A stretch of DNA of 64,000 nt, from assembly GCF_024721115.1 (NCBI RefSeq), contig NZ_JAMDHK010000001.1, positions 1 to 64,000 on the forward strand, given 5' to 3'. The translations under genes were made by a program, and so were the position numbers. Below are positions 1-64,000 of the stretch, piece by piece (within the stretch, counting starts at the first letter, position 1; the number at the start of each line of letters is the position of its first letter). Origin of the DNA: Salipiger pentaromativorans (GTDB taxonomy: Bacteria > Pseudomonadota > Alphaproteobacteria > Rhodobacterales > Rhodobacteraceae). The notes below the pieces were generated by a model. It saw only the letters and a list, made by a program, of their open reading frames with translations. It searched no databases and was not told the DNA's origin.

Positions 1-46
1 CGCTACGAGCCCAAAATCGGTCCCTGTATGCTAAATCAAAGCCCGA

Positions 47-892
47 TTGCATGGAAATCGGCACAGCCAAAACGGTAGATCAGACGTTCCAAAGCTCGAC
101 AAGAAGCATCTTTCGCAGCTCTACCGATATTTCTCGGTCACCCACGCCAAGTTCGCAATCCTAACAAATGGTCAGGTATTTCAGTTCTATTCGGACCTGG
201 AAGAACCGAACAAGCTCGACAATCGTCCATTCTTTTCAATTGATCTATTGGATTATAGCACGTCAAACGCCAACGAGCTAAAGAAGTTTGAAAAGAGCAG
301 CTTCGATGTCGACCGCATTCTCGCAACAGCCGAAAGACTCAAGTACACCTCCTCAATAAAGCAGTTCATTGCTGTGGAGATGGAAGCGCCCAGCGAAGAT
401 TTGGTGCGCCTGATTGCATCGCATGTGCATGAAGGGCGCATCACTGCGAGCGTGAAGGAAACGGTCTCAAGCGCAACGAAGGCCGCATTCACAGAAATTA
501 TCCGCGATGCGGTTCGGTCGCGTTTGTCAACGGCGCTAGATCAAAACGCTGAAGAGGAAACACAAGATTCCACATTGACCAACGACGATACGGAAAGCGA
601 CATCGAAACGACACAGGACGAGGTCGAGGGCATGCTGACTGTGCGTGCGATTGTCCGAGATGTAATCGCAGCATCGCGGGTCGGTCTCCGAGATGCGAAG
701 TCGTACTGTGCTATCCTAGTAGACGACAACAACCGCAAACCTCTGGCAAGACTGCATTTTAATCGAAAGCAGTGGTATCTGGGGCTTTTCGACTCAGAAC
801 GAGAAGAGCGCGTCGCAATTTCGTCCTTGGCCGACATCTACGACCATGCCGACCGCATTCGGACAACAGCCTCTCGCTACATATCAGACTGA
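47..892 (+). CDS. HsdR_N-type restriction protein, N-terminally truncated, possibly decayed
   Basis: The product (281 aa from the first in-frame ATG) resembles the part of small HsdR_N (type I restriction N-terminal domain) proteins that follows the nuclease core: SQLYRYFSVTHAKFAILTNG and the downstream EPNKLDNRPFFSIDLLD pattern are typical. Members of this family normally carry about 80-100 residues before this point, including the ECK part of the PD-(D/E)xK active site. Here the upstream frame is closed by a TAA at 32-34. Another frame (3-95) is open and reads ...MEIGTAKTVD, which could be the lost end of the nuclease core displaced by a frameshift. No convincing ribosome site precedes the ATG. 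The base composition is AT-richer than the neighbouring genes, suggesting an acquired remnant. The family call is fairly safe; that it is broken is an inference. Confidence 0.55.
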   Translation: MHGNRHSQNGRSDVPKLDKKHLSQLYRYFSVTHAKFAILTNGQVFQFYSDLEEPNKLDNRPFFSIDLLDYSTSNANELKKFEKSSFDVDRILATAERLKYTSSIKQFIAVEMEAPSEDLVRLIASHVHEGRITASVKETVSSATKAAFTEIIRDAVRSRLSTALDQNAEEETQDSTLTNDDTESDIETTQDEVEGMLTVRAIVRDVIAASRVGLRDAKSYCAILVDDNNRKPLARLHFNRKQWYLGLFDSEREERVAISSLADIYDHADRIRTTASRYISD

Positions 893-937
893 GCTACTTT
901 CAGCGGAAGCTATCCTACACTTGGGAGACCAAAGCCG

Positions 938-963
938 GTAGGGTGCGCAATGCTGCCCACCAC
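938..963 (+). repeat. Dispersed GTAGGGTGSGCAAT palindromic repeat, copy 1
   Basis: This reads GTAGGGTGCGCAATGCTGCC and continues CCACCAC. It matches copies at 4978-5004 (inverted) and 55207-55230, with an imperfect TGGGCA/TGCCCA type dyad. It lies between the restriction remnant and the CHAP lipoprotein gene. Confidence 0.55.
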
Positions 964-992
964 TCGCCAGGGCAATCCTCGCGAAAGAGAGC

Positions 993-1544
993 TCAGTTCA
1001 CTCGGCTGGGATAGATGAATCCGCTGATCGGATAGGGTTTGCCATAAGCGCCGGGAGTGCTTTCCACCCGGACCGAGGACCAGTCGTTATTCGCCGAGAT
1101 GTCCTTGACCGACATGCCCAGCGACACCTGATTGTGGGTCCAGTTGGCGTGATCGACACGGACCTCGCGCTCGGACACCACATCCGAGACCACGGCGACA
1201 TGGCCCATCGGCATGCCCCGGGTCGCAGAGAACGCCATCACCGCGCCCACGACCGGCTGCTTGCCGCGTTCGTAAAGGCCACGGGCCTTGCCCCACCAGG
1301 TGTCGGCATTGCCGCGGATCTCGACCCCGCTGGCATTGCGCGCGAAGGGCACGCACCAGACGCGCTGGCCCTTGGCATGCAGCACGTCCACCTCGCGCAG
1401 CGCCATGGCGCGGCGGTCGAGGTCGATGCCTTCGGATGTATAGGCGATGTCCGGCCCCTTGGTCGAACAGGCCGCGGTGGTCAGGAGAAGTGCACAGAGA
1501 ATCGGCAGGCCAAGCCGTGCCTTTCGCGCGCCAGTCACGCTCAT
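993..1544 (-). CDS. CHAP-domain lipoprotein (putative NlpC/P60-like peptidoglycan amidase/endopeptidase)
   Basis: A 183-aa product begins at the ATG at 1544, preceded by GAGGGACTC as ribosome site; longer upstream readings have no such signal. Residues 1-26 form a lipoprotein signal ending in the lipobox LLTTAAC, so Cys26 should be lipidated. The mature part looks like a CHAP domain: Cys64 in the VWCVPFAR motif, His115 in MGHVAVV and Asn134 in VDHANW have the order of a Cys-His-Asn catalytic triad. CHAP proteins cleave peptidoglycan cross-links or stem peptides, which fits a membrane-anchored envelope enzyme. The neighbours do not suggest a pathway. The fold assignment is good; the substrate is unknown. 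Confidence 0.8.
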   Translation of the reverse strand: MSVTGARKARLGLPILCALLLTTAACSTKGPDIAYTSEGIDLDRRAMALREVDVLHAKGQRVWCVPFARNASGVEIRGNADTWWGKARGLYERGKQPVVGAVMAFSATRGMPMGHVAVVSDVVSEREVRVDHANWTHNQVSLGMSVKDISANNDWSSVRVESTPGAYGKPYPISGFIYPSRVN

Positions 1545-1592
1545 GAGTCCCTCGACGATACTAATCTGCCTTGCCTCGTTGTCTCCGAAGCT

Positions 1593-1607
1593 GACAAAGT
1601 CTTTGTC
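1593..1607. promoter_or_regulatory. Short inverted repeat GACAAAG-T-CTTTGTC
   Basis: A perfect 7-bp inverted repeat around a single base sits about 50 bp upstream of the CHAP lipoprotein start, in the 1545-1831 intergenic stretch. It could be an operator. No regulator is encoded nearby, and nothing else recognisable lies in this 287-bp gap. Confidence 0.3.
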
Positions 1608-1831
1608 GATCCTTGGGATTTTGCAAAGAGGACGTGGAGTCACTCGGCAAAAATCCGCGCATTTTCCTGAATATGTTACGGTTTTGAAGGCCGTTTCGCC
1701 TGCGGAACGGTCAAACCGGGTCTCCCCCGCTCGCCGCCGCCGCCTCTCCCCTGGCGTGTACCGGTCTGCCAAAGCACACCTGCGGGCCCCGATTCTCTCC
1801 GCCCTGCTCACCGGGAAGGCCCGCTGCCGGG

Positions 1832-3508
1832 TCAGGAATGCTCTTCCGCCGCCGTCGCCGCCAGTGCCCGGTTATAGGCCTTGAGCGCATCCACATGGAA
1901 CAGCGCGCCCTGTAGCAACGGGGTCTGCGCCTCGCCCTCGAGTACCACCACCGGCAGAAAGGCCACGCCGGATTTGTCGAAACGCGGCAGCGCGGTTTCC
2001 AGCGTCGCCGAGACCTGCACGTAAAGCCCCTGCTCGATCATCCGCAGGCAGGCCTCCTCATCCGCCGCGCCGGGATCGTCGGGCTTGCGCATGACGCCCG
2101 CCACCCGGAACATCGCCAGCAGATAGGCCTGCGGCCCCGCCGCCAGATGCACGTTGCGCCGTTCGAGCTGGGTGAGAAAGAAGCTGCGGTCCACCAGCCG
2201 CGAAGCGACCGCCGTGGACATCGACACCGAGACCATCACCGCGAGCCCGGTCTGCCAGTCGCCCGTCAGCTCGAAGACGATGAGCGTGGTCGAGATCGGC
2301 GCGCCCAGCACCGCCGCCGCCACCGCCCCCATGCCCGCCAATGCGTAGAGCGTGAAGGCCGAGCTTTGATCGGGAAAGAGCCCGGTCGCGATATGACCGA
2401 AGGCCAGCCCGGTCAGCGCCCCCAGCATCAGCGAGGGCGAGAACACCCCGCCCCCCATGCGGCCGGCCATGGTGATCGACACCGCCGCCACCTTGATCAC
2501 CGCAAAGACGGTGGCCTGCGCCAGCACCAGATTGCCCGTCAGCGCTCGCGAGGTCGTCTCGTAGCCGACGCCGATGATATGCGGAAAGCGGATCGCGATG
2601 GCGCCCAGCAGCAGCCCGGCCACGGCGGGACGCAGCCAGTGCGGCAGGCCCAGCCGCCGCTGCACGCGGTTTCCGATGTCCTCGGACCAGAAGATCGCGC
2701 GCATCATCAGCACGGCGACCAGCCCGCAGACCAGCCCCATCAGAAAGAACGCCGGCAGCTCCAGATAGAATTCCACCGTGGTGGTGCCGGGCAGCACGAA
2801 TTCGGTGACATCGCCAAAGCTGAGGCGGTTGATCACCGTGCCGGCGGCGCTGGCCACCACGATGGGGGCGAAGGCGTGCAGCGCGAAATGGCGCAGCACC
2901 ACCTCGAGCCCGAAGAGCGCGCCCGCGATCGGCGCGTTGAAACTCGCCGAGACGGCGGCGGCCACAGCGCAGCCCAGCAGGTCGCGCCCGGTGATGCCAT
3001 CGACCCGCAGCAGGTTCGACACCCAGGACGAGATCATCGCCGCAATATGCACCACCGGCCCCTCGCGGCCGGTGGAGCCTCCGGTGGACAGCGTGATCCA
3101 GGAGCACAGGACCGAGGCGATCCCCGCCTTCTTTTCCACCCGCCCGTCGGTCAGCGCGGCGCCCTCGATCACGTCCGAGACCGAGCGCACGCGCCCGTCC
3201 GGGGTGAGGAACTGCACGATCAGCCCGACCGCGAGCCCGCCGCAGACCGGGATCAGCAGCACCCAGACCCAGGGCAGCGTCTCGGCGAAGCTCGCCAGGG
3301 TGTTGACGTCCTCGGTTCCGTAAAGAAACGCCTGCAAGCTGTTGATCGCGAACCGGAAAAGAACCGCAGAAAAGCCCGCTGCCGCGCCCACCACCAGCGC
3401 GATCAGCCAGAAGGTCATCTGCCCCGGCGCCTTGTGCCGCAGCATGTCCCATCCCCGCCCGCAGGCGGCGCGGGTTTCCCGCCATTGCCGGGCGATGTCG
3501 CGCAGCAT
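1832..3508 (-). CDS. ClC-family chloride channel / H+-Cl- exchange transporter
   Basis: This 558-aa polytopic membrane protein carries the ClC signature TGGSTGREGPVVHIAA (roughly residues 150-165), whose Glu is the gating glutamate, and the FNAPIAGALFGLEVV stretch. The helix-rich core (about 30-440) is followed by a roughly 100-residue cytoplasmic tail that looks like a degenerate CBS-type module. ClC proteins carry chloride or other anions across the inner membrane, as channels or as proton-coupled exchangers. The start at 3508 is preceded by a purine-rich GGGGACAGGGGA. The gene stands alone, convergent with nothing obvious. Whether it is a channel or an exchanger cannot be settled by inspection. 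Confidence 0.9.
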   Translation of the reverse strand: MLRDIARQWRETRAACGRGWDMLRHKAPGQMTFWLIALVVGAAAGFSAVLFRFAINSLQAFLYGTEDVNTLASFAETLPWVWVLLIPVCGGLAVGLIVQFLTPDGRVRSVSDVIEGAALTDGRVEKKAGIASVLCSWITLSTGGSTGREGPVVHIAAMISSWVSNLLRVDGITGRDLLGCAVAAAVSASFNAPIAGALFGLEVVLRHFALHAFAPIVVASAAGTVINRLSFGDVTEFVLPGTTTVEFYLELPAFFLMGLVCGLVAVLMMRAIFWSEDIGNRVQRRLGLPHWLRPAVAGLLLGAIAIRFPHIIGVGYETTSRALTGNLVLAQATVFAVIKVAAVSITMAGRMGGGVFSPSLMLGALTGLAFGHIATGLFPDQSSAFTLYALAGMGAVAAAVLGAPISTTLIVFELTGDWQTGLAVMVSVSMSTAVASRLVDRSFFLTQLERRNVHLAAGPQAYLLAMFRVAGVMRKPDDPGAADEEACLRMIEQGLYVQVSATLETALPRFDKSGVAFLPVVVLEGEAQTPLLQGALFHVDALKAYNRALAATAAEEHS

Positions 3509-3582
3509 TCCCCTGTCCCCTTTGGCTTTCGCAGGGCGCGCGGCGAGGCTAAAGTCGCCTCCGATCGACCCGGAGGTTCTTA

Positions 3583-4956
3583 ATGTCCATCGCTACAGCC
3601 CTCGAGGCTCTTGCCCTACTCCTAGGCGAACGGCTCAGCCGGTCCAAGTCCGAACTGACCGAGCACGGACGGTCGGAATCGCATTTCCCGCCGACACCGC
3701 CGGATGCCGTGGCCTATCCGGAGAGCGTCGCGGAGGTCCAGGCGCTTGTCCGGATCTGCGCCGAGCATGGCTGCCCGATGATCGGATGGGGTGCCGGCAC
3801 CTCGCTCGAGGGCCACGGCCTCGCGGTCAAGGGCGGCGTGGTGGTGGATTTCTCGCGCATGAACAAGGTGCTGGAGATCCGCCCCGCCGATATGGACGTG
3901 ACCGTTCAGCCCGGGGTGACCCGCGAGGCGCTGAACGAAGAGCTGCGGGCGACCGGCCTGTTCTTTCCGGTGGATCCGGGCGCCAACGCCTCGCTGGGCG
4001 GCATGGCGATGACGCGCGCCTCGGGCACCACAACGGTGCGCTACGGCACGATGCGCGACAATGTGCTGGCCTGCCAGGCGGTGCTGGCGGACGGGCGGGT
4101 GATCCGCACCGGCACGCGGGCGCGCAAGACGGCGGCAGGCTACGATCTGACCGGGCTGCTGGTGGGCTCGGAGGGCACGCTGGGGCTGGTGACCGAGCTG
4201 ACGCTGCGGCTGCATGGCATCCCCGAGGCGACCAGCGCGGGCATCTGCGCCTTCCCCGACATGGGCTCGGCGGTCACCGCGGTGATGGAGGTGATCCAGA
4301 TGGGGATCCCCATGGCGCGGATCGAATTCGTCGATGCCGCGACGGCGCGGGCCTTCACCGCCTATTCCGGGATGGAGATGGAAGAGGCGCCGCATCTGCT
4401 GGTGGAATTCCACGGCTCGCCGGAAAGCGTGGCGCAGGATGCCGCGCGCTTCGGCGAGATCGTCGCCGATCACGACGCCTCGCCGTTCCGCTGGTCGGCG
4501 CGGGAAGAGGAGCGCCGGGCGCTCTGGGCACTGCGCCACAACGGCTATTACGCCATTCTGGCCGCGCGCAAGGGCTGCCGGGCGGTGGTGACCGATATGT
4601 GCGTGCCGATCTCGCAGCTTGCGCGGGCGGTGGAGGAAACCCAGGCGGACATCGCGCAGAGCCTCGTGCCGGGGCCGATCCTCGGCCATGTGGGTGACGG
4701 CAATTTCCACGCGATCCTGCTGGTCGATCCCGACCAGCCCGCCGAGATGGAGGAGGCCAAGCGGCTGTCGCACCGCATGGCCGAACGCGCCTTGCGATTG
4801 GGCGGCACCTGCACCGGCGAGCACGGGGTGGGTCTGGGCAAGATGGCCTATATGGAGGCCGAGCATGGCGAGGGCTGGGACGTGATGGGGCAGATCAAGC
4901 GCGCATTGGACCCGAAGGACCTGATGAACCCGGGCAAGCTGGTGCGGCAGGGATAA
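3583..4956 (+). CDS. FAD-linked oxidase, D-lactate dehydrogenase (cytochrome)/GlcD type
   Basis: This 457-aa protein begins at an ATG with GGAGG nine bases upstream. The N-terminal FAD-binding PCMH domain shows GAGTSLEGHGL and the VDPGANASLGGMAMTRASGT stretch. The C-terminal FAD-oxidase domain shows LGHVGDGNFHA and CTGEHGVGLGK, ending in the usual LMNPGKLV. Relatives oxidise D-lactate, D-2-hydroxyglutarate or glycolate and pass electrons to cytochrome c, quinone or an electron-transfer flavoprotein. The length suits the LDHD/DLD subgroup rather than GlcD, and there are no glcE or glcF neighbours. The chemistry is secure; the exact 2-hydroxyacid is not. Confidence 0.88.
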   Translation: MSIATALEALALLLGERLSRSKSELTEHGRSESHFPPTPPDAVAYPESVAEVQALVRICAEHGCPMIGWGAGTSLEGHGLAVKGGVVVDFSRMNKVLEIRPADMDVTVQPGVTREALNEELRATGLFFPVDPGANASLGGMAMTRASGTTTVRYGTMRDNVLACQAVLADGRVIRTGTRARKTAAGYDLTGLLVGSEGTLGLVTELTLRLHGIPEATSAGICAFPDMGSAVTAVMEVIQMGIPMARIEFVDAATARAFTAYSGMEMEEAPHLLVEFHGSPESVAQDAARFGEIVADHDASPFRWSAREEERRALWALRHNGYYAILAARKGCRAVVTDMCVPISQLARAVEETQADIAQSLVPGPILGHVGDGNFHAILLVDPDQPAEMEEAKRLSHRMAERALRLGGTCTGEHGVGLGKMAYMEAEHGEGWDVMGQIKRALDPKDLMNPGKLVRQG

Positions 4957-4977
4957 GACGCGCCGGAGCGGTTAGCG

Positions 4978-5004
4978 GGCGGTGGGCAGAATTGCCCACC
5001 CTAC
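4978..5004 (-). repeat. Dispersed GTAGGGTGGGCAAT palindromic repeat, copy 2
   Basis: On the minus strand this reads GTAGGGTGGGCAATTCTGCC followed by CACCGCC. The core GGTGGGCA/TGCCCACC forms an 8-bp stem around a 4-base loop. It lies in the 4957-5196 gap downstream of both the FAD oxidase (+) and the exporter permease (-), so it may also act as a transcript end. Confidence 0.6.
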
Positions 5005-5115
5005 CTGCCCAAGCGCGCGGTGTCGCGCCGGGGTCTCCGCGACGGCAGGAACGCCACCGATCACGTCGATCAATCCCCGCGCCTCCGGCCCGGGATCAGG
5101 TCGAAGGCGCCTCTC

Positions 5116-5136
5116 ACACATCGCAAAGCGATGTGT
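5116..5136. other. Perfect stem-loop ACACATCGC-AAA-GCGATGTGT
   Basis: A 9-bp perfect inverted repeat with an AAA loop lies about 60 bp beyond the stop codon of the leftward exporter operon. It lacks a T-tract, so it is not a textbook terminator. It could protect mRNA 3' ends or be an operator. Confidence 0.4.
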
Positions 5137-5196
5137 TGCCGGCGGGCGTTGCGCTTGTGCAGGGCAAGGACGTGGCAACGCCTCAAACAGAGGCGC

Positions 5197-6321
5197 TCAA
5201 TTCGCCAGCACCCGCCGGAACCGCGCCAGCACGATGCTCAGCGCCAGCACCGCCATCACCGCCATCGCCGCCAGATGGCCCACCACCAGCCCAAAGCCGC
5301 CGCCGCGATAGAGCACCGTCTGCGAAAACGCCACGAAATGCGGCGAGGGGCTGACGAACTGCATGCCGACACGCAGCCAGGCGGGCATGGATTCCAGCGG
5401 CGTGATCCCGCCCGAGAGCATGAACATCACGATGATCACCGGGATCACCAGCAGCCCGAACTGGCCCATATTGCTGGTGAAGCTCGCCATCATCAGCCCC
5501 ATGCTCGCCACCGCCACCACGTAAAGCGCCGCCCCCAGCACATAAAGCCAGAGCGCCCCCTGCACCGGCACGCCCATGATCCCCTCGACCACGATCGTCA
5601 GGCTCAGGACCGAGCCGAGCAGGATCACCGCGCCGGTCGCCAGGATCTTGGACAGCACGATCTCCACCGGGCGGATCGGCATCACCAGCACATGTTCGAT
5701 GGTGCCATGCTCGCGCTCGCGGATCATCGAGGAGCCCGAGAGGATCAGCGTCAGGATGGTGACGTTGTTCATGAGCTGCATCACGGCGGTGAACCAGCTT
5801 GCGGTGAAATTCGGGTTGAAGCGGGTGCGGTAGACCACATCCACAAGCGCCGCACTGTCGCCGCCGGGATCGGCATAGTCCGAGATCTCCTGCGCCAGCA
5901 CCTGCTGCAGAAAACTCGCGCCGTTGCCCGCCTGCGCCACCGCCGTGGCATCGACGAGGATCTGAAGCGTGGCGCTGCCGCCCGACCGCAGGTCGCGCTC
6001 GAACTCCGGCGGGATCGCCAGAACCAGCACATAGTTGCCCACGGTCTGCTCCGCTGCCGCCGCCTCGGGCGAGAGCGGCACCGGATCGAGGAAGAGCGGC
6101 CCCCTTATGGCATCGGTCAGGCGGCGCGAGAGCTGCGAATGATCCTCGTCCACCACCGCCACCGACAGATCCTTGACCTCGGTCGAGGCGGCGTTGGTCA
6201 CCAGATAGACCGCGACGGTGAAGACATAGATCATCAGCACGATCATCACCGTGTCGCGGCGGATCGCGCGCAGCTCCTTGAGCGTCAGGCGCAGGGTATT
6301 GATCACCGCCTGCATGCTCAT
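5197..6321 (-). CDS. ABC-2 type exporter permease (YhhJ-like)
   Basis: This 374-aa membrane protein has one N-terminal transmembrane segment, a large extracytoplasmic loop (about 50-180) and five or six C-terminal segments with the SGSSMIREREHGTIEHVLVMP motif typical of ABC-2 permeases. The chosen ATG at 6321 overlaps the stop of the upstream ATPase-permease gene as ATGA, so the two are translationally coupled. Together with the HlyD adaptor and the RbbA-like protein it repeats the E. coli yhiI-rbbA-yhhJ arrangement. It should form one half of the inner-membrane pore of an exporter. The substrate is unknown. Confidence 0.85.
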   Translation of the reverse strand: MSMQAVINTLRLTLKELRAIRRDTVMIVLMIYVFTVAVYLVTNAASTEVKDLSVAVVDEDHSQLSRRLTDAIRGPLFLDPVPLSPEAAAAEQTVGNYVLVLAIPPEFERDLRSGGSATLQILVDATAVAQAGNGASFLQQVLAQEISDYADPGGDSAALVDVVYRTRFNPNFTASWFTAVMQLMNNVTILTLILSGSSMIREREHGTIEHVLVMPIRPVEIVLSKILATGAVILLGSVLSLTIVVEGIMGVPVQGALWLYVLGAALYVVAVASMGLMMASFTSNMGQFGLLVIPVIIVMFMLSGGITPLESMPAWLRVGMQFVSPSPHFVAFSQTVLYRGGGFGLVVGHLAAMAVMAVLALSIVLARFRRVLAN

Positions 6322-9023
6322 GCCTCCTGCTTGCGCAGCGCCAGCGCCGCGACCGCGAGATAGATCAGGCAGAACCCCGCCAGCACCGTGGCGTTCAGCG
6401 CCACCTCGGACCAGCCGAAGCCCTTGACGAAGGTGCCGACCGTGACCGGCTGGAACCAGCCGCCGGGAAAGGCGAGCCCGACCATGCGGCCCGTGTCGCT
6501 CATCGACGAGACCGGGATGATGAGGCCCGAGAAATTCACCGTGGGGATGATGCTGATCACCGCCGTGGCAAAGACCGCCGAGACCTGCGTGCGGGTGAAG
6601 CTGGAAATGAGCTGCCCGAACCCGGTGGTGGCGATCACATAGAGCACCGCGATCCCGGACAGCGCCGTCAGGCTGCCGCTGAAGGGCACGTCGAACAGCC
6701 ACCGCCCCAGCGCCGCCAGCACCCAGAAACTGCCCCAGGCGATGACCACATAGGGGATCTGCTTGCCGATCAAAAATTCGGTCCGCCGCACCGGGGTCGA
6801 GCGGAAATTGGCGATGGTGCCGGTTTCCTTTTCCCGCACCACGCTCACCGCCGACATGATCGCCGGGATCAGCATCAGGATCAGCATGATCAGCGAGGGC
6901 ACCATGGCGTTGGCGCTGCGGAAGGCCTGATTGAACAGGAACCGCGTCTCGATGTCGACCGGGGTGGCGCCGGAGGTGCCGGTCTCGGCGGCCTGACGCG
7001 CCGCATAGGATTGCAGCAGCCCCATGGCATAGCCGCGCGCGGTCTCGGCCCGGAACGGCATGGCGCCGTCGATCCAGATCGAGACCTCGGGCACCTCGCC
7101 CAGATGCAGGCTGCGGCCATAGCCGTCGGGGATCTCCAGCGCCACGGCCAGCTCGCCTTGCCCCATGCGGTCGTTCATCTCGTCGAAGGAGGCGAAAGGC
7201 GGCCCCTCGGCGAATTGCCGAATCGCGGCGAATTCGTCGATCAGCGCGCGGCTTTCCGGGCTGCGGTCCTGATCGTTGACGGCAAAGCTCAGCTCGTCCA
7301 CGTCGAAGGAGATGCCGTAGCCCATGGTCAGCAGCAGGATCACCGGCCCCGCCAGCGCAAAGAACAGCCGGATCGGGTCGCGCATCAGCTCCAGCGTCTC
7401 GCGCCAGCTATAGGCCCAGAGCCGGGTCAGCGCCTGCCGCGCGGCGCTGCGCCTGCGCGGCGCGGCGTTGTAGACCGGCGGTTCGGCGCCCGCCTCGTCG
7501 CGGCCCATCTCGTCTTCCAGCGCGTCGATGAAGGCGCCTTCCAGCGTCTCCGCGCCCCGCCGCGCCACGATCTCGGCCGGGGCGCCCATCTCCAGCACCT
7601 TGCCCGCGTGCATCAGCGAAATGCGGTCGCAGCGCTCAGCCTCGTTCATGAAATGGGTGGTGATGAAGATCGTCACCCCCTCCTCGCGCGACAGCCGGAT
7701 CAGCCTGCGCCAGAAATCGTCCCGCGCCAGCGGATCGACGCCCGAGGTCGGCTCGTCGAGGATCAGGATGCGCGGCTTGTGGATCACCGCCACCGCCAGT
7801 TGCAGCCGCTGCTTCTGGCCCAGCGGCAGCCCGTCGGGCAGCATGTCCGCCTCGTCGCGCAGCCCGTAGGCGTCGAGCACCTCGTCCACCCGCGCGGCGC
7901 GGGTCTCGGGCGGAATGGCGTAAAGCTCCGCGTGCAGCGTCAGGTTCTGGCGCACGGTCAGCTCGGTATAGAGCGAAAAGCTTTGCGACATGTAGCCGAT
8001 GCGCAGCCGGCTCTGCATGTCGGAGGCTTTCAGCTCCTCCCCGAAGAGCCGGGTCTCGCCTTCGCTGGGGTCCAGAAGCCCGGTGAGCATCTTCATGGTG
8101 GTGGATTTGCCGCAGCCGTTCGAGCCCAGAAAGCCGAAGATCTCGCCCTCGGGGATGGTGAAACTCACGTTGTCCACGGCGGTAAAATCGCCGAAGCGCT
8201 TGGTCAGCCCCTGTGCCTCGATGGCTGGCGTGGCGCCGTCCCTGTCCTCGCGCGGGGGCAGCACCACGGGGCTGTGATCGTCGGACTGCGGCAGCAGGCG
8301 GATAAACGCCTCCTCCAGCGTGTTGCCGCCGCCCTGCGCGCGCAGCTCGGCGGGCGCGCCCTGCGCGATCACCCGGCCCGCATCCATCGCCGCCAGCCAG
8401 TCGAAGCGCTCGGCCTCTTCCATATAGGCGGTGGCGACAATCACGCTCATGCCCGGCATGTGGCCGCGAATGCGGTCGATCAGATCCCAGAACTGCCGCC
8501 GCGACAGCGGGTCGACGCCGGTGGTGGGCTCGTCGAGGATCAGCAGGTCGGGGTCGTGGATCAGCGCCGAACAGAGGCTGAGCTTCTGCTTCATCCCGCC
8601 CGAGAGCTTGCCCGCCGGACGGTCGGGGAACGGCGCGAGCCCGGTGGCCTCAAGCAGCATCGCGATCCGTGCGGCGCGCTCTTCGGAGGGCTGGCCGAAG
8701 AGCCGCCCGAAGAAATCCAGGTTCTCGCGCACCGAAAGCGTGGTCGAGAGGTTCCGCCCCAGCCCCTGCGGCATATAGGCGATGCGCGGCGCCACCCGCC
8801 CGCGCGCCCCCGCCTGCGCCATATCCTCGCCCAGCGTGACGATCCGGCCGTCCTGCCGCCGCCGCACCCCCGCGATCAGCGCCAGCAGCGTGGATTTGCC
8901 CACGCCGTCAGGCCCGATCAGTCCCGCCATGACGCCCGCCGGAATGCCCAGCGTCACCGCATCGAGCGCGGTCGTCCTGCCATAGCGATGGCTGACCCCG
9001 TCCAGCTCGGCCACGAGATCCAT
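6318..9023 (-). CDS. rbbA: Fused double-ATPase/permease ABC exporter (RbbA-like)
   Basis: This 901-aa protein holds two ABC ATPase domains and a permease in one chain, the RbbA/YhiH architecture. Domain 1 (about 1-230) has Walker A GPDGVGKST (37-45) and signature LSGGMKQKLSL. Domain 2 (about 270-490) has Walker A GSNGCGKST and a degenerate signature, LPLGQKQRLQL, in place of LSGGQ. An ABC-2 membrane domain fills the last 360 residues. E. coli RbbA was first reported as a ribosome-associated ATPase, but the gene context (HlyD adaptor upstream, a second permease downstream) points to export. It starts 4 bp after the adaptor gene. The altered second signature suggests that the two ATPase sites are unequal. 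Confidence 0.87.
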   Translation of the reverse strand: MDLVAELDGVSHRYGRTTALDAVTLGIPAGVMAGLIGPDGVGKSTLLALIAGVRRRQDGRIVTLGEDMAQAGARGRVAPRIAYMPQGLGRNLSTTLSVRENLDFFGRLFGQPSEERAARIAMLLEATGLAPFPDRPAGKLSGGMKQKLSLCSALIHDPDLLILDEPTTGVDPLSRRQFWDLIDRIRGHMPGMSVIVATAYMEEAERFDWLAAMDAGRVIAQGAPAELRAQGGGNTLEEAFIRLLPQSDDHSPVVLPPREDRDGATPAIEAQGLTKRFGDFTAVDNVSFTIPEGEIFGFLGSNGCGKSTTMKMLTGLLDPSEGETRLFGEELKASDMQSRLRIGYMSQSFSLYTELTVRQNLTLHAELYAIPPETRAARVDEVLDAYGLRDEADMLPDGLPLGQKQRLQLAVAVIHKPRILILDEPTSGVDPLARDDFWRRLIRLSREEGVTIFITTHFMNEAERCDRISLMHAGKVLEMGAPAEIVARRGAETLEGAFIDALEDEMGRDEAGAEPPVYNAAPRRRSAARQALTRLWAYSWRETLELMRDPIRLFFALAGPVILLLTMGYGISFDVDELSFAVNDQDRSPESRALIDEFAAIRQFAEGPPFASFDEMNDRMGQGELAVALEIPDGYGRSLHLGEVPEVSIWIDGAMPFRAETARGYAMGLLQSYAARQAAETGTSGATPVDIETRFLFNQAFRSANAMVPSLIMLILMLIPAIMSAVSVVREKETGTIANFRSTPVRRTEFLIGKQIPYVVIAWGSFWVLAALGRWLFDVPFSGSLTALSGIAVLYVIATTGFGQLISSFTRTQVSAVFATAVISIIPTVNFSGLIIPVSSMSDTGRMVGLAFPGGWFQPVTVGTFVKGFGWSEVALNATVLAGFCLIYLAVAALALRKQEA

Positions 9024-9027
9024 GGTC

Positions 9028-10035
9028 CTACTCCGGCACGTTGACCGTCAGATCGGCGGGCCATTCGGCGCCCGGCGCGGCGCGCACAAAGCCCAGGCCC
9101 CGCACGCCGGATTTCACCTGCGCCTCGAATTTCTCCAGCAGTTCCCGCGGGATGGCGAGCTTGACGCGGAACACCAGATCCTCGCGCTCCTCCGCCGTCT
9201 CGACGCTTTTCGGGGTGAACTGCGCCTGCGGCGAGATGAAGGTGACCCGCGCGGGAACCACATATTGCGGGATCGGGTCGAGCACCATCCGCGCCTCGTC
9301 CCCCGAGGCCAGCGTGCCCACCACCGAGGCGGGCAAATAGATGTTCATGTAGACATCGGTCAGATCCAGCAGCGTGACCACCGCCGCGCCCGCCGCCATC
9401 ACCTCGCCCGGCTCGCGCAGCTTGTAGAGCACCCGGCCCCGGATCGGCGCGCGGATCGTCAGGTCGTCGAGCCCGATCTTCAGCCGCTCCACATCCGCCT
9501 CGCTGGCGGCGATGGCGGCATCGGCGTTGCTGATCTGCGCTTTCGCGGTCGCCAGCGCCGCCTTGGCCGTGTTCAGCGCGTTGGTGGCATCGTCCAGCGC
9601 CGCCTGGCTGGCATGGCCGTCGGCATTCAGCGTTTTCACCCGGTCGAAGCTGGTCTGCGCCACCGCCAGCGCGCTTTGCGCCTGCATGACGCTGGCCTCG
9701 GCCATCTGCTTGCTGGCCTGCGCCTGAAGCACCGTCGCCTGCGCCGCCAGAAGCTGCGCCTTGGCATCGCGGTCGTCGAGCTGTGCCAGCACCGCGCCCG
9801 CCTCGACAATATCGCCTTCCCCGGCCAGAACCTCGGTCACGCGACCCGCATATTTCGTCGCCACATCAACGCTTTGCGCCTCGATCCTGCCATTGGAACT
9901 GGCGATACCCTCGTAACGGTCCGCCCCACCGAACCGCGCCAGAAGCGCCTCGAACTTCGTCTCTGCCAGCGCCGGGGCTCCCGGTAGGGCAAGCAGGAGC
10001 GCCAGAGACAGGGCGAAACGGGATGAGCGGGTCAC
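9028..10035 (-). CDS. HlyD/YhiI-family periplasmic adaptor of the exporter
   Basis: This 335-aa adaptor uses a GTG start at 10035, strongly supported by TAAGGAGG ten bases upstream. Residues 1-24 are a signal peptide ending APALA. The lipoyl/barrel-sandwich halves flank an Ala/Gln-rich coiled-coil hairpin (about 85-195), followed by TIRAPIRGRVLYKLREPGEV, the hallmark of HlyD/MacA adaptors. It is the first gene of the exporter operon and would link the inner-membrane ABC proteins to an outer-membrane TolC-type channel, which is not encoded nearby. Confidence 0.9.
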   Translation of the reverse strand: MTRSSRFALSLALLLALPGAPALAETKFEALLARFGGADRYEGIASSNGRIEAQSVDVATKYAGRVTEVLAGEGDIVEAGAVLAQLDDRDAKAQLLAAQATVLQAQASKQMAEASVMQAQSALAVAQTSFDRVKTLNADGHASQAALDDATNALNTAKAALATAKAQISNADAAIAASEADVERLKIGLDDLTIRAPIRGRVLYKLREPGEVMAAGAAVVTLLDLTDVYMNIYLPASVVGTLASGDEARMVLDPIPQYVVPARVTFISPQAQFTPKSVETAEEREDLVFRVKLAIPRELLEKFEAQVKSGVRGLGFVRAAPGAEWPADLTVNVPE

Positions 10036-10164
10036 GGGCGGGCCTCCTTATGGCATCGCAGAACAGACTCGGATCTGTACGGCGCAGTTTAGTTTGATAC
10101 GCAGCGGACGCCAGAACCCTACACCGTTTCTACCCGAAAACCGCCGGCGCGCCACCGGTCCCGC

Positions 10165-11445
10165 TCAGGTCAGCAGCAGCACCAACCCCGGCACCGCCGT
10201 GAGCAGCGCCACCCGCAGCACATCCATCGCCACGAAGGGCAGCAGTCCGCGAAAGATCGTGCCCAGCGACACGTCCGGCACCACCGAGCGCAACACGAAG
10301 GCGTTCATGCCCACTGGCGGCGTGATATAGGAGATCTCGGTCACCATGACCACGAAGATACCGAACCAGATGAGGTCGATCCCCTGCGCCGCGACGATGG
10401 GATAAAAGACCGGCACGGTGAGCATGATCATCGACAAGCTTTCCAGCACGCAGCCCAGCACCAGATAAATGCAGAGGATCACGAGGATCGTCATCAGCGG
10501 CGTGTCTCCGAAGACCGCCAGAAAGCCCTGAATGTCGCGCGTCATGCCCGACATGTTCACATAATTGGTGAAGGTGAGCGCGCCGAAGAGGATGAAGAAC
10601 ATCATCGAGGTGGTCTTCATCGTGTCATACAGCACCGCGATCAGCTTTTCCGTGCTGAACCGGCCCGACAGCAACACCAGCAGAAACGCCCCGCCCGCGC
10701 CCATCCCGGCGCTTTCGGTGGGGGTGAAGACGCCCAGATAGATGCCGCCCATCACGAAGACGAAGAGCAGCAGCGCCCCCGCCGTGCCCTTGAGCGCGCG
10801 AATGCGGTCGAGAAGCGGCAGCTTGGGCTCCACCGGCAGGTCGATCTTCTGCCAGGCGATGGAGATCCGCACGGCGATGGCATAGCCCGCGATGCCGATC
10901 AGGCCGGGGATCAGCCCGGCAAGGAACAGCTTGCCGATGTCCTGTTGCGTCATGATCCCGTAGAACACCAGGATCACCGAGGGCGGAATGAGGATGCCCA
11001 GCGTGCCGCCCGCCGCGATGGATGCGGTGGACAGCCGGTCGGGATAGCCGAAGCGCCGCATCGAGGGCAGCGCGATCCGCGTCATCGTCGCCGCCGTCGC
11101 CATGGAGGAGCCGCAGACCGAGCTGAAGGCGCCGCAGGCGATGACGGTGGCGGTGGCAAGCCCCCCCTTGCGGTGCCGCAGCCAGGCATAGGCGGAATTG
11201 TAAAGCTCCTCCGCGATGCCCGACTGCACCACGAAATTCCCCATCATCAGGAAGAGCGGCAGCACCGAGAGCGAGTAATCCCGCCCGTTGTCGAAAAACG
11301 CCGAGCCCAGCAGCGACAGCGCCGGCGTCCAGCCGATGATCGAGGCGACGCCGACCAGCCCCACCCCCGCCAGCGCGATGGAGATCGGCACGCCGACCAG
11401 CAGCAGCGTGCCCAGCACGGCCATTCCGATGGGCCAGGATTCCAT
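10165..11445 (-). CDS. dctM: TRAP transporter large permease (DctM type)
   Basis: This 426-aa membrane protein of about 12 helices shows typical DctM features: FMMGNFVVQSGI, GGTLGILIPPSVILV and FTPTESAGMGAGGAFL. It starts at 11445, four bases after the DctQ stop. With DctQ and DctP it forms a sodium-gradient-driven importer for an organic acid. Earlier in-frame starts would run into dctQ and are not supported. Confidence 0.92.
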   Translation of the reverse strand: MESWPIGMAVLGTLLLVGVPISIALAGVGLVGVASIIGWTPALSLLGSAFFDNGRDYSLSVLPLFLMMGNFVVQSGIAEELYNSAYAWLRHRKGGLATATVIACGAFSSVCGSSMATAATMTRIALPSMRRFGYPDRLSTASIAAGGTLGILIPPSVILVFYGIMTQQDIGKLFLAGLIPGLIGIAGYAIAVRISIAWQKIDLPVEPKLPLLDRIRALKGTAGALLLFVFVMGGIYLGVFTPTESAGMGAGGAFLLVLLSGRFSTEKLIAVLYDTMKTTSMMFFILFGALTFTNYVNMSGMTRDIQGFLAVFGDTPLMTILVILCIYLVLGCVLESLSMIMLTVPVFYPIVAAQGIDLIWFGIFVVMVTEISYITPPVGMNAFVLRSVVPDVSLGTIFRGLLPFVAMDVLRVALLTAVPGLVLLLT

Positions 11446-11449
11446 GGGC

Positions 11450-11962
11450 TCAGGCCTCGTTCCGTTTGAAAAGCCCCGCGACCGGCACCAGCGCCGAGAG
11501 CGCGGCGCCCACGCCGGTGCAGATGGCGCAGAAGTAGCCCAGCGGCGCGATTGGGATGGCCAGCGTGGTGGTGGTGCCGCCATAGCCGCCGATCTGGCCC
11601 GAATAGACCCAGACCCGCCAGGCCACGATGCTCAGCACCAGCGCCGACACCAGCCCCGTCAGCGCCAGCCGCCAGGGATGCAGCCAGCGCGGCATCCGCT
11701 CGGTCAGCAGATCGACGGTCACATGCTCGTCGGCCAGCGCCACCGCCGGCAGGCCGAGAAAGACCACCGCCGCGAGCAAAAGCTCGGTCAGCTCGGTCGC
11801 GCCCCTGAGCGGCGCGTTGAAGAGGTAGCGGCCGACCACATCGACCACGGTCATCCCCATGAGCCCCAGAAGCAGCAGGCCGCCCAGCACCGCCAGGGCG
11901 CCGCGCAGCCCGATCCGGCCCCTGGCCGAGCCGGGCCTGTCGTCCGGGGCGGCGCGGCTCAT
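11450..11962 (-). CDS. dctQ: TRAP transporter small permease (DctQ type)
   Basis: This 170-aa protein has four predicted membrane helices in the DctQ pattern, with LLLGLMGMTVVDVVGRYLF at the start of the first and LAVVFLGLPAVALADEHV-like residues following the second. The start overlaps the dctP stop as ATGA. It bridges the large permease and the binding protein in the TRAP complex. Confidence 0.88.
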   Translation of the reverse strand: MSRAAPDDRPGSARGRIGLRGALAVLGGLLLLGLMGMTVVDVVGRYLFNAPLRGATELTELLLAAVVFLGLPAVALADEHVTVDLLTERMPRWLHPWRLALTGLVSALVLSIVAWRVWVYSGQIGGYGGTTTTLAIPIAPLGYFCAICTGVGAALSALVPVAGLFKRNEA

Positions 11963-12978
11963 TCCGCCGCGGCTTCCCTGGCGATCTCGGCCTTGAGCAT
12001 GTCATAGGCCGCCTGCGCATCGACGCCGGTTTCCGCCGCCTCGGCCAGCTTGGCCTCGACCAGCGGCGCCAGCGCCTCGCCCCAGGCCGCCATCTGCGCC
12101 TCGGTGGCGGTGGAGATGGCAATCTTGCCCTTCATCGCCGCCAGCCCTTTTGCATCGGCGCTGTCCCACATCTGGCCCGCCATCCGCGCCAGCGCCTCGC
12201 CGGTCACGCTGTCGATCTGGGCCTGAACCTCGGGGCTGAGGCTGTCCCATTTCGCCTTGTTCATGACGATGTAGAACGAGGTGTTATAGAGCCCGCCCGG
12301 CACCGAGATGGCGTCGATCAGCTGCGGGATCAGCTTGAAGAAATTCACCGATTCATAGGGGAAGAGGATGCCGTCGGCGACGCCCTGGCTCAGCAGCTCG
12401 TAGGCCTTGGAGGACGGGCCCTCGACCGGCACGGCGCCCAGTGCCGAGGCGACCTCGTGCACGATGCCGCCGCCGACCCGGATCTTCTGGCCCTGCATCA
12501 CATCGGGCGCGGTCACGTCGCCGGATTTCAGAAAGATCTCGCCCGGCCCGTGGCTGAACACCGCCAGCACCTTGACGCCGTCATATTCGCCCGCCGCCTG
12601 GAGCCTGTCCTCGAAGACGCGCCAGTAAGCGACCGAGATGTCCTCGGCGCTGTCGCCGAGGAAGGGCAGCTCGACGATATTGGTGGTCTTGAAGCGGCCC
12701 GGATTATAGCCCTGCACGCCAAAGGTGATGTCGGCCACACCGTTGACGGCAAAGTCGAAATGCGCACCCGGCGGGCCAAGCGGCGCGGGCAGGATGTTGG
12801 CGGTGACCTCGCCGCCGGTGGCCTCGGCGATCTGCTCGGTCATCGGCACGATGACCTCGGAGACCAGAGGATGCGAGGGCGGCAGCCAGTTGGCGACGGT
12901 CAGCACGGTCTCGGCGGAAGCCGCCCCGGCGAGGCTGAGGCTGAGGCTCAGCGCGGTAGCGGTCAGGAAATGTTTCAT
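11959..12978 (-). CDS. dctP: TRAP transporter solute-binding protein (DctP type)
   Basis: This 339-aa protein has a clear Sec signal peptide (about 1-22, ending GAASA) and the DctP fold. Visible motifs are the early NWLPPSHPL, LPFLGDSAEDIS and LKIRV-like binding segments, including GQKIRVGGG. It starts at 12978 with GAGGGA as ribosome site and is the first gene of dctPQM. The divergent-looking upstream gap and the terminator at 13159 separate it from ttrA. The ligand is probably a carboxylate, which cannot be named from sequence alone. Confidence 0.9.
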   Translation of the reverse strand: MKHFLTATALSLSLSLAGAASAETVLTVANWLPPSHPLVSEVIVPMTEQIAEATGGEVTANILPAPLGPPGAHFDFAVNGVADITFGVQGYNPGRFKTTNIVELPFLGDSAEDISVAYWRVFEDRLQAAGEYDGVKVLAVFSHGPGEIFLKSGDVTAPDVMQGQKIRVGGGIVHEVASALGAVPVEGPSSKAYELLSQGVADGILFPYESVNFFKLIPQLIDAISVPGGLYNTSFYIVMNKAKWDSLSPEVQAQIDSVTGEALARMAGQMWDSADAKGLAAMKGKIAISTATEAQMAAWGEALAPLVEAKLAEAAETGVDAQAAYDMLKAEIAREAAAE

Positions 12979-13158
12979 GGGCGCGGTCCCTCTTCTGTGA
13001 CGGTCAGGCCGGTCTTGCGCGGGACCGGTCCGTTATGACTCATCTCTTCTGCAAGCGCCCGGTTTGCGCAAGGGGGACGGCGGAAATTCTGTGTCTCCGG
13101 AAGCCCCCCGGCGCGCTGACTGGCGAGGAATGCGGCGTCCTTCCGGGGCTCTCATCGC

Positions 13159-13192
13159 AAAACCGCCCGCCGGGTGCCGGCGGCGGGCGGTT
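13159..13192 (-). terminator. Intrinsic terminator of the ttrBCA operon
   Basis: An 11-bp perfect GC-rich stem (13161-13171 with 13182-13192) is followed on the minus strand by a short T-run. It lies 27 bp past the ttrA stop, separating ttrBCA from the dctPQM operon. Confidence 0.8.
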
Positions 13193-13218
13193 CAGGTGCC
13201 AGTTGCAAGCCCCGGCGC

Positions 13219-16200
13219 TCAGCCGATGCGTTCCACCCGCGCGGGCAGGCCCTGGCGCACGGCGGTGCCCGAGACCGGATCGACCCAGACCCCGGCTTTC
13301 CCGCGTGTCGGGTCCATCATGCCCAGATCGTTCAGCAGCACCCCGGCGGCAAGGCGCGGATCGGCGGGCGTGGTGTGGCCGTCGATGGTGATGTCCTCGG
13401 CGCCAAAGCCGCGATGGCCGAACCCGTGCTCGATGGCCACCGTGCCCGGCGCCAGCCCGTCGCGCACCACCGCGACGCTGTCGAGCTGCCCGCCCGGCGT
13501 GGTGAGCCGCACCATGTCACCCGTCGCGATCCCACGCGGCTCGGCCACGTCGCGCCCGATCATCACCGGGTTGGCGGCGACGATCCTGAGCAGCGCCTTC
13601 GCCCCCACCGAATAGGAGTTCTGCAGCGGCGATTTGAAGCTCACCAGCTTCACCGGCCAGTCGGCCTCGGGGTAATGCTCCGCCACCTTCGTGCCGTCGG
13701 CAAACTCCGGCGCCCGCCAGCATGCGGTGCCGGGCATCCGCTTGCCGGTCGAGGCGCGGCGGAAGCTGCCCACCCCCTCGTTCCAGATCTGCATCGGCGC
13801 GGCAAAGGCATGGGTGGCGCGCTCGCCGGTATAGCTCCGCTCGATATTCTCGTAGCGCCCACCCTTGGCATAGATCGTCGCGGCCTTGCGCCATTCCCCG
13901 GGTTTCAGCACCGCCTCCAGATCGGCGCGGATGCGCGAGACGCCGGAAAGCTCGATATCGTCATCGCTGGCATCATCCACCGGCGTGCCGATCAGCGCCA
14001 CATTGGCCGCGCCGCGCAGATACCAGTCCTCGGCGCGATTGAGCGGGTGCAGGTTGCCCTCGGCGTCCGGGATCGCGGCATCGCCAAAGCCCGGCAGCCC
14101 CATGCGCTTGGCGGTGGCGATGAGGAAACTCTCCAGCCCCACACGCTCTCCTTCGGCATTCTGCGCCATGCGCGGCTCGATCACCGGCCAGCGCGCCGTG
14201 GTGGCCTTGGTCGCCACCCCGCCCCAGGGTTTGGTGAACCCCCAGGTTTCGTACATCACCGAATCCGGCACGATGTAATCGGCGATGGCCGAGCTTTCGT
14301 TGATGAACGGATCGACCGAGAGGATCAGCGGCACCACCGCCGGATCCTTCAGCTTGTCCATCACATGGGCGATGCCGGGAATGCCGTAAACCGGGTTGGT
14401 GTTGCGGAAAATCAGTGCCTCGGCATGGTACGGGTAGCCATTGACCAGCGAGCTGATCCACTCCGTGGCAAGCCCGGGCGCCTGCGGATACCAGGGACCA
14501 TCCGCCGGATAGGGCTTGCCCGCCGCCTGCTTGGCCTTGAACTCGGCGGTCTTCTCATACGGCGCGTTGCGCCCATAAGGCAGCCCCCTGGCCGTCACCG
14601 CGCCGGGGAAGCTCGCGAGATCGTAGGCCGGGCCCTTGTTCTCGGGGAAACCGCCGCCCGCGATCATCGTGCCGCCCTTCCAGTTCAGATTGCCAATGAG
14701 CGTGTTGAGCATCGTAAGCGCCCAGGCGTTGTAAAAGCCCGAACCGTTCATCATGCCGCCATGGCTGTTCACCGCCGCCTTGCGCCCGTGCGAGGTGAAC
14801 TCGCGGGCCAGCCCGGCGATGGTCTCGGCGGGGATGCCGCAATCCTGCGCATAGGCGTCGAGGCTCTGCGCCATAGCCTCCTCGCGCAGCAGCGTCAGCG
14901 CGGTCTTCACCGCCACCGGGCCGCCCGCCGTCCCGGCCACGCCGTCGAAAAAGAGCGGCGCGGCCGAGGCTCCGGCAGGGACGGGGCCGGAGTCCGACGC
15001 CACCATATAGGGGTCGGCGTCGGTATAGGGCTCACCCGCGACAGCGAGCCCCATGTCAGAGCCGCGCAGCATGCGGCCAAAGCGTTTGTGCCCCTCCTCG
15101 ACCACCACCAGATGGGTGGCATTGGTCCAGTTGGCCTCTCCCGCCGCATCGGCGGCGGCCTGCGAGGGCTGGGCGAGATAGGCAGCATTGATCCGGTCGT
15201 TCTCGAACATCCAGCGCATCATGCCCATGGCGAGCGCGCCGTCGGTGCCCGGCTTGATCGGCAGCCAGCGCGCCCGGTCGCCCGAAGGCGCGTTCTGCGC
15301 ATTGTTCAGCACCGGATCGACCACCACATAGCTCAGCTTGCCGCTGGCGCGGGCCTGCGCGACCAGCGCCCCCACCCGCTTGAACGGGTTGCCCGCATTG
15401 CCCGGCGCGGTGCCGGCGAAAATGATGAACTCGGCTTCCGAGAAATCCGGCTTGGCATGCGGCATCGCCTTCACATCGCCGAAGAGCGCGCCGGAGCCCG
15501 AGCGATACGCCCCGCCGCAATAGGCACCGTGGCGGGTGAAGTTGTTCGACCCGAAGCTCTGCTTGAGCCAGCGCAGCACCAGATTGTCGCGCCCGTCGTC
15601 GACGCAGTTCATCAGCACCAGCCGGTTCGCGCGCGGCCCGTATTCCGGCGCGCCCTCGACGGCGGGGGTTTCGAGATCGCAGATCTCGCGCAGCCCGGCC
15701 ACCCGACCCTCGCCAAAGAGATCGCCGCCCTCGACCACCTCCTCGACCAGCTGCTCGAAACTGATCGTCTGCCATTCGCCGGAACCACGCGGCCCGACCC
15801 GTTTCATCGGCTTCAGCACCCGGCGCGGGTTGGTCACCTGTTGCAGCACCGCATTGCCCCGTCCGCAGGCGGTGGAGCGATTGGTCAGCCCCTGCCCCGC
15901 GCCGGTCTGCGCCATCGCCCTGAAGCTGTCGCGCACCGAGGTCTCGTAGGGGATGAAGGGATCGGTGCTCATCGGCGAATAGGGGTTGCCCGCGACGCGC
16001 AGCACCTCGTTGCGGGTCTTGTCGACCCGGACGCGCACGCCGCACATGGTCGTGCAGCCGATGCACATGGTGTAGCTCAGCGCCTGATCGGGGTTCAGCG
16101 CCAGATCGCCGGTTTCCGGGTCAATGCTGTATTCCGGGTCGGGCGCATTGCCGGCCAGCGCCTTGTCGGGTCTCTCGCCCGACCAGTGGCCTTTGGCGAG

Positions 16201-16290
16201 CTTCTTCAGCGTGTCGGCATAGCCCACACCGAAGGTGGCGAGCGCACCGGTGGCGGCGGCGCCTTTCAGGATGTTGCGGCGGGTGGACAT
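13219..16290 (-). CDS. ttrA: Tetrathionate reductase catalytic subunit TtrA
   Basis: This 1023-aa Mo-bis-MGD oxidoreductase begins with a Tat signal (twin Arg at 4-5, STRRNILKG). Its [4Fe-4S] ligands are C76-x2-C79-x3-C83 and C142, and the presumed Mo-ligand cysteine is C258 in HGAYCGGAYRSGSG. Length and many segments match TtrA of enterobacteria, for example LVEEVVEGGDLFGEG and the C-terminal VRQGLPARVERI. TtrA reduces tetrathionate to thiosulfate in the periplasm as the catalytic part of TtrABC. It follows ttrC by 12 bp with GAGGAGAGACAGCC before the ATG. A general molybdopterin oxidoreductase of other specificity is possible, but the TtrB/TtrC/TtrS/TtrR context argues strongly for TtrA. 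Confidence 0.93.
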   Translation of the reverse strand: MSTRRNILKGAAATGALATFGVGYADTLKKLAKGHWSGERPDKALAGNAPDPEYSIDPETGDLALNPDQALSYTMCIGCTTMCGVRVRVDKTRNEVLRVAGNPYSPMSTDPFIPYETSVRDSFRAMAQTGAGQGLTNRSTACGRGNAVLQQVTNPRRVLKPMKRVGPRGSGEWQTISFEQLVEEVVEGGDLFGEGRVAGLREICDLETPAVEGAPEYGPRANRLVLMNCVDDGRDNLVLRWLKQSFGSNNFTRHGAYCGGAYRSGSGALFGDVKAMPHAKPDFSEAEFIIFAGTAPGNAGNPFKRVGALVAQARASGKLSYVVVDPVLNNAQNAPSGDRARWLPIKPGTDGALAMGMMRWMFENDRINAAYLAQPSQAAADAAGEANWTNATHLVVVEEGHKRFGRMLRGSDMGLAVAGEPYTDADPYMVASDSGPVPAGASAAPLFFDGVAGTAGGPVAVKTALTLLREEAMAQSLDAYAQDCGIPAETIAGLAREFTSHGRKAAVNSHGGMMNGSGFYNAWALTMLNTLIGNLNWKGGTMIAGGGFPENKGPAYDLASFPGAVTARGLPYGRNAPYEKTAEFKAKQAAGKPYPADGPWYPQAPGLATEWISSLVNGYPYHAEALIFRNTNPVYGIPGIAHVMDKLKDPAVVPLILSVDPFINESSAIADYIVPDSVMYETWGFTKPWGGVATKATTARWPVIEPRMAQNAEGERVGLESFLIATAKRMGLPGFGDAAIPDAEGNLHPLNRAEDWYLRGAANVALIGTPVDDASDDDIELSGVSRIRADLEAVLKPGEWRKAATIYAKGGRYENIERSYTGERATHAFAAPMQIWNEGVGSFRRASTGKRMPGTACWRAPEFADGTKVAEHYPEADWPVKLVSFKSPLQNSYSVGAKALLRIVAANPVMIGRDVAEPRGIATGDMVRLTTPGGQLDSVAVVRDGLAPGTVAIEHGFGHRGFGAEDITIDGHTTPADPRLAAGVLLNDLGMMDPTRGKAGVWVDPVSGTAVRQGLPARVERIG

Positions 16291-16302
16291 GGCTGTCTCT
16301 CC

Positions 16303-17412
16303 TCAATGCGAGGTTGCGGGACGGGCGGGCGCTGCGCCATCGGCGGGCGCGCTTGCCTCGGTCCAGGGAATGAAGGTGGTGTAGGCGATGAGCAGGAAGA
16401 GCCAGAGCCCGAAGGTGCCGATCACCCCCATGAGCCCGTCGAGCCCCGCAGGCAGCAGCGCGTCATAGAGGCCCGAGCCCACCTTCGGCACCGCCTGCCC
16501 GCCCATGAAGACGGTCCAGCGGAACATCCAGGCGGCGTGAATGGCGATGAGCCCGGTCACCCAGCCGGTGCGCGACGGCGAGACCAGCGCCAGCACGAAG
16601 GGCACGGCCACCGAGACGGCGCCCCAGAGCGCGATCTTCTGCCAGACCGGAAAGCCCGCGACCGAGGCCAGCGCCTCGCTGTGCCGGGGCGAGAGGCCCG
16701 AGAGCGCCAGCGCGAACCAGGCCGCCCCCAGCACCGCCACCACCCCGAGCGCTGCGGCCAGCGCCCGGTTGAGCCGCGCCTCGAGCGCCGGCTCGCGGCA
16801 GAGCACCCGCTCCAGCACCAGCATCAGCCCGAGCGCACCGACAAAGCCGGTGGCGGCGAATTGCAGCGGCAGGAAGGGCGTGTTCCAGAGCGGACGGGCG
16901 CGCACCACATAGACCTCGGCGCCGGTATAGATCAGCACCAGCAGCGCGGCCGCGCCGGCGGCAATCCCCAGCGGCCTCGCAAAACCGTTGGACGCGCCGC
17001 CCAGCGACAGCCAGCGGAAGAGCCAGTTGAACCGCCAGTCCTCCTGCCCCAGCGCGTAAAGCCCCGGACGGTGCACCGCCCAGGCGAAGGCCACGGTCAG
17101 CCCGACATAGGAGGGCACGAACCACGCGCCCCAGGCCATCCAGGAGCTGCTGTTGGTGTAGAGGAAGAATTCCCAGAACCGCCCCGGCTGGTGCAGGTCG
17201 GCCAGCAGCGCGATAGGCGCGGTGATGCCGGTGGTCACCGCCACCATCAGCGCCAGCCGTGCGCGCGGCAGCGCCGCGACGCGCCCCAGCGCCAGCCCCG
17301 GCAGCGCCATCAGCAGCGCCGTGGCCGAGAGCGCGATGAGGAAGAAATACTGCACCGCCCAGGGCAGCCAGGCGGCCTCGTGCACGGCACCGACAAGTTC
17401 ATGGATCTGCAT
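16303..17412 (-). CDS. ttrC: Tetrathionate reductase membrane subunit TtrC (NrfD family)
   Basis: This NrfD/PsrC-type quinol dehydrogenase has about nine membrane helices (369 aa from the ATG at 17412; a GTG one codon earlier is also in frame). The stretch LHQPGRFWEFFLYTNSSSWM is the conserved quinol-side motif of the family. It anchors TtrAB to the periplasmic face and passes electrons from quinol to TtrB. The ATG overlaps the ttrB stop as TGATG, indicating coupled translation. Confidence 0.9.
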   Translation of the reverse strand: MQIHELVGAVHEAAWLPWAVQYFFLIALSATALLMALPGLALGRVAALPRARLALMVAVTTGITAPIALLADLHQPGRFWEFFLYTNSSSWMAWGAWFVPSYVGLTVAFAWAVHRPGLYALGQEDWRFNWLFRWLSLGGASNGFARPLGIAAGAAALLVLIYTGAEVYVVRARPLWNTPFLPLQFAATGFVGALGLMLVLERVLCREPALEARLNRALAAALGVVAVLGAAWFALALSGLSPRHSEALASVAGFPVWQKIALWGAVSVAVPFVLALVSPSRTGWVTGLIAIHAAWMFRWTVFMGGQAVPKVGSGLYDALLPAGLDGLMGVIGTFGLWLFLLIAYTTFIPWTEASAPADGAAPARPATSH

Positions 17413-18185
17413 CACGCATCCTCCCCGTGGGGCTGGGGCTCGGCGGCGAGCCCGTGAGGCTCGGGCTCCACGGTCAGCGGCGGACGATAGGCCGCCTCCC
17501 CGGCCACGCGCCCGTCGAGCACCGCATCGAGCCCGATGTAATAGACATTGGGATTGGTGTGCATCTCGGGGCGCAGCACCGAGACCTCGTTCTCGCGCAG
17601 CATCCGCGACACCTCGCTCTCGGGATCGTTAAGATCGCCGAAATTGCGGGCGCCGCCGACGCAGGTCTCCACGCAGGCGGGCAAGAGCCCGGCGCTGGTG
17701 CGGTGGAAACAGAAGGTGCATTTGTCGGCGGTCTGCGTCTCGTGGTTGATGAACCGCGCGTCATAGGGGCAGGCCTGCACGCAATAGGCGCAGCCCACGC
17801 ATTTCGTGTTGTCCACCACCACCTCGCCGGTCTCCAGCTTGAAGGTCGCCTCGACCGGGCAGACCGGCACGCAGGGCGGATCGTCGCAATGGTTGCAGAG
17901 GCGCGGCAGCATGACCATGGCGGGATCGCCGCCCTCCTTCAGCACCTCGTAGACGCTGACATGGGTGCGGAAACTGTCCTCCGGCACGTCGTTTTCCATG
18001 ATGCAGGCGACGGTGCAGGCCTGGCAGCCGATGCATTTGCGCAGATCGACCACCATGCCCCAATGCGGGATGTGCGGCTGGTCTGTGGCGGCTTGCGCGG
18101 ACTGGCCGGCGCCCGCCATGGAGGCGGCGGCACCGATGGTCACCCGCCCCATCGCACCCAGAAAGCCGCGGCGGTTCGTGTCCAT
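17412..18185 (-). CDS. ttrB: Tetrathionate reductase iron-sulfur subunit TtrB
   Basis: This 257-aa protein starts with a Tat leader (NRRGFLG, twin Arg at 5-6) and carries four [4Fe-4S] cysteine clusters in the DmsB/TtrB pattern: CIGCQACTVAC (51-61), CNHCDDPPCVPVC (97-109), CVGCAYCVQAC (129-139), and CTFC plus C171/C175. It shuttles electrons from TtrC to TtrA. It is the first gene of ttrBCA, with GAGGATC as ribosome site. A 7-2-7 dyad about 90 bp upstream is a plausible TtrR target. Confidence 0.92.
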   Translation of the reverse strand: MDTNRRGFLGAMGRVTIGAAASMAGAGQSAQAATDQPHIPHWGMVVDLRKCIGCQACTVACIMENDVPEDSFRTHVSVYEVLKEGGDPAMVMLPRLCNHCDDPPCVPVCPVEATFKLETGEVVVDNTKCVGCAYCVQACPYDARFINHETQTADKCTFCFHRTSAGLLPACVETCVGGARNFGDLNDPESEVSRMLRENEVSVLRPEMHTNPNVYYIGLDAVLDGRVAGEAAYRPPLTVEPEPHGLAAEPQPHGEDA

Positions 18186-18270
18186 AAAGCTGATCCTCTT
18201 CGGGTTCCTGTCTGTCCCGAAGACTACGCCCGCCCGCCGTTGCCCGGTATTGGAGGAAACCCGGAGGGGT

Positions 18271-18286
18271 TAGGGGTTAACCCTTA
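18271..18286. promoter_or_regulatory. 7-2-7 inverted repeat upstream of ttrB, candidate TtrR site
   Basis: TAGGGGT-TA-ACCCTTA contains the perfect core GGGTTAACCC, flanked by extra GGGGTTA and TTAGGGG half-sites. Seven-base inverted half-sites with a 2-bp spacer are the arrangement used by NarL/FixJ-class LuxR-HTH regulators, the class of TtrR. It lies 86 bp upstream of the ttrB start codon. Assignment to TtrR is an inference. Confidence 0.5.
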
Positions 18287-18414
18287 GGGGATGGTGAACG
18301 GCCCTGAGCCGACCTTCGTGACTCGCGCGGCGGATGGCCGGTCCCAGTCCATCTCGGACGTTCACTCTCGGAAGTGCGCTGCACAGGAGTAAATAGCACC
18401 ACACCAACCAGAAG

Positions 18415-19362
18415 ATGCAAGATCTCTTGAATCCTGCCTCCAATAGCATAATGCTAGACGCAATCCATCATGATTGGGGAGCTGAGTCCGGCATGGCTGA
18501 GTTGACTTTAGCAGAGCGTTTAACTCTAACTACGACACGCATATCAGCCTTCCAAGACGGCGCCCAGGTGGGATTCGGAACCGGATTTTTCTTTAATTTC
18601 AAGATCTCAGATCAGCAGATCATCCCAGCTATCATTACAAACAAGCATGTCGTTAACGGCTGCGATCAAATCACTGTTGTTTGCCATACTGCAAAGGGGT
18701 CTGAGCCTTCTGGAGAGTTTATCCCCTGCCACTTAGATGCTCGACCTGGTGCTATCTTGGCGCACCCCGATCCGGATATTGATCTCTGCGCGATACCATT
18801 TGGACCTATTTTGAACCAAGCTGAGGCCAATGGCACTCCGCTATTTTACACTGGCTTAGGCTTTGACATCGTGCCGCAAGACGACGATTGGCAATACTTT
18901 GATGCCTTGGAAGAGGTCATCATGATTGGATGCCCCAGAGGCATATTTGACGAATTTAACAACCTACCGATAACGCGGCGAGGAAATACAGCTTCATCGT
19001 TATCCAAACTATACGGTGGGAAGCAGGAGTTCATGGTAGATATGGCCTGCTTTCCAGGCTCGTCTGGTTCGCCAATCTTCGTATATGACCGTAATGGATA
19101 CCTAGACCGAAAGACTAACAATTACCATATCGGGGCAAGTAGGATCCAGTTCGTTGGTGTTCTTTATAGTGGTCCGTTGATTGCAAGCGACGGCAAAATC
19201 GTATTGCAGCAAAATCCGAAAATTGAAGTGTCGTCCATGATGCACTTGGGGAATGCGATTCGATCATCGCAACTACACGGAATTGAGAAACAAGTTTTAG
19301 CTCGTTTTTCCGCTGTCGCTCCGAAAAGTGAGGACGTGGGCGAGGTCAGCTTTGATACCTGA
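18415..19362 (+). CDS. Trypsin-like serine protease, AT-rich insertion inside the ttr locus
   Basis: A 315-aa protein of the trypsin-like fold with a visible catalytic triad: His in ITNKHVV, Asp in DPDIDLCAI and Ser in CFPGSSGSPIF. It has no signal peptide, so a cytoplasmic protein is expected. Translation may begin at 18415, 18451 or 18493; the last gives MAELTLAERLTLTTTRIS, with GGGGAG about 11 bases upstream. Base and codon use are much AT-richer than the flanking ttr genes, and it runs opposite to them, between ttrR and ttrB. Similar stand-alone trypsin-like genes occur among accessory and defence genes, but nothing here proves that role. No integrase or flanking repeat was recognised. 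Confidence 0.75.
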   Translation: MQDLLNPASNSIMLDAIHHDWGAESGMAELTLAERLTLTTTRISAFQDGAQVGFGTGFFFNFKISDQQIIPAIITNKHVVNGCDQITVVCHTAKGSEPSGEFIPCHLDARPGAILAHPDPDIDLCAIPFGPILNQAEANGTPLFYTGLGFDIVPQDDDWQYFDALEEVIMIGCPRGIFDEFNNLPITRRGNTASSLSKLYGGKQEFMVDMACFPGSSGSPIFVYDRNGYLDRKTNNYHIGASRIQFVGVLYSGPLIASDGKIVLQQNPKIEVSSMMHLGNAIRSSQLHGIEKQVLARFSAVAPKSEDVGEVSFDT

Positions 19363-19500
19363 ATAGCCACGTCCCTCGTCCAGGCCAAGAAGCGTGACGA
19401 TGTGCTGCGTAAGTTTGAGCCTTACTGCACCTGCTCGGGGCCGCTTCCCTGCGTCCAGCTGCCATTCATCTAGGGCGCAGCGAAAGTCAGCTCGCCGCCC

Positions 19501-20112
19501 TCACTCCCCCCACCCCGCCGTCACCAGCAGCCGGACCAGCTCCGCCGCGCTGCCCGCGCCGAGCTTGTCCATGGCGTTGTGGCGGTGGATCTCCACCGTC
19601 TTCAGGCTGATCCCCAGCTCAAAGGCGATCTGCTTGTTCTGACGTCCCGCCATCACCGCGCGGGCGACCTCGGCCTCGCGGGCGGTCAGGCTGGCGACCT
19701 TCGCCAGCACCCCCGCCCGCGCCCGCGCCGCCGCCTGACGCTCGCGCGCCAGACGCAGCGCCTCGTTGATGCGTTCGACCAAGGCCATGCCGTTCACCGG
19801 TTTCTCGAAGAAATCCATCGCCCCCGCGCGCATCGCCCGCACCGCCATGGGCACATCCCCGTGCCCGGTGATCATGATGACCGGCATCGGGCAGCCGCGC
19901 CGCTGCAGCTCGTCCAGCAGCTCCAGCCCGGTCATGCCCGGCATGCGCACATCCGCGAGGATCACCCCCGGCACGCTGTCGTCGAGCCTTGCCAGCAGAT
20001 CCGCCGCCGAGCCGTGATCCGCCACACTCAGCCCCAGCGAGGAGAGCAGGAAGCCCAGCCCCTCGCGCGCCGCGCGGTCGTCGTCGACGATATGGATCAC
20101 CGCGTCGCTCAT
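19501..20112 (-). CDS. ttrR: Tetrathionate two-component response regulator TtrR (FixJ family)
   Basis: This 203-aa protein has a receiver domain with Asp54 as phospho-acceptor (ILADVRMPGM), Lys104 in FFEKPV, and a LuxR/FixJ-type helix-turn-helix (about 138-200, LTAREAEVARAVMAGRQNKQ). The start at 20112 overlaps the ttrS stop as ATGA. It should activate ttrBCA when TtrS signals tetrathionate. In this strain the foreign protease gene separates it from its target operon. Confidence 0.9.
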   Translation of the reverse strand: MSDAVIHIVDDDRAAREGLGFLLSSLGLSVADHGSAADLLARLDDSVPGVILADVRMPGMTGLELLDELQRRGCPMPVIMITGHGDVPMAVRAMRAGAMDFFEKPVNGMALVERINEALRLARERQAAARARAGVLAKVASLTAREAEVARAVMAGRQNKQIAFELGISLKTVEIHRHNAMDKLGAGSAAELVRLLVTAGWGE

Positions 20113-21896
20113 GTCTCTTCCCTTTCCGGCAGCCAGACCAGCACGCGCAAACCGTCCCCCTGCTCCGGCGTCTCTGCGCGCATCCAGCCGCCATGCGCCT
20201 CGACGATGGAGCGGCTGAGCGCCAGCCCCAGACCGATGCCCTCCGGCTTGGTGGTGTAGAAGGCTTCGGCGAACCGCTCCAGCGCCTCCGGCCCCAGCCC
20301 GCAGCCCCGGTCGCGCACGGACAGGCAGAGACCCGGCCCGCGCTTCGGATCTGTAAACCGCGCGCAGCGCAGGGTGATCCGGCGCTCGTCCGGCACCGTG
20401 TCTTCCATGGCGTCCACCGCGTTCTGCACGAGGTTCAGCAGCACCTGCTGGAGCTGCACCCGGTCGGCCATCACATCGGGCAGATCCTTCTCCACCTGCA
20501 TCTCCGCCGCCACGCCCGCGCGGCGCAGCACGCCCTCGTAAAGCGCCTCGGTCTCGCGCAGGAGCGCGGCGAGCGACACCGGCGCGCGCAGGCTCTCGCG
20601 CTTGCGCACGAAGGCGCGGATACGCTTGATCACCAGCGCGGCGCGGTCCGCCTGCCCCGCGATCTCGCCCGCCGCGCGCTCCATGTCGGCGGGGGCGCAA
20701 TTGCCGACCTTCACGCGCATGAGCACGCCTTGGGCGTAGTTCGAGATCGCCGCCAGCGGCTGGTTCAGCTCATGGGCGATGGAGGAGGCCATCTCGCCCA
20801 GGATCGACAGCCGCGCCACATGTTCCAGCTCGCGCCGATGCAGCCGGTCGGCCTCTTCCGCGCGGCGGCGCTCGGCCATCTCGCGCTTGAGCCCGGCATT
20901 GGCGGTGTCGAGCGCGCGGGTGCGGCGGCGCACCAGCGTCTCGATGCGCACGGAATACAGCGCCCAAAAGGCCAGCGCGATGGCGATGGCGATCAGCCAG
21001 TCGCGGTAATCGGCAATGAACTCCGACAGGCTGACCGGGCCGGTGCGCGCATAGGGGCCGATGCGTAGCGCGCGCAGCAGATCGTGCACCGGCTGATAAT
21101 CCAGCGGCACGGTCCAGAGATTGCCCGCCGGCATCCGCATCAGCGCCACCGCCACCTCCTTGGCCAGATCCGGCGGGGTCGTGGGCGTCTTGGCGAAGGG
21201 CCAGCCGGGATAGACCGGGCTCGACAGCGCGCAGCCCGTCCCGGCGCTGTCGCGCTGCGCGACCGGGTGCAGGGCGCCGTAGCGCGCCGGGTCGGCGGCT
21301 TGCAGGCTTTCCAGCAGGCAGCCCCGCAGCACCGCGACATCCGCCGAGCCCTCCAGCACCGCATCGGCGGCGGCCTGCATCGGAAAGCCCGTCACCACCA
21401 GCTCGACCCGTCCGGGCAGGCCGGTATCGGCGCGGGCCATCTCGGCCCAGATCACCTGGAACCCGCCGAAAGCCTCGGGCGAGACGATGGCCAGACGCTG
21501 CCCCGCCAGCGCCTCCAGCCCGCCGAGCGGAGCCCGCGCCACCAGCGTCGAGGCCACCGGGTCGTCGCCCTCGGCGGTGGCGATGCGGCTGATGTGATGG
21601 CGGTATTCCAGCGCCGCGTAATGGCCGGGATTGGTGATGACGAAATCCAGCTCGCCCGCCGCCAGCGCTGTTTCGAGCGCCGGGATGTCGAGCGCCACCA
21701 GCTCGAACCGCCGGTCGGGCAGCGCCGCGTTCAGCGCCGCGCCGGTGGCGCCCCAGCGCGCCAGCGCCGCCTCGGCGCCCATGAAATCCAGCACCCCGAT
21801 CCGCAGCGCCTCGCCCCGCTCGGCCCATGCGGGACAGGCGGCGCAAAGCGCAAGCGCCAGGCAAAGACGGGCCATCGGTCGGAATGCGGCGGGCAT
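20109..21896 (-). CDS. ttrS: Tetrathionate sensor histidine kinase TtrS
   Basis: This sensor kinase is 595 aa from the ATG at 21896; a TTG at 21911 and an ATG at 21875 are alternatives. It has a signal sequence, a PhnD-like periplasmic binding domain (about 30-285) and one transmembrane helix (about 302-318). The kinase core follows, with H-box SSIAHELNQPLAAISNYAQG (His375 in this numbering), an N box and G boxes (FYTTKPEGIGLGLALSRSIV). This periplasmic-binding plus HisKA/HATPase layout is that of TtrS, which senses tetrathionate. Two cysteines near 193 and 222 of the sensor domain may matter for oxidant sensing, which is speculation. Confidence 0.9.
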   Translation of the reverse strand: MPAAFRPMARLCLALALCAACPAWAERGEALRIGVLDFMGAEAALARWGATGAALNAALPDRRFELVALDIPALETALAAGELDFVITNPGHYAALEYRHHISRIATAEGDDPVASTLVARAPLGGLEALAGQRLAIVSPEAFGGFQVIWAEMARADTGLPGRVELVVTGFPMQAAADAVLEGSADVAVLRGCLLESLQAADPARYGALHPVAQRDSAGTGCALSSPVYPGWPFAKTPTTPPDLAKEVAVALMRMPAGNLWTVPLDYQPVHDLLRALRIGPYARTGPVSLSEFIADYRDWLIAIAIALAFWALYSVRIETLVRRRTRALDTANAGLKREMAERRRAEEADRLHRRELEHVARLSILGEMASSIAHELNQPLAAISNYAQGVLMRVKVGNCAPADMERAAGEIAGQADRAALVIKRIRAFVRKRESLRAPVSLAALLRETEALYEGVLRRAGVAAEMQVEKDLPDVMADRVQLQQVLLNLVQNAVDAMEDTVPDERRITLRCARFTDPKRGPGLCLSVRDRGCGLGPEALERFAEAFYTTKPEGIGLGLALSRSIVEAHGGWMRAETPEQGDGLRVLVWLPEREET

Positions 21897-21999
21897 CGGG
21901 GATCCGTGCAAGGGAAAACGGCTTCGGGCGGGGCTCGCCCGAAGCCTAGAGCCTTGAGACGGAAGGGTCCATATGGCGCGGTCCGCGCGCCCTGCCCGC

Positions 22000-22824
22000 T
22001 CAGCCCATCAGCGCCTTGCGCAGCATGTTGAGCGCCACGAGGATCAGGAAGGCGCCGAAGAGCCGCTTGAGCGGTGCGGGGTTCATCGCATGGGCGAGCT
22101 TCACCCCCAGCGGCGCGGTCAGCAGCGTCATTGCGATGACCACAAGGAAGCCCGGGACGTTGACCGCGCCCAGCGTCAGCGGCGGGCGCGAGCCGGGCTC
22201 GATGGTCAGCAGCAGGAAGCCCACCGCCGAGGGCACCGCGATCAGCACGCCGAACCCGGCCGCCGTGGCCACCGCGCGGTGGATCGGCACATTGTGCAGG
22301 CTCATCAGCGGCACGCCGAAGCTGCCGCCGCCGATACCCATCAGCACCGACAGAAAGCCCACCACCGGCGAATAGAAATACTGCTTGCCACCGCTCGGCA
22401 TCTCGTCGGCGATGCGCCAGCTATTCTTGCCCAGCGCCATATAGGCGCCGATCACCAGCGCCAGAACGCCAAAGATCATCTGCAACGTCGCCGAGCGCAG
22501 CGCCGAGGCGGTCAGCACGCCAACGATCGCCCCGAGGACGATCCCCGGCGCCCAGCCTCTCAGGATGCCCCAGTCCACCGCGCCCTTGCGGTTGTGGCTG
22601 ATCACCGAGCGCAGCGAGGTCACGATGATCGTGGCCAGAGAGGTCGCCAGGCAAACCTGCATCATCTGCGGCCCGTCATAGCCCATCATCTGGAAGGTAA
22701 AGAAAAAGGCCGGCACCAGCACGATGCCCCCGCCAACACCCAGCAGACCCGCCAGCACACCGGCAACGCCCCCGATCACGATCAGAAAGGCGAGAAGTTC
22801 GAGCGTCAGCGTAAGATCGGGCAT
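22000..22824 (-). CDS. TauE/SafE-family sulfite/organosulfonate anion permease
   Basis: A 274-aa membrane protein of about eight helices with the TauE/SafE repeat GVLAGLLGVGGGIVLVPAFF and its second copy VLMGIGGGSFGVPLMS. The start at 22824 has AGGAG eight bases upstream. Family members export sulfite, sulfoacetate or related sulfur anions. Lying directly upstream of ttrS on the same strand, with a 103-bp gap, it may move sulfur products of tetrathionate metabolism, which is an inference from position. Confidence 0.85.
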   Translation of the reverse strand: MPDLTLTLELLAFLIVIGGVAGVLAGLLGVGGGIVLVPAFFFTFQMMGYDGPQMMQVCLATSLATIIVTSLRSVISHNRKGAVDWGILRGWAPGIVLGAIVGVLTASALRSATLQMIFGVLALVIGAYMALGKNSWRIADEMPSGGKQYFYSPVVGFLSVLMGIGGGSFGVPLMSLHNVPIHRAVATAAGFGVLIAVPSAVGFLLLTIEPGSRPPLTLGAVNVPGFLVVIAMTLLTAPLGVKLAHAMNPAPLKRLFGAFLILVALNMLRKALMG

Positions 22825-22873
22825 GGAAGTCTCCTGAAGGGCGGTCGGGCCGCCGGGCTGCGGCGCGCCTGGG

Positions 22874-23557
22874 TCATGGCGCGCGCTTGGCAAGAATATC
22901 GGCGACGATGATGTAGGACGATGCCACATGGCTGCGCATCAGGCGGCGCGTCGCCTCGCCGTCCTGCGCGAAGATGGCCTGCGCGATGGCGCGATGTTCG
23001 GCCCGGGACGAGGCCAGACGGCTGCTGTCCTCGTGGAAATTCGCCGCACGCCACGCCAGCGTGCGCAGGTTCAGCTCGTCGAGCGTGGCGGCGAGAATGC
23101 CGTTGCGCGCGCCGCTCTGGATGGTGCCGTGAAAGCGCGCGTTGATGTCGCCATAGCTCTGCGGATCGTTGCAGGCATCGCCCTCACCGAGAATCGCCTC
23201 GAGACGGCGCCGCTCGATCTCGCTCATGCGATTCGCCGCCAGCGCCGCCAGGGCGCTTTCCACCTCGCCCGCCGCCTCGAACAGCTCGGCCAGATCCTCG
23301 GGCGCCATCTTGCGCACGACAAAGGCCCGGCGGGCGCCCCGCTCGGCCAGATTCGCCTGTTCCAGACGGTGCAGGGCCTCGCGCACGGGCGTGCGCGACA
23401 CGCCGAACTGCTCGGCCAGCGCCTGCTCGACCAGGGGTTCGCCGGGCGTCATCCGGCCCGCGACAATCCCGTCGACCAGCGTGTCGAAGATATTTTCTGC
23501 CGTGCGATTGGACACTTGTCGTCCGCCTTCGGGTTTAGGTGCACTTTTATCTTGCAT
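22874..23557 (-). CDS. GntR-family (FCD) transcriptional regulator
   Basis: This 227-aa regulator has a winged-helix GntR domain (LAEQFGVSRTPVREALHRLE) and an all-helical FCD ligand domain in which conserved metal-binding His residues are visible (NARFH, RAEHRAI). It is divergent from the peptide importer operon and probably controls it. An ATG at 23557 lies next to the ATGTATACAT palindrome. An in-frame GTG at 23515 (VSNRTAENIFDTL) would leave the palindrome upstream of the gene and is a real alternative start. Confidence 0.88.
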   Translation of the reverse strand: MQDKSAPKPEGGRQVSNRTAENIFDTLVDGIVAGRMTPGEPLVEQALAEQFGVSRTPVREALHRLEQANLAERGARRAFVVRKMAPEDLAELFEAAGEVESALAALAANRMSEIERRRLEAILGEGDACNDPQSYGDINARFHGTIQSGARNGILAATLDELNLRTLAWRAANFHEDSSRLASSRAEHRAIAQAIFAQDGEATRRLMRSHVASSYIIVADILAKRAP

Positions 23558-23567
23558 ATGTATACAT
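23558..23567. promoter_or_regulatory. ATGTATACAT palindrome, candidate GntR operator
   Basis: A perfect 10-bp palindrome in an AT-rich segment between gntR and the ABC importer genes. GntR/FCD regulators commonly bind TGTATACA-type sites, so this is a good candidate for autoregulation and control of the divergent operon. Confidence 0.55.
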
Positions 23568-23736
23568 GTTCTTTCAAGTTGAATTAGCTTCAAATCCCAA
23601 AGGAAGGGAACGCTCACAGGAAACTGCCTCGTATCTGTGCCCGCGCGGGACGATTCCGGACCAACCGGAACACCCAAACGCGCTGGTCCGATTGAAGAAA
23701 AAAGGGAGGAGACCATGCCAACAGGAGAGACAAAAA

Positions 23737-25344
23737 ATGACAGAGATCGACCACAAGAAGGTATTGGCCGAACGCCTCTCGGCGCGATTCGGGCGTAGGG
23801 CCGTCCTCAAGGGGCTTGGCGCCGGCATCCTTGCCGCCACCGCCGCCGGCGGCGTCCCCTCGATCGCCCGGGCCCAGCAAAGCGGCCATCTCAAGATTGC
23901 CTCGATCAAGGTGATCGACACGCTCGACCCGCATTTCACCGGGTTCCTGTCTGCAATCCAGATCATCAACAATATCCACAACGGTCTGCTCAAGATCACC
24001 TATGACGGCTCTGCTGTGAAGTTCGAACCCGATCTGGCGGAAACCTGGGACCTGGAAGACGACAAGACCCATGTCTTCAAGCTGCGCGACGGCGTGAAAT
24101 TCCACGACGGCACCCCCTGCGATGCCGAGGCGGTGAAGTTCTCGCTGCTGCGCGTCAAAGAGGGCGAACCGAAATCGCCCCATGCCTGGAAACTGGCGCT
24201 GCTCGACGAGATCGAGATCGTCGATCCGCTGACCATCAAGCTGAAATTCTCCCAGCCCTATGCCTTCCTGCCGGTCGCGCTGAACGGATCCACGGGACGT
24301 GCGGGCACCATCGTTAGCCCCGCCGCCGTGCAGAAATACGGCGCCGATTACGGCCGCAACCCGGTGGGCACCGGCCCGTTCAAATTCGTCTCCTGGCGCG
24401 AGAACGACGCGATCGAGCTGGAAGCCAACACCGAGTATTTCGAGCCCGGCCTGCCGAAGCTCGAAAAGGTCACCTTCGTGCTGATGAACGAGGCCTCCAC
24501 TGCGCTGGCAGCCCTGTTCGCCGGCCAGATCGACGGCATGACCGACTGCCCGATGCAGCTTGTGGATCAGGTCGATGCCTTCCCGAACGCCACGCTCTAC
24601 GGCGAGATCGAAGGCAATTACACCTTCGTCGGCATGAACTGCAAACGCAGCCCCTTCGACGACATCAACCTGCGCCGCGCGGTGGCCTGGGCGCTCGACC
24701 GCGACACCATTGTGAAACAGGCCTATTTCGGGCGGGCTCAGGCGGCCTATACCCCGATCTCGCCGCCGATGACGGATTTCTTCGATCCCAACATCGCCAG
24801 CTCGGGCCGCGGCCAGTGGTTCGATCTGGAAAAAGCCAAGGCGTTCCGCGCCAAGGCCGCCAACCAGGGCGAGGTCGAAGCCGTCTATATGATGGCAGAG
24901 CGCGGGCCGGTCGGCACGCGGATCGCCCAGACCGTGGCCCCGATGCTGGCGCAGATCGGCATCAAGGCCAAGCTCGAGCTGATCGAACCCGCCGCCTGGG
25001 TGAAACGCCGCAACGCCAGCGATTTCGACCTCTACGATTTCGAATGGGTGGCCGACCTCGACCCCGACGAAACGCTCTACCCCGAGTTCCGCTCGGACGG
25101 TGCGTGGAACTTCGGAGGCTGGGTCAACACCGAGTTCGACGATCTCTGCGCCCAGGCGCAGGTGCTGCTCGATCCCGAGGCGCGCAAGGAGCTGTACTAC
25201 AAGGCCGAAGACCTGCTCATGGATGAGGCCGGCATCGCCGTCATGGCGCATATGCCGATCTACAAGGTGTTCTCGAACAAGGTGCAGGGCTTCCAGTACA
25301 TCCCGGCCGACCTCGTCAACCTGCATACGGTGAGTCTCGCCTGA
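23737..25344 (+). CDS. Dipeptide/glutathione-type ABC transporter substrate-binding protein
   Basis: This 535-aa cluster C (SBP_bac_5) binding protein starts at 23737 with AGGAGAGA upstream. The leader FGRRAVLKGLGAGILAA has a twin-arginine look, ending near ARAQ. Conserved features include DTLDPHFTG, the RDGVKFHDGTPCDAEAV motif and NPVGTGPFKFVSW. It delivers peptides or related molecules to the following permeases. The operon also carries a gamma-glutamyltransferase-type enzyme, so gamma-glutamyl peptides or glutathione are reasonable ligands, though not proven. Confidence 0.9.
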   Translation: MTEIDHKKVLAERLSARFGRRAVLKGLGAGILAATAAGGVPSIARAQQSGHLKIASIKVIDTLDPHFTGFLSAIQIINNIHNGLLKITYDGSAVKFEPDLAETWDLEDDKTHVFKLRDGVKFHDGTPCDAEAVKFSLLRVKEGEPKSPHAWKLALLDEIEIVDPLTIKLKFSQPYAFLPVALNGSTGRAGTIVSPAAVQKYGADYGRNPVGTGPFKFVSWRENDAIELEANTEYFEPGLPKLEKVTFVLMNEASTALAALFAGQIDGMTDCPMQLVDQVDAFPNATLYGEIEGNYTFVGMNCKRSPFDDINLRRAVAWALDRDTIVKQAYFGRAQAAYTPISPPMTDFFDPNIASSGRGQWFDLEKAKAFRAKAANQGEVEAVYMMAERGPVGTRIAQTVAPMLAQIGIKAKLELIEPAAWVKRRNASDFDLYDFEWVADLDPDETLYPEFRSDGAWNFGGWVNTEFDDLCAQAQVLLDPEARKELYYKAEDLLMDEAGIAVMAHMPIYKVFSNKVQGFQYIPADLVNLHTVSLA

Positions 25345-26294
25345 TGCTCCTACAGGCACTGGGAAAGATCGCGCAGACGCTTGTCGTCCTGTTCATCGTC
25401 TCGGTGGCCAGCTTCGGACTTCTGAAGCTGGCGCCGGGTGATCCGATCCAGATCATGCTGGGATCGGAGTTCTCGCAGGAGTCCTACGACTCGCTGACTG
25501 CCGAGCTGGGGCTGGACCGGCCCTTCCTCGTGCAATACGGCGACTGGGCTTTGCGCTTCGTCTCCGGCGACTGGGGCACTTCCTATGTCGCCCGGACCGA
25601 CATCTTCACCTATGCCTTCAAGGAGGCGCTGCCCGTCACGCTGACGCTCGCCTCCTTCTCCCTCGCCTTCGCGATCCTGATCGGCGTGCCGCTTGGCGTG
25701 CTCTCGGCGGTCAAGAAGGATACCGCGTTCGACGCGGGCGCGGCGGTGCTGGCCCTGACCGGCACCGCCTTCCCTTCCTTCCTGCTGGGCATCCTGCTGA
25801 TCTGGTTCTTCGCGGTGAAGCTCGGCCTCTTTCCCGTCATGGGCTATGTCTCGCCCTGGCAGGATTTCTGGACCGGCATCTATCACATCATCCTGCCCGG
25901 CCTGACGCTTTCCACCTATTTCATCGCGATGATCACCCGCCTGACCCGCGCCACGCTGATCGAGGTGATGGAGCAGCCCTATATCGCCGCCGCCCGCGCG
26001 CGCGGCGAGCCCGCCTGGCGGGTGATCTGGGTGCACGGGGTGCGCAACATCGCGATGCCGCTGGTCACCATCCTCGGGCTTCAGCTCGGCACGCTGCTGC
26101 AAGGCACTGTGCTGACCGAGACGGTCTTCAACCTGCCGGGCATCGGCCAGATGCTGACCTCCGCCGTGCTCGGCCGCGAATACATGGTCGTGCAGGCCGG
26201 CGTGATGATGACGGCCACGCTCTTTATCGGGGTGAACCTGCTGGTGGACCTTTCCTATCCCGTCCTCGATCCGCGTCTGAGGGCCCGCAAATGA
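25344..26294 (+). CDS. Dipeptide-type ABC transporter permease 1 (DppB/GsiC-like)
   Basis: This 316-aa inner-membrane protein has six helices and the EAA loop IEVMEQPYIAAARARGEPAW. The N-terminal VASFGLLKLAPGDPIQIMLG is the usual DppB signature. The ATG overlaps the stop of the binding-protein gene by one base (TGATG). It forms the translocation pore with the next gene's product. Confidence 0.92.
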   Translation: MLLQALGKIAQTLVVLFIVSVASFGLLKLAPGDPIQIMLGSEFSQESYDSLTAELGLDRPFLVQYGDWALRFVSGDWGTSYVARTDIFTYAFKEALPVTLTLASFSLAFAILIGVPLGVLSAVKKDTAFDAGAAVLALTGTAFPSFLLGILLIWFFAVKLGLFPVMGYVSPWQDFWTGIYHIILPGLTLSTYFIAMITRLTRATLIEVMEQPYIAAARARGEPAWRVIWVHGVRNIAMPLVTILGLQLGTLLQGTVLTETVFNLPGIGQMLTSAVLGREYMVVQAGVMMTATLFIGVNLLVDLSYPVLDPRLRARK

Positions 26295-27169
26295 GCGTCC
26301 AGACCCAAGAGGCCCCCGTCGCCGCCCCCATCCGCAAGTCGCGCCGCTCGATCTTTCTGCGCAGGCCCTTCTTCACCATCGCGCTGGTCGTGGCACTGGG
26401 CTATGTGCTGGGAGCCCTCTTTGCGCCCTATGTCGCGCCCTACGATCCGGTGGCGCAGGACATCAACGCGATGATGAAACCGCCCTCGCTGGCGCATCTT
26501 CTGGGCACCGACAGCTATGGGCAGGACATCCTTTCCCGCGTCATTTACGGCGCCCGCTACGCGCTGATCATCGGCATCTTCTCGGTGCTGATCGGCGCGG
26601 CGGGCGGGCTGGTGATCGGGCTTGCCGCCGGGCTCTCCGGCGGCTGGCTGGAATGGGCGCTGATGCGGCTCATCGACTCGATCCTCGCCCTGCCCTCGCT
26701 GATCCTCGCCGTGGCTTTCATCGCGATCCTCGGGCAAGGGGTGGACAAGGTGGTCATCGCGGTCGGGCTCTCGATGATCGGCCCGTTCTCGCGCACGGTG
26801 CGCGCCGACGTGATGCAGGTGCGCGTGCAGCTTTTCGTCGAGGCCGCAACCCTGATGTCGATCCCCTATCTCAAGGTGATCTGGCGCCACATCCTGCCCA
26901 ACGTGATCTTTCCGCTGGCGGTGCAGGTGACGATCCGCATCTCCGAGGCGATCCTCGTCTCGTCCTCGCTCTCCTTCCTCGGCATCGGCGTCACCCCGCC
27001 CACGCCCGACTGGGGGCTGATGATCGCCGAGGGCCGCGCCTTTGTGAGCTTTGCCGCCTGGATGTCGGCCATGCCCGGTTTCGCGCTGGCGCTGCTGCTC
27101 ATCGCGCTTTCCATCGTCGGCGACGGCATCCGCGAGGAATTCGACCCGAAACTGCGGAGGGGCGCATGA
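26291..27169 (+). CDS. Dipeptide-type ABC transporter permease 2 (DppC/GsiD-like)
   Basis: This 292-aa protein has an N-terminal OppC leader region, then LLGTDSYGQDILSRVIYGAR, diagnostic of DppC permeases, and the EAA motif around VEAATLMSIPYLKVIWRHIL. It overlaps the previous gene as ATGA. It pairs with the DppB-like permease as the second half of the pore. Confidence 0.92.
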   Translation: MSVQTQEAPVAAPIRKSRRSIFLRRPFFTIALVVALGYVLGALFAPYVAPYDPVAQDINAMMKPPSLAHLLGTDSYGQDILSRVIYGARYALIIGIFSVLIGAAGGLVIGLAAGLSGGWLEWALMRLIDSILALPSLILAVAFIAILGQGVDKVVIAVGLSMIGPFSRTVRADVMQVRVQLFVEAATLMSIPYLKVIWRHILPNVIFPLAVQVTIRISEAILVSSSLSFLGIGVTPPTPDWGLMIAEGRAFVSFAAWMSAMPGFALALLLIALSIVGDGIREEFDPKLRRGA

Positions 27170-28140
27170 CCGATATGATCCCCTCTCCCATTCTGACGCT
27201 CACGGATCTGACCGTGTTTCGCGGCGCGGCCAAGATCCTCGACAAAGTAAACCTGTCGCTCGCCGAGGGCGAGACGCTGGCGCTGGTCGGCGAAAGCGGC
27301 GCGGGAAAGTCCACCATCGCCACGGCGGTGATGCGGCTGCTCGACGGCGCAAAGGTCGATGGCAAGGCCGAACTGGAGGGCGCGGGCGATCTGCTGGCGC
27401 TGTCCGAAAAGCAGATGGTCACGCTGCGCGGCCGCCGCCTGTCGATGATCTTTCAGGACGCGGGCGCGGCGCTGAACCCGGCCTATACCGTCGGACGTCA
27501 GTTGATCACCGTGCTGCGGCGCAATCTCGGGCTCTCGAAAACCGAGGCGCGGGCGCGGGCCGTCGAACTGTTCACCTCGGTCGGCATCAACGATCCCGAG
27601 GGGCGGTTGAGCGCCTATCCGCACCAGCTTTCGGGCGGGATGCAGCAACGGGTGATGGTGGCCATCGCGCTCGCCTGCAACCCCGACCTGCTGCTGGCGG
27701 ACGAGCCGACCTCGGCGCTGGACGTGACCATTCAGGCGCAGATCGTGCGGCTGATCCTGTCGCAGACCCGCGCGCGCGGTGCGAGCTGCATCTTCGTGCT
27801 GCACGATCTGGCGCTGGCCAGCCAGGCCTGCGACCGGATCGTGGTGCTTTATGCCGGACAGGTGGTCGAGGCAGGGCCTGCCCGCGACATCCTCGAACAC
27901 CACCGCCACCCATATACGCAGCAGCTCAAATCCTGCGTGCTCGAGATCGGCACCCGCGAGCTGACCGCGCCCGAAGGCACCGTGCCGCCACATGACCGCA
28001 TGCCCGCCGGCTGCCGTTTTGCCACGCGCTGCCCGCGCGCCCTGCCCCGCTGCGCGGGCGAGGCGCCGCCGCTGATCCCCGCGCGGGACGGCGCTGAAAG
28101 CCCGCTCGCCCATCACTTCGCCTGCTGGAACCCGGAATGA
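27166..28140 (+). CDS. Dipeptide-type ABC transporter ATPase 1 (DppD-like)
   Basis: This 324-aa ATPase has Walker [10 protein letters not shown], signature [12 protein letters not shown] and Walker [14 protein letters not shown]. The C-terminal oligopeptide-ATPase extension shows [17 protein letters not shown], whose cysteines usually bind an Fe-S cluster or metal. The ATG at 27166 overlaps the permease stop as ATGA. It energises import together with the DppF-like partner. Confidence 0.92.
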
Positions 28141-29171
28141 TCATGGCGCAGACCCAAACGCAAACCACCGCGCCCACCGCTCCGGTCTTCGAACTGATCG
28201 AGGTCGAGCAGGTCTTTCCCGTGCCCCGCCCCGGCCGCCCTTTCATGAGCCGCGACACCGTGGGGCTACGCGCGCTCGACGGGGTGCGCCTGCGCATCGC
28301 GCAGGGCGCCTCGCTGGCGCTGGTGGGCGAAAGCGGCTCGGGAAAATCCACGCTCTTGCGGGTGCTGCTGGGGCTCGACGCCCCCAGCGGCGGGCGCGCG
28401 CTTTATCGCGGCAAGCCGATCCGCGAGGCGCGCGCCTTTGGCACCGGCTTCGCCCGCGACGTCGCCATGGTCTATCAGGACGCGCGCGGCTCACTCGACC
28501 CGCGCATGACCGTGGGGGCGCTTGTTGCCGAGCCGCTGCGCCATTTCGGCATCGTGCCCAAAGGCGAAGAGGCCGCCCGCGTCGCCCAGCTTCTCGACCG
28601 CGTCGGCCTGCCCGCCGATGCCGCGACGCGCTATCCCTCCGGACTTTCGGGTGGCCAGATCCGCCGCGTCGCCATCGCCCGCGCGCTGGCCTCCGAACCC
28701 TCGGTGCTGGTGGCGGACGAGGCGGTCTCGGGGCTCGACGTCTCGACCCAGGCGCAGCTTCTGACGCTGCTGCGCGGATTACAGCGCGATATGGGGCTGA
28801 CGCTGGTCTTCATCACCCACGATCTGGGCGTGGCGAGCTATCTCTGCGAAGAGATCGCCATCATGTATCTGGGCCGCATCGTCGAGACCGGCCCCACCGA
28901 CGCGGTGCTCTCCCACCCGGCGCATCCCTATGCCGCCGCGCTGCGCGCCGCCGCGCCGCGCTTTTTCGAACCGATCCCCGAGCCACTGCCCGGCGAGATC
29001 CCCAGCCCTCTGGATCTTCCCAAGGGCTGCCGCTTTTCCAGCCGCTGCACCGCAGCGCAAGAGGATTGCCGGCTGCGTGACCCGCAGCTCGGCCAACATG
29101 GCGCCGGGCGGGCAGTGGCTTGTCTGCACCCGCTCACCGAAACGGGGGCGCAAGCCTCTGAAATCCGCTAA
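28137..29171 (+). CDS. Dipeptide-type ABC transporter ATPase 2 (DppF-like)
   Basis: This 344-aa ATPase has Walker A GESGSGKST, signature LSGGQIRRVAIA and Walker B VLVADEAVSGLDVS. The C-terminal PKGCRFSSRCTAAQEDC repeats the cysteine motif of its partner. The start at 28137 overlaps the preceding stop as ATGA. The Walker B region reads DEAVSGLD where most relatives have DEPVSALD, a mild difference. Confidence 0.92.
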   Translation: MIMAQTQTQTTAPTAPVFELIEVEQVFPVPRPGRPFMSRDTVGLRALDGVRLRIAQGASLALVGESGSGKSTLLRVLLGLDAPSGGRALYRGKPIREARAFGTGFARDVAMVYQDARGSLDPRMTVGALVAEPLRHFGIVPKGEEAARVAQLLDRVGLPADAATRYPSGLSGGQIRRVAIARALASEPSVLVADEAVSGLDVSTQAQLLTLLRGLQRDMGLTLVFITHDLGVASYLCEEIAIMYLGRIVETGPTDAVLSHPAHPYAAALRAAAPRFFEPIPEPLPGEIPSPLDLPKGCRFSSRCTAAQEDCRLRDPQLGQHGAGRAVACLHPLTETGAQASEIR

Positions 29172-29230
29172 GGGTTACAAACCACCACTCACGGACCCAA
29201 GGCCCTTACTGACTGACAGGACGATCCATT

Positions 29231-30820
29231 ATGTTCGACTTCTTCTCCGCCCGGCGCCCCAGCACGCTTGCCTCGCAGGCAATGATCGCCACCTCGCACC
29301 CGTTGTCCACGGCGGCGGGGCTGGATGTGCTTTCGACCAGCGGCAACGCGGTGGATGCCGCCATCGCCGCCGTCGCCGTGCAATGTGTGGTCGATCCGCT
29401 GATGACCGGCATCGGCGGCGACTGTTTCGCGCTTTACGCGCCCAAGGGCGGCAAGGTGAAGGCGCTGAACGGCTCGGGCCGCGCGCCCGGCGCCGCCACC
29501 GTCGAGGCGCTGAAAGCCGCCGGCCTCACCGACGAGATCCCGCAGACCAGCCCGCATGCCGTCACCATCCCCGGCGCGATTTCCGCCTGGTGCCGGCTGC
29601 ACGCGGATCACGGCTCGCTGCCGCTCGACCGGCTCTTCGCCCGCGCCATCCACTATGCGGAAAACGGCTATCCGGTGACCCCGCGCGTGGCGATGGACTG
29701 GGCGGCCAATGCCGCTCTGGTGGGCAAAGACCCGCATGCCGCAGCTCTTTTCCTGCCGGGCGGTGCCGCACCGAAGGTCGGGCAGACCCACGCCCAGCCG
29801 CTTGTCGGCGCGCGGCTGCGCGAGATCGCGGCAAAAGGCGCCGCTGGCTTTTATGAAGGCGAGACCGCCGCGAAGATGGCCGCGCATCTGAAATCGCTCG
29901 GCGGGCTGCACACCGAAGAGGATTTCCACGAGGCCAGGGATCAGGCCCATTGGGTCGATCCGATCTCGACCGCCTATGCGGGCTACGACGTGATGGAATG
30001 CCCGCCCAACGGTCAGGGGCTCGCCGCGCTGCTGATGCTGCGCATCCTGTCGAAATTCGACATGGGTGAGGGGCTGTCCGAGGCCGACCGCATCCACCTG
30101 CACGCCGAAGCGGCCAAGCTCGCCTATCACCACCGCGACGCGCTGATCGCCGACCCGGCCGCCTGCCCCGGCGTGACCGAGACGCTGCTCTCGGACGCCG
30201 TGGTCGATACGCTCGCCGGGCGCATCGACATGGCCCGCGCCGGCACGCCCGCGCTCTGGGACGAGCCCGAGCACAAGGACACGATCTATCTTTGCGTGGT
30301 GGACCGCGACGGCAATGCGCTCAGCTTCATCAACTCGATCTTCCACGGCTTCGGCTCCACCCGGCTCGATCCGCAGACCGGCGTGCTGTTCCATTCGCGC
30401 GGGGCGAGCTTCCGGCTGATCGAGGGGCACCCCAACGCCATCGCGCCGAAGAAACGCCCGATGCACACGATCATTCCGGGCATGCTCTGCAAGGACGGCG
30501 CGGCGGTCATGCCCTTCGGCGTGATGGGCGGGCAATATCAGGCGGCGGGCCACGCGGCCTTCCTCTCGGGCGTGCTGGATCGCGGCATGGATCTTCAGGC
30601 GGCAATGGATGCGCCGCGCAGCTTTGCCCATGACGGCGTGTTGCAGATCGAGCCGGGCGTTTCCGAGGCCGCCCGCGCCGATCTGGCCGCACGCGGCCAC
30701 AAGCTGGAGCTGCAAACCAGCCCCATCGGCGGCAGCCAGGCGATCCGCATCTGCCCGGAAACCGGCCTGCTCACCGGCGGCAGCGACAGCCGCAAGGACG
30801 GCATGGCGCTGGGAATCTGA
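29231..30820 (+). CDS. Gamma-glutamyltransferase-family Ntn hydrolase (YwrD-like)
   Basis: This 529-aa Ntn-hydrolase precursor has a candidate autocatalytic nucleophile, Thr351, in EHKDTIYLCVVDRDGNA. The N-terminal part shows DPLMTGIGGDCFAL, and the C-terminal part GFGSTRLD and KRPMHTIIPGM. It resembles the B. subtilis YwrD subgroup more than classical GGT: the usual TTH is replaced by TIY, and no signal peptide is seen, so it is probably cytoplasmic. It follows the peptide importer by 59 bp on the same strand and may hydrolyse imported gamma-glutamyl or acyl-amide compounds. The true substrate is uncertain. Confidence 0.85.
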   Translation: MFDFFSARRPSTLASQAMIATSHPLSTAAGLDVLSTSGNAVDAAIAAVAVQCVVDPLMTGIGGDCFALYAPKGGKVKALNGSGRAPGAATVEALKAAGLTDEIPQTSPHAVTIPGAISAWCRLHADHGSLPLDRLFARAIHYAENGYPVTPRVAMDWAANAALVGKDPHAAALFLPGGAAPKVGQTHAQPLVGARLREIAAKGAAGFYEGETAAKMAAHLKSLGGLHTEEDFHEARDQAHWVDPISTAYAGYDVMECPPNGQGLAALLMLRILSKFDMGEGLSEADRIHLHAEAAKLAYHHRDALIADPAACPGVTETLLSDAVVDTLAGRIDMARAGTPALWDEPEHKDTIYLCVVDRDGNALSFINSIFHGFGSTRLDPQTGVLFHSRGASFRLIEGHPNAIAPKKRPMHTIIPGMLCKDGAAVMPFGVMGGQYQAAGHAAFLSGVLDRGMDLQAAMDAPRSFAHDGVLQIEPGVSEAARADLAARGHKLELQTSPIGGSQAIRICPETGLLTGGSDSRKDGMALGI

Positions 30821-30848
30821 CCGCGCCGCAGCTTCGCGCGCGCCCGTC

Positions 30849-30877
30849 ACGCGGCCCGGTCTCCGGGCCGCGTTTTG
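30849..30877 (+). terminator. Intrinsic terminator of the importer-GGT operon
   Basis: A GC-rich stem with a TCT loop (GCGGCCCGG paired with CCGGGCCGC, extended by one or two pairs) is followed by TTTT. It lies 30 bp past the gamma-glutamyltransferase stop. Confidence 0.8.
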
Positions 30878-31026
30878 CTGTCCGCCCCTCCCCGCACCCC
30901 CGTGCGCCAGCAAGATTTTGGAGATTTCGCGAGTCTGTTGTAGAGTGACTTACGTTAGGTCATCTCGCAACGTTACCCTGTTCTACGCTTTTTCACCGCA
31001 ATCCATTGTTCTTAGGGGAGGAAATC

Positions 31027-31485
31027 ATGAAATCCATCGTTCTGGGCATCACCATGGCCAGCATCGTCGCCACAACCGCCTTTGCCGAGAGCCAGCGCAC
31101 GCCGCGCATGTCCGAGAAGCAATTGCGCGACGATCTGATCGTCTCGACGCAATCCACGCAGGGCTCGTCCGCAGGCATCTGGCTGCCGCTGCTCATGCTT
31201 GCGATCATCGCTGCGGCGGCGGCCTCCAGCGGCGGCGACCACTATGTCCACGCGGTGGAGGCCTATAGCGACGCCCGGCTGAAGACCGACATCACCCGCG
31301 TCGGCACCTCGCCCGACGGGTTCGGCATCTATCAGTTCCGCTATCGGGGCGATTCCAACCGTTTCGAGGGCGTCATGGCCCAGGACGTGCAGAAGCACCG
31401 TCCCGACGCCGTGCGCATGGCCGAGACCGGTTTCCTCATGGTCGATTACAGCAAGGTCGACGTGACGCCGAAACTGCTGCCCTGA
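31027..31485 (+). CDS. Small secreted protein with S74/endosialidase-chaperone-like domain
   Basis: This 152-aa protein starts at 31027 after an excellent GGGGAGGAAATC. Residues 1-20 are a signal peptide (ending TTAFA). A hydrophobic segment at about 50-68 (LPLLMLAIIAAAAASSG) may span the membrane. The rest shows SDARLKTDITRVG and FEGVMAQDVQKHRPDAV, the hallmark of the peptidase S74 intramolecular chaperone found at the ends of phage tail fibres. Here the domain is not attached to any fibre and forms almost the whole protein. It is flanked by terminators on both sides, so it is monocistronic. Function unknown. Confidence 0.75.
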   Translation: MKSIVLGITMASIVATTAFAESQRTPRMSEKQLRDDLIVSTQSTQGSSAGIWLPLLMLAIIAAAAASSGGDHYVHAVEAYSDARLKTDITRVGTSPDGFGIYQFRYRGDSNRFEGVMAQDVQKHRPDAVRMAETGFLMVDYSKVDVTPKLLP

Positions 31486-31501
31486 GCCACCGCGAAACCG
31501 C

Positions 31502-31539
31502 AAAAAAAGGCGCCGCACCCAAGGGTGCGGCGCTTTTTC
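31502..31539. terminator. Bidirectional intrinsic terminator between S74-like gene and lon
   Basis: A 10-bp perfect stem (CGCCGCACCC-AA-GGGTGCGGCG), extended by one or two further pairs, is flanked by an A-tract on the left and a T-tract on the right. It can stop both the rightward S74-like transcript and leftward lon transcription. Confidence 0.88.
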
Positions 31540-31556
31540 CTGTCTAATAACCGGCG

Positions 31557-33965
31557 TCAGTGTGCGACGGCGCCCGTCACGCTGTCCTCGCCTTTGGCGG
31601 TCAGCGCCGCGGCGGCCTCTTCGGCCTCCTCGTCCCATTCCACCGGCTCGGGTTCACCGACAAGCGCGATCTTCAGCACTTCGGACACGTGCTTGACGGG
31701 GATGATCTCCAGCCCCTCCTTCACGTTGTCGGGCAGCTCGGCCAGATCCTTCTCGTTCTCTTCGGGAATGAGAACGGTCTTGATCCCGCCGCGCAGCGCC
31801 GCGAGCAGCTTTTCCTTCAGCCCGCCGATGGCGGAGGCATTGCCGCGCAGCGTCACCTCGCCGGTCATGGCGATGTCCTTGCGCACCGGCAGCCCGGTCA
31901 GCACCGAGACAATCGCCGTGACCATGGCCAGACCCGCCGAGGGCCCGTCCTTGGGCGTGGCGCCATCGGGCACATGGACGTGGATGTCCATCTTGTCGAA
32001 GCGCGGCGGCTTGACCCCGATCTGCGGCGCGATGGAGCGCACGTAGGACGAGGCCGCCTCGATGCTCTCCTTCATCACGTCGCCCAGCTTGCCCGTGGTC
32101 TTCATCCGCCCCTTGCCGGGCAGTTTCAGCGCCTCGATATGCAGCAGGTCGCCGCCCACCGAGGTATAGGCAAGCCCGGTGACCACACCGACCTGGTTCT
32201 CGTCCTCGGCCAGACCGTAACGGAATTTCCGCACGCCCAGGAAATCCGAGAGGTTCCCGGAGGTGACCTCGACCTTCTCGGCCTCCTTCTTGACGATCTT
32301 GGTGACCGCCTTCCGGGTCAGCCGCGCGATCTCGCGCTCGAGGTTCCGCACACCGGCCTCGCGCGTGTAATAGCGCAGGATGTCGGTCAGCGCGCCGTCG
32401 GTGACCGAGAACTCGCCCTTTTTCAGACCATGCGCCTTGATCTGCTTGTCGAGCAGGTGGCGCTTGGCGATTTCGAGCTTTTCATCCTCGGTGTAGCCCG
32501 AAAGCGGGATGATCTCCATCCGGTCGAGCAGCGGGCCCGGCATGTTGTAGGAGTTCGACGTGGTCACGAACATCACGTTCGACAGATCGTATTCCACTTC
32601 GAGATAGTGGTCCACGAAGCTCGCGTTCTGTTCGGGGTCGAGCACCTCGAGCATGGCCGAGGCCGGGTCGCCACGGAAGTCCTGCCCCATCTTGTCGATC
32701 TCGTCGAGCAGGATGAGCGGGTTCGTGGTCTTGGCCTTTTTCAGCGCCTGGATGATCTTGCCCGGCATCGAGCCGATATAGGTCCGGCGGTGGCCGCGGA
32801 TCTCGGATTCATCGCGCACGCCGCCCAGCGAAATGCGGATGAACTCGCGCCCGGTGGCCTTGGCCATCGACTTGCCAAGCGAGGTCTTGCCGACGCCCGG
32901 CGGGCCGACGAGGCAGAGGATCGGGCCTTTGAGCTTCTGCGAGCGCGCCTGCACCGCGAGATATTCGACGATCCGCTCTTTCACCTTCTCAAGCGAATAG
33001 TGGTCGTGATCGAGGATCTCCTGAGCGCGGCCCAGATCCTTTTTCACCCGGCTGCGCGTGCCCCACGGGATGCTCAGCATCCAGTCGAGATAATTGCGCA
33101 CAACGGTGGCCTCGGCGGACATGGGCGACATGTTCCGCAGCTTCTTCAGCTCGGCATCGGCCTTTTCGCGCGCCTCTTTCGAGAGCTTGGTCTCCTCGAT
33201 GCGCGCTTCCAGCTCGGCGACCTCGTTCTGGCCGTCCTCGCCATCGCCCAGCTCCTTCTGAATGGCCTTCATCTGCTCATTCAGATAGTATTCGCGCTGG
33301 GTCTTCTCCATCTGGCTCTTGACGCGGGTCTTGATCTTTTTCTCGACCTGGAGAACCGACAGTTCCCCCTGCATCAGCCCATAGACCTTCTCCAGCCGCT
33401 CGCTGATCGCCAGTGTCTCCAGAAGCTCCTGCTTCTGCTCCACCTCGATGCCGAGATGCCCCGACACGAGATCGGCCAGTTTCGCGGGTTCGGTGGTTTC
33501 CGACACCGCCGAGAGCGCCTCTTCGGGGATGTTCTTCTTGACCTTGGCGTAACGCTCGAACTCTTCGCCGACCGTGCGCACCAGCGCCTGGATCGCCGCC
33601 GGATCGCCGGGCATTTCGCTGATATATTCGGCCTTGGCCTCGAAGAAATCTTCGTTGGGCAGATATTCGGTGATGCGCACGCGCGCCTGCCCCTCGACCA
33701 GCACCTTCACGGTGCCATCGGGCAGCTTGAGCAGTTGCAGCACATTGGCCAGCACGCCGGCCTTGTAGATTCCATCGGATGCGGGATCGTCCACCGCCGG
33801 GTCGATCTGTGCGGCAAGCAGGATCTGCTTGTCGTCCGCCATGACCTCTTCCAGCGCTTTCACCGATTTCTCGCGCCCTACGAAAAGCGGCACGATCATA
33901 TGCGGGAACACGACGATGTCGCGCAGCGGCAGCACTGGATAGGAGGAATTGAGAGGCTGTTGCAT
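31557..33965 (-). CDS. lon: ATP-dependent Lon protease
   Basis: This is a LonA-type protease of about 802 aa. Its parts are the N-terminal substrate-binding LON domain ([20 protein letters not shown]), a coiled middle region, an AAA+ domain with Walker [10 protein letters not shown] (about residue 353) and Walker [11 protein letters not shown], and the C-terminal Ser-Lys protease with DGPSAG (Ser near 675) and GGLKEKL (Lys near 716). Two in-frame ATGs occur, at 33971 and 33965. AAGGA abuts the first but is well spaced (6 nt) from the second, so 33965 is preferred. Lon degrades misfolded and regulatory proteins. A heat-shock-like promoter lies upstream. Confidence 0.96.
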
Positions 33966-34276
33966 AAACATTCCTTCGTCTTGGCAGGACGGCCCGGCCC
34001 CGGTTCTCCGGCAGCCCCCGCCATCCCCTGTTCACCGGATAAGGTGGGGTCAGCTTCTGACGAAATCAACCTCACCGCGCTCCGGTCGGACAAGCATGAC
34101 GAAGCCGGGCTTCGGGCGCAAGGCACCAATTGGGAGAGTGGCGAAATCGGGAAAATCGTTCCGGCGGCCCGGCACGCAGACGCTACGGCCAGGGCGGTCC
34201 GCAGTGCCGACCGCCCCTCCAAGCGCATGGCGGGCAGGTCGCGGCCTTGACCCCGCCTGCCCCGCATTGCGCGCGC
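33966..34276. other. 311-bp non-coding stretch upstream of lon
   Basis: Apart from the heat-shock-like promoter at 34041-34070 and the lon leader, no gene, RNA or strong hairpin is visible. The part at 34100-34276 is the 3' side of the small gene at 34277-34441 and holds nothing recognised. Confidence 0.5.
34041..34070 (-). promoter_or_regulatory. Candidate RpoH (sigma-32) promoter of lon
   Basis: On the minus strand GTTGATTT is followed, after about 14 bases, by CCCCACCTT. This resembles the alphaproteobacterial heat-shock pattern CTTGAA...CCCCAT and lies 75-105 bp upstream of lon, a classic heat-shock gene. Only a pattern match by eye. Confidence 0.4.
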
Positions 34277-34441
34277 TCAGCTTTCCTTGCGCTTCTGCTG
34301 CGCCTGCTTCATCCGCTCGAGAAGCTCGGCCTTGGTGGCCTTGCCGCCCGCGGCGGGTTTGCCCGCCGCCGCGTCCTTGTGGCGGTCGTAGCGGGGCGCG
34401 TTGCTACCGCCCCGCGCGCCGCCCATCTTCGAATAATCCAT
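34277..34441 (-). CDS. Small basic conserved-looking protein of unknown function
   Basis: This 54-aa protein starts at 34441 with AAGGAG ten bases upstream. It opens with MDYSKMGGARGGSNAPRYDR and has an Ala/Gly/Lys-rich middle and a charged C-terminal helix (KAELLERMKQAQQKRKES). The strong ribosome site, length and composition resemble short proteins seen in Rhodobacteraceae genomes. There is no signal peptide or membrane segment. No function can be assigned. Confidence 0.65.
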   Translation of the reverse strand: MDYSKMGGARGGSNAPRYDRHKDAAAGKPAAGGKATKAELLERMKQAQQKRKES

Positions 34442-34514
34442 GATCCGGCTCCTTGCCGCAGGTGTGGGCCCCGCTTTTGCCGCAAGCGGCGGGGCCGCAC
34501 AAGCCATGGCAGGA

Positions 34515-35609
34515 TCAGGCGGTCTTGTCACCAAGCATCGGATAGTCGGTGAAGCCTTCGGCGCCGCCGCCGTAAAAGGTGCTCTGGTCGGCGGCGTTCA
34601 GCGGCGCGTCCTGCCGCAGCCGCTCCACAAGATCCGGGTTCGAGATGAACGGGCGCCCGAAGGCCACCAGATCGGCCTTGCCACTCGCCACCGCGTCCAG
34701 CGCCATCGCCCGGTCATAGCCGTTATTGACCATATAGGGACCGTCGAAAAGCCCGTGCAGCGTCTCGAGGCTTTGCCCCGCCTCCAGATCGCGCGACCCG
34801 CCGGTGGCCCCCTCGACCATGTGCAGATAGGCCAGCCCATAGCGATTGAGCCCGGGGATCACATATTCGAAATCCGCCTGCGGATCCTCGTCGCTGATCC
34901 CGTTCGCGGGCGAGAACGGCGACAGGCGCAGACCGGTGCGGCCACCGCCGATCTCGGCGGTCACCGCGTCGAGCACTTCGAAGAGGAACCGCGCGCGGTT
35001 CTCGATACCCCCGCCATAGGCATCCTCGCGGCTGTTCGCGCCGGTCTTCAGGAACTGGTCGATGAGATAGCCGTTGGCGCCATGCACCTCGACCCCGTCG
35101 AATCCCGCCTGGATCGCGAAGGCCGCCGCCTTGCGGTAATCCTCGACGGTCGCGGCGATCTCTTCGGTGGTCAGGGCGCGCGGCTCCGATGTGGCTTCAA
35201 AGCCGTTGCGGGTAAAGGTCATGCTCTTCGCCGCGATGGCAGAGGGCGCCACCGGCGCCCGCCCGTCCGGCTGCAACGACACATGGCTGATGCGCCCCAC
35301 ATGCCAGAGCTGCACGACGATCCGGCCGCCGGCCTCGTGCACCGCGTCGGTCACCGTCTTCCAGGCGGCGACCTGCGCCTCGGTGTGGATGCCCGGCGTC
35401 TGGATATAGCCCTTGCCGGCGGGCGAGATCTGCGTCGCCTCGGTGATCAGCAGCCCGGCCCCCGCGCGCTGGCGGTAGTAGGTCACGTGCAGATCGTTGA
35501 CCTCGCCGGTCTCGTCATCGGCGCGGTTGCGGGTCAGCGGGGCCATCACGATGCGGTTCTGCATCTCGATGGCCCCGGCGGTGAAGGGGGTGAACAAAGC
35601 CTCGGTCAT
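34515..35609 (-). CDS. Old Yellow Enzyme-family NAD(P)H:flavin oxidoreductase / alkene reductase (NemA-like)
   Basis: This 364-aa FMN TIM-barrel protein starts at 35609 with AAGGATTCC upstream. Conserved features are NRIVMAPLTRNRAD, the GRIVVQLWHVGRISH substrate-binding region, FDGVEVHGANGYLIDQF with the His/Asn pair, and YGGGIENRARF. Such enzymes reduce activated C=C bonds, nitro compounds or nitrate esters, often in detoxification. No regulator is adjacent. Confidence 0.92.
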   Translation of the reverse strand: MTEALFTPFTAGAIEMQNRIVMAPLTRNRADDETGEVNDLHVTYYRQRAGAGLLITEATQISPAGKGYIQTPGIHTEAQVAAWKTVTDAVHEAGGRIVVQLWHVGRISHVSLQPDGRAPVAPSAIAAKSMTFTRNGFEATSEPRALTTEEIAATVEDYRKAAAFAIQAGFDGVEVHGANGYLIDQFLKTGANSREDAYGGGIENRARFLFEVLDAVTAEIGGGRTGLRLSPFSPANGISDEDPQADFEYVIPGLNRYGLAYLHMVEGATGGSRDLEAGQSLETLHGLFDGPYMVNNGYDRAMALDAVASGKADLVAFGRPFISNPDLVERLRQDAPLNAADQSTFYGGGAEGFTDYPMLGDKTA

Positions 35610-35756
35610 GGGAATCCTTTCCTCGGGCAGCCGCACGCCCCCGGGGGGCGCGATCGACGGCAAGGGTAGGCATGGCATCGGGCGGCGCAACGCCTCCAGA
35701 CCTGCGCAGACGCACAGTCGAGTTTGCGCAGATGCACCATCCTGCGCCGCGACGGC

Positions 35757-36884
35757 TCAGAGCGGCGGAATATCCCCTTCGGCCCGGCCCGCATGGAATC
35801 CCGCCTCCCAGGCGGCGAACCGCCCCTCGGCGATGGCCGCGCGCATGCCCGCCATGATGTCCTGGAAATACTGAAGGTTGTGCCAGGACAGCAGCATGCC
35901 CGAGATCATTTCCTGTGCCCGGAACACATGGTGCAGATAGGCGCGGGAATAGCCGGTGCAGGCAGGGCAGGAACACTGCTCGTCCAGCGGGCGCGGATCG
36001 TCTGCGTGGCGGGCGTTCTTGATGTTCACCACCCCGCGCCGGGTAAAGGCCTGACCGGTGCGCCCCGAGCGCGTGGGCAGCACGCAATCCATCATGTCGA
36101 TGCCGCGTTTCACCGCGCCGACGATGTCGTCGGGCTTGCCCACCCCCATCAGATAGCGCGGCTTGTCTTCGGGCAGGAAGCCCGGCGCGTAATCGAGGCA
36201 CGAGAACATCGCCTCCTGCCCCTCGCCCACCGCCAGACCGCCCACCGCATAGCCATCGAAGCCGATGGCCGTCAGCGCCTTTGCGCTCTCCTCGCGCATG
36301 TCGCGCTCGAGCCCGCCCTGCATGATGCCGAAGAGCATATGCCCGGGCCGGTCGCCGAAGGCATCGCGCGACCGCTGCGCCCAGCGCATCGAGAGCCGCA
36401 TGCTCTCTTCGATGCGCTTGCGGTCGGCGGGCAGCGCCGGGCATTCATCGAAGGCCATGACGATGTCGGAGCCGAGCAGCCGCTGGATCTCCATCGAGCG
36501 TTCCGGGCTCAGCATGTGTTTCGAGCCGTCGATATGGCTCTTGAAGCTCACCCCCTCCTCGGTCAGCTTGCGCAGCCCGGCCAGGCTCATCACCTGAAAG
36601 CCGCCGGAATCCGTGAGGATCGGGCGCTCCCAGTTCATGAACCGGTGCAGCCCGCCCAGCCGCGCGATGCGCTCGGCGGTGGGCCGCAGCATCAGGTGAT
36701 AGGTGTTGCCCAGCAGGATGTCGGCGCCGGTGGCGCGCACGTTTTCCGGCAGCATGGCCTTGACCGTGGCGGCGGTGCCCACGGGCATGAAGGCGGGGGT
36801 GCGGATCTCGCCGCGCGGGGTTGCGATCACGCCGCTGCGGGCGGCGCCATCGGTGGCGGTGAGGGTAAAGGATGTGGTGCTCAT
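35757..36884 (-). CDS. tgt: tRNA-guanine transglycosylase (queuine tRNA-ribosyltransferase)
   Basis: This 375-aa enzyme exchanges guanine 34 of GUN-anticodon tRNAs for preQ1 in queuosine synthesis. Visible are [27 protein letters not shown] with the catalytic Asp, [10 protein letters not shown], the [20 protein letters not shown] nucleophile region, and the zinc ligands CSCPAC...HH. The length matches bacterial Tgt. The start at 36884 was chosen at the conserved N-terminus ([16 protein letters not shown]); longer readings add low-complexity sequence. Confidence 0.96.
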
Positions 36885-37026
36885 GCCCGTTCCTCTGCCG
36901 CAAAGCGGGCGGCTTGCCAAGCCCGCGCCGCGGCCCGGCGGAAAAAGCCGCGCATTGTAAATTTGAAGGTGCCGTTCACCTTTGCGGCGCATCCTCCGCG
37001 CAAAGCACCCAAACGGAGGTTCCGAC

Positions 37027-37329
37027 ATGCTGCGCCGTCTCGCACCCGCCTTTGCCGCCGCCGCGCTTCTTGCCGCCCCGGCGGCGGAGGCCGGCAACAC
37101 CGCGTTTTCCTCGACACAGAAAAGCCTCTACCCCAATGCCCAGAACCCGCACCCCGGGGCAGGCTATCAGGGGCAGGTCTATGTCACCCCGGGCGGCTGC
37201 TCCTATTCCCGCGCGCAGGTGCCGGGCTACAAACCCACCTGGCACCTGATCCTGAACGGTGCCGAGGCCGGGCTGACCGACGCCCACCGCCGCTGCCCCA
37301 CCATGCTGGGCGATTACGAACGGCTCTGA
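37027..37329 (+). CDS. Small secreted protein of unknown function
   Basis: This 100-aa protein starts at 37027 with GGAGG eight bases before the ATG. Residues 1-22 form a signal peptide ([20 protein letters not shown]). The mature part has two cysteines, in [13 protein letters not shown] and [10 protein letters not shown], which could form a disulfide in the periplasm. The sequence around [12 protein letters not shown] is distinctive, but no named family is recognised. It is divergent from tgt. Confidence 0.75.
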
Positions 37330-37456
37330 CGCGAGCGAAGAGCCCGGCAACGGGCGAGGAGCCGCGCCACCGCCAGAGCGGCGCGGCTGCACCACCGTGC
37401 GACAATCCGCAACGCGGCGATTGCGCCGGACCGCGCACCGCGCCACTCTGCGCACC

Positions 37457-39241
37457 ATGAGCAGCGACAACGACAAGGGCGCCGGCAAGCGCCCGACCTG
37501 GCCCGGCGGCATCTCGGCCGTGCTGACCCAGATGGAGGGCCGGCGCGACGCGCTGAGCTATGCCGAAACCGAAGCGCCACCGCCCGCTGATCTCGCCCTC
37601 GCCCCGCTGGCGGATCAGATCGTCGCCGACCCCGACGACGACCCGGCCGAGGCGCCGCCCTTCCGCTCCTCCTACCACCGCAAGCGCCATGCGCTGCGCA
37701 AGGAGCTGACCGGCGAGACCGAGCTGGTCTTCCTCAACGGGCTGCTCATCGCGCATCTGCGCAAGCGCGACTTTCCCGCACATCTTCCGGCGCTGTTCCA
37801 GCGGCTCTGGGCCGAACAGGGTCCGCATCTGCTGGCCCGGCTCAACCCGCGCTGGCTGGTCTCCACCGTCACCACCTTCGGCGACCACGGCACAACCCCC
37901 ACCCAGCGCTCCGTGGGGCTGGCCCTCACCGTGCTCTTCGGCACGATGAAACTCTACGAATCCGAACGGCTCTATTCCGGGCTCACCGCCGACCGCCCCT
38001 TCCCGCTCGACCAGAAGGCCAAGGGCCCGCTGCCGCTGGAGATGGACGCCTATGCCATCGCCAATGGCGGGCTCGACGTGAACATGATCGGACGGCTCTG
38101 GACCGAGGCCGAGGACGACCCCGTCCTGCGCCCGCTCGCCCATCACCTGCTCGATCTGCTGATCCACGACGAGCACACGCTGTTCCGCCGCCTGATGACC
38201 ATGCGGAACCGCAAGGCCCGCAAGGAGGCAAAGGCCGCCCCCGCCGCCACGCCCGCCGCACGAGGCGACAACCCCGCCCCGGTCCCCGCCGCCCATCGCC
38301 GGCTCTCGCCCGAGACCCTGCGCTGGGGGCTCGTCTCCACCATCCGCGCGCCGCTGCCGCAGATCGCCCGCTTCGCCGCGCATCACCTCGAGCTGGGCGC
38401 CGAAGCCCTGCATCTCTATCTCGACAGCCCCGATCCCGGGGCCGAAGCCTTCCTCTCGCGTCATCCGCGCCTGCACATCACCCAATGCGATGCCGGCTAC
38501 TGGGAGGCCACGGGCAAGACCCGGATGGACGCCCACCAGCTCCGCCAGGCCCATAACGCCACCCGCTGCCTGCGCGCCGTGGCCGACAGCCTCGACTGGC
38601 TCGGCCATATCGACGTGGACGAATTCCTGCTGCCCGACCGCCCCGTCGCCCGGATCCTCGCCGATGTCTCGCCACGTCACGCGCTGGCCCGCATCGCCCC
38701 GGCAGAGGCGCTGGCCCGCGACGACGGCCCGCCACAGCATTTCAAGCTGACCCACCGCCACGCCGATCAGCCCAAGGCCGTCCTGCAAGACATCTACCCG
38801 ACCTTCGGTCTGCATCTTTACGGCGGCTTTCTCAGCCATACCTCGGGCAAGGTCTTTGCGCGCACCGGCATCCCCGACACCCGTCTCGGCATCCACACGA
38901 TGAAATATCACGGCGCCGACGCGACCAACCGCGCACGGCCCGCAGACATCCGCCTCGCCCATCTGCACGCCCCCTCCTGGGAGCATTTCCTGACCCACCT
39001 GAGCTTCCGGCGCGAAAAGGGATCTTACCGGCCGCGCTCCGAGCGGGTCGAGATGGGTCAGGCCCAGCTCATCGCCTTTCTGGCAGAGGACGAGGGCGAG
39101 GCCGGTCTGCGCCTGCTCTTCGACGAGGTCTGCGCAGACACCCCCGAGCTGCGCGCGCGGCTCGTCGCGCATGACATGCTGGTGAGCTGGCCCTTCGATC
39201 CCGACGCGGCGGTCGCCCGCGTCTTCGGGGCGCTGCCATGA
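37457..39241 (+). CDS. Two-domain protein: unknown N-terminal domain fused to Glyco_tranf_2_4 glycosyltransferase
   Basis: This 594-aa protein divides in two. Residues about 310-594 form a Glyco_tranf_2_4-like domain (family 92-like) with WGLVSTIRAPLPQIARFAAH and the DxD motif D386-V-D388 in GHIDVDEFLLP, which binds the metal and nucleotide sugar. Residues about 70-260 form a separate helical domain of unknown function (TELVFLNGLLIAHLRKRDFP), joined by an Ala/Pro-rich linker. The C-terminal half is clearly paralogous to the next gene. No signal peptide or membrane helix is visible, so it should act in the cytoplasm, perhaps on surface polysaccharide precursors. No strong ribosome site was seen. 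Confidence 0.82.
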   Translation: MSSDNDKGAGKRPTWPGGISAVLTQMEGRRDALSYAETEAPPPADLALAPLADQIVADPDDDPAEAPPFRSSYHRKRHALRKELTGETELVFLNGLLIAHLRKRDFPAHLPALFQRLWAEQGPHLLARLNPRWLVSTVTTFGDHGTTPTQRSVGLALTVLFGTMKLYESERLYSGLTADRPFPLDQKAKGPLPLEMDAYAIANGGLDVNMIGRLWTEAEDDPVLRPLAHHLLDLLIHDEHTLFRRLMTMRNRKARKEAKAAPAATPAARGDNPAPVPAAHRRLSPETLRWGLVSTIRAPLPQIARFAAHHLELGAEALHLYLDSPDPGAEAFLSRHPRLHITQCDAGYWEATGKTRMDAHQLRQAHNATRCLRAVADSLDWLGHIDVDEFLLPDRPVARILADVSPRHALARIAPAEALARDDGPPQHFKLTHRHADQPKAVLQDIYPTFGLHLYGGFLSHTSGKVFARTGIPDTRLGIHTMKYHGADATNRARPADIRLAHLHAPSWEHFLTHLSFRREKGSYRPRSERVEMGQAQLIAFLAEDEGEAGLRLLFDEVCADTPELRARLVAHDMLVSWPFDPDAAVARVFGALP

Positions 39242-40173
39242 CCCGCTGGGGCACCGTCACCACCACCAATGCCCCGCTGCCCGAGATCCTCGCCTTCGCC
39301 GCCTGGCATCTCGAACTGGGCGCCCACCGGATCTATCTCTATCTCGACGCCGACATGCCGGAGGCCGAGGCCGCGCTCTCGGCCCACCCCAAATGCCGGG
39401 TCTTCCGCACCGATGAGCGCTGGTGGGCGAAACGCAACGGCCGTCCCGCGAAACATCAGGCACGCCAGTCCGCCAACGCCCGCCACGCCAACAACCGCAA
39501 GCCCGAGACCGACTGGCTCGCCCATATCGACACCGATGAGTTCCTCCTGCCGGCCCGCCCCCTCGCCGACCAGCTTGCCGCGCTGCCGGCAGAGTGCCTC
39601 TGCGCCCGCGTGCGCCCGGTCGAGGCGCTGGCCCCGGCGGCGCCCGGAGACGAGACCGCGTTCAAGGCCTTCCATCTCGATCAGGCCGTCCGCCAGCAAG
39701 CCGCCGAGGCCTGCTTTCCCACCTGGGGCCGCCATCTCTCGGGCGGGTTCCTGTCGCATGTGGCGGGCAAGCTGTTCTTCCGCGCCGGCACCGCGGGGCT
39801 TCAGATCAAGATCCATAACGTGATCCTCGACGGGGTGCAGAATCCCGGCGAAGTCGCCCTGCCCGACACCGAGCTGGGCCATTTCCACGCCGCCGACTGG
39901 GCGCATTTCCTGCGCCTCTACCGGTTCCGTCTGGCGCAGGGCTCGTACCGGGCCGAACTGAAGCCGCAGGTCCGGCAAGCGGGCGCGGTCAATCTGCACG
40001 ACCTGTTCGCCACGATCGAAGCCTCCGGCGGAGAAGAGGCGCTGCGGCTCTTCCATGACGAGGTCTGCACCGCCACGCCGCAGCTTACCGGCAAGCTGGC
40101 CGAGCACGGGCTGCTGCGCCGCCGCCGCATGGACCTGCCGGCGCTGCGCCGGAAACATTTTCCCGAAGGCTGA
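39238..40173 (+). CDS. Glyco_tranf_2_4-type glycosyltransferase, paralogue of the preceding gene
   Basis: This 311-aa protein consists only of the transferase domain. WGTVTTTNAPLPEILAFAAW and HIDTDEFLLP (D98-T-D100) align with the C-terminal half of the upstream protein, as do GRHLSGGFLSHVAGK and LFHDEVC. The start overlaps the upstream stop as ATGA, so the two are co-translated. The pair looks like a tandem duplication in which one copy kept or gained an extra N-terminal domain. Confidence 0.85.
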   Translation: MTRWGTVTTTNAPLPEILAFAAWHLELGAHRIYLYLDADMPEAEAALSAHPKCRVFRTDERWWAKRNGRPAKHQARQSANARHANNRKPETDWLAHIDTDEFLLPARPLADQLAALPAECLCARVRPVEALAPAAPGDETAFKAFHLDQAVRQQAAEACFPTWGRHLSGGFLSHVAGKLFFRAGTAGLQIKIHNVILDGVQNPGEVALPDTELGHFHAADWAHFLRLYRFRLAQGSYRAELKPQVRQAGAVNLHDLFATIEASGGEEALRLFHDEVCTATPQLTGKLAEHGLLRRRRMDLPALRRKHFPEG

Positions 40174-40468
40174 CTCCCCGCCAGCCGCCCCGCATCGCCG
40201 GTCGAACCGCGCCGGATCTGGCTCAGAACCGCGTATAACCGAAACAATACCCACTCATCGTTGAGAAAAACGAAACAAAAACCGCTGATTGTCCCCTGAA
40301 ACCCACGATTTCTCTGCCAAATTGCCGCCCTGATTGACCTTTCCCCGGTGAGTCAGGTAAAAGCCGCGTCATCGGGATCGCAAATGCCAAGAACCGCAGG
40401 GCCAAACGGGCCCGATCCCTGACCAGATGCGCGGGCCAAGTCAGTGTCCGCACCCAACTCGGACACAC
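40174..40468. other. 295-bp leader region of the DEAD-box helicase gene
   Basis: It contains an AT-rich part (40230-40320) and a weak promoter-like TTGACC at 40334-40339, with GGTAAA about 17 bp downstream. The remaining 100 bp before the start codon could be an untranslated leader, as cold-regulated helicase genes often have. No gene is seen. Confidence 0.35.
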
Positions 40469-41854
<1,386 letters not shown>

Positions 41855-41916
41855 GGCCGGCGTTCCAAGCGTGGACTGTAAGCGCCGCTTACACCCGAGC
41901 TCCTTCCTCAGAAACG

Positions 41917-41940
41917 CAAAAGCGGGCCCGTAGGCCCGCT
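41917..41940 (-). terminator. Intrinsic terminator at the end of the ten-gene operon
   Basis: An 8-bp GC stem (AGCGGGCC/GGCCCGCT, loop CGTA) is followed on the minus strand by TTTT. It lies 23 bp beyond the stop of the ABC ATPase gene. It may also slow rightward transcripts from the helicase gene. Confidence 0.75.
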
Positions 41941-41962
41941 CTCTCGCTCTCTCTGGGAAACC

Positions 41963-43045
41963 TCAGTCCCGCAGCACCGCCATGCTGCTTTCCTCCCAGC
42001 CGATCCACACCGGCGCCTCGCCCACCGACTGGCCGGTGTCGGCATCGACATAGGCCTTGAGCGTCGCGCCCTGCGCCTCTTCCACCAGAAGATCCAGCGC
42101 CATGCGGCTGCCGAGGAAGGTCTTGCCGACCACCCTGCCCTGCACCGCATTCGCCGTCGCGGGGCGTTCGATGTGAAAGCCCAGCCGTTCCAGCCGCACC
42201 GAAGCGGTGATCGGCGTGCCCGCCTGCGGCACCCCGCCCGGCGCGTGGCCGCGCAGGGTCTGGCCGAACCAGTCCATCACCACCGCGCCGCCCTCGGTGC
42301 CGCGCAGCTCGCCGGTGAGCAGGTTGGTCTCGCCGATGAACTCCGCCACGAAACGCGAGGCGGGATGGAAATAAAGCTCTTCCGGCGTGCCGTCCTGCTC
42401 CACCTTGCCCTTGTTCATCACCACGATGCGGTCGGACATGGTCAGCGCCTCCTCCTGATCGTGGGTCACAAAGAAGAAGGTCTTGTTCGTGCGGCGCTGG
42501 ATGCTTTTCAGCTCCTGCTGAACCTGCCCGCGCAGCTTGGCGTCGAGCGCGCCCAGCGGCTCGTCGAGCAGCAGAAGCGCCGGATCGGGCGCCAGAGCCC
42601 GCGCCAGCGCCACCCGCTGCCGCTGCCCGCCCGAAAGCTGCGCCGGATAGCGGTCGCCATAGGCGTCGAGTTCGAGAAAGGACATGATCTCGTCCTGACG
42701 GCGGCGGATCTCGGTCTTGCTCATCCCCTTCAGCTCGAGCCCGAAGGCGATGTTCTGCTTCACCGTCATATGCGGGAAGAGCGCGTAATCCTGAAACACC
42801 ATGTTCACCTGGCGTTTCTCGGGCGGCAAGCGGGTCACATCCTTGCCGTCCAGGATCACCCGGCCGCTCGACGGCTGTTCGAACCCGCCGAGGATGCGCA
42901 GCGTGGTGGACTTGCCGCAGCCCGAGGGGCCGAGGAAGGTCACGAACTCGCCCCGCGCGATGTCGAGGGTGAGGTCGTTCAGCGCAACAGTATCGCCGAA
43001 CTGCTTGGAAACGTTCTGGATGCGGACGAGCGCGTCGGAGGTCAT
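41963..43045 (-). CDS. Spermidine/putrescine-type ABC transporter ATPase (PotA-like)
   Basis: This 360-aa ATPase has Walker A GPSGCGKST, signature LSGGQRQRVALARAL and Walker B LLLLDEPLGALD, plus a C-terminal TOBE domain (about 270-360). It begins 3 bp after the permease stop and is the last of ten genes read from 52510. PotA-type ATPases power import of polyamines, and relatives import opines or other amine compounds. The exact ligand here is unknown. Confidence 0.92.
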   Translation of the reverse strand: MTSDALVRIQNVSKQFGDTVALNDLTLDIARGEFVTFLGPSGCGKSTTLRILGGFEQPSSGRVILDGKDVTRLPPEKRQVNMVFQDYALFPHMTVKQNIAFGLELKGMSKTEIRRRQDEIMSFLELDAYGDRYPAQLSGGQRQRVALARALAPDPALLLLDEPLGALDAKLRGQVQQELKSIQRRTNKTFFFVTHDQEEALTMSDRIVVMNKGKVEQDGTPEELYFHPASRFVAEFIGETNLLTGELRGTEGGAVVMDWFGQTLRGHAPGGVPQAGTPITASVRLERLGFHIERPATANAVQGRVVGKTFLGSRMALDLLVEEAQGATLKAYVDADTGQSVGEAPVWIGWEESSMAVLRD

Positions 43046-43048
43046 GGC

Positions 43049-43834
43049 TCAGGATTCCTTGTTCATGCGGCGGGTGAAACGCTCGGCCCAGACGCCGACG
43101 ACGGCGGTCAGGACCAGCGCCGCCGTGGCGATGGCGTTGATCTCGGGCGACATGCCCGATTTCAGCTTGGCGAAGATCAGCACCGGCAGGGTCGGCTCGT
43201 AGCCGCCGAGGAAGAAGGAGCGGACGAAATCGTCGAAGCTGAGCAGCAGGCAGAAGATGCTGGCCCCCATGATCGCGGGGATCAGATAGGGCAGCGTGAT
43301 GCGTAGGAAGGCGATCAGCGGGTCGGCGCCCAGATCCCGCGCCGCCTCGATCTGGCTTTTCGGCAGGGTCGAGAGCCGCGCCATCACCACCAGCACCACA
43401 AAGGGCACGTTGTGCACCGCGTGGGACCAGACGATGGCTCCCATGCCGGGCTCGATCCCGAGATAGCGCGCATAGATGCGGAAGGCGATGGCCGAGATGA
43501 TGCCGGGGATCAGCGCCGGCAGCACGGTCAGCCCGAAGATCGCCGCCCGGCCCCAGAACTTGCGCCCCTCCAGCAGCACCGCGATCCAGGTGCCGACAAA
43601 GACCGAGATCAGCGTCGACAGCACCGCGATCGCCACCGAATAGGCGAAGGCGGAAATCACCTCGGCATTCTCGAAGATGCCCATATACCACTCCAGCGTA
43701 TAGGAGCGGATCGGGAAACCGATGAACTTGCTGTCCTTGAAGCCCATCAGCACCATGAGCACCAGCGGCACGAAGACATAAGCCACAAAGGCCCAGTAGG
43801 TGCAGGAGAGCAGAATGCGGTTGCCGCGGGTCAT
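43049..43834 (-). CDS. ABC transporter permease (PotC-like)
   Basis: This 261-aa permease has six helices and the EAA loop IEAARDLGADPLIAFLRITL. The N-terminal VPLVLMVLMGFKDSKF is typical of PotC. The start at 43834 overlaps the PotB-like stop as ATGA. Confidence 0.92.
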   Translation of the reverse strand: MTRGNRILLSCTYWAFVAYVFVPLVLMVLMGFKDSKFIGFPIRSYTLEWYMGIFENAEVISAFAYSVAIAVLSTLISVFVGTWIAVLLEGRKFWGRAAIFGLTVLPALIPGIISAIAFRIYARYLGIEPGMGAIVWSHAVHNVPFVVLVVMARLSTLPKSQIEAARDLGADPLIAFLRITLPYLIPAIMGASIFCLLLSFDDFVRSFFLGGYEPTLPVLIFAKLKSGMSPEINAIATAALVLTAVVGVWAERFTRRMNKES

Positions 43835-44817
43835 TTTCTCTCTCCTTTGCGCAGGCCGGTCATGAATTTCTGGAACAGCGTCGTGAGGATCAGCGCCGCA
43901 AGGAACATGATCACCGCAAAGGCCGCCCCCGTGGGCCATTCATCGCCCGCGACATGGAAGAACCCGGCGATGGTCTCGGCAAAGACCGTGGTCGAGGGCC
44001 CGCCCAGCAGCACCGGCGTGGCGTAGAACCCCGTCGAGATCAGGAAGACCAGCGTACAGCCCGAGGAGATCCCCTCGATGGTGAGCGGCAGCGTCACCCG
44101 GCGGAACCGCGTCCAGGCGCCGGCGCCCAGGTCGGCCGCAGCCTCGTTCAGCGATTTCGGCAGCTTTTCCAGCGCCGAATAGAGCGGCAACAGCATGTAA
44201 AGCGCGGTCAGATAGACGATGCCGACGCCCATGGAGAAGCTTGTGTACATGAAGGGGATGGGCCGGTCGATCAGCCCCAGCCATTTCAGCGCGAGGTTCA
44301 CGGCGCCGGTATTGCCCAGCAGGATCATGATCGCATAGGTGCGCACGATCTCGCCCACCCAGAAGGGAATGAGCAGCATCAGAAGCAGCAGCATGCGGTT
44401 CTTGGGGCTGACATGGCGCGCGAGGAAATAGGCCACCGGATAGGTCAGGACCAGCGTGCAGAGCGTGAAGACGAAGGCGAACCCCAGCGTGCGGAAGAAC
44501 GGCATCCAGAACAGCCGGTCGCCGAAGAAGCGCAGGTAATTGTCGAAGGTGAAATGCTGCTCGGTGCCCGCGGCGACCGGATAGGCATCGGTCAGCGAGA
44601 CGCGGAGCATTTGCAGCATCGGACCCAGATGCTGGGTCAGCACCCAGAGCACGGGCAAGGCGGCAAGGATCAGGAACTGGCGGCGCGGCGTGGCGGTCGC
44701 AAGCTGCACCAGTGCCCGGTACGGCGCCCAGGAAGCCAGCCGGCCCCAGAAGGTGCGGTCGCTTCCCGTTGCCGGGACGGCACCGCGGTCTTCGCGCGCG
44801 GATGCGTCATAGGTCAT
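43831..44817 (-). CDS. ABC transporter permease (PotB-like)
   Basis: This 328-aa permease has an extended hydrophilic N-terminus (about 40 residues) before six helices, and the EAA loop LNEAAADLGAGAWTRFRRVT. It pairs with the PotC-like protein. The gap of 75 bp to the binding-protein gene contains a stem-loop that may set relative expression. Confidence 0.92.
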   Translation of the reverse strand: MTYDASAREDRGAVPATGSDRTFWGRLASWAPYRALVQLATATPRRQFLILAALPVLWVLTQHLGPMLQMLRVSLTDAYPVAAGTEQHFTFDNYLRFFGDRLFWMPFFRTLGFAFVFTLCTLVLTYPVAYFLARHVSPKNRMLLLLMLLIPFWVGEIVRTYAIMILLGNTGAVNLALKWLGLIDRPIPFMYTSFSMGVGIVYLTALYMLLPLYSALEKLPKSLNEAAADLGAGAWTRFRRVTLPLTIEGISSGCTLVFLISTGFYATPVLLGGPSTTVFAETIAGFFHVAGDEWPTGAAFAVIMFLAALILTTLFQKFMTGLRKGERK

Positions 44818-44846
44818 GGCAGACCCTTTCGAAAGGCGTGGCAGTG

Positions 44847-44875
44847 GCCCTGCCCGCGTCTTGCGCGGACAGGGC
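44847..44875 (-). other. Stem-loop in the potD-potB intergenic gap
   Basis: GCCCTG and CCGCG pair with CGCGG and CAGGGC around a TCTTG loop, with one mismatch between the two stem parts. Such hairpins after a binding-protein gene often stabilise or attenuate the message so that the binding protein is made in excess. Confidence 0.5.
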
Positions 44876-44892
44876 TTGAGGTCGTCTGGCGG

Positions 44893-45999
44893 TTACGCGG
44901 CCTTGATGGCTTCCACGGCCGGATCGACGAAGCCGTATTTCATCTCGTTGGCCTCGGCGCGGAAGAACTGGAGATTGGCCAGTTGCTCGTCCGGGAAAGA
45001 GGTCGACTTCTTCTCGAGATCGGTCAGATACTCCGACGCGCCCTTGTAGGTCGAGATGAACCCGCTCGCCTTGGTCATCGCCGCGCCGATCTCGGGATTG
45101 GCGAGGATGGCGTTCAGGAAGGTATAGGCGTTGTCCGGGTTCGGGCAGTTCTTGGCGATGTTGAACGTGTAGACAAAGCCGTAGGAGCCCTCTTTCGGGA
45201 TCGCCATGCCAAGCGGGAAGCCGTCGTTGATCAGCGCCGCCGCAGGGCCGTTCCAGCTATGGCCCAGCATGATGTCCTGGTTCACGAACATCTGCTGCAC
45301 CTCGGCGCCGCCATCGTAATATTTCCGCACCAGCGGCTTTTTCTCGATGAGAAAATCGCGGGCTTCCTTCACGATGGCCTCGGCCTTTTCCGGGTCGCCG
45401 AGATATTCGACCATATTGCCGTCATAGCCCTTCATCAGCATGACGATCGACATCATGTCCTGGATGATATAGGCGGTCTGGCCCTTGTATTTCTCGCTGA
45501 AGAGCGTGTCCCAGGTCTCGGCCTCTTCCGGCGTGACGTAATCGGTGTTGTAGGCCAGAACCTCCATGCCCGAGAGGATCGGCGCGCCCCATTTGTGGCC
45601 GTTGATCGTGGCCCAGTCGCTTTCCGAGAAGGTCGGGTTGATGTTGCCCCAGTTGCTCATCCGGTCGGTGTCGAGCGGCGCCAGAAGGTCGCTGTCGATG
45701 AATTGCAGGAAGCGGTGGCCCGCGACGGTCATGATGTCCACGGTCGGGTTCGGCGCCTCGGCGGCGAGCAGGCTGAACTGCTTGCCCTGGTCGTCCACCA
45801 GACGGATGTTGATCTTGATGCCGGTTTCGGCCTCGAACTGCTCCTTGAAAGCCGCCGGGACGAAATCGTTATAGGTCCAGATATTGACCTCGCCGCCCTG
45901 CGCGTGGGCACGGCGCAGATAGGCGGGGCTGGCAAGCGCCGCGCCGGTCATGGCGGCGGTGGTCAGCAGCTTCCGGCGGTTGAGAATGAGTTTGGTCAT
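44893..45999 (-). CDS. ABC transporter substrate-binding protein (PotD-like)
   Basis: This 368-aa extracellular binding protein has a Tat-like leader (NRRKLLTTAAMTGAALASPA) ending near RAHAQ. The mature part begins GGEVNIWTYNDFVPAAFKEQ, as in PotD/PotF and opine-binding relatives. GIKINIRLVDDQGKQ and GHSWNGPAAALIND are further family segments. It would capture the compound metabolised by the upstream enzymes and deliver it to the Pot-like permeases. Confidence 0.92.
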   Translation of the reverse strand: MTKLILNRRKLLTTAAMTGAALASPAYLRRAHAQGGEVNIWTYNDFVPAAFKEQFEAETGIKINIRLVDDQGKQFSLLAAEAPNPTVDIMTVAGHRFLQFIDSDLLAPLDTDRMSNWGNINPTFSESDWATINGHKWGAPILSGMEVLAYNTDYVTPEEAETWDTLFSEKYKGQTAYIIQDMMSIVMLMKGYDGNMVEYLGDPEKAEAIVKEARDFLIEKKPLVRKYYDGGAEVQQMFVNQDIMLGHSWNGPAAALINDGFPLGMAIPKEGSYGFVYTFNIAKNCPNPDNAYTFLNAILANPEIGAAMTKASGFISTYKGASEYLTDLEKKSTSFPDEQLANLQFFRAEANEMKYGFVDPAVEAIKAA

Positions 46000-46055
46000 T
46001 TTGCGCGTCTCCGTGTTGGATCGTTTTGTGTCGTCTGTTTGCCGTATCGTCGGGG

Positions 46056-47156
46056 TCACGACGCCGGTTCGGGCGTCTTCCGCAGCAGGCCGGTACGGGC
46101 GGCCTGGCACAGATCGTCGAGGCTGAAGCGGTCCAGCTCCAGCGCGTTCAAAAGCTCGTTTTCACGGGCGAAATCGCGGGCATACATGGCGGAAAAGATC
46201 TTGATCCCCGCTTCGTGCAGCTCCGCCGGGCGACCGGTGAGCCGCCCCAGAATGGCCGTCAGTTGCAGCCCGTAAGGCACATCCTCGGTGACATAGCGGC
46301 TGTCTGCGGTGGCAGGCCCGGTGCCGCCGTTGCCCTGCGCGTGCATCTGCTGGTTCATCTCCGAGATGGACGAGACCGGCACATGAAAGCTCAAGCTGAA
46401 ATGCTCGAAGATGGTCTTGGTCTTCAGCCCCAGCGCCTCGGCGATGGCCAGCCGCTCCAGATCCAGCGCCTCCAGCAGCGCCCCCACCTTGGGGGTGACG
46501 TTCTGGCCCTGGCTCCAGATCTCGCCCCGCTCCATGCGGGTGATGTTGCCAAGCGCGATGCCAAGGTGGTTCTGCGGGTTGAGATTGGATAGCGAGATCG
46601 CCAGCAGCCCGTCGCGCGGCACAAAGACATCGCCGAAGAGCATGGTGCAGATTGCACGGGCGCAGTCGCTGCGGGTCTCGGGCACGGTGCAGAGATCGAC
46701 CTTCTTGCGCACGGTGTTGACCTGCACGGAGGCGCCCTCGCCCCGCCGCCCGGTCACCACCGTGGTGCCCCAGGCGGTGACCGCCGCCTCGACGCCGCGC
46801 TCGGCGAGTTTCTGCATCAGATAGACGGCGCCCAGCGAGGCGTGCGAACTGATGAGGATGTGCTGGCCATCGCGGATATGCGGCGCCAGCGCGTCGAACA
46901 CCGCCTTGTGGCCATAGCCCGGCAGCGCGATCAGGAGGACGTCGTTTTCCTCGGCCAGTTGCTGCGCCGAGCTTGCCACGCGCGGATCGAACTGCGTTTC
47001 GATGGCCCCGGTGGCGGTCAGCAGCCCGTCCTGCAAAGCGGCGGTCGAGGCGCCCGAGGGCGACCACAGCATCGGGTCGTGGCCGTTCTGATGCAGCAGC
47101 GCCGCCGTGCCGAACGCGATGGAGCCCGCGCCCGCAATGCCGACCTTGGCGCTCAT
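46056..47156 (-). CDS. NAD/NADP-octopine/nopaline (opine) dehydrogenase-family protein
   Basis: This 366-aa protein has an N-terminal Rossmann fold with KVGIAGAGSIAFGTAALLHQ and a C-terminal octopine-DH helical domain. The conserved His of the family is in LNPQNHLGIALGN. Opine dehydrogenases interconvert an amino acid plus a 2-oxo acid with a secondary amine dicarboxylate. In a catabolic operon with an importer it could oxidatively split an imported opine-like compound. It overlaps the preceding AhpD-like gene as ATGA. Ketopantoate-reductase-like alternatives are less likely given the C-terminal domain. Confidence 0.82.
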   Translation of the reverse strand: MSAKVGIAGAGSIAFGTAALLHQNGHDPMLWSPSGASTAALQDGLLTATGAIETQFDPRVASSAQQLAEENDVLLIALPGYGHKAVFDALAPHIRDGQHILISSHASLGAVYLMQKLAERGVEAAVTAWGTTVVTGRRGEGASVQVNTVRKKVDLCTVPETRSDCARAICTMLFGDVFVPRDGLLAISLSNLNPQNHLGIALGNITRMERGEIWSQGQNVTPKVGALLEALDLERLAIAEALGLKTKTIFEHFSLSFHVPVSSISEMNQQMHAQGNGGTGPATADSRYVTEDVPYGLQLTAILGRLTGRPAELHEAGIKIFSAMYARDFARENELLNALELDRFSLDDLCQAARTGLLRKTPEPAS

Positions 47157-47740
47157 GCGGGCACCTCGTGGCGCACCGGATCGCCCAGCACATGCATCAG
47201 CCGGTTGGCCCAGCCGAACAGCGCCGCCGAAAGGATCAGGTCAAGAATTTCCTCGTCGCTGAGCCCCGCCTCGCGCAGCCCGGCCATATCCTCGGGCGTC
47301 GCATCGACCGGGCTTTCCGAGAGCTTGCGCGCAAAGTCGAAAATCGCGCGATTACGGGGGTTTAGATCGGCCTTCTCACCCTTTGCGAAAAGCTCTTCGG
47401 TGACAGACGTGTCCTTCTCCAGCTTGGCGTGGCGATCGGCATGCACGGCGGCGCAATAGATGCAGCGGTTGACCATGCTGGCGCCGATGGCGCCCAACTC
47501 GCGCTCGGCCCGGCTCATGCCGCCGGGGTCGTACATGATCGCGTTGAAGAGCGGCGAGCGCACCTTGAGGCTCTCCACGTCATGCGCCAGCGTCAGCACA
47601 TAGTCCGAGACCTTGGTGTTCGACGGCGTCACCTGAAGCGCATCGAGCTGCTCTTCGGTGGCCTCCTCCAGCTTCACCGGGGTGACACGCGGCTGCCAGT
47701 GCGGAACCTTGCGGGTGAACTTGTGAACGATCCGGCTCAT
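47153..47740 (-). CDS. AhpD-like peroxidase-related / carboxymuconolactone decarboxylase-family protein
   Basis: This 195-aa protein has an AhpD-type active site, CIYCAAVHADRHAKL (CxxC with a downstream His), in a helical CMD fold, preceded by RAERELGAIGASMVNR. Family members act as thiol peroxidases or reductases. It overlaps both neighbours by 4 bp, between another CMD-fold protein and the opine-dehydrogenase-like gene, which implies a joint role. It may protect against peroxide formed by the flavin monooxygenase, as a guess. Confidence 0.85.
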   Translation of the reverse strand: MSRIVHKFTRKVPHWQPRVTPVKLEEATEEQLDALQVTPSNTKVSDYVLTLAHDVESLKVRSPLFNAIMYDPGGMSRAERELGAIGASMVNRCIYCAAVHADRHAKLEKDTSVTEELFAKGEKADLNPRNRAIFDFARKLSESPVDATPEDMAGLREAGLSDEEILDLILSAALFGWANRLMHVLGDPVRHEVPA

Positions 47741-48216
47741 GCCGCTTCCCCTTTCATCAGGCGCAGCCCGGCGACGACACGGAGCTGATAGGCCATGAAG
47801 GCGCAAAGCTCGCAGAGCCGGACGATGTCCGCATCCGAGATCCCCGCCTCTTGCAGCGCCGCGATGTCCTCGGCGGCGATGTCGCGGGTCCGGTTGGCGG
47901 CCTTGTCGAAGAAGGCCACGACGGTGCCAAACCCCTCGGCCACCCCATCCTGCATCGGATCGGCCAGCGCGGCCATGGCCCCCGCCCTGTCGAGATAATG
48001 CGCGGCCAGCGCGGGCTCGCCGCCTGCGGTGGCCAGCCGTGCCGCGAGGGCTGCGCGCAGATCGTGCGGGAAGGCGCCGGGATCGCGCGGGCTCAGCACC
48101 GCGTTCTCAGCGGCCTGCGTCGCCTCCATGATCTTGGCGCGGGTCTCGGCGGCAGCCGCCACCGGCCCCATCGCGATGCCCGCCGCCTTCAGCGTCGTGC
48201 TGTCGAAAATGCTCAT
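47737..48216 (-). CDS. CMD-domain protein (Avi_7170-like) lacking the classic CxxC
   Basis: This 159-aa helical protein contains PGAFPHDLRAALAARLA and LQEAGISDADIVRLCELCAF, typical of CMD proteins that occur beside an AhpD-like partner. Its cysteines (LCELC) are near the C-terminus, and the usual ExxxxxCxxCxxxH active site is missing, so it may be a non-catalytic partner. It overlaps the monooxygenase gene upstream and the AhpD-like gene downstream as ATGA. Confidence 0.75.
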   Translation of the reverse strand: MSIFDSTTLKAAGIAMGPVAAAAETRAKIMEATQAAENAVLSPRDPGAFPHDLRAALAARLATAGGEPALAAHYLDRAGAMAALADPMQDGVAEGFGTVVAFFDKAANRTRDIAAEDIAALQEAGISDADIVRLCELCAFMAYQLRVVAGLRLMKGEAA

Positions 48217-49676
48217 GCCACCTGTCCTTCCGCCGGCTGCGGCAGCGGGGTCGGCTCCCACTCGCTGCCGTCAAGCTCGGGTGTTTCGTAATCCAGCATG
48301 TCCTGCCAGTGCGTTTCCAGATCCTCGGCGTAAAGCGTCGCCGCCATCGCCTTCGACAGCCAGGCCGCGCCCTCGGACACGCCCGGAATGTCGCCCGAGA
48401 CCTTCCCGAGACTCGCCGAGGCCCCGTAGTTGAAACAATAGACCTTACTAAGCCAGGGCACCTCGCCCGGCACCTTCTCGCGGAAGGTGAAATCCGGGTT
48501 GAGATAGGGGAAGCGTCCCAGATCGGCGTTTTCCTCACCCTCGGGCGGGGTGTAGACATCCTGCCAGAGCAGGATCTTGCCCGCCACATCGCCGAACTCC
48601 GTGCGCGCCATCGGGTCGATGACGAACCCGGTGCCGAGGATGACGAAATCCGCCACGTAAGAGGTGCCGTCGGCAAAGAAGACCTCCACCGCCTCGCCGC
48701 GCTGCTCGATCCTTGTCGTCGCCTTGCCGAAATGGAAATGCGCGTTCTTGTGGCGGCTTACCCGCAGGGTCGAGCCATGCGGCGGCGGCGTCTGGGTGGC
48801 AAAGCTGTACTGCATGAAGCGCCAGCGCCATTCGTCGGGCAGATCGGCGAAGCCGGCGGTGAAACCGAAGCTGCCGATGCCCATCATCTTGTTGATGGTC
48901 GGCATCTCCTTGCGGCGGATCACATGGCGGACCTCGGCGGCGCCGTGCTCCAGCGCCTCCGCCGCGTTGTCGACCGCCGAGGCGCCCACCCCGATCACCG
49001 CCACGCGCTTGCCTTTCAGCGCGTCGAAGTCGATCTCGTCGGCGCTATGCGCCCAGAAGCGGCGCGGCAAATCCTTGATGAAGCCCGGAATATTCGGCCC
49101 GCCGGTGCCGTCGCGCCCGGTGGCAAAGACCAGCTTGCGGCAGAGGATCGTGCCCTCCTCGGCGCCCGACACGGTGAGCCGCAGCAGATCGCCCTCGGGC
49201 GCGACCTTGTCGACCGAGACGCCGTTTTCCACCGGCACGTTCAGCGCCTTGCGATACCAGCGCAGGTACTCCATCCACATCGGACGCGGGATCTTGTCCA
49301 TCTTCTCCCACGCCTCGGTGCCGTGCTGGGCGCGATACCAGGCCTGAAAGGTCAGCGGGCCGAGGCCGAAGGCCGGGCCGGTCAGGGTCTTGGGCGAGCG
49401 CAGCGTCTCCATGCGGGCATAGTTGAGCCAGGGCCCCTCCAGACCCGCCGGGCTGCGGTCGAGCACGCGGATATTGCGCACGCCGCCGGTTTGCAGCCCG
49501 AGCCAGGCCACCATGCCGCACATGCCGCCGCCGATGATCACCACATCCGTCACGCCCTCCTGCGCGGGCACCCAGTCCTTGCCGGGATAGCAGAGGAAGG
49601 CAAGGTCTTCGTGGAGGCGGGCCTCAAGCGTGGCGAGGCCCTGCGCGTCGATCGGGGAAGTGTCATTCGTGTGCAT
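48213..49676 (-). CDS. FAD/NAD(P)-dependent flavin monooxygenase (FMO/Baeyer-Villiger-like)
   Basis: This 487-aa two-dinucleotide-binding-domain protein has the FAD motif VVIIGGGMCGMVAWLGL (about 45-61) and the NADP motif VAVIGVGASAVDNAAEAL (about 225-242), plus ATG-like FVILGTGFVID. The substitution of the usual BVMO fingerprint by FWAHSADEIDFDALKGKR places it among FMO-like enzymes of unknown substrate. It could N- or S-oxygenate the imported compound. It overlaps the first CMD gene by 4 bp and lies 39 bp after the MFS gene. Confidence 0.85.
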   Translation of the reverse strand: MHTNDTSPIDAQGLATLEARLHEDLAFLCYPGKDWVPAQEGVTDVVIIGGGMCGMVAWLGLQTGGVRNIRVLDRSPAGLEGPWLNYARMETLRSPKTLTGPAFGLGPLTFQAWYRAQHGTEAWEKMDKIPRPMWMEYLRWYRKALNVPVENGVSVDKVAPEGDLLRLTVSGAEEGTILCRKLVFATGRDGTGGPNIPGFIKDLPRRFWAHSADEIDFDALKGKRVAVIGVGASAVDNAAEALEHGAAEVRHVIRRKEMPTINKMMGIGSFGFTAGFADLPDEWRWRFMQYSFATQTPPPHGSTLRVSRHKNAHFHFGKATTRIEQRGEAVEVFFADGTSYVADFVILGTGFVIDPMARTEFGDVAGKILLWQDVYTPPEGEENADLGRFPYLNPDFTFREKVPGEVPWLSKVYCFNYGASASLGKVSGDIPGVSEGAAWLSKAMAATLYAEDLETHWQDMLDYETPELDGSEWEPTPLPQPAEGQVA

Positions 49677-49715
49677 ACGAATCGTCCTACAGGAAAAGCG
49701 TGTTGCGGTTCAGCA

Positions 49716-51053
49716 TCAAGCGGGCGTTTTTGCCCAATTCGGATGCAGATCGTCTATGTGATAGGCATGAGCGTGGCTGTGGCGGGGCCCATGCCCGGGA
49801 TGGTTGCGAAGATGCGGGTGATCGGCAGGCAGATCCGGATGGTCATGCGCACGCTCCAGCGGATCCTGCGCGGGCCAGACGCGGGTGGCGATGAGCGCGA
49901 CCAGCGCCGCCAGCAGCGAGAGCGACAGCAGCGCGTGTTCCAGCGTCACCACGCTCGCCAGCCAGCCCGCCAGCGGATAGGCCACCAGCCAGCCCGCGTG
50001 GCTGAGCGAAAACTGCGCGGCAAAGACCGCCGCCCGGTCCTCGCGCGCCGCCGAACGGGTGATGACCAGCCCGCCGGGGGTCAGCACCAGCGACGAGGCG
50101 AGCCCGAACGCCGCCCAGATCGCCAGCAGCCCGGCCATCGGCGGCTGCGGCAGCAGGGCGAAGACCGCGCCCACGGCGGCAAAGGCGAAGGCGCCGGTCA
50201 GCATCGACAGGCGTTCCGAGCTGCGGCGCACGAGGCGCGGCACCAGGATCGCCCCCGACGCGGCGCCGAAGCCGTAGCCTGCCATGAGGATCGGATAGAG
50301 CCCCTCGGCATCGCCCAGCCGGGCGCCCGCATAGACCACCGAATTGACCAGCACCCAGGCCATGGCCAGCGACAGCGCGAAGTTCAGCAGGAAAAGCCCG
50401 CGCAGACGGGGCGTGCGGGCATAGATTTTCATGCCGCGCAGGGCGCGGGAGACGAAGGGCCCCTTGCGCACCACATGGCCGCGTTCGGGAAAGCGTGTCG
50501 CCAGCAGGAAGGCGACCGAACCGAGGAAGGACAGCGCCGCGCAGAGGAACAACGCCTCGGGCGCGACCAGCTTCAGCACCGCCGCCGCGATCACCGGGCT
50601 CAGCACGGATTCCAGCGTATAGGCGATGCGCGACCAGGCGAGCGCCTTGGTATAACTCTCTTCCTCGGGCAGCACATCGGGGATCACCGACTGGAAGAGC
50701 GGCGTGAAGCCCGAGGCCAGCACGAAGAACAGAAAGGCCAGTGCCGCGATTTCCCAGGTCTGGGCGACAAAAACCATCGGCAGAAGCAGCAGCATCCGCC
50801 CGAAATCCAGCGCCACCATCGCCCCCTTGCGCGGCAGATGCGCGAGCAGGCTTTCGGCGATGGGCGCCAGCCCCACATAGGCCACCATCTTCAGCGCCAG
50901 GAGCAGCCCGAGGATGCGCCCCCCGGCCTCTGGCCCGCCGATCTCGTAGGCGGTGAGCGACAGTGCCACGGTCAGCAGCCCCACGGCGAGGAGCGAACAG
51001 ACCTGAGCGGCGAAGAGGCTGCGAAAGGCGCGATTGGCGAGGGGGCTTGTCAC
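49716..51053 (-). CDS. MFS transporter with histidine-rich C-terminal tail
   Basis: This 445-aa protein of 12 helices starts at a GTG (51053) that overlaps the upstream stop as GTGA. After the last helix comes a tail of about 45 residues with many histidines (AHDHPDLPADHPHLRNHPGH and RHSHAHAYH). A similar tail is known from nickel-resistance exporters of the NreB type, although other MFS proteins carry one too. It probably exports a metabolite or metal. The tail could bind Ni, Zn or Co. Confidence 0.85.
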   Translation of the reverse strand: MTSPLANRAFRSLFAAQVCSLLAVGLLTVALSLTAYEIGGPEAGGRILGLLLALKMVAYVGLAPIAESLLAHLPRKGAMVALDFGRMLLLLPMVFVAQTWEIAALAFLFFVLASGFTPLFQSVIPDVLPEEESYTKALAWSRIAYTLESVLSPVIAAAVLKLVAPEALFLCAALSFLGSVAFLLATRFPERGHVVRKGPFVSRALRGMKIYARTPRLRGLFLLNFALSLAMAWVLVNSVVYAGARLGDAEGLYPILMAGYGFGAASGAILVPRLVRRSSERLSMLTGAFAFAAVGAVFALLPQPPMAGLLAIWAAFGLASSLVLTPGGLVITRSAAREDRAAVFAAQFSLSHAGWLVAYPLAGWLASVVTLEHALLSLSLLAALVALIATRVWPAQDPLERAHDHPDLPADHPHLRNHPGHGPRHSHAHAYHIDDLHPNWAKTPA

Positions 51054-52510
51054 GATGCGAGGCTTTCCTGTGGGGTCTCGACCGGCGCGAAGCGGGCGGT
51101 GTGCACGTCCACGCGGTACTGCGACAAATAGTCTGACGCCTCGCGGGCCAGATTGTCCACCGCAGCGATGATCATATCTGCCTTGTCCTCAGACATCAGC
51201 GCCGAGAAGTTCAGCCGCACCCAGCCCGGTTTGGCCACCTCCTCGCCATGGGCGATGGCGTCGAACATCGCCTCCGAGGCGGCCTCGTCGAGCCCCAGAA
51301 GCCGATGCGCATAGGACCCGGCGCAGGCACAGCCTCCACGCGCCTGGATGCCGTAGACATCGCTGAGCAGCCGGGTGAAGAACTGGTGATGCACCAGCCC
51401 GCCCTGCCCGTCGCGCACCCGGAAGGAAAAGATCGGCAGTGCCTTCGGCCCCTGCAGCCCGAGAATCTCGAGATGCGGGTTCTTGCGCCAGACCGCCTCG
51501 GCCCGGGCACGCAGCGCCGCATGGCGGGCGTCGAGCCAGTCCTGCCCCAGCGCCTCCTTGACCAGCATGACAAGCGCCGCGCGGATGTCGCCGATCACAT
51601 TGGGCGTGCCGCCTTCCTCGCGCTCGGCGAGGCTGGTGGAATAGGCGTGCCCCCAGGGCGAGACATAGCTCACCGTACCGCCGCCGGGCAGCGTGGGCGT
51701 GGCGCGGCGCGCGATGGCATCGCGCACGATCATCACCCCCGAGGCGCCGGGCCCGCCGGGAAACTTGTGCGGCGAGAAGACGATGGCGTCCTTCTGCGCG
51801 TCGCTGCCCTGCCCCATGTCCATGGCGACATAAGGCGCGCCGCCGCCGTAATCCCAGACCGCAAGCGCGCCGTGGCGCTTGAGCAGCCGCGTCACGGCAT
51901 CGCTGTCGGTCAGGATGCCGGTCACATTGGAGGCCGCCGAAAAGCTGCCGACGATCAGATCGGCGCCCTGCGCCGCCGTCAGCGCCTGTTCCAGCAGGCC
52001 CAGATCCGGCCCGCCCGCGGCGCTCTCGGCGATCTCGATCACCTCGGCGCCGCTTTCGCGCCAGGGCAGCATGTTGGAATGATGTTCGTAGGGGCCGATC
52101 AGCACCACCGCCCGGCCACCCCCGGCCACCAGCCCGGCAATGTCCAGCAGCCCCACCACCCGGTTGATCGCCGCCGTCGAGCCCGAGCCGGTGAAGACCA
52201 CGCACGTCCCCGGCCCCGCGCCCGTCATGCGGGCGATCTCGGCCCGGGCGGCTTCGCGCAGACGGGTCGAGAACCCGCCGCAATAGGAGGCCTGGGTGTG
52301 GCTGTTGGCATACCAGGGCAGCACCCGGTCGCGGATGAAATCCTCCACCTGCGCCAGCGCGCGACCCGAGGCGACATAATCGGCATAGATCAGCGGACGG
52401 GGCCCGAACGGGCCGTCGATCTCGGCCCCGTCGCCGATCAGGCCGGCGCGTAGCCAGTCGGGAAGGTCGAGACGCTTGAGCGATTGCGCGAAGTCGTCGA
52501 GGGGGGCCAT
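51050..52510 (-). CDS. Class V aminotransferase-fold PLP enzyme (cysteine desulfurase/selenocysteine lyase-like)
   Basis: This 486-aa fold-type I PLP enzyme has the Schiff-base lysine in VFSPHKFPGGPGASG, an early YADYVASGRAL, and YEHHSNMLPWRESGAEVIEI as in NifS/CsdA relatives. The loop RGGCACAGSYAHRLLG holds the cysteines at the position of the desulfurase nucleophile. It is longer than SufS/CsdA (about 400 aa), so a different C-S or C-N lyase is possible. It is the first gene of the ten-gene leftward run and is divergent from the Lrp regulator. Confidence 0.85.
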   Translation of the reverse strand: MAPLDDFAQSLKRLDLPDWLRAGLIGDGAEIDGPFGPRPLIYADYVASGRALAQVEDFIRDRVLPWYANSHTQASYCGGFSTRLREAARAEIARMTGAGPGTCVVFTGSGSTAAINRVVGLLDIAGLVAGGGRAVVLIGPYEHHSNMLPWRESGAEVIEIAESAAGGPDLGLLEQALTAAQGADLIVGSFSAASNVTGILTDSDAVTRLLKRHGALAVWDYGGGAPYVAMDMGQGSDAQKDAIVFSPHKFPGGPGASGVMIVRDAIARRATPTLPGGGTVSYVSPWGHAYSTSLAEREEGGTPNVIGDIRAALVMLVKEALGQDWLDARHAALRARAEAVWRKNPHLEILGLQGPKALPIFSFRVRDGQGGLVHHQFFTRLLSDVYGIQARGGCACAGSYAHRLLGLDEAASEAMFDAIAHGEEVAKPGWVRLNFSALMSEDKADMIIAAVDNLAREASDYLSQYRVDVHTARFAPVETPQESLAS

Positions 52511-52575
52511 GGAAGCTCCGATCCTGAGATAAGTGGATCAAAGTATGACACCCGTAATACCGAAAATGTTGATCT

Positions 52576-52592
52576 AATTTCACCTTCAAATT
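52576..52592. promoter_or_regulatory. AATTT-N7-AAATT dyad, candidate Lrp/AsnC operator
   Basis: This AT-rich inverted repeat lies in the 109-bp gap between the divergent PLP-enzyme gene and the Lrp-family gene, 28 bp upstream of lrp. Lrp-type regulators favour such AT-rich dyads. The match is by eye only. Confidence 0.4.
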
Positions 52593-52619
52593 CCTAATAT
52601 TCTATCATATGAACGAAGA

Positions 52620-53081
52620 ATGGCGATAAAGCTCGATAATATTGATCACCGCATTCTGGAAGAGCTGCAACGCGACTCGTCGCAATCCCAGCGCGCGCTC
52701 AGCGAACGGGTGGGCCTGTCGCAAAACGCCTGCTGGCGGCGGCTCAAGGCGCTGGACGCGGCGGGGGTGATCCGCAACCACACGGTGGTGCTCGACCGCC
52801 AGCAGCTTGGTGCCGGGCTGGTGGTCTTCGTGATGATCAAGACGCGGCACCATTCGGCAGCCTGGCTGAAGCGGTTCCGCAAACATGTCTCCTCGATCCC
52901 CGATGTGATCGACTTCTTCCGCATCGGCGGGGAATACGATTACCTGCTCAAGATCATCACCCGCGACATGGTGAGCTATGACGAGGTCTATAAAAAGCTC
53001 ATCGAAGAGGTCGAGCTGGAAACGGTGACCTCCTATTTCGCCATGGAAGCCATCGAGGAACAGCGGCCGATCCCGATGTGA
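52620..53081 (+). CDS. Lrp/AsnC-family transcriptional regulator
   Basis: This 153-aa protein has an N-terminal HTH (IDHRILEELQRDSSQSQRAL and VGLSQNACWRRLKAL) and a C-terminal RAM/AsnC ligand domain (DVIDFFRIGGEYDYLLKIIT). It is divergent from the ten-gene run and is very likely its regulator, responding to an amino-acid-like compound. Confidence 0.92.
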   Translation: MAIKLDNIDHRILEELQRDSSQSQRALSERVGLSQNACWRRLKALDAAGVIRNHTVVLDRQQLGAGLVVFVMIKTRHHSAAWLKRFRKHVSSIPDVIDFFRIGGEYDYLLKIITRDMVSYDEVYKKLIEEVELETVTSYFAMEAIEEQRPIPM

Positions 53082-53102
53082 CCCTTCACATCCGCGCGGC
53101 GG

Positions 53103-53132
53103 CAGCAAGAATTTTCGCGAAAATTCTTGCTG
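53103..53132. repeat. 30-bp perfect palindrome centred on TTTTCGCGAAAA
   Basis: CAGCAAGAATTTTCG is followed directly by its exact reverse complement. It lies 22 bp past the lrp stop. It could end the lrp transcript as a cruciform or RNA hairpin, or be a recognised DNA site; a T-tract is lacking. Confidence 0.7.
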
Positions 53133-53164
53133 TAAGGCACTGACTAAAAATCATATTTATCCAT

Positions 53165-53185
53165 AATGTGAAAAACGTTCACATT
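53165..53185. promoter_or_regulatory. GTGAA-N5-TTCAC dyad 1 upstream of the DUF2852 gene
   Basis: AATGTGAA-AAACG-TTCACATT is a perfect 8-bp inverted repeat around a 5-bp spacer. It pairs with the second dyad at 53224-53244, 59 bp away, about six helical turns apart centre to centre. Confidence 0.65.
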
Positions 53186-53223
53186 ACCCCTTGATAACCC
53201 CCTCCCCAATCCCGATCTCTTGC

Positions 53224-53244
53224 AATGTGAAAGACATTCACATC
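53224..53244. promoter_or_regulatory. GTGAA-N5-TTCAC dyad 2 upstream of the DUF2852 gene
   Basis: AATGTGAA-AGACA-TTCACATC matches dyad 1 at 15 of its 16 arm positions and lies 28 bp upstream of the start at 53273, so it probably overlaps the promoter or leader. The spacing is one base longer than CRP (TGTGA-N7-TCACA), so another regulator is likely. Confidence 0.65.
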
Positions 53245-53272
53245 CATCAACGAGAGACAAAGGACCCCTCAC

Positions 53273-53713
53273 ATGACCGCCGCCGTGCATTACGAAGCCC
53301 GCCCCGCCAACCCCGGCTGGCTCAAGCGTGCCGAGGCCTGGCTCGACGACCGCGGCAAACCCGCCTGGATCGTGGCCATGGTGCTTGGCTTCATCTTCTT
53401 CTGGCCGATCGGCCTTTTCCTTCTCGCCTACATGATCTGGAGCAAACGCATGTTCGGAGCATCCTGCCGCCACCGCCGCCATCACAATCACGCCTATCGC
53501 CACGGCTTCAACGCCATGCGCCCCTCGGGCAACTCGGCCTTCGACGCCTACAAGGCGGACACGCTGCGCCGGCTCGAGGAAGAGCAGAAGAGCTTTGAAG
53601 AGTTCCTGCAGCGTCTGCGCGAAGCCCGCGACAAGGCCGAGTTCGACCAGTTCATGGACGAACGCGCCACGGCGCCCCGCGACGAGGACGCCAAGGAAAA
53701 AGAGGACGCCTGA
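53273..53713 (+). CDS. DUF2852 family membrane protein
   Basis: This 146-aa protein has one strong hydrophobic segment (about 32-56, AWIVAMVLGFIFFWPIGLFL) followed by a basic patch (ASCRHRRHHNHAYRHGFN) and a long charged C-terminal helix (about 90-135), probably coiled coil. The pattern matches DUF2852 proteins of alphaproteobacteria, whose function is not known. Two identical-type operator dyads lie upstream, so it is likely under specific control, perhaps by envelope stress. Confidence 0.8.
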   Translation: MTAAVHYEARPANPGWLKRAEAWLDDRGKPAWIVAMVLGFIFFWPIGLFLLAYMIWSKRMFGASCRHRRHHNHAYRHGFNAMRPSGNSAFDAYKADTLRRLEEEQKSFEEFLQRLREARDKAEFDQFMDERATAPRDEDAKEKEDA

Positions 53714-53787
53714 CGCGCCTCGCCCATGGCCCCGACAGGGGGCCATGGGATATACTGCGACCTGACCCGAGGCCCGAGAGACCCCAG

Positions 53788-54237
53788 ATGTATTCCGACG
53801 ACCCTTACACCCACCTGCCCGACCCGGTGCGCCAGAGCGCATTCTACGAAAGCGTCGCGATCAAGCGCGCGCTGGCCTGGGTGATCGACTCGATCATCGT
53901 GGCGCTGCTGGTGATGCTGGCGCTTGTCCTCACCTTCTTCGTGGGCGCCTTCGTCTTCTTCGCGCTCTGGATGGTGATCAGCTTCGGTTACCGCGTCGCC
54001 ACCATCGCCAGCGGATCGGCGACCTGGGGCATGCGCATGATGGCCATCGAGTTCCGCGACTGGCGCGGCCAGAAGCTGGATCTCGGCCAGGCGTTCCTGC
54101 ATACGCTGGGCTATACCGTCTCGGTCGCCGTCGCGCCGCTACAGATCGTCTCGATGATCTGCATGATCGCCACCGAGCGCGGTCAGGGCCTGACCGACCT
54201 GGTGCTCGGCACGGTCGCGCTCAACAAACGGGCCTGA
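53788..54237 (+). CDS. RDD family membrane protein
   Basis: This 149-aa protein has the RDD signature: Arg in ESVAIKRALAWVID and the Asp pair region ERGQGLTDLVLGT. Two or three helices (about 30-65 and 105-125) are visible. RDD proteins are small membrane proteins implicated in ion transport in some bacteria. It lies 74 bp after the DUF2852 gene. Confidence 0.85.
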   Translation: MYSDDPYTHLPDPVRQSAFYESVAIKRALAWVIDSIIVALLVMLALVLTFFVGAFVFFALWMVISFGYRVATIASGSATWGMRMMAIEFRDWRGQKLDLGQAFLHTLGYTVSVAVAPLQIVSMICMIATERGQGLTDLVLGTVALNKRA

Positions 54238-54362
54238 ACGGGCCCTGACCGGCAGCATTCTGGAATGGCTGGTTAATTTCCGCCAACTCACCGTTTCCGG
54301 GGGGGTTGGCGGGTTTGCGATTCGTTGTTACGGTTTTCCCGGGATCAGCAAACAGGATCGAC

Positions 54363-55175
54363 ATGCGCCATTCGCTGCCACTCGCGCCGCAATTCTATGT
54401 GACGGCTCCGCAACCCTGCCCCTATCTTCCGGGCCGGATGGAGCGGAAGCTGTTCACCGCATTGCAGGGCGACAGCGCGGAAAAGCTGAACGACAGCCTG
54501 TCGAAACAGGGCTTCCGCCGGTCGCAGAACGTGCTTTACCGCCCTTCCTGTTCCGATTGCTCGGCCTGCCTGTCGGCGCGCATCGACGTGCGCCGCTTCG
54601 CGCCTTCGAAAAGCCAGCGCCGCACGCTGAAGCGCAACGCCAATCTCGCCCGCCGCGCCTCGAGCCCCTGGGCCACCGAGGAACAGTTCTCGCTGTTCCG
54701 CCGCTATCTCGACGCGCGCCATGCCGATGGCGGCATGGCCGATATGGATATTTTCGAATTCGCCGCGATGATCGAGGAAACGCCGATCCGCTCTCGGGTG
54801 GTGGAATACAGCGACACGACCAGCGGCGCGCTCAAGGCCGTGTGCCTGACCGATGTGCTCGATGACGGCGTGTCGATGGTCTATTCCTTCTACGAGCCCG
54901 AGTTGCAGCGCAAAAGCCTCGGCACCTGGATGATCCTCGATCATGTGGAGATCGCCCGCGAGGCCGGGCTGCCCTATGTCTATCTGGGCTATTGGGTGCC
55001 GGGCAGTTCCAAGATGGGCTACAAGGCGCAGTTCGACGCGCTCGAGGTCTATCGGCGCGGCTGCTGGGAGCGGATGGAGGACCCGGCGGAGTACGAGCAG
55101 GAACGCCACCCGCTCTCCACCGATCCCATCGCCGAGCAGGTCGCGAATATCTCGCTGCCCGACAGCCGGGGGTAA
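54363..55175 (+). CDS. bpt: Aspartate/glutamate leucyltransferase (Bpt)
   Basis: This 270-aa aminoacyl-tRNA-protein transferase begins at 54363 ([19 protein letters not shown]). Family marks are [16 protein letters not shown], the [13 protein letters not shown] cysteine motif, [11 protein letters not shown] and [16 protein letters not shown]. Bpt moves Leu from Leu-tRNA to proteins with N-terminal Asp or Glu, marking them for ClpAP via ClpS. The length is normal. Confidence 0.93.
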
Positions 55176-55206
55176 CGCCCGGCTGCGATCCCGCACCCGG
55201 GCAGTC

Positions 55207-55230
55207 GTAGGGTGGGCAATTTGCCCACCG
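55207..55230 (+). repeat. Dispersed GTAGGGTGGGCAAT palindromic repeat, copy 3
   Basis: CGTAGGGTGGGCAATTTGCC followed by CACCG contains the perfect GGTGGGCAA/TTGCCCACC dyad. It sits in the 75-bp gap between convergent bpt (+) and pqiC (-) and may serve as a bidirectional transcript end. Confidence 0.65.
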
Positions 55231-55250
55231 CCACCCTGTGACGCTCCGCC

Positions 55251-55802
55251 CTACCGCGACAGGCGCGCGGTGATCTCTCCGGAAAGCTGCGCAATCGCCG
55301 CGCCGGTCGCCTGGGCGATGCCCGCGGGCGTCGCCTCGGCAAGCGGCACCGAGATCGCAAAGCGCTCGATGCGCTCGCGCACCACCCGGTCATAGGACGA
55401 GATCGCGTATTGCCCGCTCAGCGCCACCGTGCCGTCGGCCCGCGCCACCATCTGCGCCACCGTGACCTGCACCGCCGCCTGCGCGTCTTCCTCCAGCGGC
55501 CAGGGCTCGGCGGCGACCGTCGCCGTCGAGGCGCGTCCGATATGATCGGCAATGGCCAGCGTCACCGCGCGGGACGGATCGTCGGCCCAGAGCGCGTTGT
55601 CGATCTGGGTAAGCCCGCCATCCTCCCCTTCCAGCAGGATCTCGGAAGCCTCCGCATAGGCCGGCAGCGAGACCTCGCGCACCTCCAATGTCGCCACGCG
55701 CAGCCGCGCGCTGCCTGCCTGGACCGGCGTGTCGATCAGATAGCGCGGCTCGGCACCGGAACAGGCGGCGAGGATCAGGGCGAGAGGCAGGATACGATAC
55801 AT
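55251..55802 (-). CDS. pqiC: PqiC-type outer-membrane lipoprotein (ABC-transport auxiliary)
   Basis: This 183-aa lipoprotein has the signal MYRILPLALILAACSGAEPR with lipobox LAAC (Cys14). The mature part is the PqiC/YmbA beta-rich domain (YLIDTPVQAGSARLRVATLE), anchored in the outer membrane. It is the last gene of pqiAABC, 5 bp after pqiB, and would dock the PqiB tunnel. Confidence 0.88.
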   Translation of the reverse strand: MYRILPLALILAACSGAEPRYLIDTPVQAGSARLRVATLEVREVSLPAYAEASEILLEGEDGGLTQIDNALWADDPSRAVTLAIADHIGRASTATVAAEPWPLEEDAQAAVQVTVAQMVARADGTVALSGQYAISSYDRVVRERIERFAISVPLAEATPAGIAQATGAAIAQLSGEITARLSR

Positions 55803-55807
55803 GAGGG

Positions 55808-57913
55808 TCAGCGTCCGAACAGAAGGGAATTGGGATTGCGCTCGATCGCGCGGGCGAGCTTGGTGAGCGCCGCCGCCGCCTCGCGCACATCGCGCAGCGC
55901 CGCGACGGTCTCGCGGTTGAAGGAGGAATTGGCACCGTAGCCTTGCAGCGCGGTTTCCGCCTCGGCCACCAGACGCTCGATCCGCGTCGACAGGCGCGGC
56001 AGGCTCTGCGCCGCCTCCTCGATGGCGGCGGCGGCATCGCGGGCCGAGGCCAGCGTGGCATTGGTGCTTTCCACCACCCCGCCCTCGCGCAGCTCGGCCA
56101 GCGCGGCCCGCGCCTCGTCCAGCATCTCCGACAGGCTGCCCGGTAGGCCGCGCGCCGCGTCGCTGTCGATCAGCCGGTCGGCGCTGTCGAGCAGCGCCGT
56201 GGCCTTCTCGATGAAGGCATCGAGTTCCATCTCGTTGGCCTTGGCGGTCAGGCCGCGCAGATCGCTGATGAGATCCGGCACCTCGCCGGTGGCTTCCGAA
56301 AAGGCATCGGCCACGGCGCTGACCGTATCGGTGGCCGCCGAGGCGCTTTCCAGCGTCTCCACCAGCTTGCCCACCATATCGGCGCGGCGCAGATCCTCGG
56401 CGATGCCGCGCAGCTCGCTCACCGCCGCGGTCAGCTCTCCGGGCAGCGCCTGCGCGGCCTCGCCACCGATCAGCCCGCGCGCATCGTCCAGAAGCGCGGT
56501 GAAGGCGCCCGGTGCGCTGCGCAGGTTCTCGTCTCCGGCGAGGTTCTCGATCGAGGCCAGCGTGGCGATGGCCTGATCCATCAGCTCTTCCACCGGCAGG
56601 TTGTCGATGCGCTGGAACAGCCCCTCGGCGGTGGCGGCGACATCCGGCAGATCCGAGGCCACCGAGGGGATCACCGGCGCCTCGGTATCGAAGATCCCCA
56701 GCGCGGCGGGCGCGGCGTCGGGGATCTCGGCCAGCTCGACCATCAGCGCCTGGCTGAACAGCCCCTCGGCCGCGAGCCGGGCGCGCAGACCGTTCTGCAC
56801 CGCCTCGGCCAGAAAGGCGATGGTCTGTGCCTGCGGCGCGTCGGGCGACAGCCCCAGCGCGCGCGGGTCGATGGAGATCGAAGCGCGCAGCTTGACCCGC
56901 TGCTGGCCCTGGACCTCTTCGATGAAGGCCCCCAGCGCCATGACGGAGCCGACCTTGAGCCCGCGATAGGTGACCGGCGAGCCGGCCTCGAGCCCGCGCA
57001 CGGATTCGTCGAACTCGACGACCAGATCGACCGCGTTGTCGATGGATTCGCTGAACACGCTGTCGCGCGCCGAGGCCTCGTCGCCGAACAGATCGAAGAC
57101 ATAGCGCGACGGCACCGGGCTGCCGCCGGAAAACACCGTATCGAAGGCGATGCCGCCCCGGATCAGCGCCGCCACCGAGCCCACCGAGAGGTTGATCCCG
57201 CTGGGCCCCACATTCACGTCAAAGCCCGAAGTGTCCCAGAAGCGGGTGGCGGTGGTGATGCGTCTGTCATTGGGCGCGTCGATGAAGGCATCGACGATCA
57301 CCCCCTTGCCGGAGTCGAGCAGCCGCGGCGTCTCGATCCGGCCGACCTCGATGCCCTGATGAAAGATCGGCGCGCCGGCGGTCAGCATGGTGCCGTCCGA
57401 GGCGCGCAGCACGATCCGCGTGCCCTTCATCCCCGGCTTGACCAGCGGCGTCTCGTTCAGCCCCTCGAACGCGGTGGCCCCGGCACCTGTCTGCGGCTCG
57501 AAGGCGGCCTCGATATAGACCCCCGACAGCACCGTCGACAAACCCGAGATCCCCGAGGCGCTGACCTCGGGCCGCACCACCCAGAACTGCGCGTCGGCGG
57601 GCAGCGAACCGGCCACGGTATTGTCGATCCTTGCATGCACGAGCACCGAGGCGAGATCGCTGGAGAATTCCACATCCTCGACAAAGCCCACGCTCACATC
57701 GCGGTAGCGGATGGCGGTCTCGTCGGGCACCACGCCGGCGGCATTCTCGAAACGGATCTCGATGCGGGTGCCGCGTTCGGCCCAGCTTTGCCAGGCGATG
57801 AACAACGTCACCGCGAGCGCCGCGAAGGGCACCAGCCAGACCAGCGACAGGTTGCGCCAGACCGACCGCTTCGGGCCCTCGATCTCCATCTCCGCCGGTC
57901 GCGGGTCACTCAT
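55808..57913 (-). CDS. pqiB: PqiB MCE-domain protein
   Basis: This 701-aa protein has one N-terminal transmembrane helix (about 20-40, LSLVWLVPFAALAVTLFIAW), then three MCE repeats. Marks are GVVPDETAIRYRDVSVGFVE, GTMLTAGAPIFHQGIEVGRI and LEAGSPVTYRGLKVGSVMAL. A long C-terminal helical needle (about 420-680) is rich in Ala/Glu/Leu. PqiB bridges the periplasm to carry lipids. It overlaps no neighbour but lies 6 bp from pqiA2. Confidence 0.93.
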   Translation of the reverse strand: MSDPRPAEMEIEGPKRSVWRNLSLVWLVPFAALAVTLFIAWQSWAERGTRIEIRFENAAGVVPDETAIRYRDVSVGFVEDVEFSSDLASVLVHARIDNTVAGSLPADAQFWVVRPEVSASGISGLSTVLSGVYIEAAFEPQTGAGATAFEGLNETPLVKPGMKGTRIVLRASDGTMLTAGAPIFHQGIEVGRIETPRLLDSGKGVIVDAFIDAPNDRRITTATRFWDTSGFDVNVGPSGINLSVGSVAALIRGGIAFDTVFSGGSPVPSRYVFDLFGDEASARDSVFSESIDNAVDLVVEFDESVRGLEAGSPVTYRGLKVGSVMALGAFIEEVQGQQRVKLRASISIDPRALGLSPDAPQAQTIAFLAEAVQNGLRARLAAEGLFSQALMVELAEIPDAAPAALGIFDTEAPVIPSVASDLPDVAATAEGLFQRIDNLPVEELMDQAIATLASIENLAGDENLRSAPGAFTALLDDARGLIGGEAAQALPGELTAAVSELRGIAEDLRRADMVGKLVETLESASAATDTVSAVADAFSEATGEVPDLISDLRGLTAKANEMELDAFIEKATALLDSADRLIDSDAARGLPGSLSEMLDEARAALAELREGGVVESTNATLASARDAAAAIEEAAQSLPRLSTRIERLVAEAETALQGYGANSSFNRETVAALRDVREAAAALTKLARAIERNPNSLLFGR

Positions 57914-57919
57914 CCTGAC

Positions 57920-58546
57920 TTACTCCCCGTCTGCGTCCCAGATCAGCCGCGAGTCGAAGCTCTGGGCCGAAACCATGGTAAAGGCAACGGAAAGCGCAAA
58001 GCTGACCGCTGCAATCCCCGGATTGATCTGCGCTGCGAAATCGAGTTGCACCAGCGACGACAGGATCGCCACCACAAAAACGTCGATCATCGACCAGCGC
58101 CCGATGAATTCCACCACCTCGTAAAGTACATGGCGCCGGTGCGCCGAGAGGCTGACCTTGCGCTCGACGCTCAGCGCCAGATAGGCGATCGCGATGAATT
58201 TCGACACCGGAATGACGATCGAGGCGACAAAGACGATGGTCGCAACACCATAGGATCCGTGGTGGATCAGATCCACGACCCCGCCGAAAATCGTGCTGTC
58301 GGTGGTCTTGCCCAGCAGCGTGGTGCGCAGCATCGGATAGAGATTGGCCGGGATATAGACCACCAGCCCGGCGAAAAGCCAGGCCCAGACGCGCTGGACG
58401 CTGGTGCCGTCGCGGCTGGAAATGGCCGCGCCGCAGCGGCTGCACAGCGCAACCCCGGGCGCGTGGACGCGGCCGCACTGGGTGCAGCCCACCAGCCCCG
58501 CCGCCTTTGCGGTCAGGACGCGCGGCGCGCTTCCAGCGTTTTCCAT
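57920..58546 (-). CDS. pqiA: PqiA half-protein, second module
   Basis: This 208-aa protein is one PqiA module: a zinc ribbon CTQCGRVHAPGVALCSRCG, then four membrane helices (VVYIPANLYPML is the family signature). It overlaps the other half by 34 bp. E. coli PqiA joins both modules in one 417-aa chain; here they are separate polypeptides that probably assemble together. Confidence 0.88.
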   Translation of the reverse strand: MENAGSAPRVLTAKAAGLVGCTQCGRVHAPGVALCSRCGAAISSRDGTSVQRVWAWLFAGLVVYIPANLYPMLRTTLLGKTTDSTIFGGVVDLIHHGSYGVATIVFVASIVIPVSKFIAIAYLALSVERKVSLSAHRRHVLYEVVEFIGRWSMIDVFVVAILSSLVQLDFAAQINPGIAAVSFALSVAFTMVSAQSFDSRLIWDADGE

Positions 58547-59157
58547 ACGGTCACCCTGCTCATGAAATTGTCTTTCAGCACGGTCACGATGACCAGTGCC
58601 ACAAAGGCCCAGAAGGCCGGCCCGATGAAGATATGCGCCAGCCCCGCCACCTTGACCAGCGCCACAGCGACGCCGACGATAAAGACCTCGGCCATGGCCC
58701 AGGGGCGCAGCGCCTCGGCCAGCCGGAAGGCGGGCGCCGCATGTGCTGCCGGGCGCCAGCCGAAGGCCATCGGCGCCAGCACATAGATCAGCGCCAGAAA
58801 GCGCGTCACCGGCAGGATCACGATCAGCGCCGCCATCGCCAGGGTCAGCGGCGCGGTCAGCCCCGAGGAAAACGCCATCACCGTGTCGAGCAGCGAGGCG
58901 CGATGGATGCGCCCCGCCGCCTCGAGCTCCAGAAACGGAAAGAAGATCGCCGCGACCATCAGGATCAGCGCCGCGAGCGCCAGCATGATGATCCGCGTCA
59001 TCGCCGTGCGGCGCGGCGCCTCCAGCACCGTGTGGCAGCGCACGCAGCGCGCGGTCTCGCCGGGCGCGACATCGCGCAGCCTGTGCAGCGCGTCGCAGGA
59101 CGGGCAGGCAATCAGCCCGTCGGGATCGGGCGGCAGCGCGGAGGGTTCGGCAGTCAT
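58513..59157 (-). CDS. pqiA: PqiA half-protein, first module
   Basis: This 214-aa protein is the first PqiA module. The zinc ribbon is CPSCDALHRLRDVAPGETAR followed by CVRCHT, then come four helices with FFPFLELEAAGR. It is the first gene of the pqi operon. The start at 59157 was chosen because the zinc ribbon follows shortly. It acts with PqiB and PqiC in inner-to-outer-membrane lipid traffic. Confidence 0.88.
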   Translation of the reverse strand: MTAEPSALPPDPDGLIACPSCDALHRLRDVAPGETARCVRCHTVLEAPRRTAMTRIIMLALAALILMVAAIFFPFLELEAAGRIHRASLLDTVMAFSSGLTAPLTLAMAALIVILPVTRFLALIYVLAPMAFGWRPAAHAAPAFRLAEALRPWAMAEVFIVGVAVALVKVAGLAHIFIGPAFWAFVALVIVTVLKDNFMSRVTVWKTLEARRAS

Positions 59158-59251
59158 GACCCCCAATCTAGCCCGCGAGGGCGGTCGGGGAAAGTGGCCG
59201 CGGTGCAGCATTTTTCCCCGTGGCACCCGCCCCCCGCCGGACCCGCCCGGC

Positions 59252-60292
59252 TCAGCGCCGCCAGTCGAGCACCACCTTGCCCGAAGCGCCACCGCGCATG
59301 GTCTCGAACCCGTCGCGGAAATCGCGCGCGGCAAAGCGGTGGGTGATCACCTCGCGCACATCCAGCCCGTTCTCCAGCATGGCGATCATCTTGTACCAGG
59401 TCTCGAAGATCTCGCGCCCGTAGATGCCCTTGAGGGTGATCGCCTTGAACACGATGCGCGACCAGTCCACCGGGCTCTTGCCCGGCGGGATACCCAGCAG
59501 CGCGATGCGCCCGCCCATCACGAGGCTTTCCACCATCTGGTCCAGCGCCGCCTGACTGCCCGACATCTCCAGCCCCACGTCGAAGCCCTCACGCATCTTC
59601 AGCCGCCCGGCCACATCGCGCAGATCCTCCCGCGCCACATTCACCGGCACCACATCGACGACCCGCGCGGCCAGATCCAGCCGCGTCTGGTTCACATCGG
59701 TGATCACCACATGCCGCGCCCCCACATGGCGCGCCACCGCCGCCGCCATGATACCGATCGGGCCGGCGCCGGTGATCAGCACATCCTCGCCCACCAGATC
59801 GAAGCTCAGCGCGGTATGCACCGCATTGCCCAGCGGATCGAGAATCGCGCCGATCTCGTCATCCACCGCGTCGGGCAGCGGCACCACGTTGAAGGCGGGC
59901 AGGCGCAGATATTCGGCAAAGGCCCCCTGCTCGTTCACCCCGATGCCGCGCGTCTCCGGGTCGAGATGGAACCGCCCCGCCCGGCTCTGGCGGCTGTGGC
60001 GCCCGATGAGATGGCCCTCGCCGGAGCAGCGCTGGCCGATCTCCAGCCCGGTGACGTCACGCCCCAGCTCGACGATCTCGCCGGCGAACTCGTGCCCGGT
60101 GATCAGCGGCACCGGCACCGTGCGCTGCGCCCAGTCGTCCCAGTTCCAGATATGAATGTCGGTGCCGCAGATACCGGTCTTGTTGATCCGGATCAGCACA
60201 TCCTCCGGCCCGATCTCGGGCACCGGCGCCTCGACCTGCCAGAGCCCTGGCTCGGGTTTCGATTTCTCCAATGCAATCATCTGGTTGGTCAT
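59252..60292 (-). CDS. tdh: L-threonine 3-dehydrogenase
   Basis: This 346-aa zinc-type alcohol dehydrogenase-fold enzyme oxidises threonine to 2-amino-3-oxobutanoate with NAD. The catalytic-zinc site [17 protein letters not shown] and [12 protein letters not shown] is present, as is the Rossmann motif [18 protein letters not shown]. The four structural-zinc cysteines of E. coli Tdh are all replaced: the loop reads [20 protein letters not shown]. The start overlaps the kbl stop as ATGA, so both are made together. Confidence 0.94.
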
Positions 60293-61476
60293 GACAGCAC
60301 CCCGGTATCGCGGCCCGCCTGTGCGAAGGCCGCGAGCGCTTGGTCGAGATCGTCGCGGCTCAGCGCCGCGTTCATCTGGGTGCGGATTCGGGCGCGGCCC
60401 TTGGGCACCACCGGGAAGAAGAACCCCGAGACATAGACGCCCAGCTCGTAAAGCCGCTGCGCCATGGCCTGCGCCTTGTGCGCGTCATAGAGCATGACCG
60501 GGACGATCGGGTGCGCGCCGTCGAGCAGATCGAACCCCGCCTCGGTGAGCCCCGCCCGCCAGTGGCGCGCATTGTCGAAGAGCTTTGCCCGCAGGTCGTC
60601 GCCCCGCTCCACCAGATCGAGCGCCGCGAGCCCGGCGGCCACCACAGCCGGCGGCAGCGCGTTGGAGAAGAGATAGGGCCGCGCGCGCTGGCGCAGCAGG
60701 TCGATCACTGGCTGCGGCCCGGCGATATAACCGCCGAGCGCCCCGCCGAGCGCCTTGCCCAGCGTGCCGGTGAGAATATCCGCGCGGATGCCGAAATGCG
60801 CCGGCGTCCCCTGCCCCTTGGGGCCCATGAAGCCGGTGGCATGGCAATCGTCCACCATCACCAGCGCCTCGTAGCGGTCGGCCAGCGCGCGGATCTCGGG
60901 CAGCTTCGCCAGATAGCCATCCATCGAGAACACGCCGTCGGTGGCGATCATGATATGCCGCGCCCCATCGGCGCGGGCGGCTTGCAACTGCGCCTCCAGA
61001 TCCGCCATGTCGGAATTGGCGTAGCGATAGCGCTTCGCCTTGCAGAGCCGGATGCCGTCGATGATCGAGGCATGGTTGAGCGCATCCGAGATCACCGCAT
61101 CCTCCGGCCCCAGCAGCGGCTCGAACAGCGCGCCGTTGGCGTCGAAACAGGCCGCGAAAAGGATGCTGTCCTCGGTGCCGAGATAGGCCGCCAGCCGCTG
61201 CTCCAATTCGCGGTGCAGATCCTGCGTGCCGCAGATGAAGCGCACCGAGGCCATGCCATAGCCATGATCCGCCATCGCCTGCGTCGCCGCCGCGATCAGC
61301 GCCGGGTGATCGGCAAGCCCGAGATAATTGTTGGCGCAAAGGTTGATGAGCTCGCGCCCGGCCACATCGACACGGGCGCCCTGCGGCGAGGTGATCTCGC
61401 GTTCGGTCTTCATCAGCCCCTCGGCGGCGATCTGGCTCAGCGTCTCGCGCAGATGGGTCAGGAAAGCATCGGACAT
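60289..61476 (-). CDS. kbl: Glycine C-acetyltransferase (2-amino-3-ketobutyrate CoA ligase)
   Basis: This 395-aa PLP enzyme of the alpha-oxoamine synthase family cleaves 2-amino-3-oxobutanoate with CoA to glycine and acetyl-CoA. Marks are [40 protein letters not shown] and the PLP-lysine motif [15 protein letters not shown]. It is the first gene of kbl-tdh. GGAG precedes the ATG at 61476, and a promoter with operator repeats lies upstream. Confidence 0.95.
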
Positions 61477-61506
61477 GGGGGCGACTCCTTTTTTCTGGAT
61501 CGCCCC

Positions 61507-61536
61507 ATTAATCCGCGATTACGGATTTTCGGTCAA
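61507..61536 (-). promoter_or_regulatory. Candidate sigma-70 promoter of kbl-tdh
   Basis: On the minus strand TTGACC (61536-61531) and ATTAAT (61512-61507) are separated by 18 bp. One copy of the TCCGTAATNGCG repeat fills the spacer, where a bound regulator would block polymerase. Confidence 0.5.
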
Positions 61537-61559
61537 TATAAAAGATACGCTATTACGGA
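61514..61559 (-). promoter_or_regulatory. Paired TCCGTAATNGCG direct repeats, candidate operator of the XRE-cupin regulator
   Basis: Minus-strand TCCGTAATAGCG (61559-61548) and TCCGTAATCGCG (61525-61514) repeat 34 bp apart, one upstream of the -35 box and one between -35 and -10. The XRE-cupin gene lies immediately upstream on the same strand. Confidence 0.6.
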
Positions 61560-61569
61560 AAATCGTCCG

Positions 61570-62139
61570 CTATGGCGTCTCCACAATCAGAAAGCAACGC
61601 GCGCCCTGCTCCTCGGCATGGATCGCATGGGGCCGGTCGGCCGCGTAGCGTGCGGTATCGCCGGGGCGCAGCGTTTCTTCCGTGTCACCCGAGCGCACGG
61701 TCAGCGACCCGTCCAGGACGGTGAGATGTTCCCGCGCACCACTGCCATGCGGTTCGCTCTCCAGCGCCCCGCGCGGCGTGAAGCGGATGTCGTAAACCTC
61801 GTAACGGCCGACATTTTCGGGCTCCGAGAGGATGGTGATATGGCAGCCGCGCCCATGCCCGGTGATCGTGGGTGCCTGCGCCGCGCGCACCACCTCTATC
61901 TCGCGCGCGGCGGTGTTGAGATCGAGCAGCCCGGCAAAATCCACCTGGAGCGCGCGGGTGAGGTTCCACAGCGTCGCCACCGTCGGGTTCGACTCGCCGC
62001 GCTCGATCTGGCTGACCATGGAACGGCTCACGCCGGACAGCTTCGCCACCGCGTCGAGCGACAGCCCGCGCGCCTGCCGCGCTTCCTTGAGCTTTCCGGG
62101 AATGCGGCCAAGCACCGCCTCTGCATCACGATCCGTCAT
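61570..62139 (-). CDS. XRE-cupin transcriptional regulator of threonine catabolism
   Basis: This 189-aa protein has an N-terminal XRE helix-turn-helix (SLDAVAKLSGVSRSMVSQIE, about 32-51) and a C-terminal cupin (about 115-185) that probably binds a small ligand. It lies 93 bp upstream of kbl on the same strand, and the gap holds the kbl promoter and operator repeats. It probably controls kbl-tdh in response to an amino-acid-derived signal. An upstream in-frame TTG at 62157 was rejected for lack of a ribosome site. Confidence 0.88.
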   Translation of the reverse strand: MTDRDAEAVLGRIPGKLKEARQARGLSLDAVAKLSGVSRSMVSQIERGESNPTVATLWNLTRALQVDFAGLLDLNTAAREIEVVRAAQAPTITGHGRGCHITILSEPENVGRYEVYDIRFTPRGALESEPHGSGAREHLTVLDGSLTVRSGDTEETLRPGDTARYAADRPHAIHAEEQGARCFLIVETP

Positions 62140-62227
62140 AACGGAGAGATTGCGCAAAGCCGCGTCTGCGTCAACGGGGTCTGACAGGTTGGGCGGCTTG
62201 CGTGGGCGGATGCGCTCGCAAATGCAA

Positions 62228-62273
62228 CGGTAGCCGGGCCCAGCGGCGGCCCGTGGGGTGCCGCTGGGCCCGG
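62228..62273. repeat. CGGTAGCC...GCCGCTGGGCCCGG repeat, copy 1 (hairpin)
   Basis: A 14-bp perfect stem (CCGGGCCCAGCGGC at 62234-62247 with GCCGCTGGGCCCGG at 62260-62273) has a 12-base loop. It lies in the 62140-62427 non-coding gap downstream of RNase J and upstream of the regulator gene. Confidence 0.6.
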
Positions 62274-62339
62274 TGAATCCCTGACTTTATCCCAGCCACA
62301 TCCGAAGGGCCTCACAGCAAGGCGCATATGTCACCAAAG

Positions 62340-62375
62340 CGGTAGCCCGCCCGGACGGGCCGCCGCTGGGCCCGG
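62340..62375. repeat. CGGTAGCC...GCCGCTGGGCCCGG repeat, copy 2
   Basis: It shares the same first eight and last fourteen bases as copy 1 but has a shorter, different middle (36 versus 46 bases). Both lie in the RNase J 3' region. Nothing else recognisable was seen between 62140 and 62427. Confidence 0.55.
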
Positions 62376-62427
62376 CGGCGCTGCGCGCCTTGTTCCGGGC
62401 CAGGGGCGCGGGGATCTGACGACGGCC

Positions 62428-64000
62428 TCAGCTCAGACGGCTGACGACCACCGTCACCTCGGGCTTCTTGCCGATCTCGTTCTGGGCGGTGTTGCGCACG
62501 ATGCGGCGCATGCCCTCTTCGATCTTGTCGTCATCCATCAGCGTCTTGTCGCCCGCGCGGCCCAGGAACTGGCTCAGATCCTCTTCCAGCACCTCGACCA
62601 GCGGCGCATGGCTGCGCCCAGTCTCGGGCAGGCCCTTCACCTCGCACCAGGGCTCGCCCAGCGGCTCGTCGTCTTCGTCGAGGATCACCGTCACCACCAC
62701 ATGGCCGTTCAGCGCCATGCGGATGCGGTCGCGCACGATGCCGTCCATCGCGCCGATCTGCACCGAACCATCCAGATAGGTGCGGCCCGCGTCGATCCAT
62801 TCGGCCACCGTGGGTTCGTTGCCGCTCAGGTCGATCATCATGCCGTTGACCGCCAGCACCCCGGTCCGCCCCTTCGATTTCGCCAGCTTCACATGCTCGC
62901 GCAGATGCCGGTGCTCGCCATGCATGGGGATGACGATCTGAGGCTGCACGATGTCGTGCAGCCGCGCCAGATCCGGCCCGTTGGCATGGCCCGAAACGTG
63001 GTAACGCCCGCTGCTGTCATCGACCACATCGACCCCGCGTTCGGAGAAATTGTTGACGATGCGGATCACGTCCTTTTCGTTGCCCGGAATGGTCTTGGAG
63101 GAGAACAGGAACAGATCCCCCTCCTTCAGCTCGATCCCGTTATACTTGCCGCGCGACAGCTGCGCGCTGGCGGCGCGCCGCTCGCCCTGGCTGCCGGTGA
63201 CGATCAGCATGAGGTTCTCGCGCGGGATCGCGGCGGCGTCCTCGACGCTGACCACGCTCGGAAACCCGGTCAGCACGCCGGTCTCCACCGCCGCCTCGAC
63301 CATCCGCCGCATGGCGCGGCCCAGCAGGCAGATCGACCGCCCCGCCTTGACCCCGGCCTCGGCCAGCGTCTTCACCCGCGCCACGTTGGAGGCGAAGGTG
63401 GTCGCCACCACCATCTGCGGCGCGCTTTCGATCAGTTTCTCGATCTCCGGGCCGACCTCGATTTCCGAGCGGCCGGGATTGGGCGAGAACACATTGGTGG
63501 AATCGCAGACCAGCGCCCGCACGCCGGGCGCCGAGACCTCGGCCCAGAGATCCGGGTCGAAGGCCTCGCCCACCACCGGGTGCGGGTCGAGCTTGAAATC
63601 GCCCGAATGGATCACCCGCCCGCCGGGCGTGTCGATGACCAGCGCCGAGCTTTCGGGAATGGAATGCGAGATCGGCAGGAAGCCGACCCTGAACGGCCCC
63701 ACCGTCACCGTCTCGGGCCATTTCGAACAGGTCTGCACCGTGTCCTCGGACAGCCCGTATTCGCCCAGCTTCTGCCGCGCCAGATTGGCGGTGAAGGCGC
63801 GCGCGTAGATCCGCACCCCCAGCCGTTCGAAACAATGGCCCACGGCGCCGATATGGTCCTCGTGGGCATGGGTGATGAACACCGCCTCGATGCGGGCGCG
63901 GTTCTCCACCAGCCAGGCGATGTCGGCAAAGATGATGTCCACGCCGGGCGTGGTGTCCATATCCGGAAAGGCCACGCCCAGATCGACGACGATCAGCCGT
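62428..64000 (-). CDS. rnj: Ribonuclease J (beta-CASP metallo-beta-lactamase), 5' end beyond the window
   Basis: About 523 codons are visible, and the frame continues past 64000. The HxHxDH zinc motif is ITHAHEDHIG. Further metal and beta-CASP marks are HSGDFKLDP, CDSTNVFSPNPGRSE, TGSQGERRAASAQLSRG and YHVSGHANGPDL, then the RNase J C-terminal domain ending EVTVVVSRLS. It matures and degrades RNA from the 5' end or internally. The sequence before MAFPDMD reads RLIVVDLGV, so the methionine is internal and the true start lies outside. Confidence 0.93.
   Translation of the reverse strand, partial: RLIVVDLGVAFPDMDTTPGVDIIFADIAWLVENRARIEAVFITHAHEDHIGAVGHCFERLGVRIYARAFTANLARQKLGEYGLSEDTVQTCSKWPETVTVGPFRVGFLPISHSIPESSALVIDTPGGRVIHSGDFKLDPHPVVGEAFDPDLWAEVSAPGVRALVCDSTNVFSPNPGRSEIEVGPEIEKLIESAPQMVVATTFASNVARVKTLAEAGVKAGRSICLLGRAMRRMVEAAVETGVLTGFPSVVSVEDAAAIPRENLMLIVTGSQGERRAASAQLSRGKYNGIELKEGDLFLFSSKTIPGNEKDVIRIVNNFSERGVDVVDDSSGRYHVSGHANGPDLARLHDIVQPQIVIPMHGEHRHLREHVKLAKSKGRTGVLAVNGMMIDLSGNEPTVAEWIDAGRTYLDGSVQIGAMDGIVRDRIRMALNGHVVVTVILDEDDEPLGEPWCEVKGLPETGRSHAPLVEVLEEDLSQFLGRAGDKTLMDDDKIEEGMRRIVRNTAQNEIGKKPEVTVVVSRLS

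Follow-up and report, generated by a model that had tools for sequence, protein, structure and literature searches.

Gene sets that bring together an opine dehydrogenase, an MFS exporter and an ABC importer are known from staphylopine-type systems, and the same three elements are present in the Salipiger operon described here. The staphylopine-type enzymes CntK/L/M appear in passages of PMC7438024. The ten Salipiger genes, however, do not include a nicotianamine synthase, and their regulator and the partner genes look catabolic. A second comparison is offered by opine catabolism on Ti plasmids (occ/noc), where, according to passages of PMC4575208, ABC import is followed by oxidative cleavage of a secondary amine. 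The Salipiger locus would follow the same import-then-cleavage scheme, and its solute-binding protein (SBP) has a predicted fold also found in opine-binding proteins such as MotA (structure search, rank 33 on), but cleavage in the Ti-plasmid systems is performed by the flavin complexes OoxAB/NoxAB, whereas the Salipiger operon has an NAD(P)-type opine dehydrogenase (ODH) together with a flavin monooxygenase (FMO), a pair of CMD proteins and a PLP enzyme. As of 2015, a single molecular-level study of opine catabolism existed for non-Agrobacterium isolates, as stated in passages of PMC4575208. The same source reports that the host of the opine dehydrogenase from Arthrobacter sp. 1C (PDB 1bg6; CENDH/ArODH) could live on an N-carboxyethyl amino acid as its only source of carbon and contained an NAD+-dependent dehydrogenase. 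The literature passages do not describe an operon like that of Salipiger for this enzyme, which resembles ODH in being of the PF02317 type and in having the dyad His and Asp.

Layout and conservation of the Salipiger locus

An ORF check of the window, by which we mean the whole 64,000-nucleotide stretch of Salipiger pentaromativorans DNA that was analyzed, confirms ten leftward genes (Table 1) with five 4-base overlaps and a widest gap of 75 bp; from the PLP gene to the ATPase gene the intergenic distances are -4, 39, -4, -4, -4, 56, 75, -4 and 3 bases. These coordinates, and those of the divergent Lrp gene, agree with the layout in the original prediction, as do the domain calls with its gene identities, apart from two refinements: the presumed PLP lyase is a class V, desulfurase-like protein (predicted reaction), and CMD1 has no Pfam family match at E 0.001. 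The terminator expected at the operon end corresponds to a strong terminator-like hairpin (fold -33.5 kcal/mol, z -5.5 versus 200 shuffles), assigned solely from the RNA fold, as the hairpin is absent from the sites listed by a consensus scan in which terminator-like sites were not in excess over shuffles (10 versus a mean of 8.8).

Table 1. Features of the operon and its flanks (positions within the window)
Feature	Position	Strand	Details
PLP enzyme, class V, cysteine-desulfurase-like	51050..52510	-	486 aa; PF00266 E 5e-37
MFS transporter, His-rich C-tail	49716..51053	-	GTG start; PF07690 E 5e-24
FMO, class B-like	48213..49676	-	Pyr_redox_3 + Lys_Orn_oxgnase domains
CMD1, CMD-like, without AhpD CxxC site	47737..48216	-	TIGR04029 E 5e-21, below cut-off
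CMD2, AhpD-type peroxidase-related	47153..47740	-	TIGR01926 200.5 bits vs cut-off 81.8
ODH, NAD(P)-dependent opine dehydrogenase	46056..47156	-	PF02317 E 1e-33
SBP, periplasmic, PotD fold	44893..45999	-	PF13416
ABC permease, PotB-like	43831..44817	-	PF00528; NF007044 E 4e-55, below cut-off
ABC permease, PotC-like	43049..43834	-	PF00528; NF007047 E 1e-46, below cut-off
ABC ATPase, PotA-like	41963..43045	-	PF00005; TIGR01187 353.1 vs cut-off 355.6
Lrp/AsnC regulator, CyuR/DecR-like	52620..53081	+	divergent from operon, 109 bp away
Divergent promoter region, conserved boxes	52511..52619		alignment of 37 sequences
Terminator-like hairpin 3' of last gene (ATPase)	41905..41962	-	RNA fold

Conservation was assessed in 66 loci, 61 from one ODH-seeded scan and 5 from chosen regions of 236 plasmid records, which are not independent draws because they were found via ODH and many are close kin. 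A gene was scored as present when a tblastn match at set identity covered at least half of the query, and as absent when it lay past the flank or contig end. The eight-gene block from FMO through CMD1, CMD2 and ODH to the importer is retained in 57 of the 66 relatives, whereas the downstream helicase is found in only 6, which argues that the block is not a chance neighborhood. The concern raised with the original prediction, that the block might be missing as a unit from related genomes, is thereby answered. All ten genes plus Lrp are retained in 32 loci and the SBP is present in 65, including one locus (L039) where only the rear part of the SBP matches and an IS3 transposase adjoins. Nine loci fall short of the eight-gene count: L070, L076, L079, L080, L088 and L091 run into a contig end, L041 and L086 have neither FMO nor CMD genes, and in L100 an ORF of CMD1 size stands at the expected place but fell below the threshold. 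A uroporphyrinogen-decarboxylase-like protein is encoded by some of the relatives that lack FMO and CMD.

For counts of partner genes we used 80 loci, comprising these 66 and 14 further, mostly more distant ones, among which the SBP occurs in only 6, the others having other transporters. L133 and L135 have no usable gene map but are still counted among the 80, and L133 is without ODH at the count's own threshold; far ODH relatives (L116-L119; 22-27% where labeled), which lie in other, TRAP-linked clusters, are excluded. An ODH match of any kind is found in 32 of 292 genomes of the order, 22 of them (own genome included) at 43% or more, and matches at E 1e-40, again with the own genome included, occur in 6 of 385 genomes in the class and 4 of 398 in the phylum. 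Hosts of the block include Salipiger, Roseobacter, Paracoccus, Sinorhizobium, Rhizobium and Geminicoccus.

Dehydrogenase, importer and flavoenzyme

ODH matches the PF02317 alpha-helical domain with 116.7 bits (cut-off 30), and its nearest solved structure is 1bg6 (E 3e-29; residues 6-343 aligned). H197 and D292 align with the His and Asp of 1bg6 and are kept in 67 of 67 sequences. The catalytic His-Asp dyad of opine dehydrogenases is named in passages of PMC10787698 and, as judged by alignment, ODH has this dyad in common with an opine dehydrogenase known to be catabolic. The two enzymes are distant, so that the substrate of 1bg6 cannot be transferred to ODH. With conservation of the unit, the intact dyad and the catabolic partner genes of relatives, the proposal of a dedicated uptake and catabolism pathway with an opine dehydrogenase at its core holds up, and as a class the idea of import and catabolism is well supported by sequence comparison.

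The importer belongs to the same family as the polyamine importer PotABCD and has all four of its subunits, and the SBP model (pLDDT 85.9) has PotD structures as its nearest neighbors. Unlike PotD, however, the Salipiger-type SBP does not keep W255 and D257: the first position is never Trp and the second is T, S or N in all 22 aligned rows, whereas in PotD the acidic residue at D257 serves polyamine binding. The SBP scores 71.4 bits for NF007048, below the PotD/PotF cut-off of 582. A polyamine substrate is therefore unlikely, and the amine or polyamine substrate proposed at the outset is weakened. Catabolism of polyamines or their conjugates, in which true Pot import would be followed by N-hydroxylation of the amine by FMO, would agree with the family and fold of the importer, with the presence of putrescine N-hydroxylase 7us3 among the FMO fold neighbors, and with an XRE-cupin regulator of some loci that weakly resembles PuuR (31 bits against a cut-off of 211). 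Given the loss of the PotD binding positions, and with no transaminase, oxidase or amidase for polyamines among the ten genes, we consider this explanation improbable.

The predicted fold of FMO, for which a sequence search of the PDB gives nothing at E 0.001, is nearest to those of the N-hydroxylases PvdA, SidA and KtzI, at a middling TMq of about 0.55 and model pLDDT of 77. This model favors N-oxygenation over S-oxygenation, the latter having been our first idea. The suggestion that the pathway handles sulfur consequently finds no support in FMO, although the regulator and the PLP position, as discussed below, do link the operon to sulfur amino acids. The two CMD proteins differ in their sites: residues E81, C93, C96 and H100 of CMD2 are found in 65 of 65 sequences and match E-x11-C-x2-C-x3-H, presumably the AhpD peroxidase site, whereas a CxxC of any kind is present in 1 of 63 CMD1 sequences, so that CMD1 does not have the AhpD CxxC site.

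The likeness of FMO to siderophore N-hydroxylases, the presence of an importer, racemase genes in 9 of 66 loci and the conserved His-rich tail of the MFS protein (36 of 37 orthologues have at least 8 His among their last 60 residues; that of L064 instead reads on into FMO) might also be expected of an opine-type metallophore, for which ODH and FMO would build an N-hydroxylated chelator, the MFS protein would export it and the ABC importer would retrieve the metal complex, as in staphylopine-type systems. We give little credence to this alternative, however, because Pfam and NCBIfam searches identify no nicotianamine-synthase-like gene among the ten, the regulator is CyuR/DecR-like, the KBL/TDH partners are catabolic, 29 of 66 loci, some of them truncated at contig ends, show no MFS gene, and no TonB-dependent receptor is listed in the incomplete tables of 5 annotated loci. 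The importer and exporter by themselves are no proof of metabolic direction.

Amino acid modules and the regulator

The PLP enzyme has the catalytic Cys, PLP Lys and EHH motif of cysteine desulfurases (SufS/CsdA); in the alignment C396 falls at the catalytic Cys of CsdA, the HK motif is also in common, and C77, H143, K249, C394 and C396 are kept in 39 of 39 sequences. It nevertheless lies far below every cysteine desulfurase NCBIfam cut-off (TIGR01979, 99.6 bits versus 475.1), and a SufS above the TIGR01979 cut-off is encoded elsewhere in the Salipiger genome. In both Geminicoccus loci the PLP position is filled by a non-homologous Cds1-like enzyme (NF052478, 538.4 bits, E 8e-162, near but below the cut-off of 600) whose gene overlaps CMD1 by 4 bases, and in L115 a Cds1-like gene sits between RidA and an ODH relative of 44-45%. 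Since a class V PLP gene is not seen in 28 of the 66 loci, some of which stop at the edge of a contig, sulfur removal would not be part of the core.

The regulator offers a further link to cysteine. The operon Lrp is 45% identical to E. coli DecR versus 34% to Lrp and 23% to AsnC, and is accordingly nearer DecR in score (142 bits versus 82 and 45). It is the best DecR match in the genome, with a second Lrp, divergent from sulfate-assimilation genes, close behind (135 versus 123 bits). E. coli CyuR (DecR/YbaO), a cysteine-dependent regulator that goes with cyuPA, is similar in being an Lrp-type protein that adjoins a predicted cysteine-consuming enzyme; CyuA itself is another kind of enzyme than the class V PLP protein. 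The divergent promoter region contains the boxes TCATATGAnnnAA and GTGTCAT, most positions of which are common to at least 80% of the 37 aligned sequences, window included. Together, the SufS-type residues of the PLP enzyme, the Cds1-like enzymes, the CyuR/DecR-like regulator and the position of the second Lrp connect the operon with cysteine.

Other partner genes, by contrast, fit threonine or glycine better than cysteine. Over the 80 loci, PLP is present in 42, KBL in 14, TDH in 12, a racemase in 9 and CDS1 in 3, and a threonine ammonia-lyase gene adjoins ODH in L130. Examples of KBL and TDH exceed their NCBIfam cut-offs, and KBL requires at least 7 state changes on a quick ODH tree with long branches and no bootstrap, so that threonine-degradation genes appear to join the cluster repeatedly. 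These genes link the cluster to amino acid catabolism, and what is seen in several relatives suggests a cysteine-like or threonine-like amino acid as the one released. A single freed amino acid leaves the cysteine and the threonine/glycine clues not both explained. Such a mixture of modules is what a generalist scavenger would exhibit, in which ODH accepts many N-carboxyalkyl amino acids and lineages add genes according to the Cys, Thr or Asp/Glu that is freed; the PLP, KBL-TDH, threonine ammonia-lyase and racemase genes would then be alternatives rather than one pathway, and passages of PMC7438024 do describe the 1bg6 enzyme as broad in specificity. We regard this explanation as unlikely, however, because FMO, CMD1 and CMD2, present in most of the 66 loci, would be superfluous for simple opines, and because PLP, MFS and Lrp accompany the whole block in 32 of the 66, with all 11 KBL-containing loci of the Rhodobacterales type also keeping PLP.

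Alternatively, the operon might serve to remove a reactive thiol or carbonyl adduct of cysteine or threonine, followed by MFS or MATE export, rather than to support growth. The title of a DecR paper in the reference list of PMC11408624 mentions L-cysteine detoxification in E. coli, MFS and MATE genes occur in 41 and 13 of the 80 loci, respectively, CMD2 is AhpD-type, and RidA is found in L115. A dedicated importer with a binding protein would be odd for a toxic compound, and detoxification seems a poor prospect to us. The original prediction had also mentioned ergothioneine-like substrates, which find no support at the operon: an ErtD-like hydantoinase does lie close to a paralogue of FMO, but on a different contig (L109), and ergothioneine utilization was rejected. 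Homarine catabolism, a literature lead only, was set aside, and S-(2-succino)cysteine, whose catabolism was a further lead, was not found by name among the best 20 of 14,307 literature matches.

A candidate route and its meaning

The reading that we prefer, at somewhat less than even confidence, is that the operon serves to take up and degrade an opine-type amino acid carrying an N-substituent, and that interchangeable modules deal with the amino acid set free, which would be cysteine-like in Salipiger. Conservation of the unit, the near-universal SBP and the ODH dyad speak for this proposal. The PotD-fold SBP and the PotB/PotC/PotA-like subunits would import the compound, as expected at the family level, and ODH, using NAD(P)+ and its His-Asp dyad, would then oxidize and hydrolyze the secondary amine to yield a 2-oxo acid together with an amino acid, a reaction known from the closest relative of solved structure and carried over from it by analogy. 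A lineage-specific module would degrade the freed amino acid, the class V PLP enzyme being predicted to desulfurate the cysteine-like product. FMO may oxygenate the N (favored by the fold) or S of the whole substrate or of one of its parts, CMD2, possibly joined by CMD1 as inactive partner, may clear peroxide or a reactive intermediate, the MFS protein may export excess or toxic product, and Lrp would switch the operon on sensing a cysteine-like effector.

A more specific version, which we hold to be possible though somewhat doubtful, is that the operon represents an undescribed alphaproteobacterial route for opine-type derivatives of cysteine and threonine (beta-thiol/beta-hydroxy), which would form an unrecognized class of compounds in the environment, and that it employs ODH of the NAD(P) type, a flavoenzyme that oxygenates N or S and a split AhpD pair, one active and one inactive. 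If this is true, the uroporphyrinogen-decarboxylase-like loci without FMO and CMD would represent a second chemistry for the same group of compounds. In line with the original prediction, which knew of none, searches of one open-licence paper library, some of them aimed at this gene set, brought up no named pathway that has it. To our knowledge, no earlier gene cluster has an NAD(P)-type opine dehydrogenase as breakdown enzyme beside its own importer, and the operon, if our reading is true, would be the first known to pair the two.

Marine and soil bacteria share the ten-gene set, which resembles a toolkit for the uptake and dismantling of an N-linked amino acid compound. Because the block is present in hosts from Salipiger and Roseobacter to Rhizobium, Geminicoccus and others, its substrate is probably widespread in marine and soil environments. 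Since cysteine and threonine modules have replaced one another repeatedly, a small set of synthetic opines could address the question of the substrate directly, and identification of the compound would bring a so far overlooked component into the inventory of dissolved organic nitrogen, and perhaps of sulfur.

Layout and conservation of the operon

The ten leftward genes of the original prediction, with five four-base overlaps, small gaps and a divergent Lrp gene, are all present in the window, and Pfam and NCBIfam searches of the operon proteins return the families that it had assigned (see the table); among the NCBIfam matches listed for the four importer proteins, none reaches its cut-off. 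The terminator proposed after the last gene stands as a strong RNA fold (z -5.5) but is absent from a consensus scan. Relatives were collected through the opine dehydrogenase (ODH) at 66 loci, many of them close kin, 61 coming from one ODH scan of genome contigs and five from 236 plasmid records. As predicted, the block of flavin monooxygenase (FMO), two CMD/AhpD-like proteins (CMD1, CMD2), ODH and Pot importer recurs as a unit, with all eight genes together in 57 of the 66 loci, compared with 6/66 for the downstream helicase; the full ten genes plus Lrp occur in 32. The ten-gene neighbourhood is thus a conserved unit. Gene order in Rhodobacterales loci is mostly that of the window, and several Rhizobiales loci have the importer genes first or ODH divergent.

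Any ODH match is found in 32 of 292 genomes in an order-level draw (22 at 43% identity or more, own genome included). In the wider draws ODH is rare: matches at E 1e-40 occur in 6 of 385 genomes (class) and 4 of 398 (phylum), and every one of these genomes belongs to the same class as the window. In the ODH tree, the operon of a locus named Enemella evansiae (L083) groups with Rhodobacterales, and those of two named Deltaproteobacteria (L080, L082) cluster among Rhodobacterales; these three assemblies are likely mislabelled or contaminated. At the Aminobacter sp. MSH1 locus, the binding-protein gene is reduced to its rear part, adjoining an IS3 transposase gene, and the operon may be disrupted there.

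Features of the operon and of related loci
Feature	Location	Description	Basis
PLP protein		class V PLP enzyme	family search
MFS transporter		MFS family	family search
FMO		FAD/NAD(P) oxidoreductase, lysine/ornithine monooxygenase match	family search
CMD1		CMD-like, score below family cut-off	family search
CMD2		peroxidase-related protein, score above family cut-off	family search
ODH		opine dehydrogenase	family search
Importer, four proteins		Pot-like	family search
Conserved box TCATATGAnnnAA / TCATATGA	window 52511-52619	beside Lrp start	alignment, 37 sequences
Conserved box GTGTCAT	window 52511-52619	nearer PLP gene	alignment, 37 sequences
URO-D-like proteins	L086:15298-16242, L115:3915-4934, L131:4725-5702	near ODH	
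DSBA-family protein	L093:2166-2756 (example)	between FMO and CMD1	
Asp/Glu racemase	L093:8404-8946 (example)	beside binding-protein gene	
Binding-protein remnant beside IS3 transposase gene	L039:3415-5499	Aminobacter sp. MSH1	
Second DecR-like Lrp	L147:7421-7876	own genome, contig G000:C22	
FMO paralogue cluster	L109:239-12985	own genome, contig G000:C38	
Third FMO and its neighbours	L110:5155-13271	own genome, contig G000:C22	

Predicted opine cleavage, import and oxygenation

The closest solved relative of ODH is 1bg6, the opine dehydrogenase of Arthrobacter sp. 1C (E 3e-29), with whose dyad His and Asp the ODH residues H197 and D292 align; both are invariant (67/67). Excerpts of the literature name the His-Asp dyad as common to opine dehydrogenases (PMC10787698) and describe growth of the 1bg6 organism on an N-carboxyethyl phenylalanine, with an NAD+-dependent dehydrogenase present (PMC4575208). 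Taken together, the aligned dyad and the literature on this organism make it the best-supported step of the pathway that a secondary amine of opine type is cleaved oxidatively.

The binding protein accompanies ODH in 65/66 loci and in just 6 of 14 further, mostly more distant ones, others of which carry tripartite, Dpp-type or no recognised transporters near ODH. Its model (pLDDT 85.9) has the PotD fold by structure search, and opine-binding MotA structures share this fold but stand lower in the match list. W255 and D257, binding positions of PotD, align with V and T in the window's protein, and all 22 aligned rows have T, S or N in place of D257; a polyamine is probably not the substrate. Nine Rhizobiales loci (L093-L098, L100, L102, L104) have an Asp/Glu racemase gene next to that of the binding protein, and in these a DSBA-family protein also lies between FMO and CMD1; DSBA-family proteins join the cluster in 10 of 80 loci (the 66 plus the 14).

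No PDB sequence matches FMO at E 0.001, and the structures closest to its model (pLDDT 77) are ornithine and putrescine N-hydroxylases, so that N-oxygenation is weakly favoured as its reaction. The full AhpD site is present in CMD2 (65/65) and missing from CMD1 in the comparison across loci, from which we guess at a heteromer of inactive and active halves. Within a few kb of ODH, URO-D-like proteins (Pfam run on two of the three) occur in three of ten loci without FMO and CMD2, and not in the other seven, placed as if substituting for these proteins.

A second orphan cluster, elsewhere in the genome, combines an FMO paralogue (40% identity) with an ErtD-like hydantoinase (468 bits, below the cut-off of 600), a gamma-glutamyltranspeptidase, an Asp/Glu/hydantoin racemase, a family-3 binding protein and an AmaA-like oxidase. 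The third FMO (41% to the window's) neighbours an NMT1-type binding protein, a questin-oxidase-like protein, an amidohydrolase and a PhzG-like flavoprotein.

Cysteine and threonine clues

Several features hint at cysteine. The PLP protein shares EHH, HK and catalytic-Cys features with SufS/CsdA in alignment, and its C394 and C396 are invariant (39/39); it falls far below every desulfurase cut-off in the NCBIfam search, and the genome encodes a SufS above cut-off away from the operon. In both Geminicoccus loci, the PLP position is occupied by a non-homologous PLP enzyme close to the L-cysteine desulfhydrase Cds1 (538 bits in L092, below the family cut-off of 600; the L091 counterpart is 92-93% like it), and at L115 a Cds1-like gene sits between RidA and an ODH relative of 44-45%. 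The window Lrp shares 45% identity with E. coli DecR (CyuR) and less with Lrp and AsnC; for the Lrp of Rhizobium locus L093, identity to DecR is 41%. The window Lrp is the best DecR match in its genome (135 bits), with a second close behind (123 bits). CyuR is described as cysteine-dependent in passages of PMC11408624. In the 109-bp Lrp-PLP gap, an alignment that includes the window reveals conserved boxes, of which the one beside the Lrp start is a candidate regulator site; judged by eye, they differ from the CyuR motif given in PMC11408624, a mismatch that is no help to the CyuR analogy. The second Lrp, which shares 41% identity with DecR of E. coli, is divergent from sulfate-assimilation genes (uroporphyrinogen methyltransferase, sulfite/nitrite reductase, PAPS reductase) and is likely a sulfur-assimilation regulator.

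In eleven Rhodobacterales-type loci, however, the threonine-degradation genes KBL and TDH adjoin the operon; nine of these loci (all except L068 and L075) also have an XRE regulator. In three Rhizobiales loci KBL follows ODH. Each of the two KBLs and two TDHs tested passes an NCBIfam cut-off. KBL is present in 14 of the 80 loci, requiring at least seven changes on the ODH tree, and at L130 a threonine ammonia-lyase follows ODH. A cysteine-only product would leave these genes unaccounted for, and they are the chief evidence against a reading based simply on cysteine. Both sets of clues would be accommodated by an ODH of broad specificity, or by a family of substrates made up of Cys and Thr opines. 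Searches of one open-licence paper library, only some of them directed at this gene set, turned up no named pathway that contains it; we class the operon as an opine-type catabolism in which the first step is of a known kind and the gene set is new.
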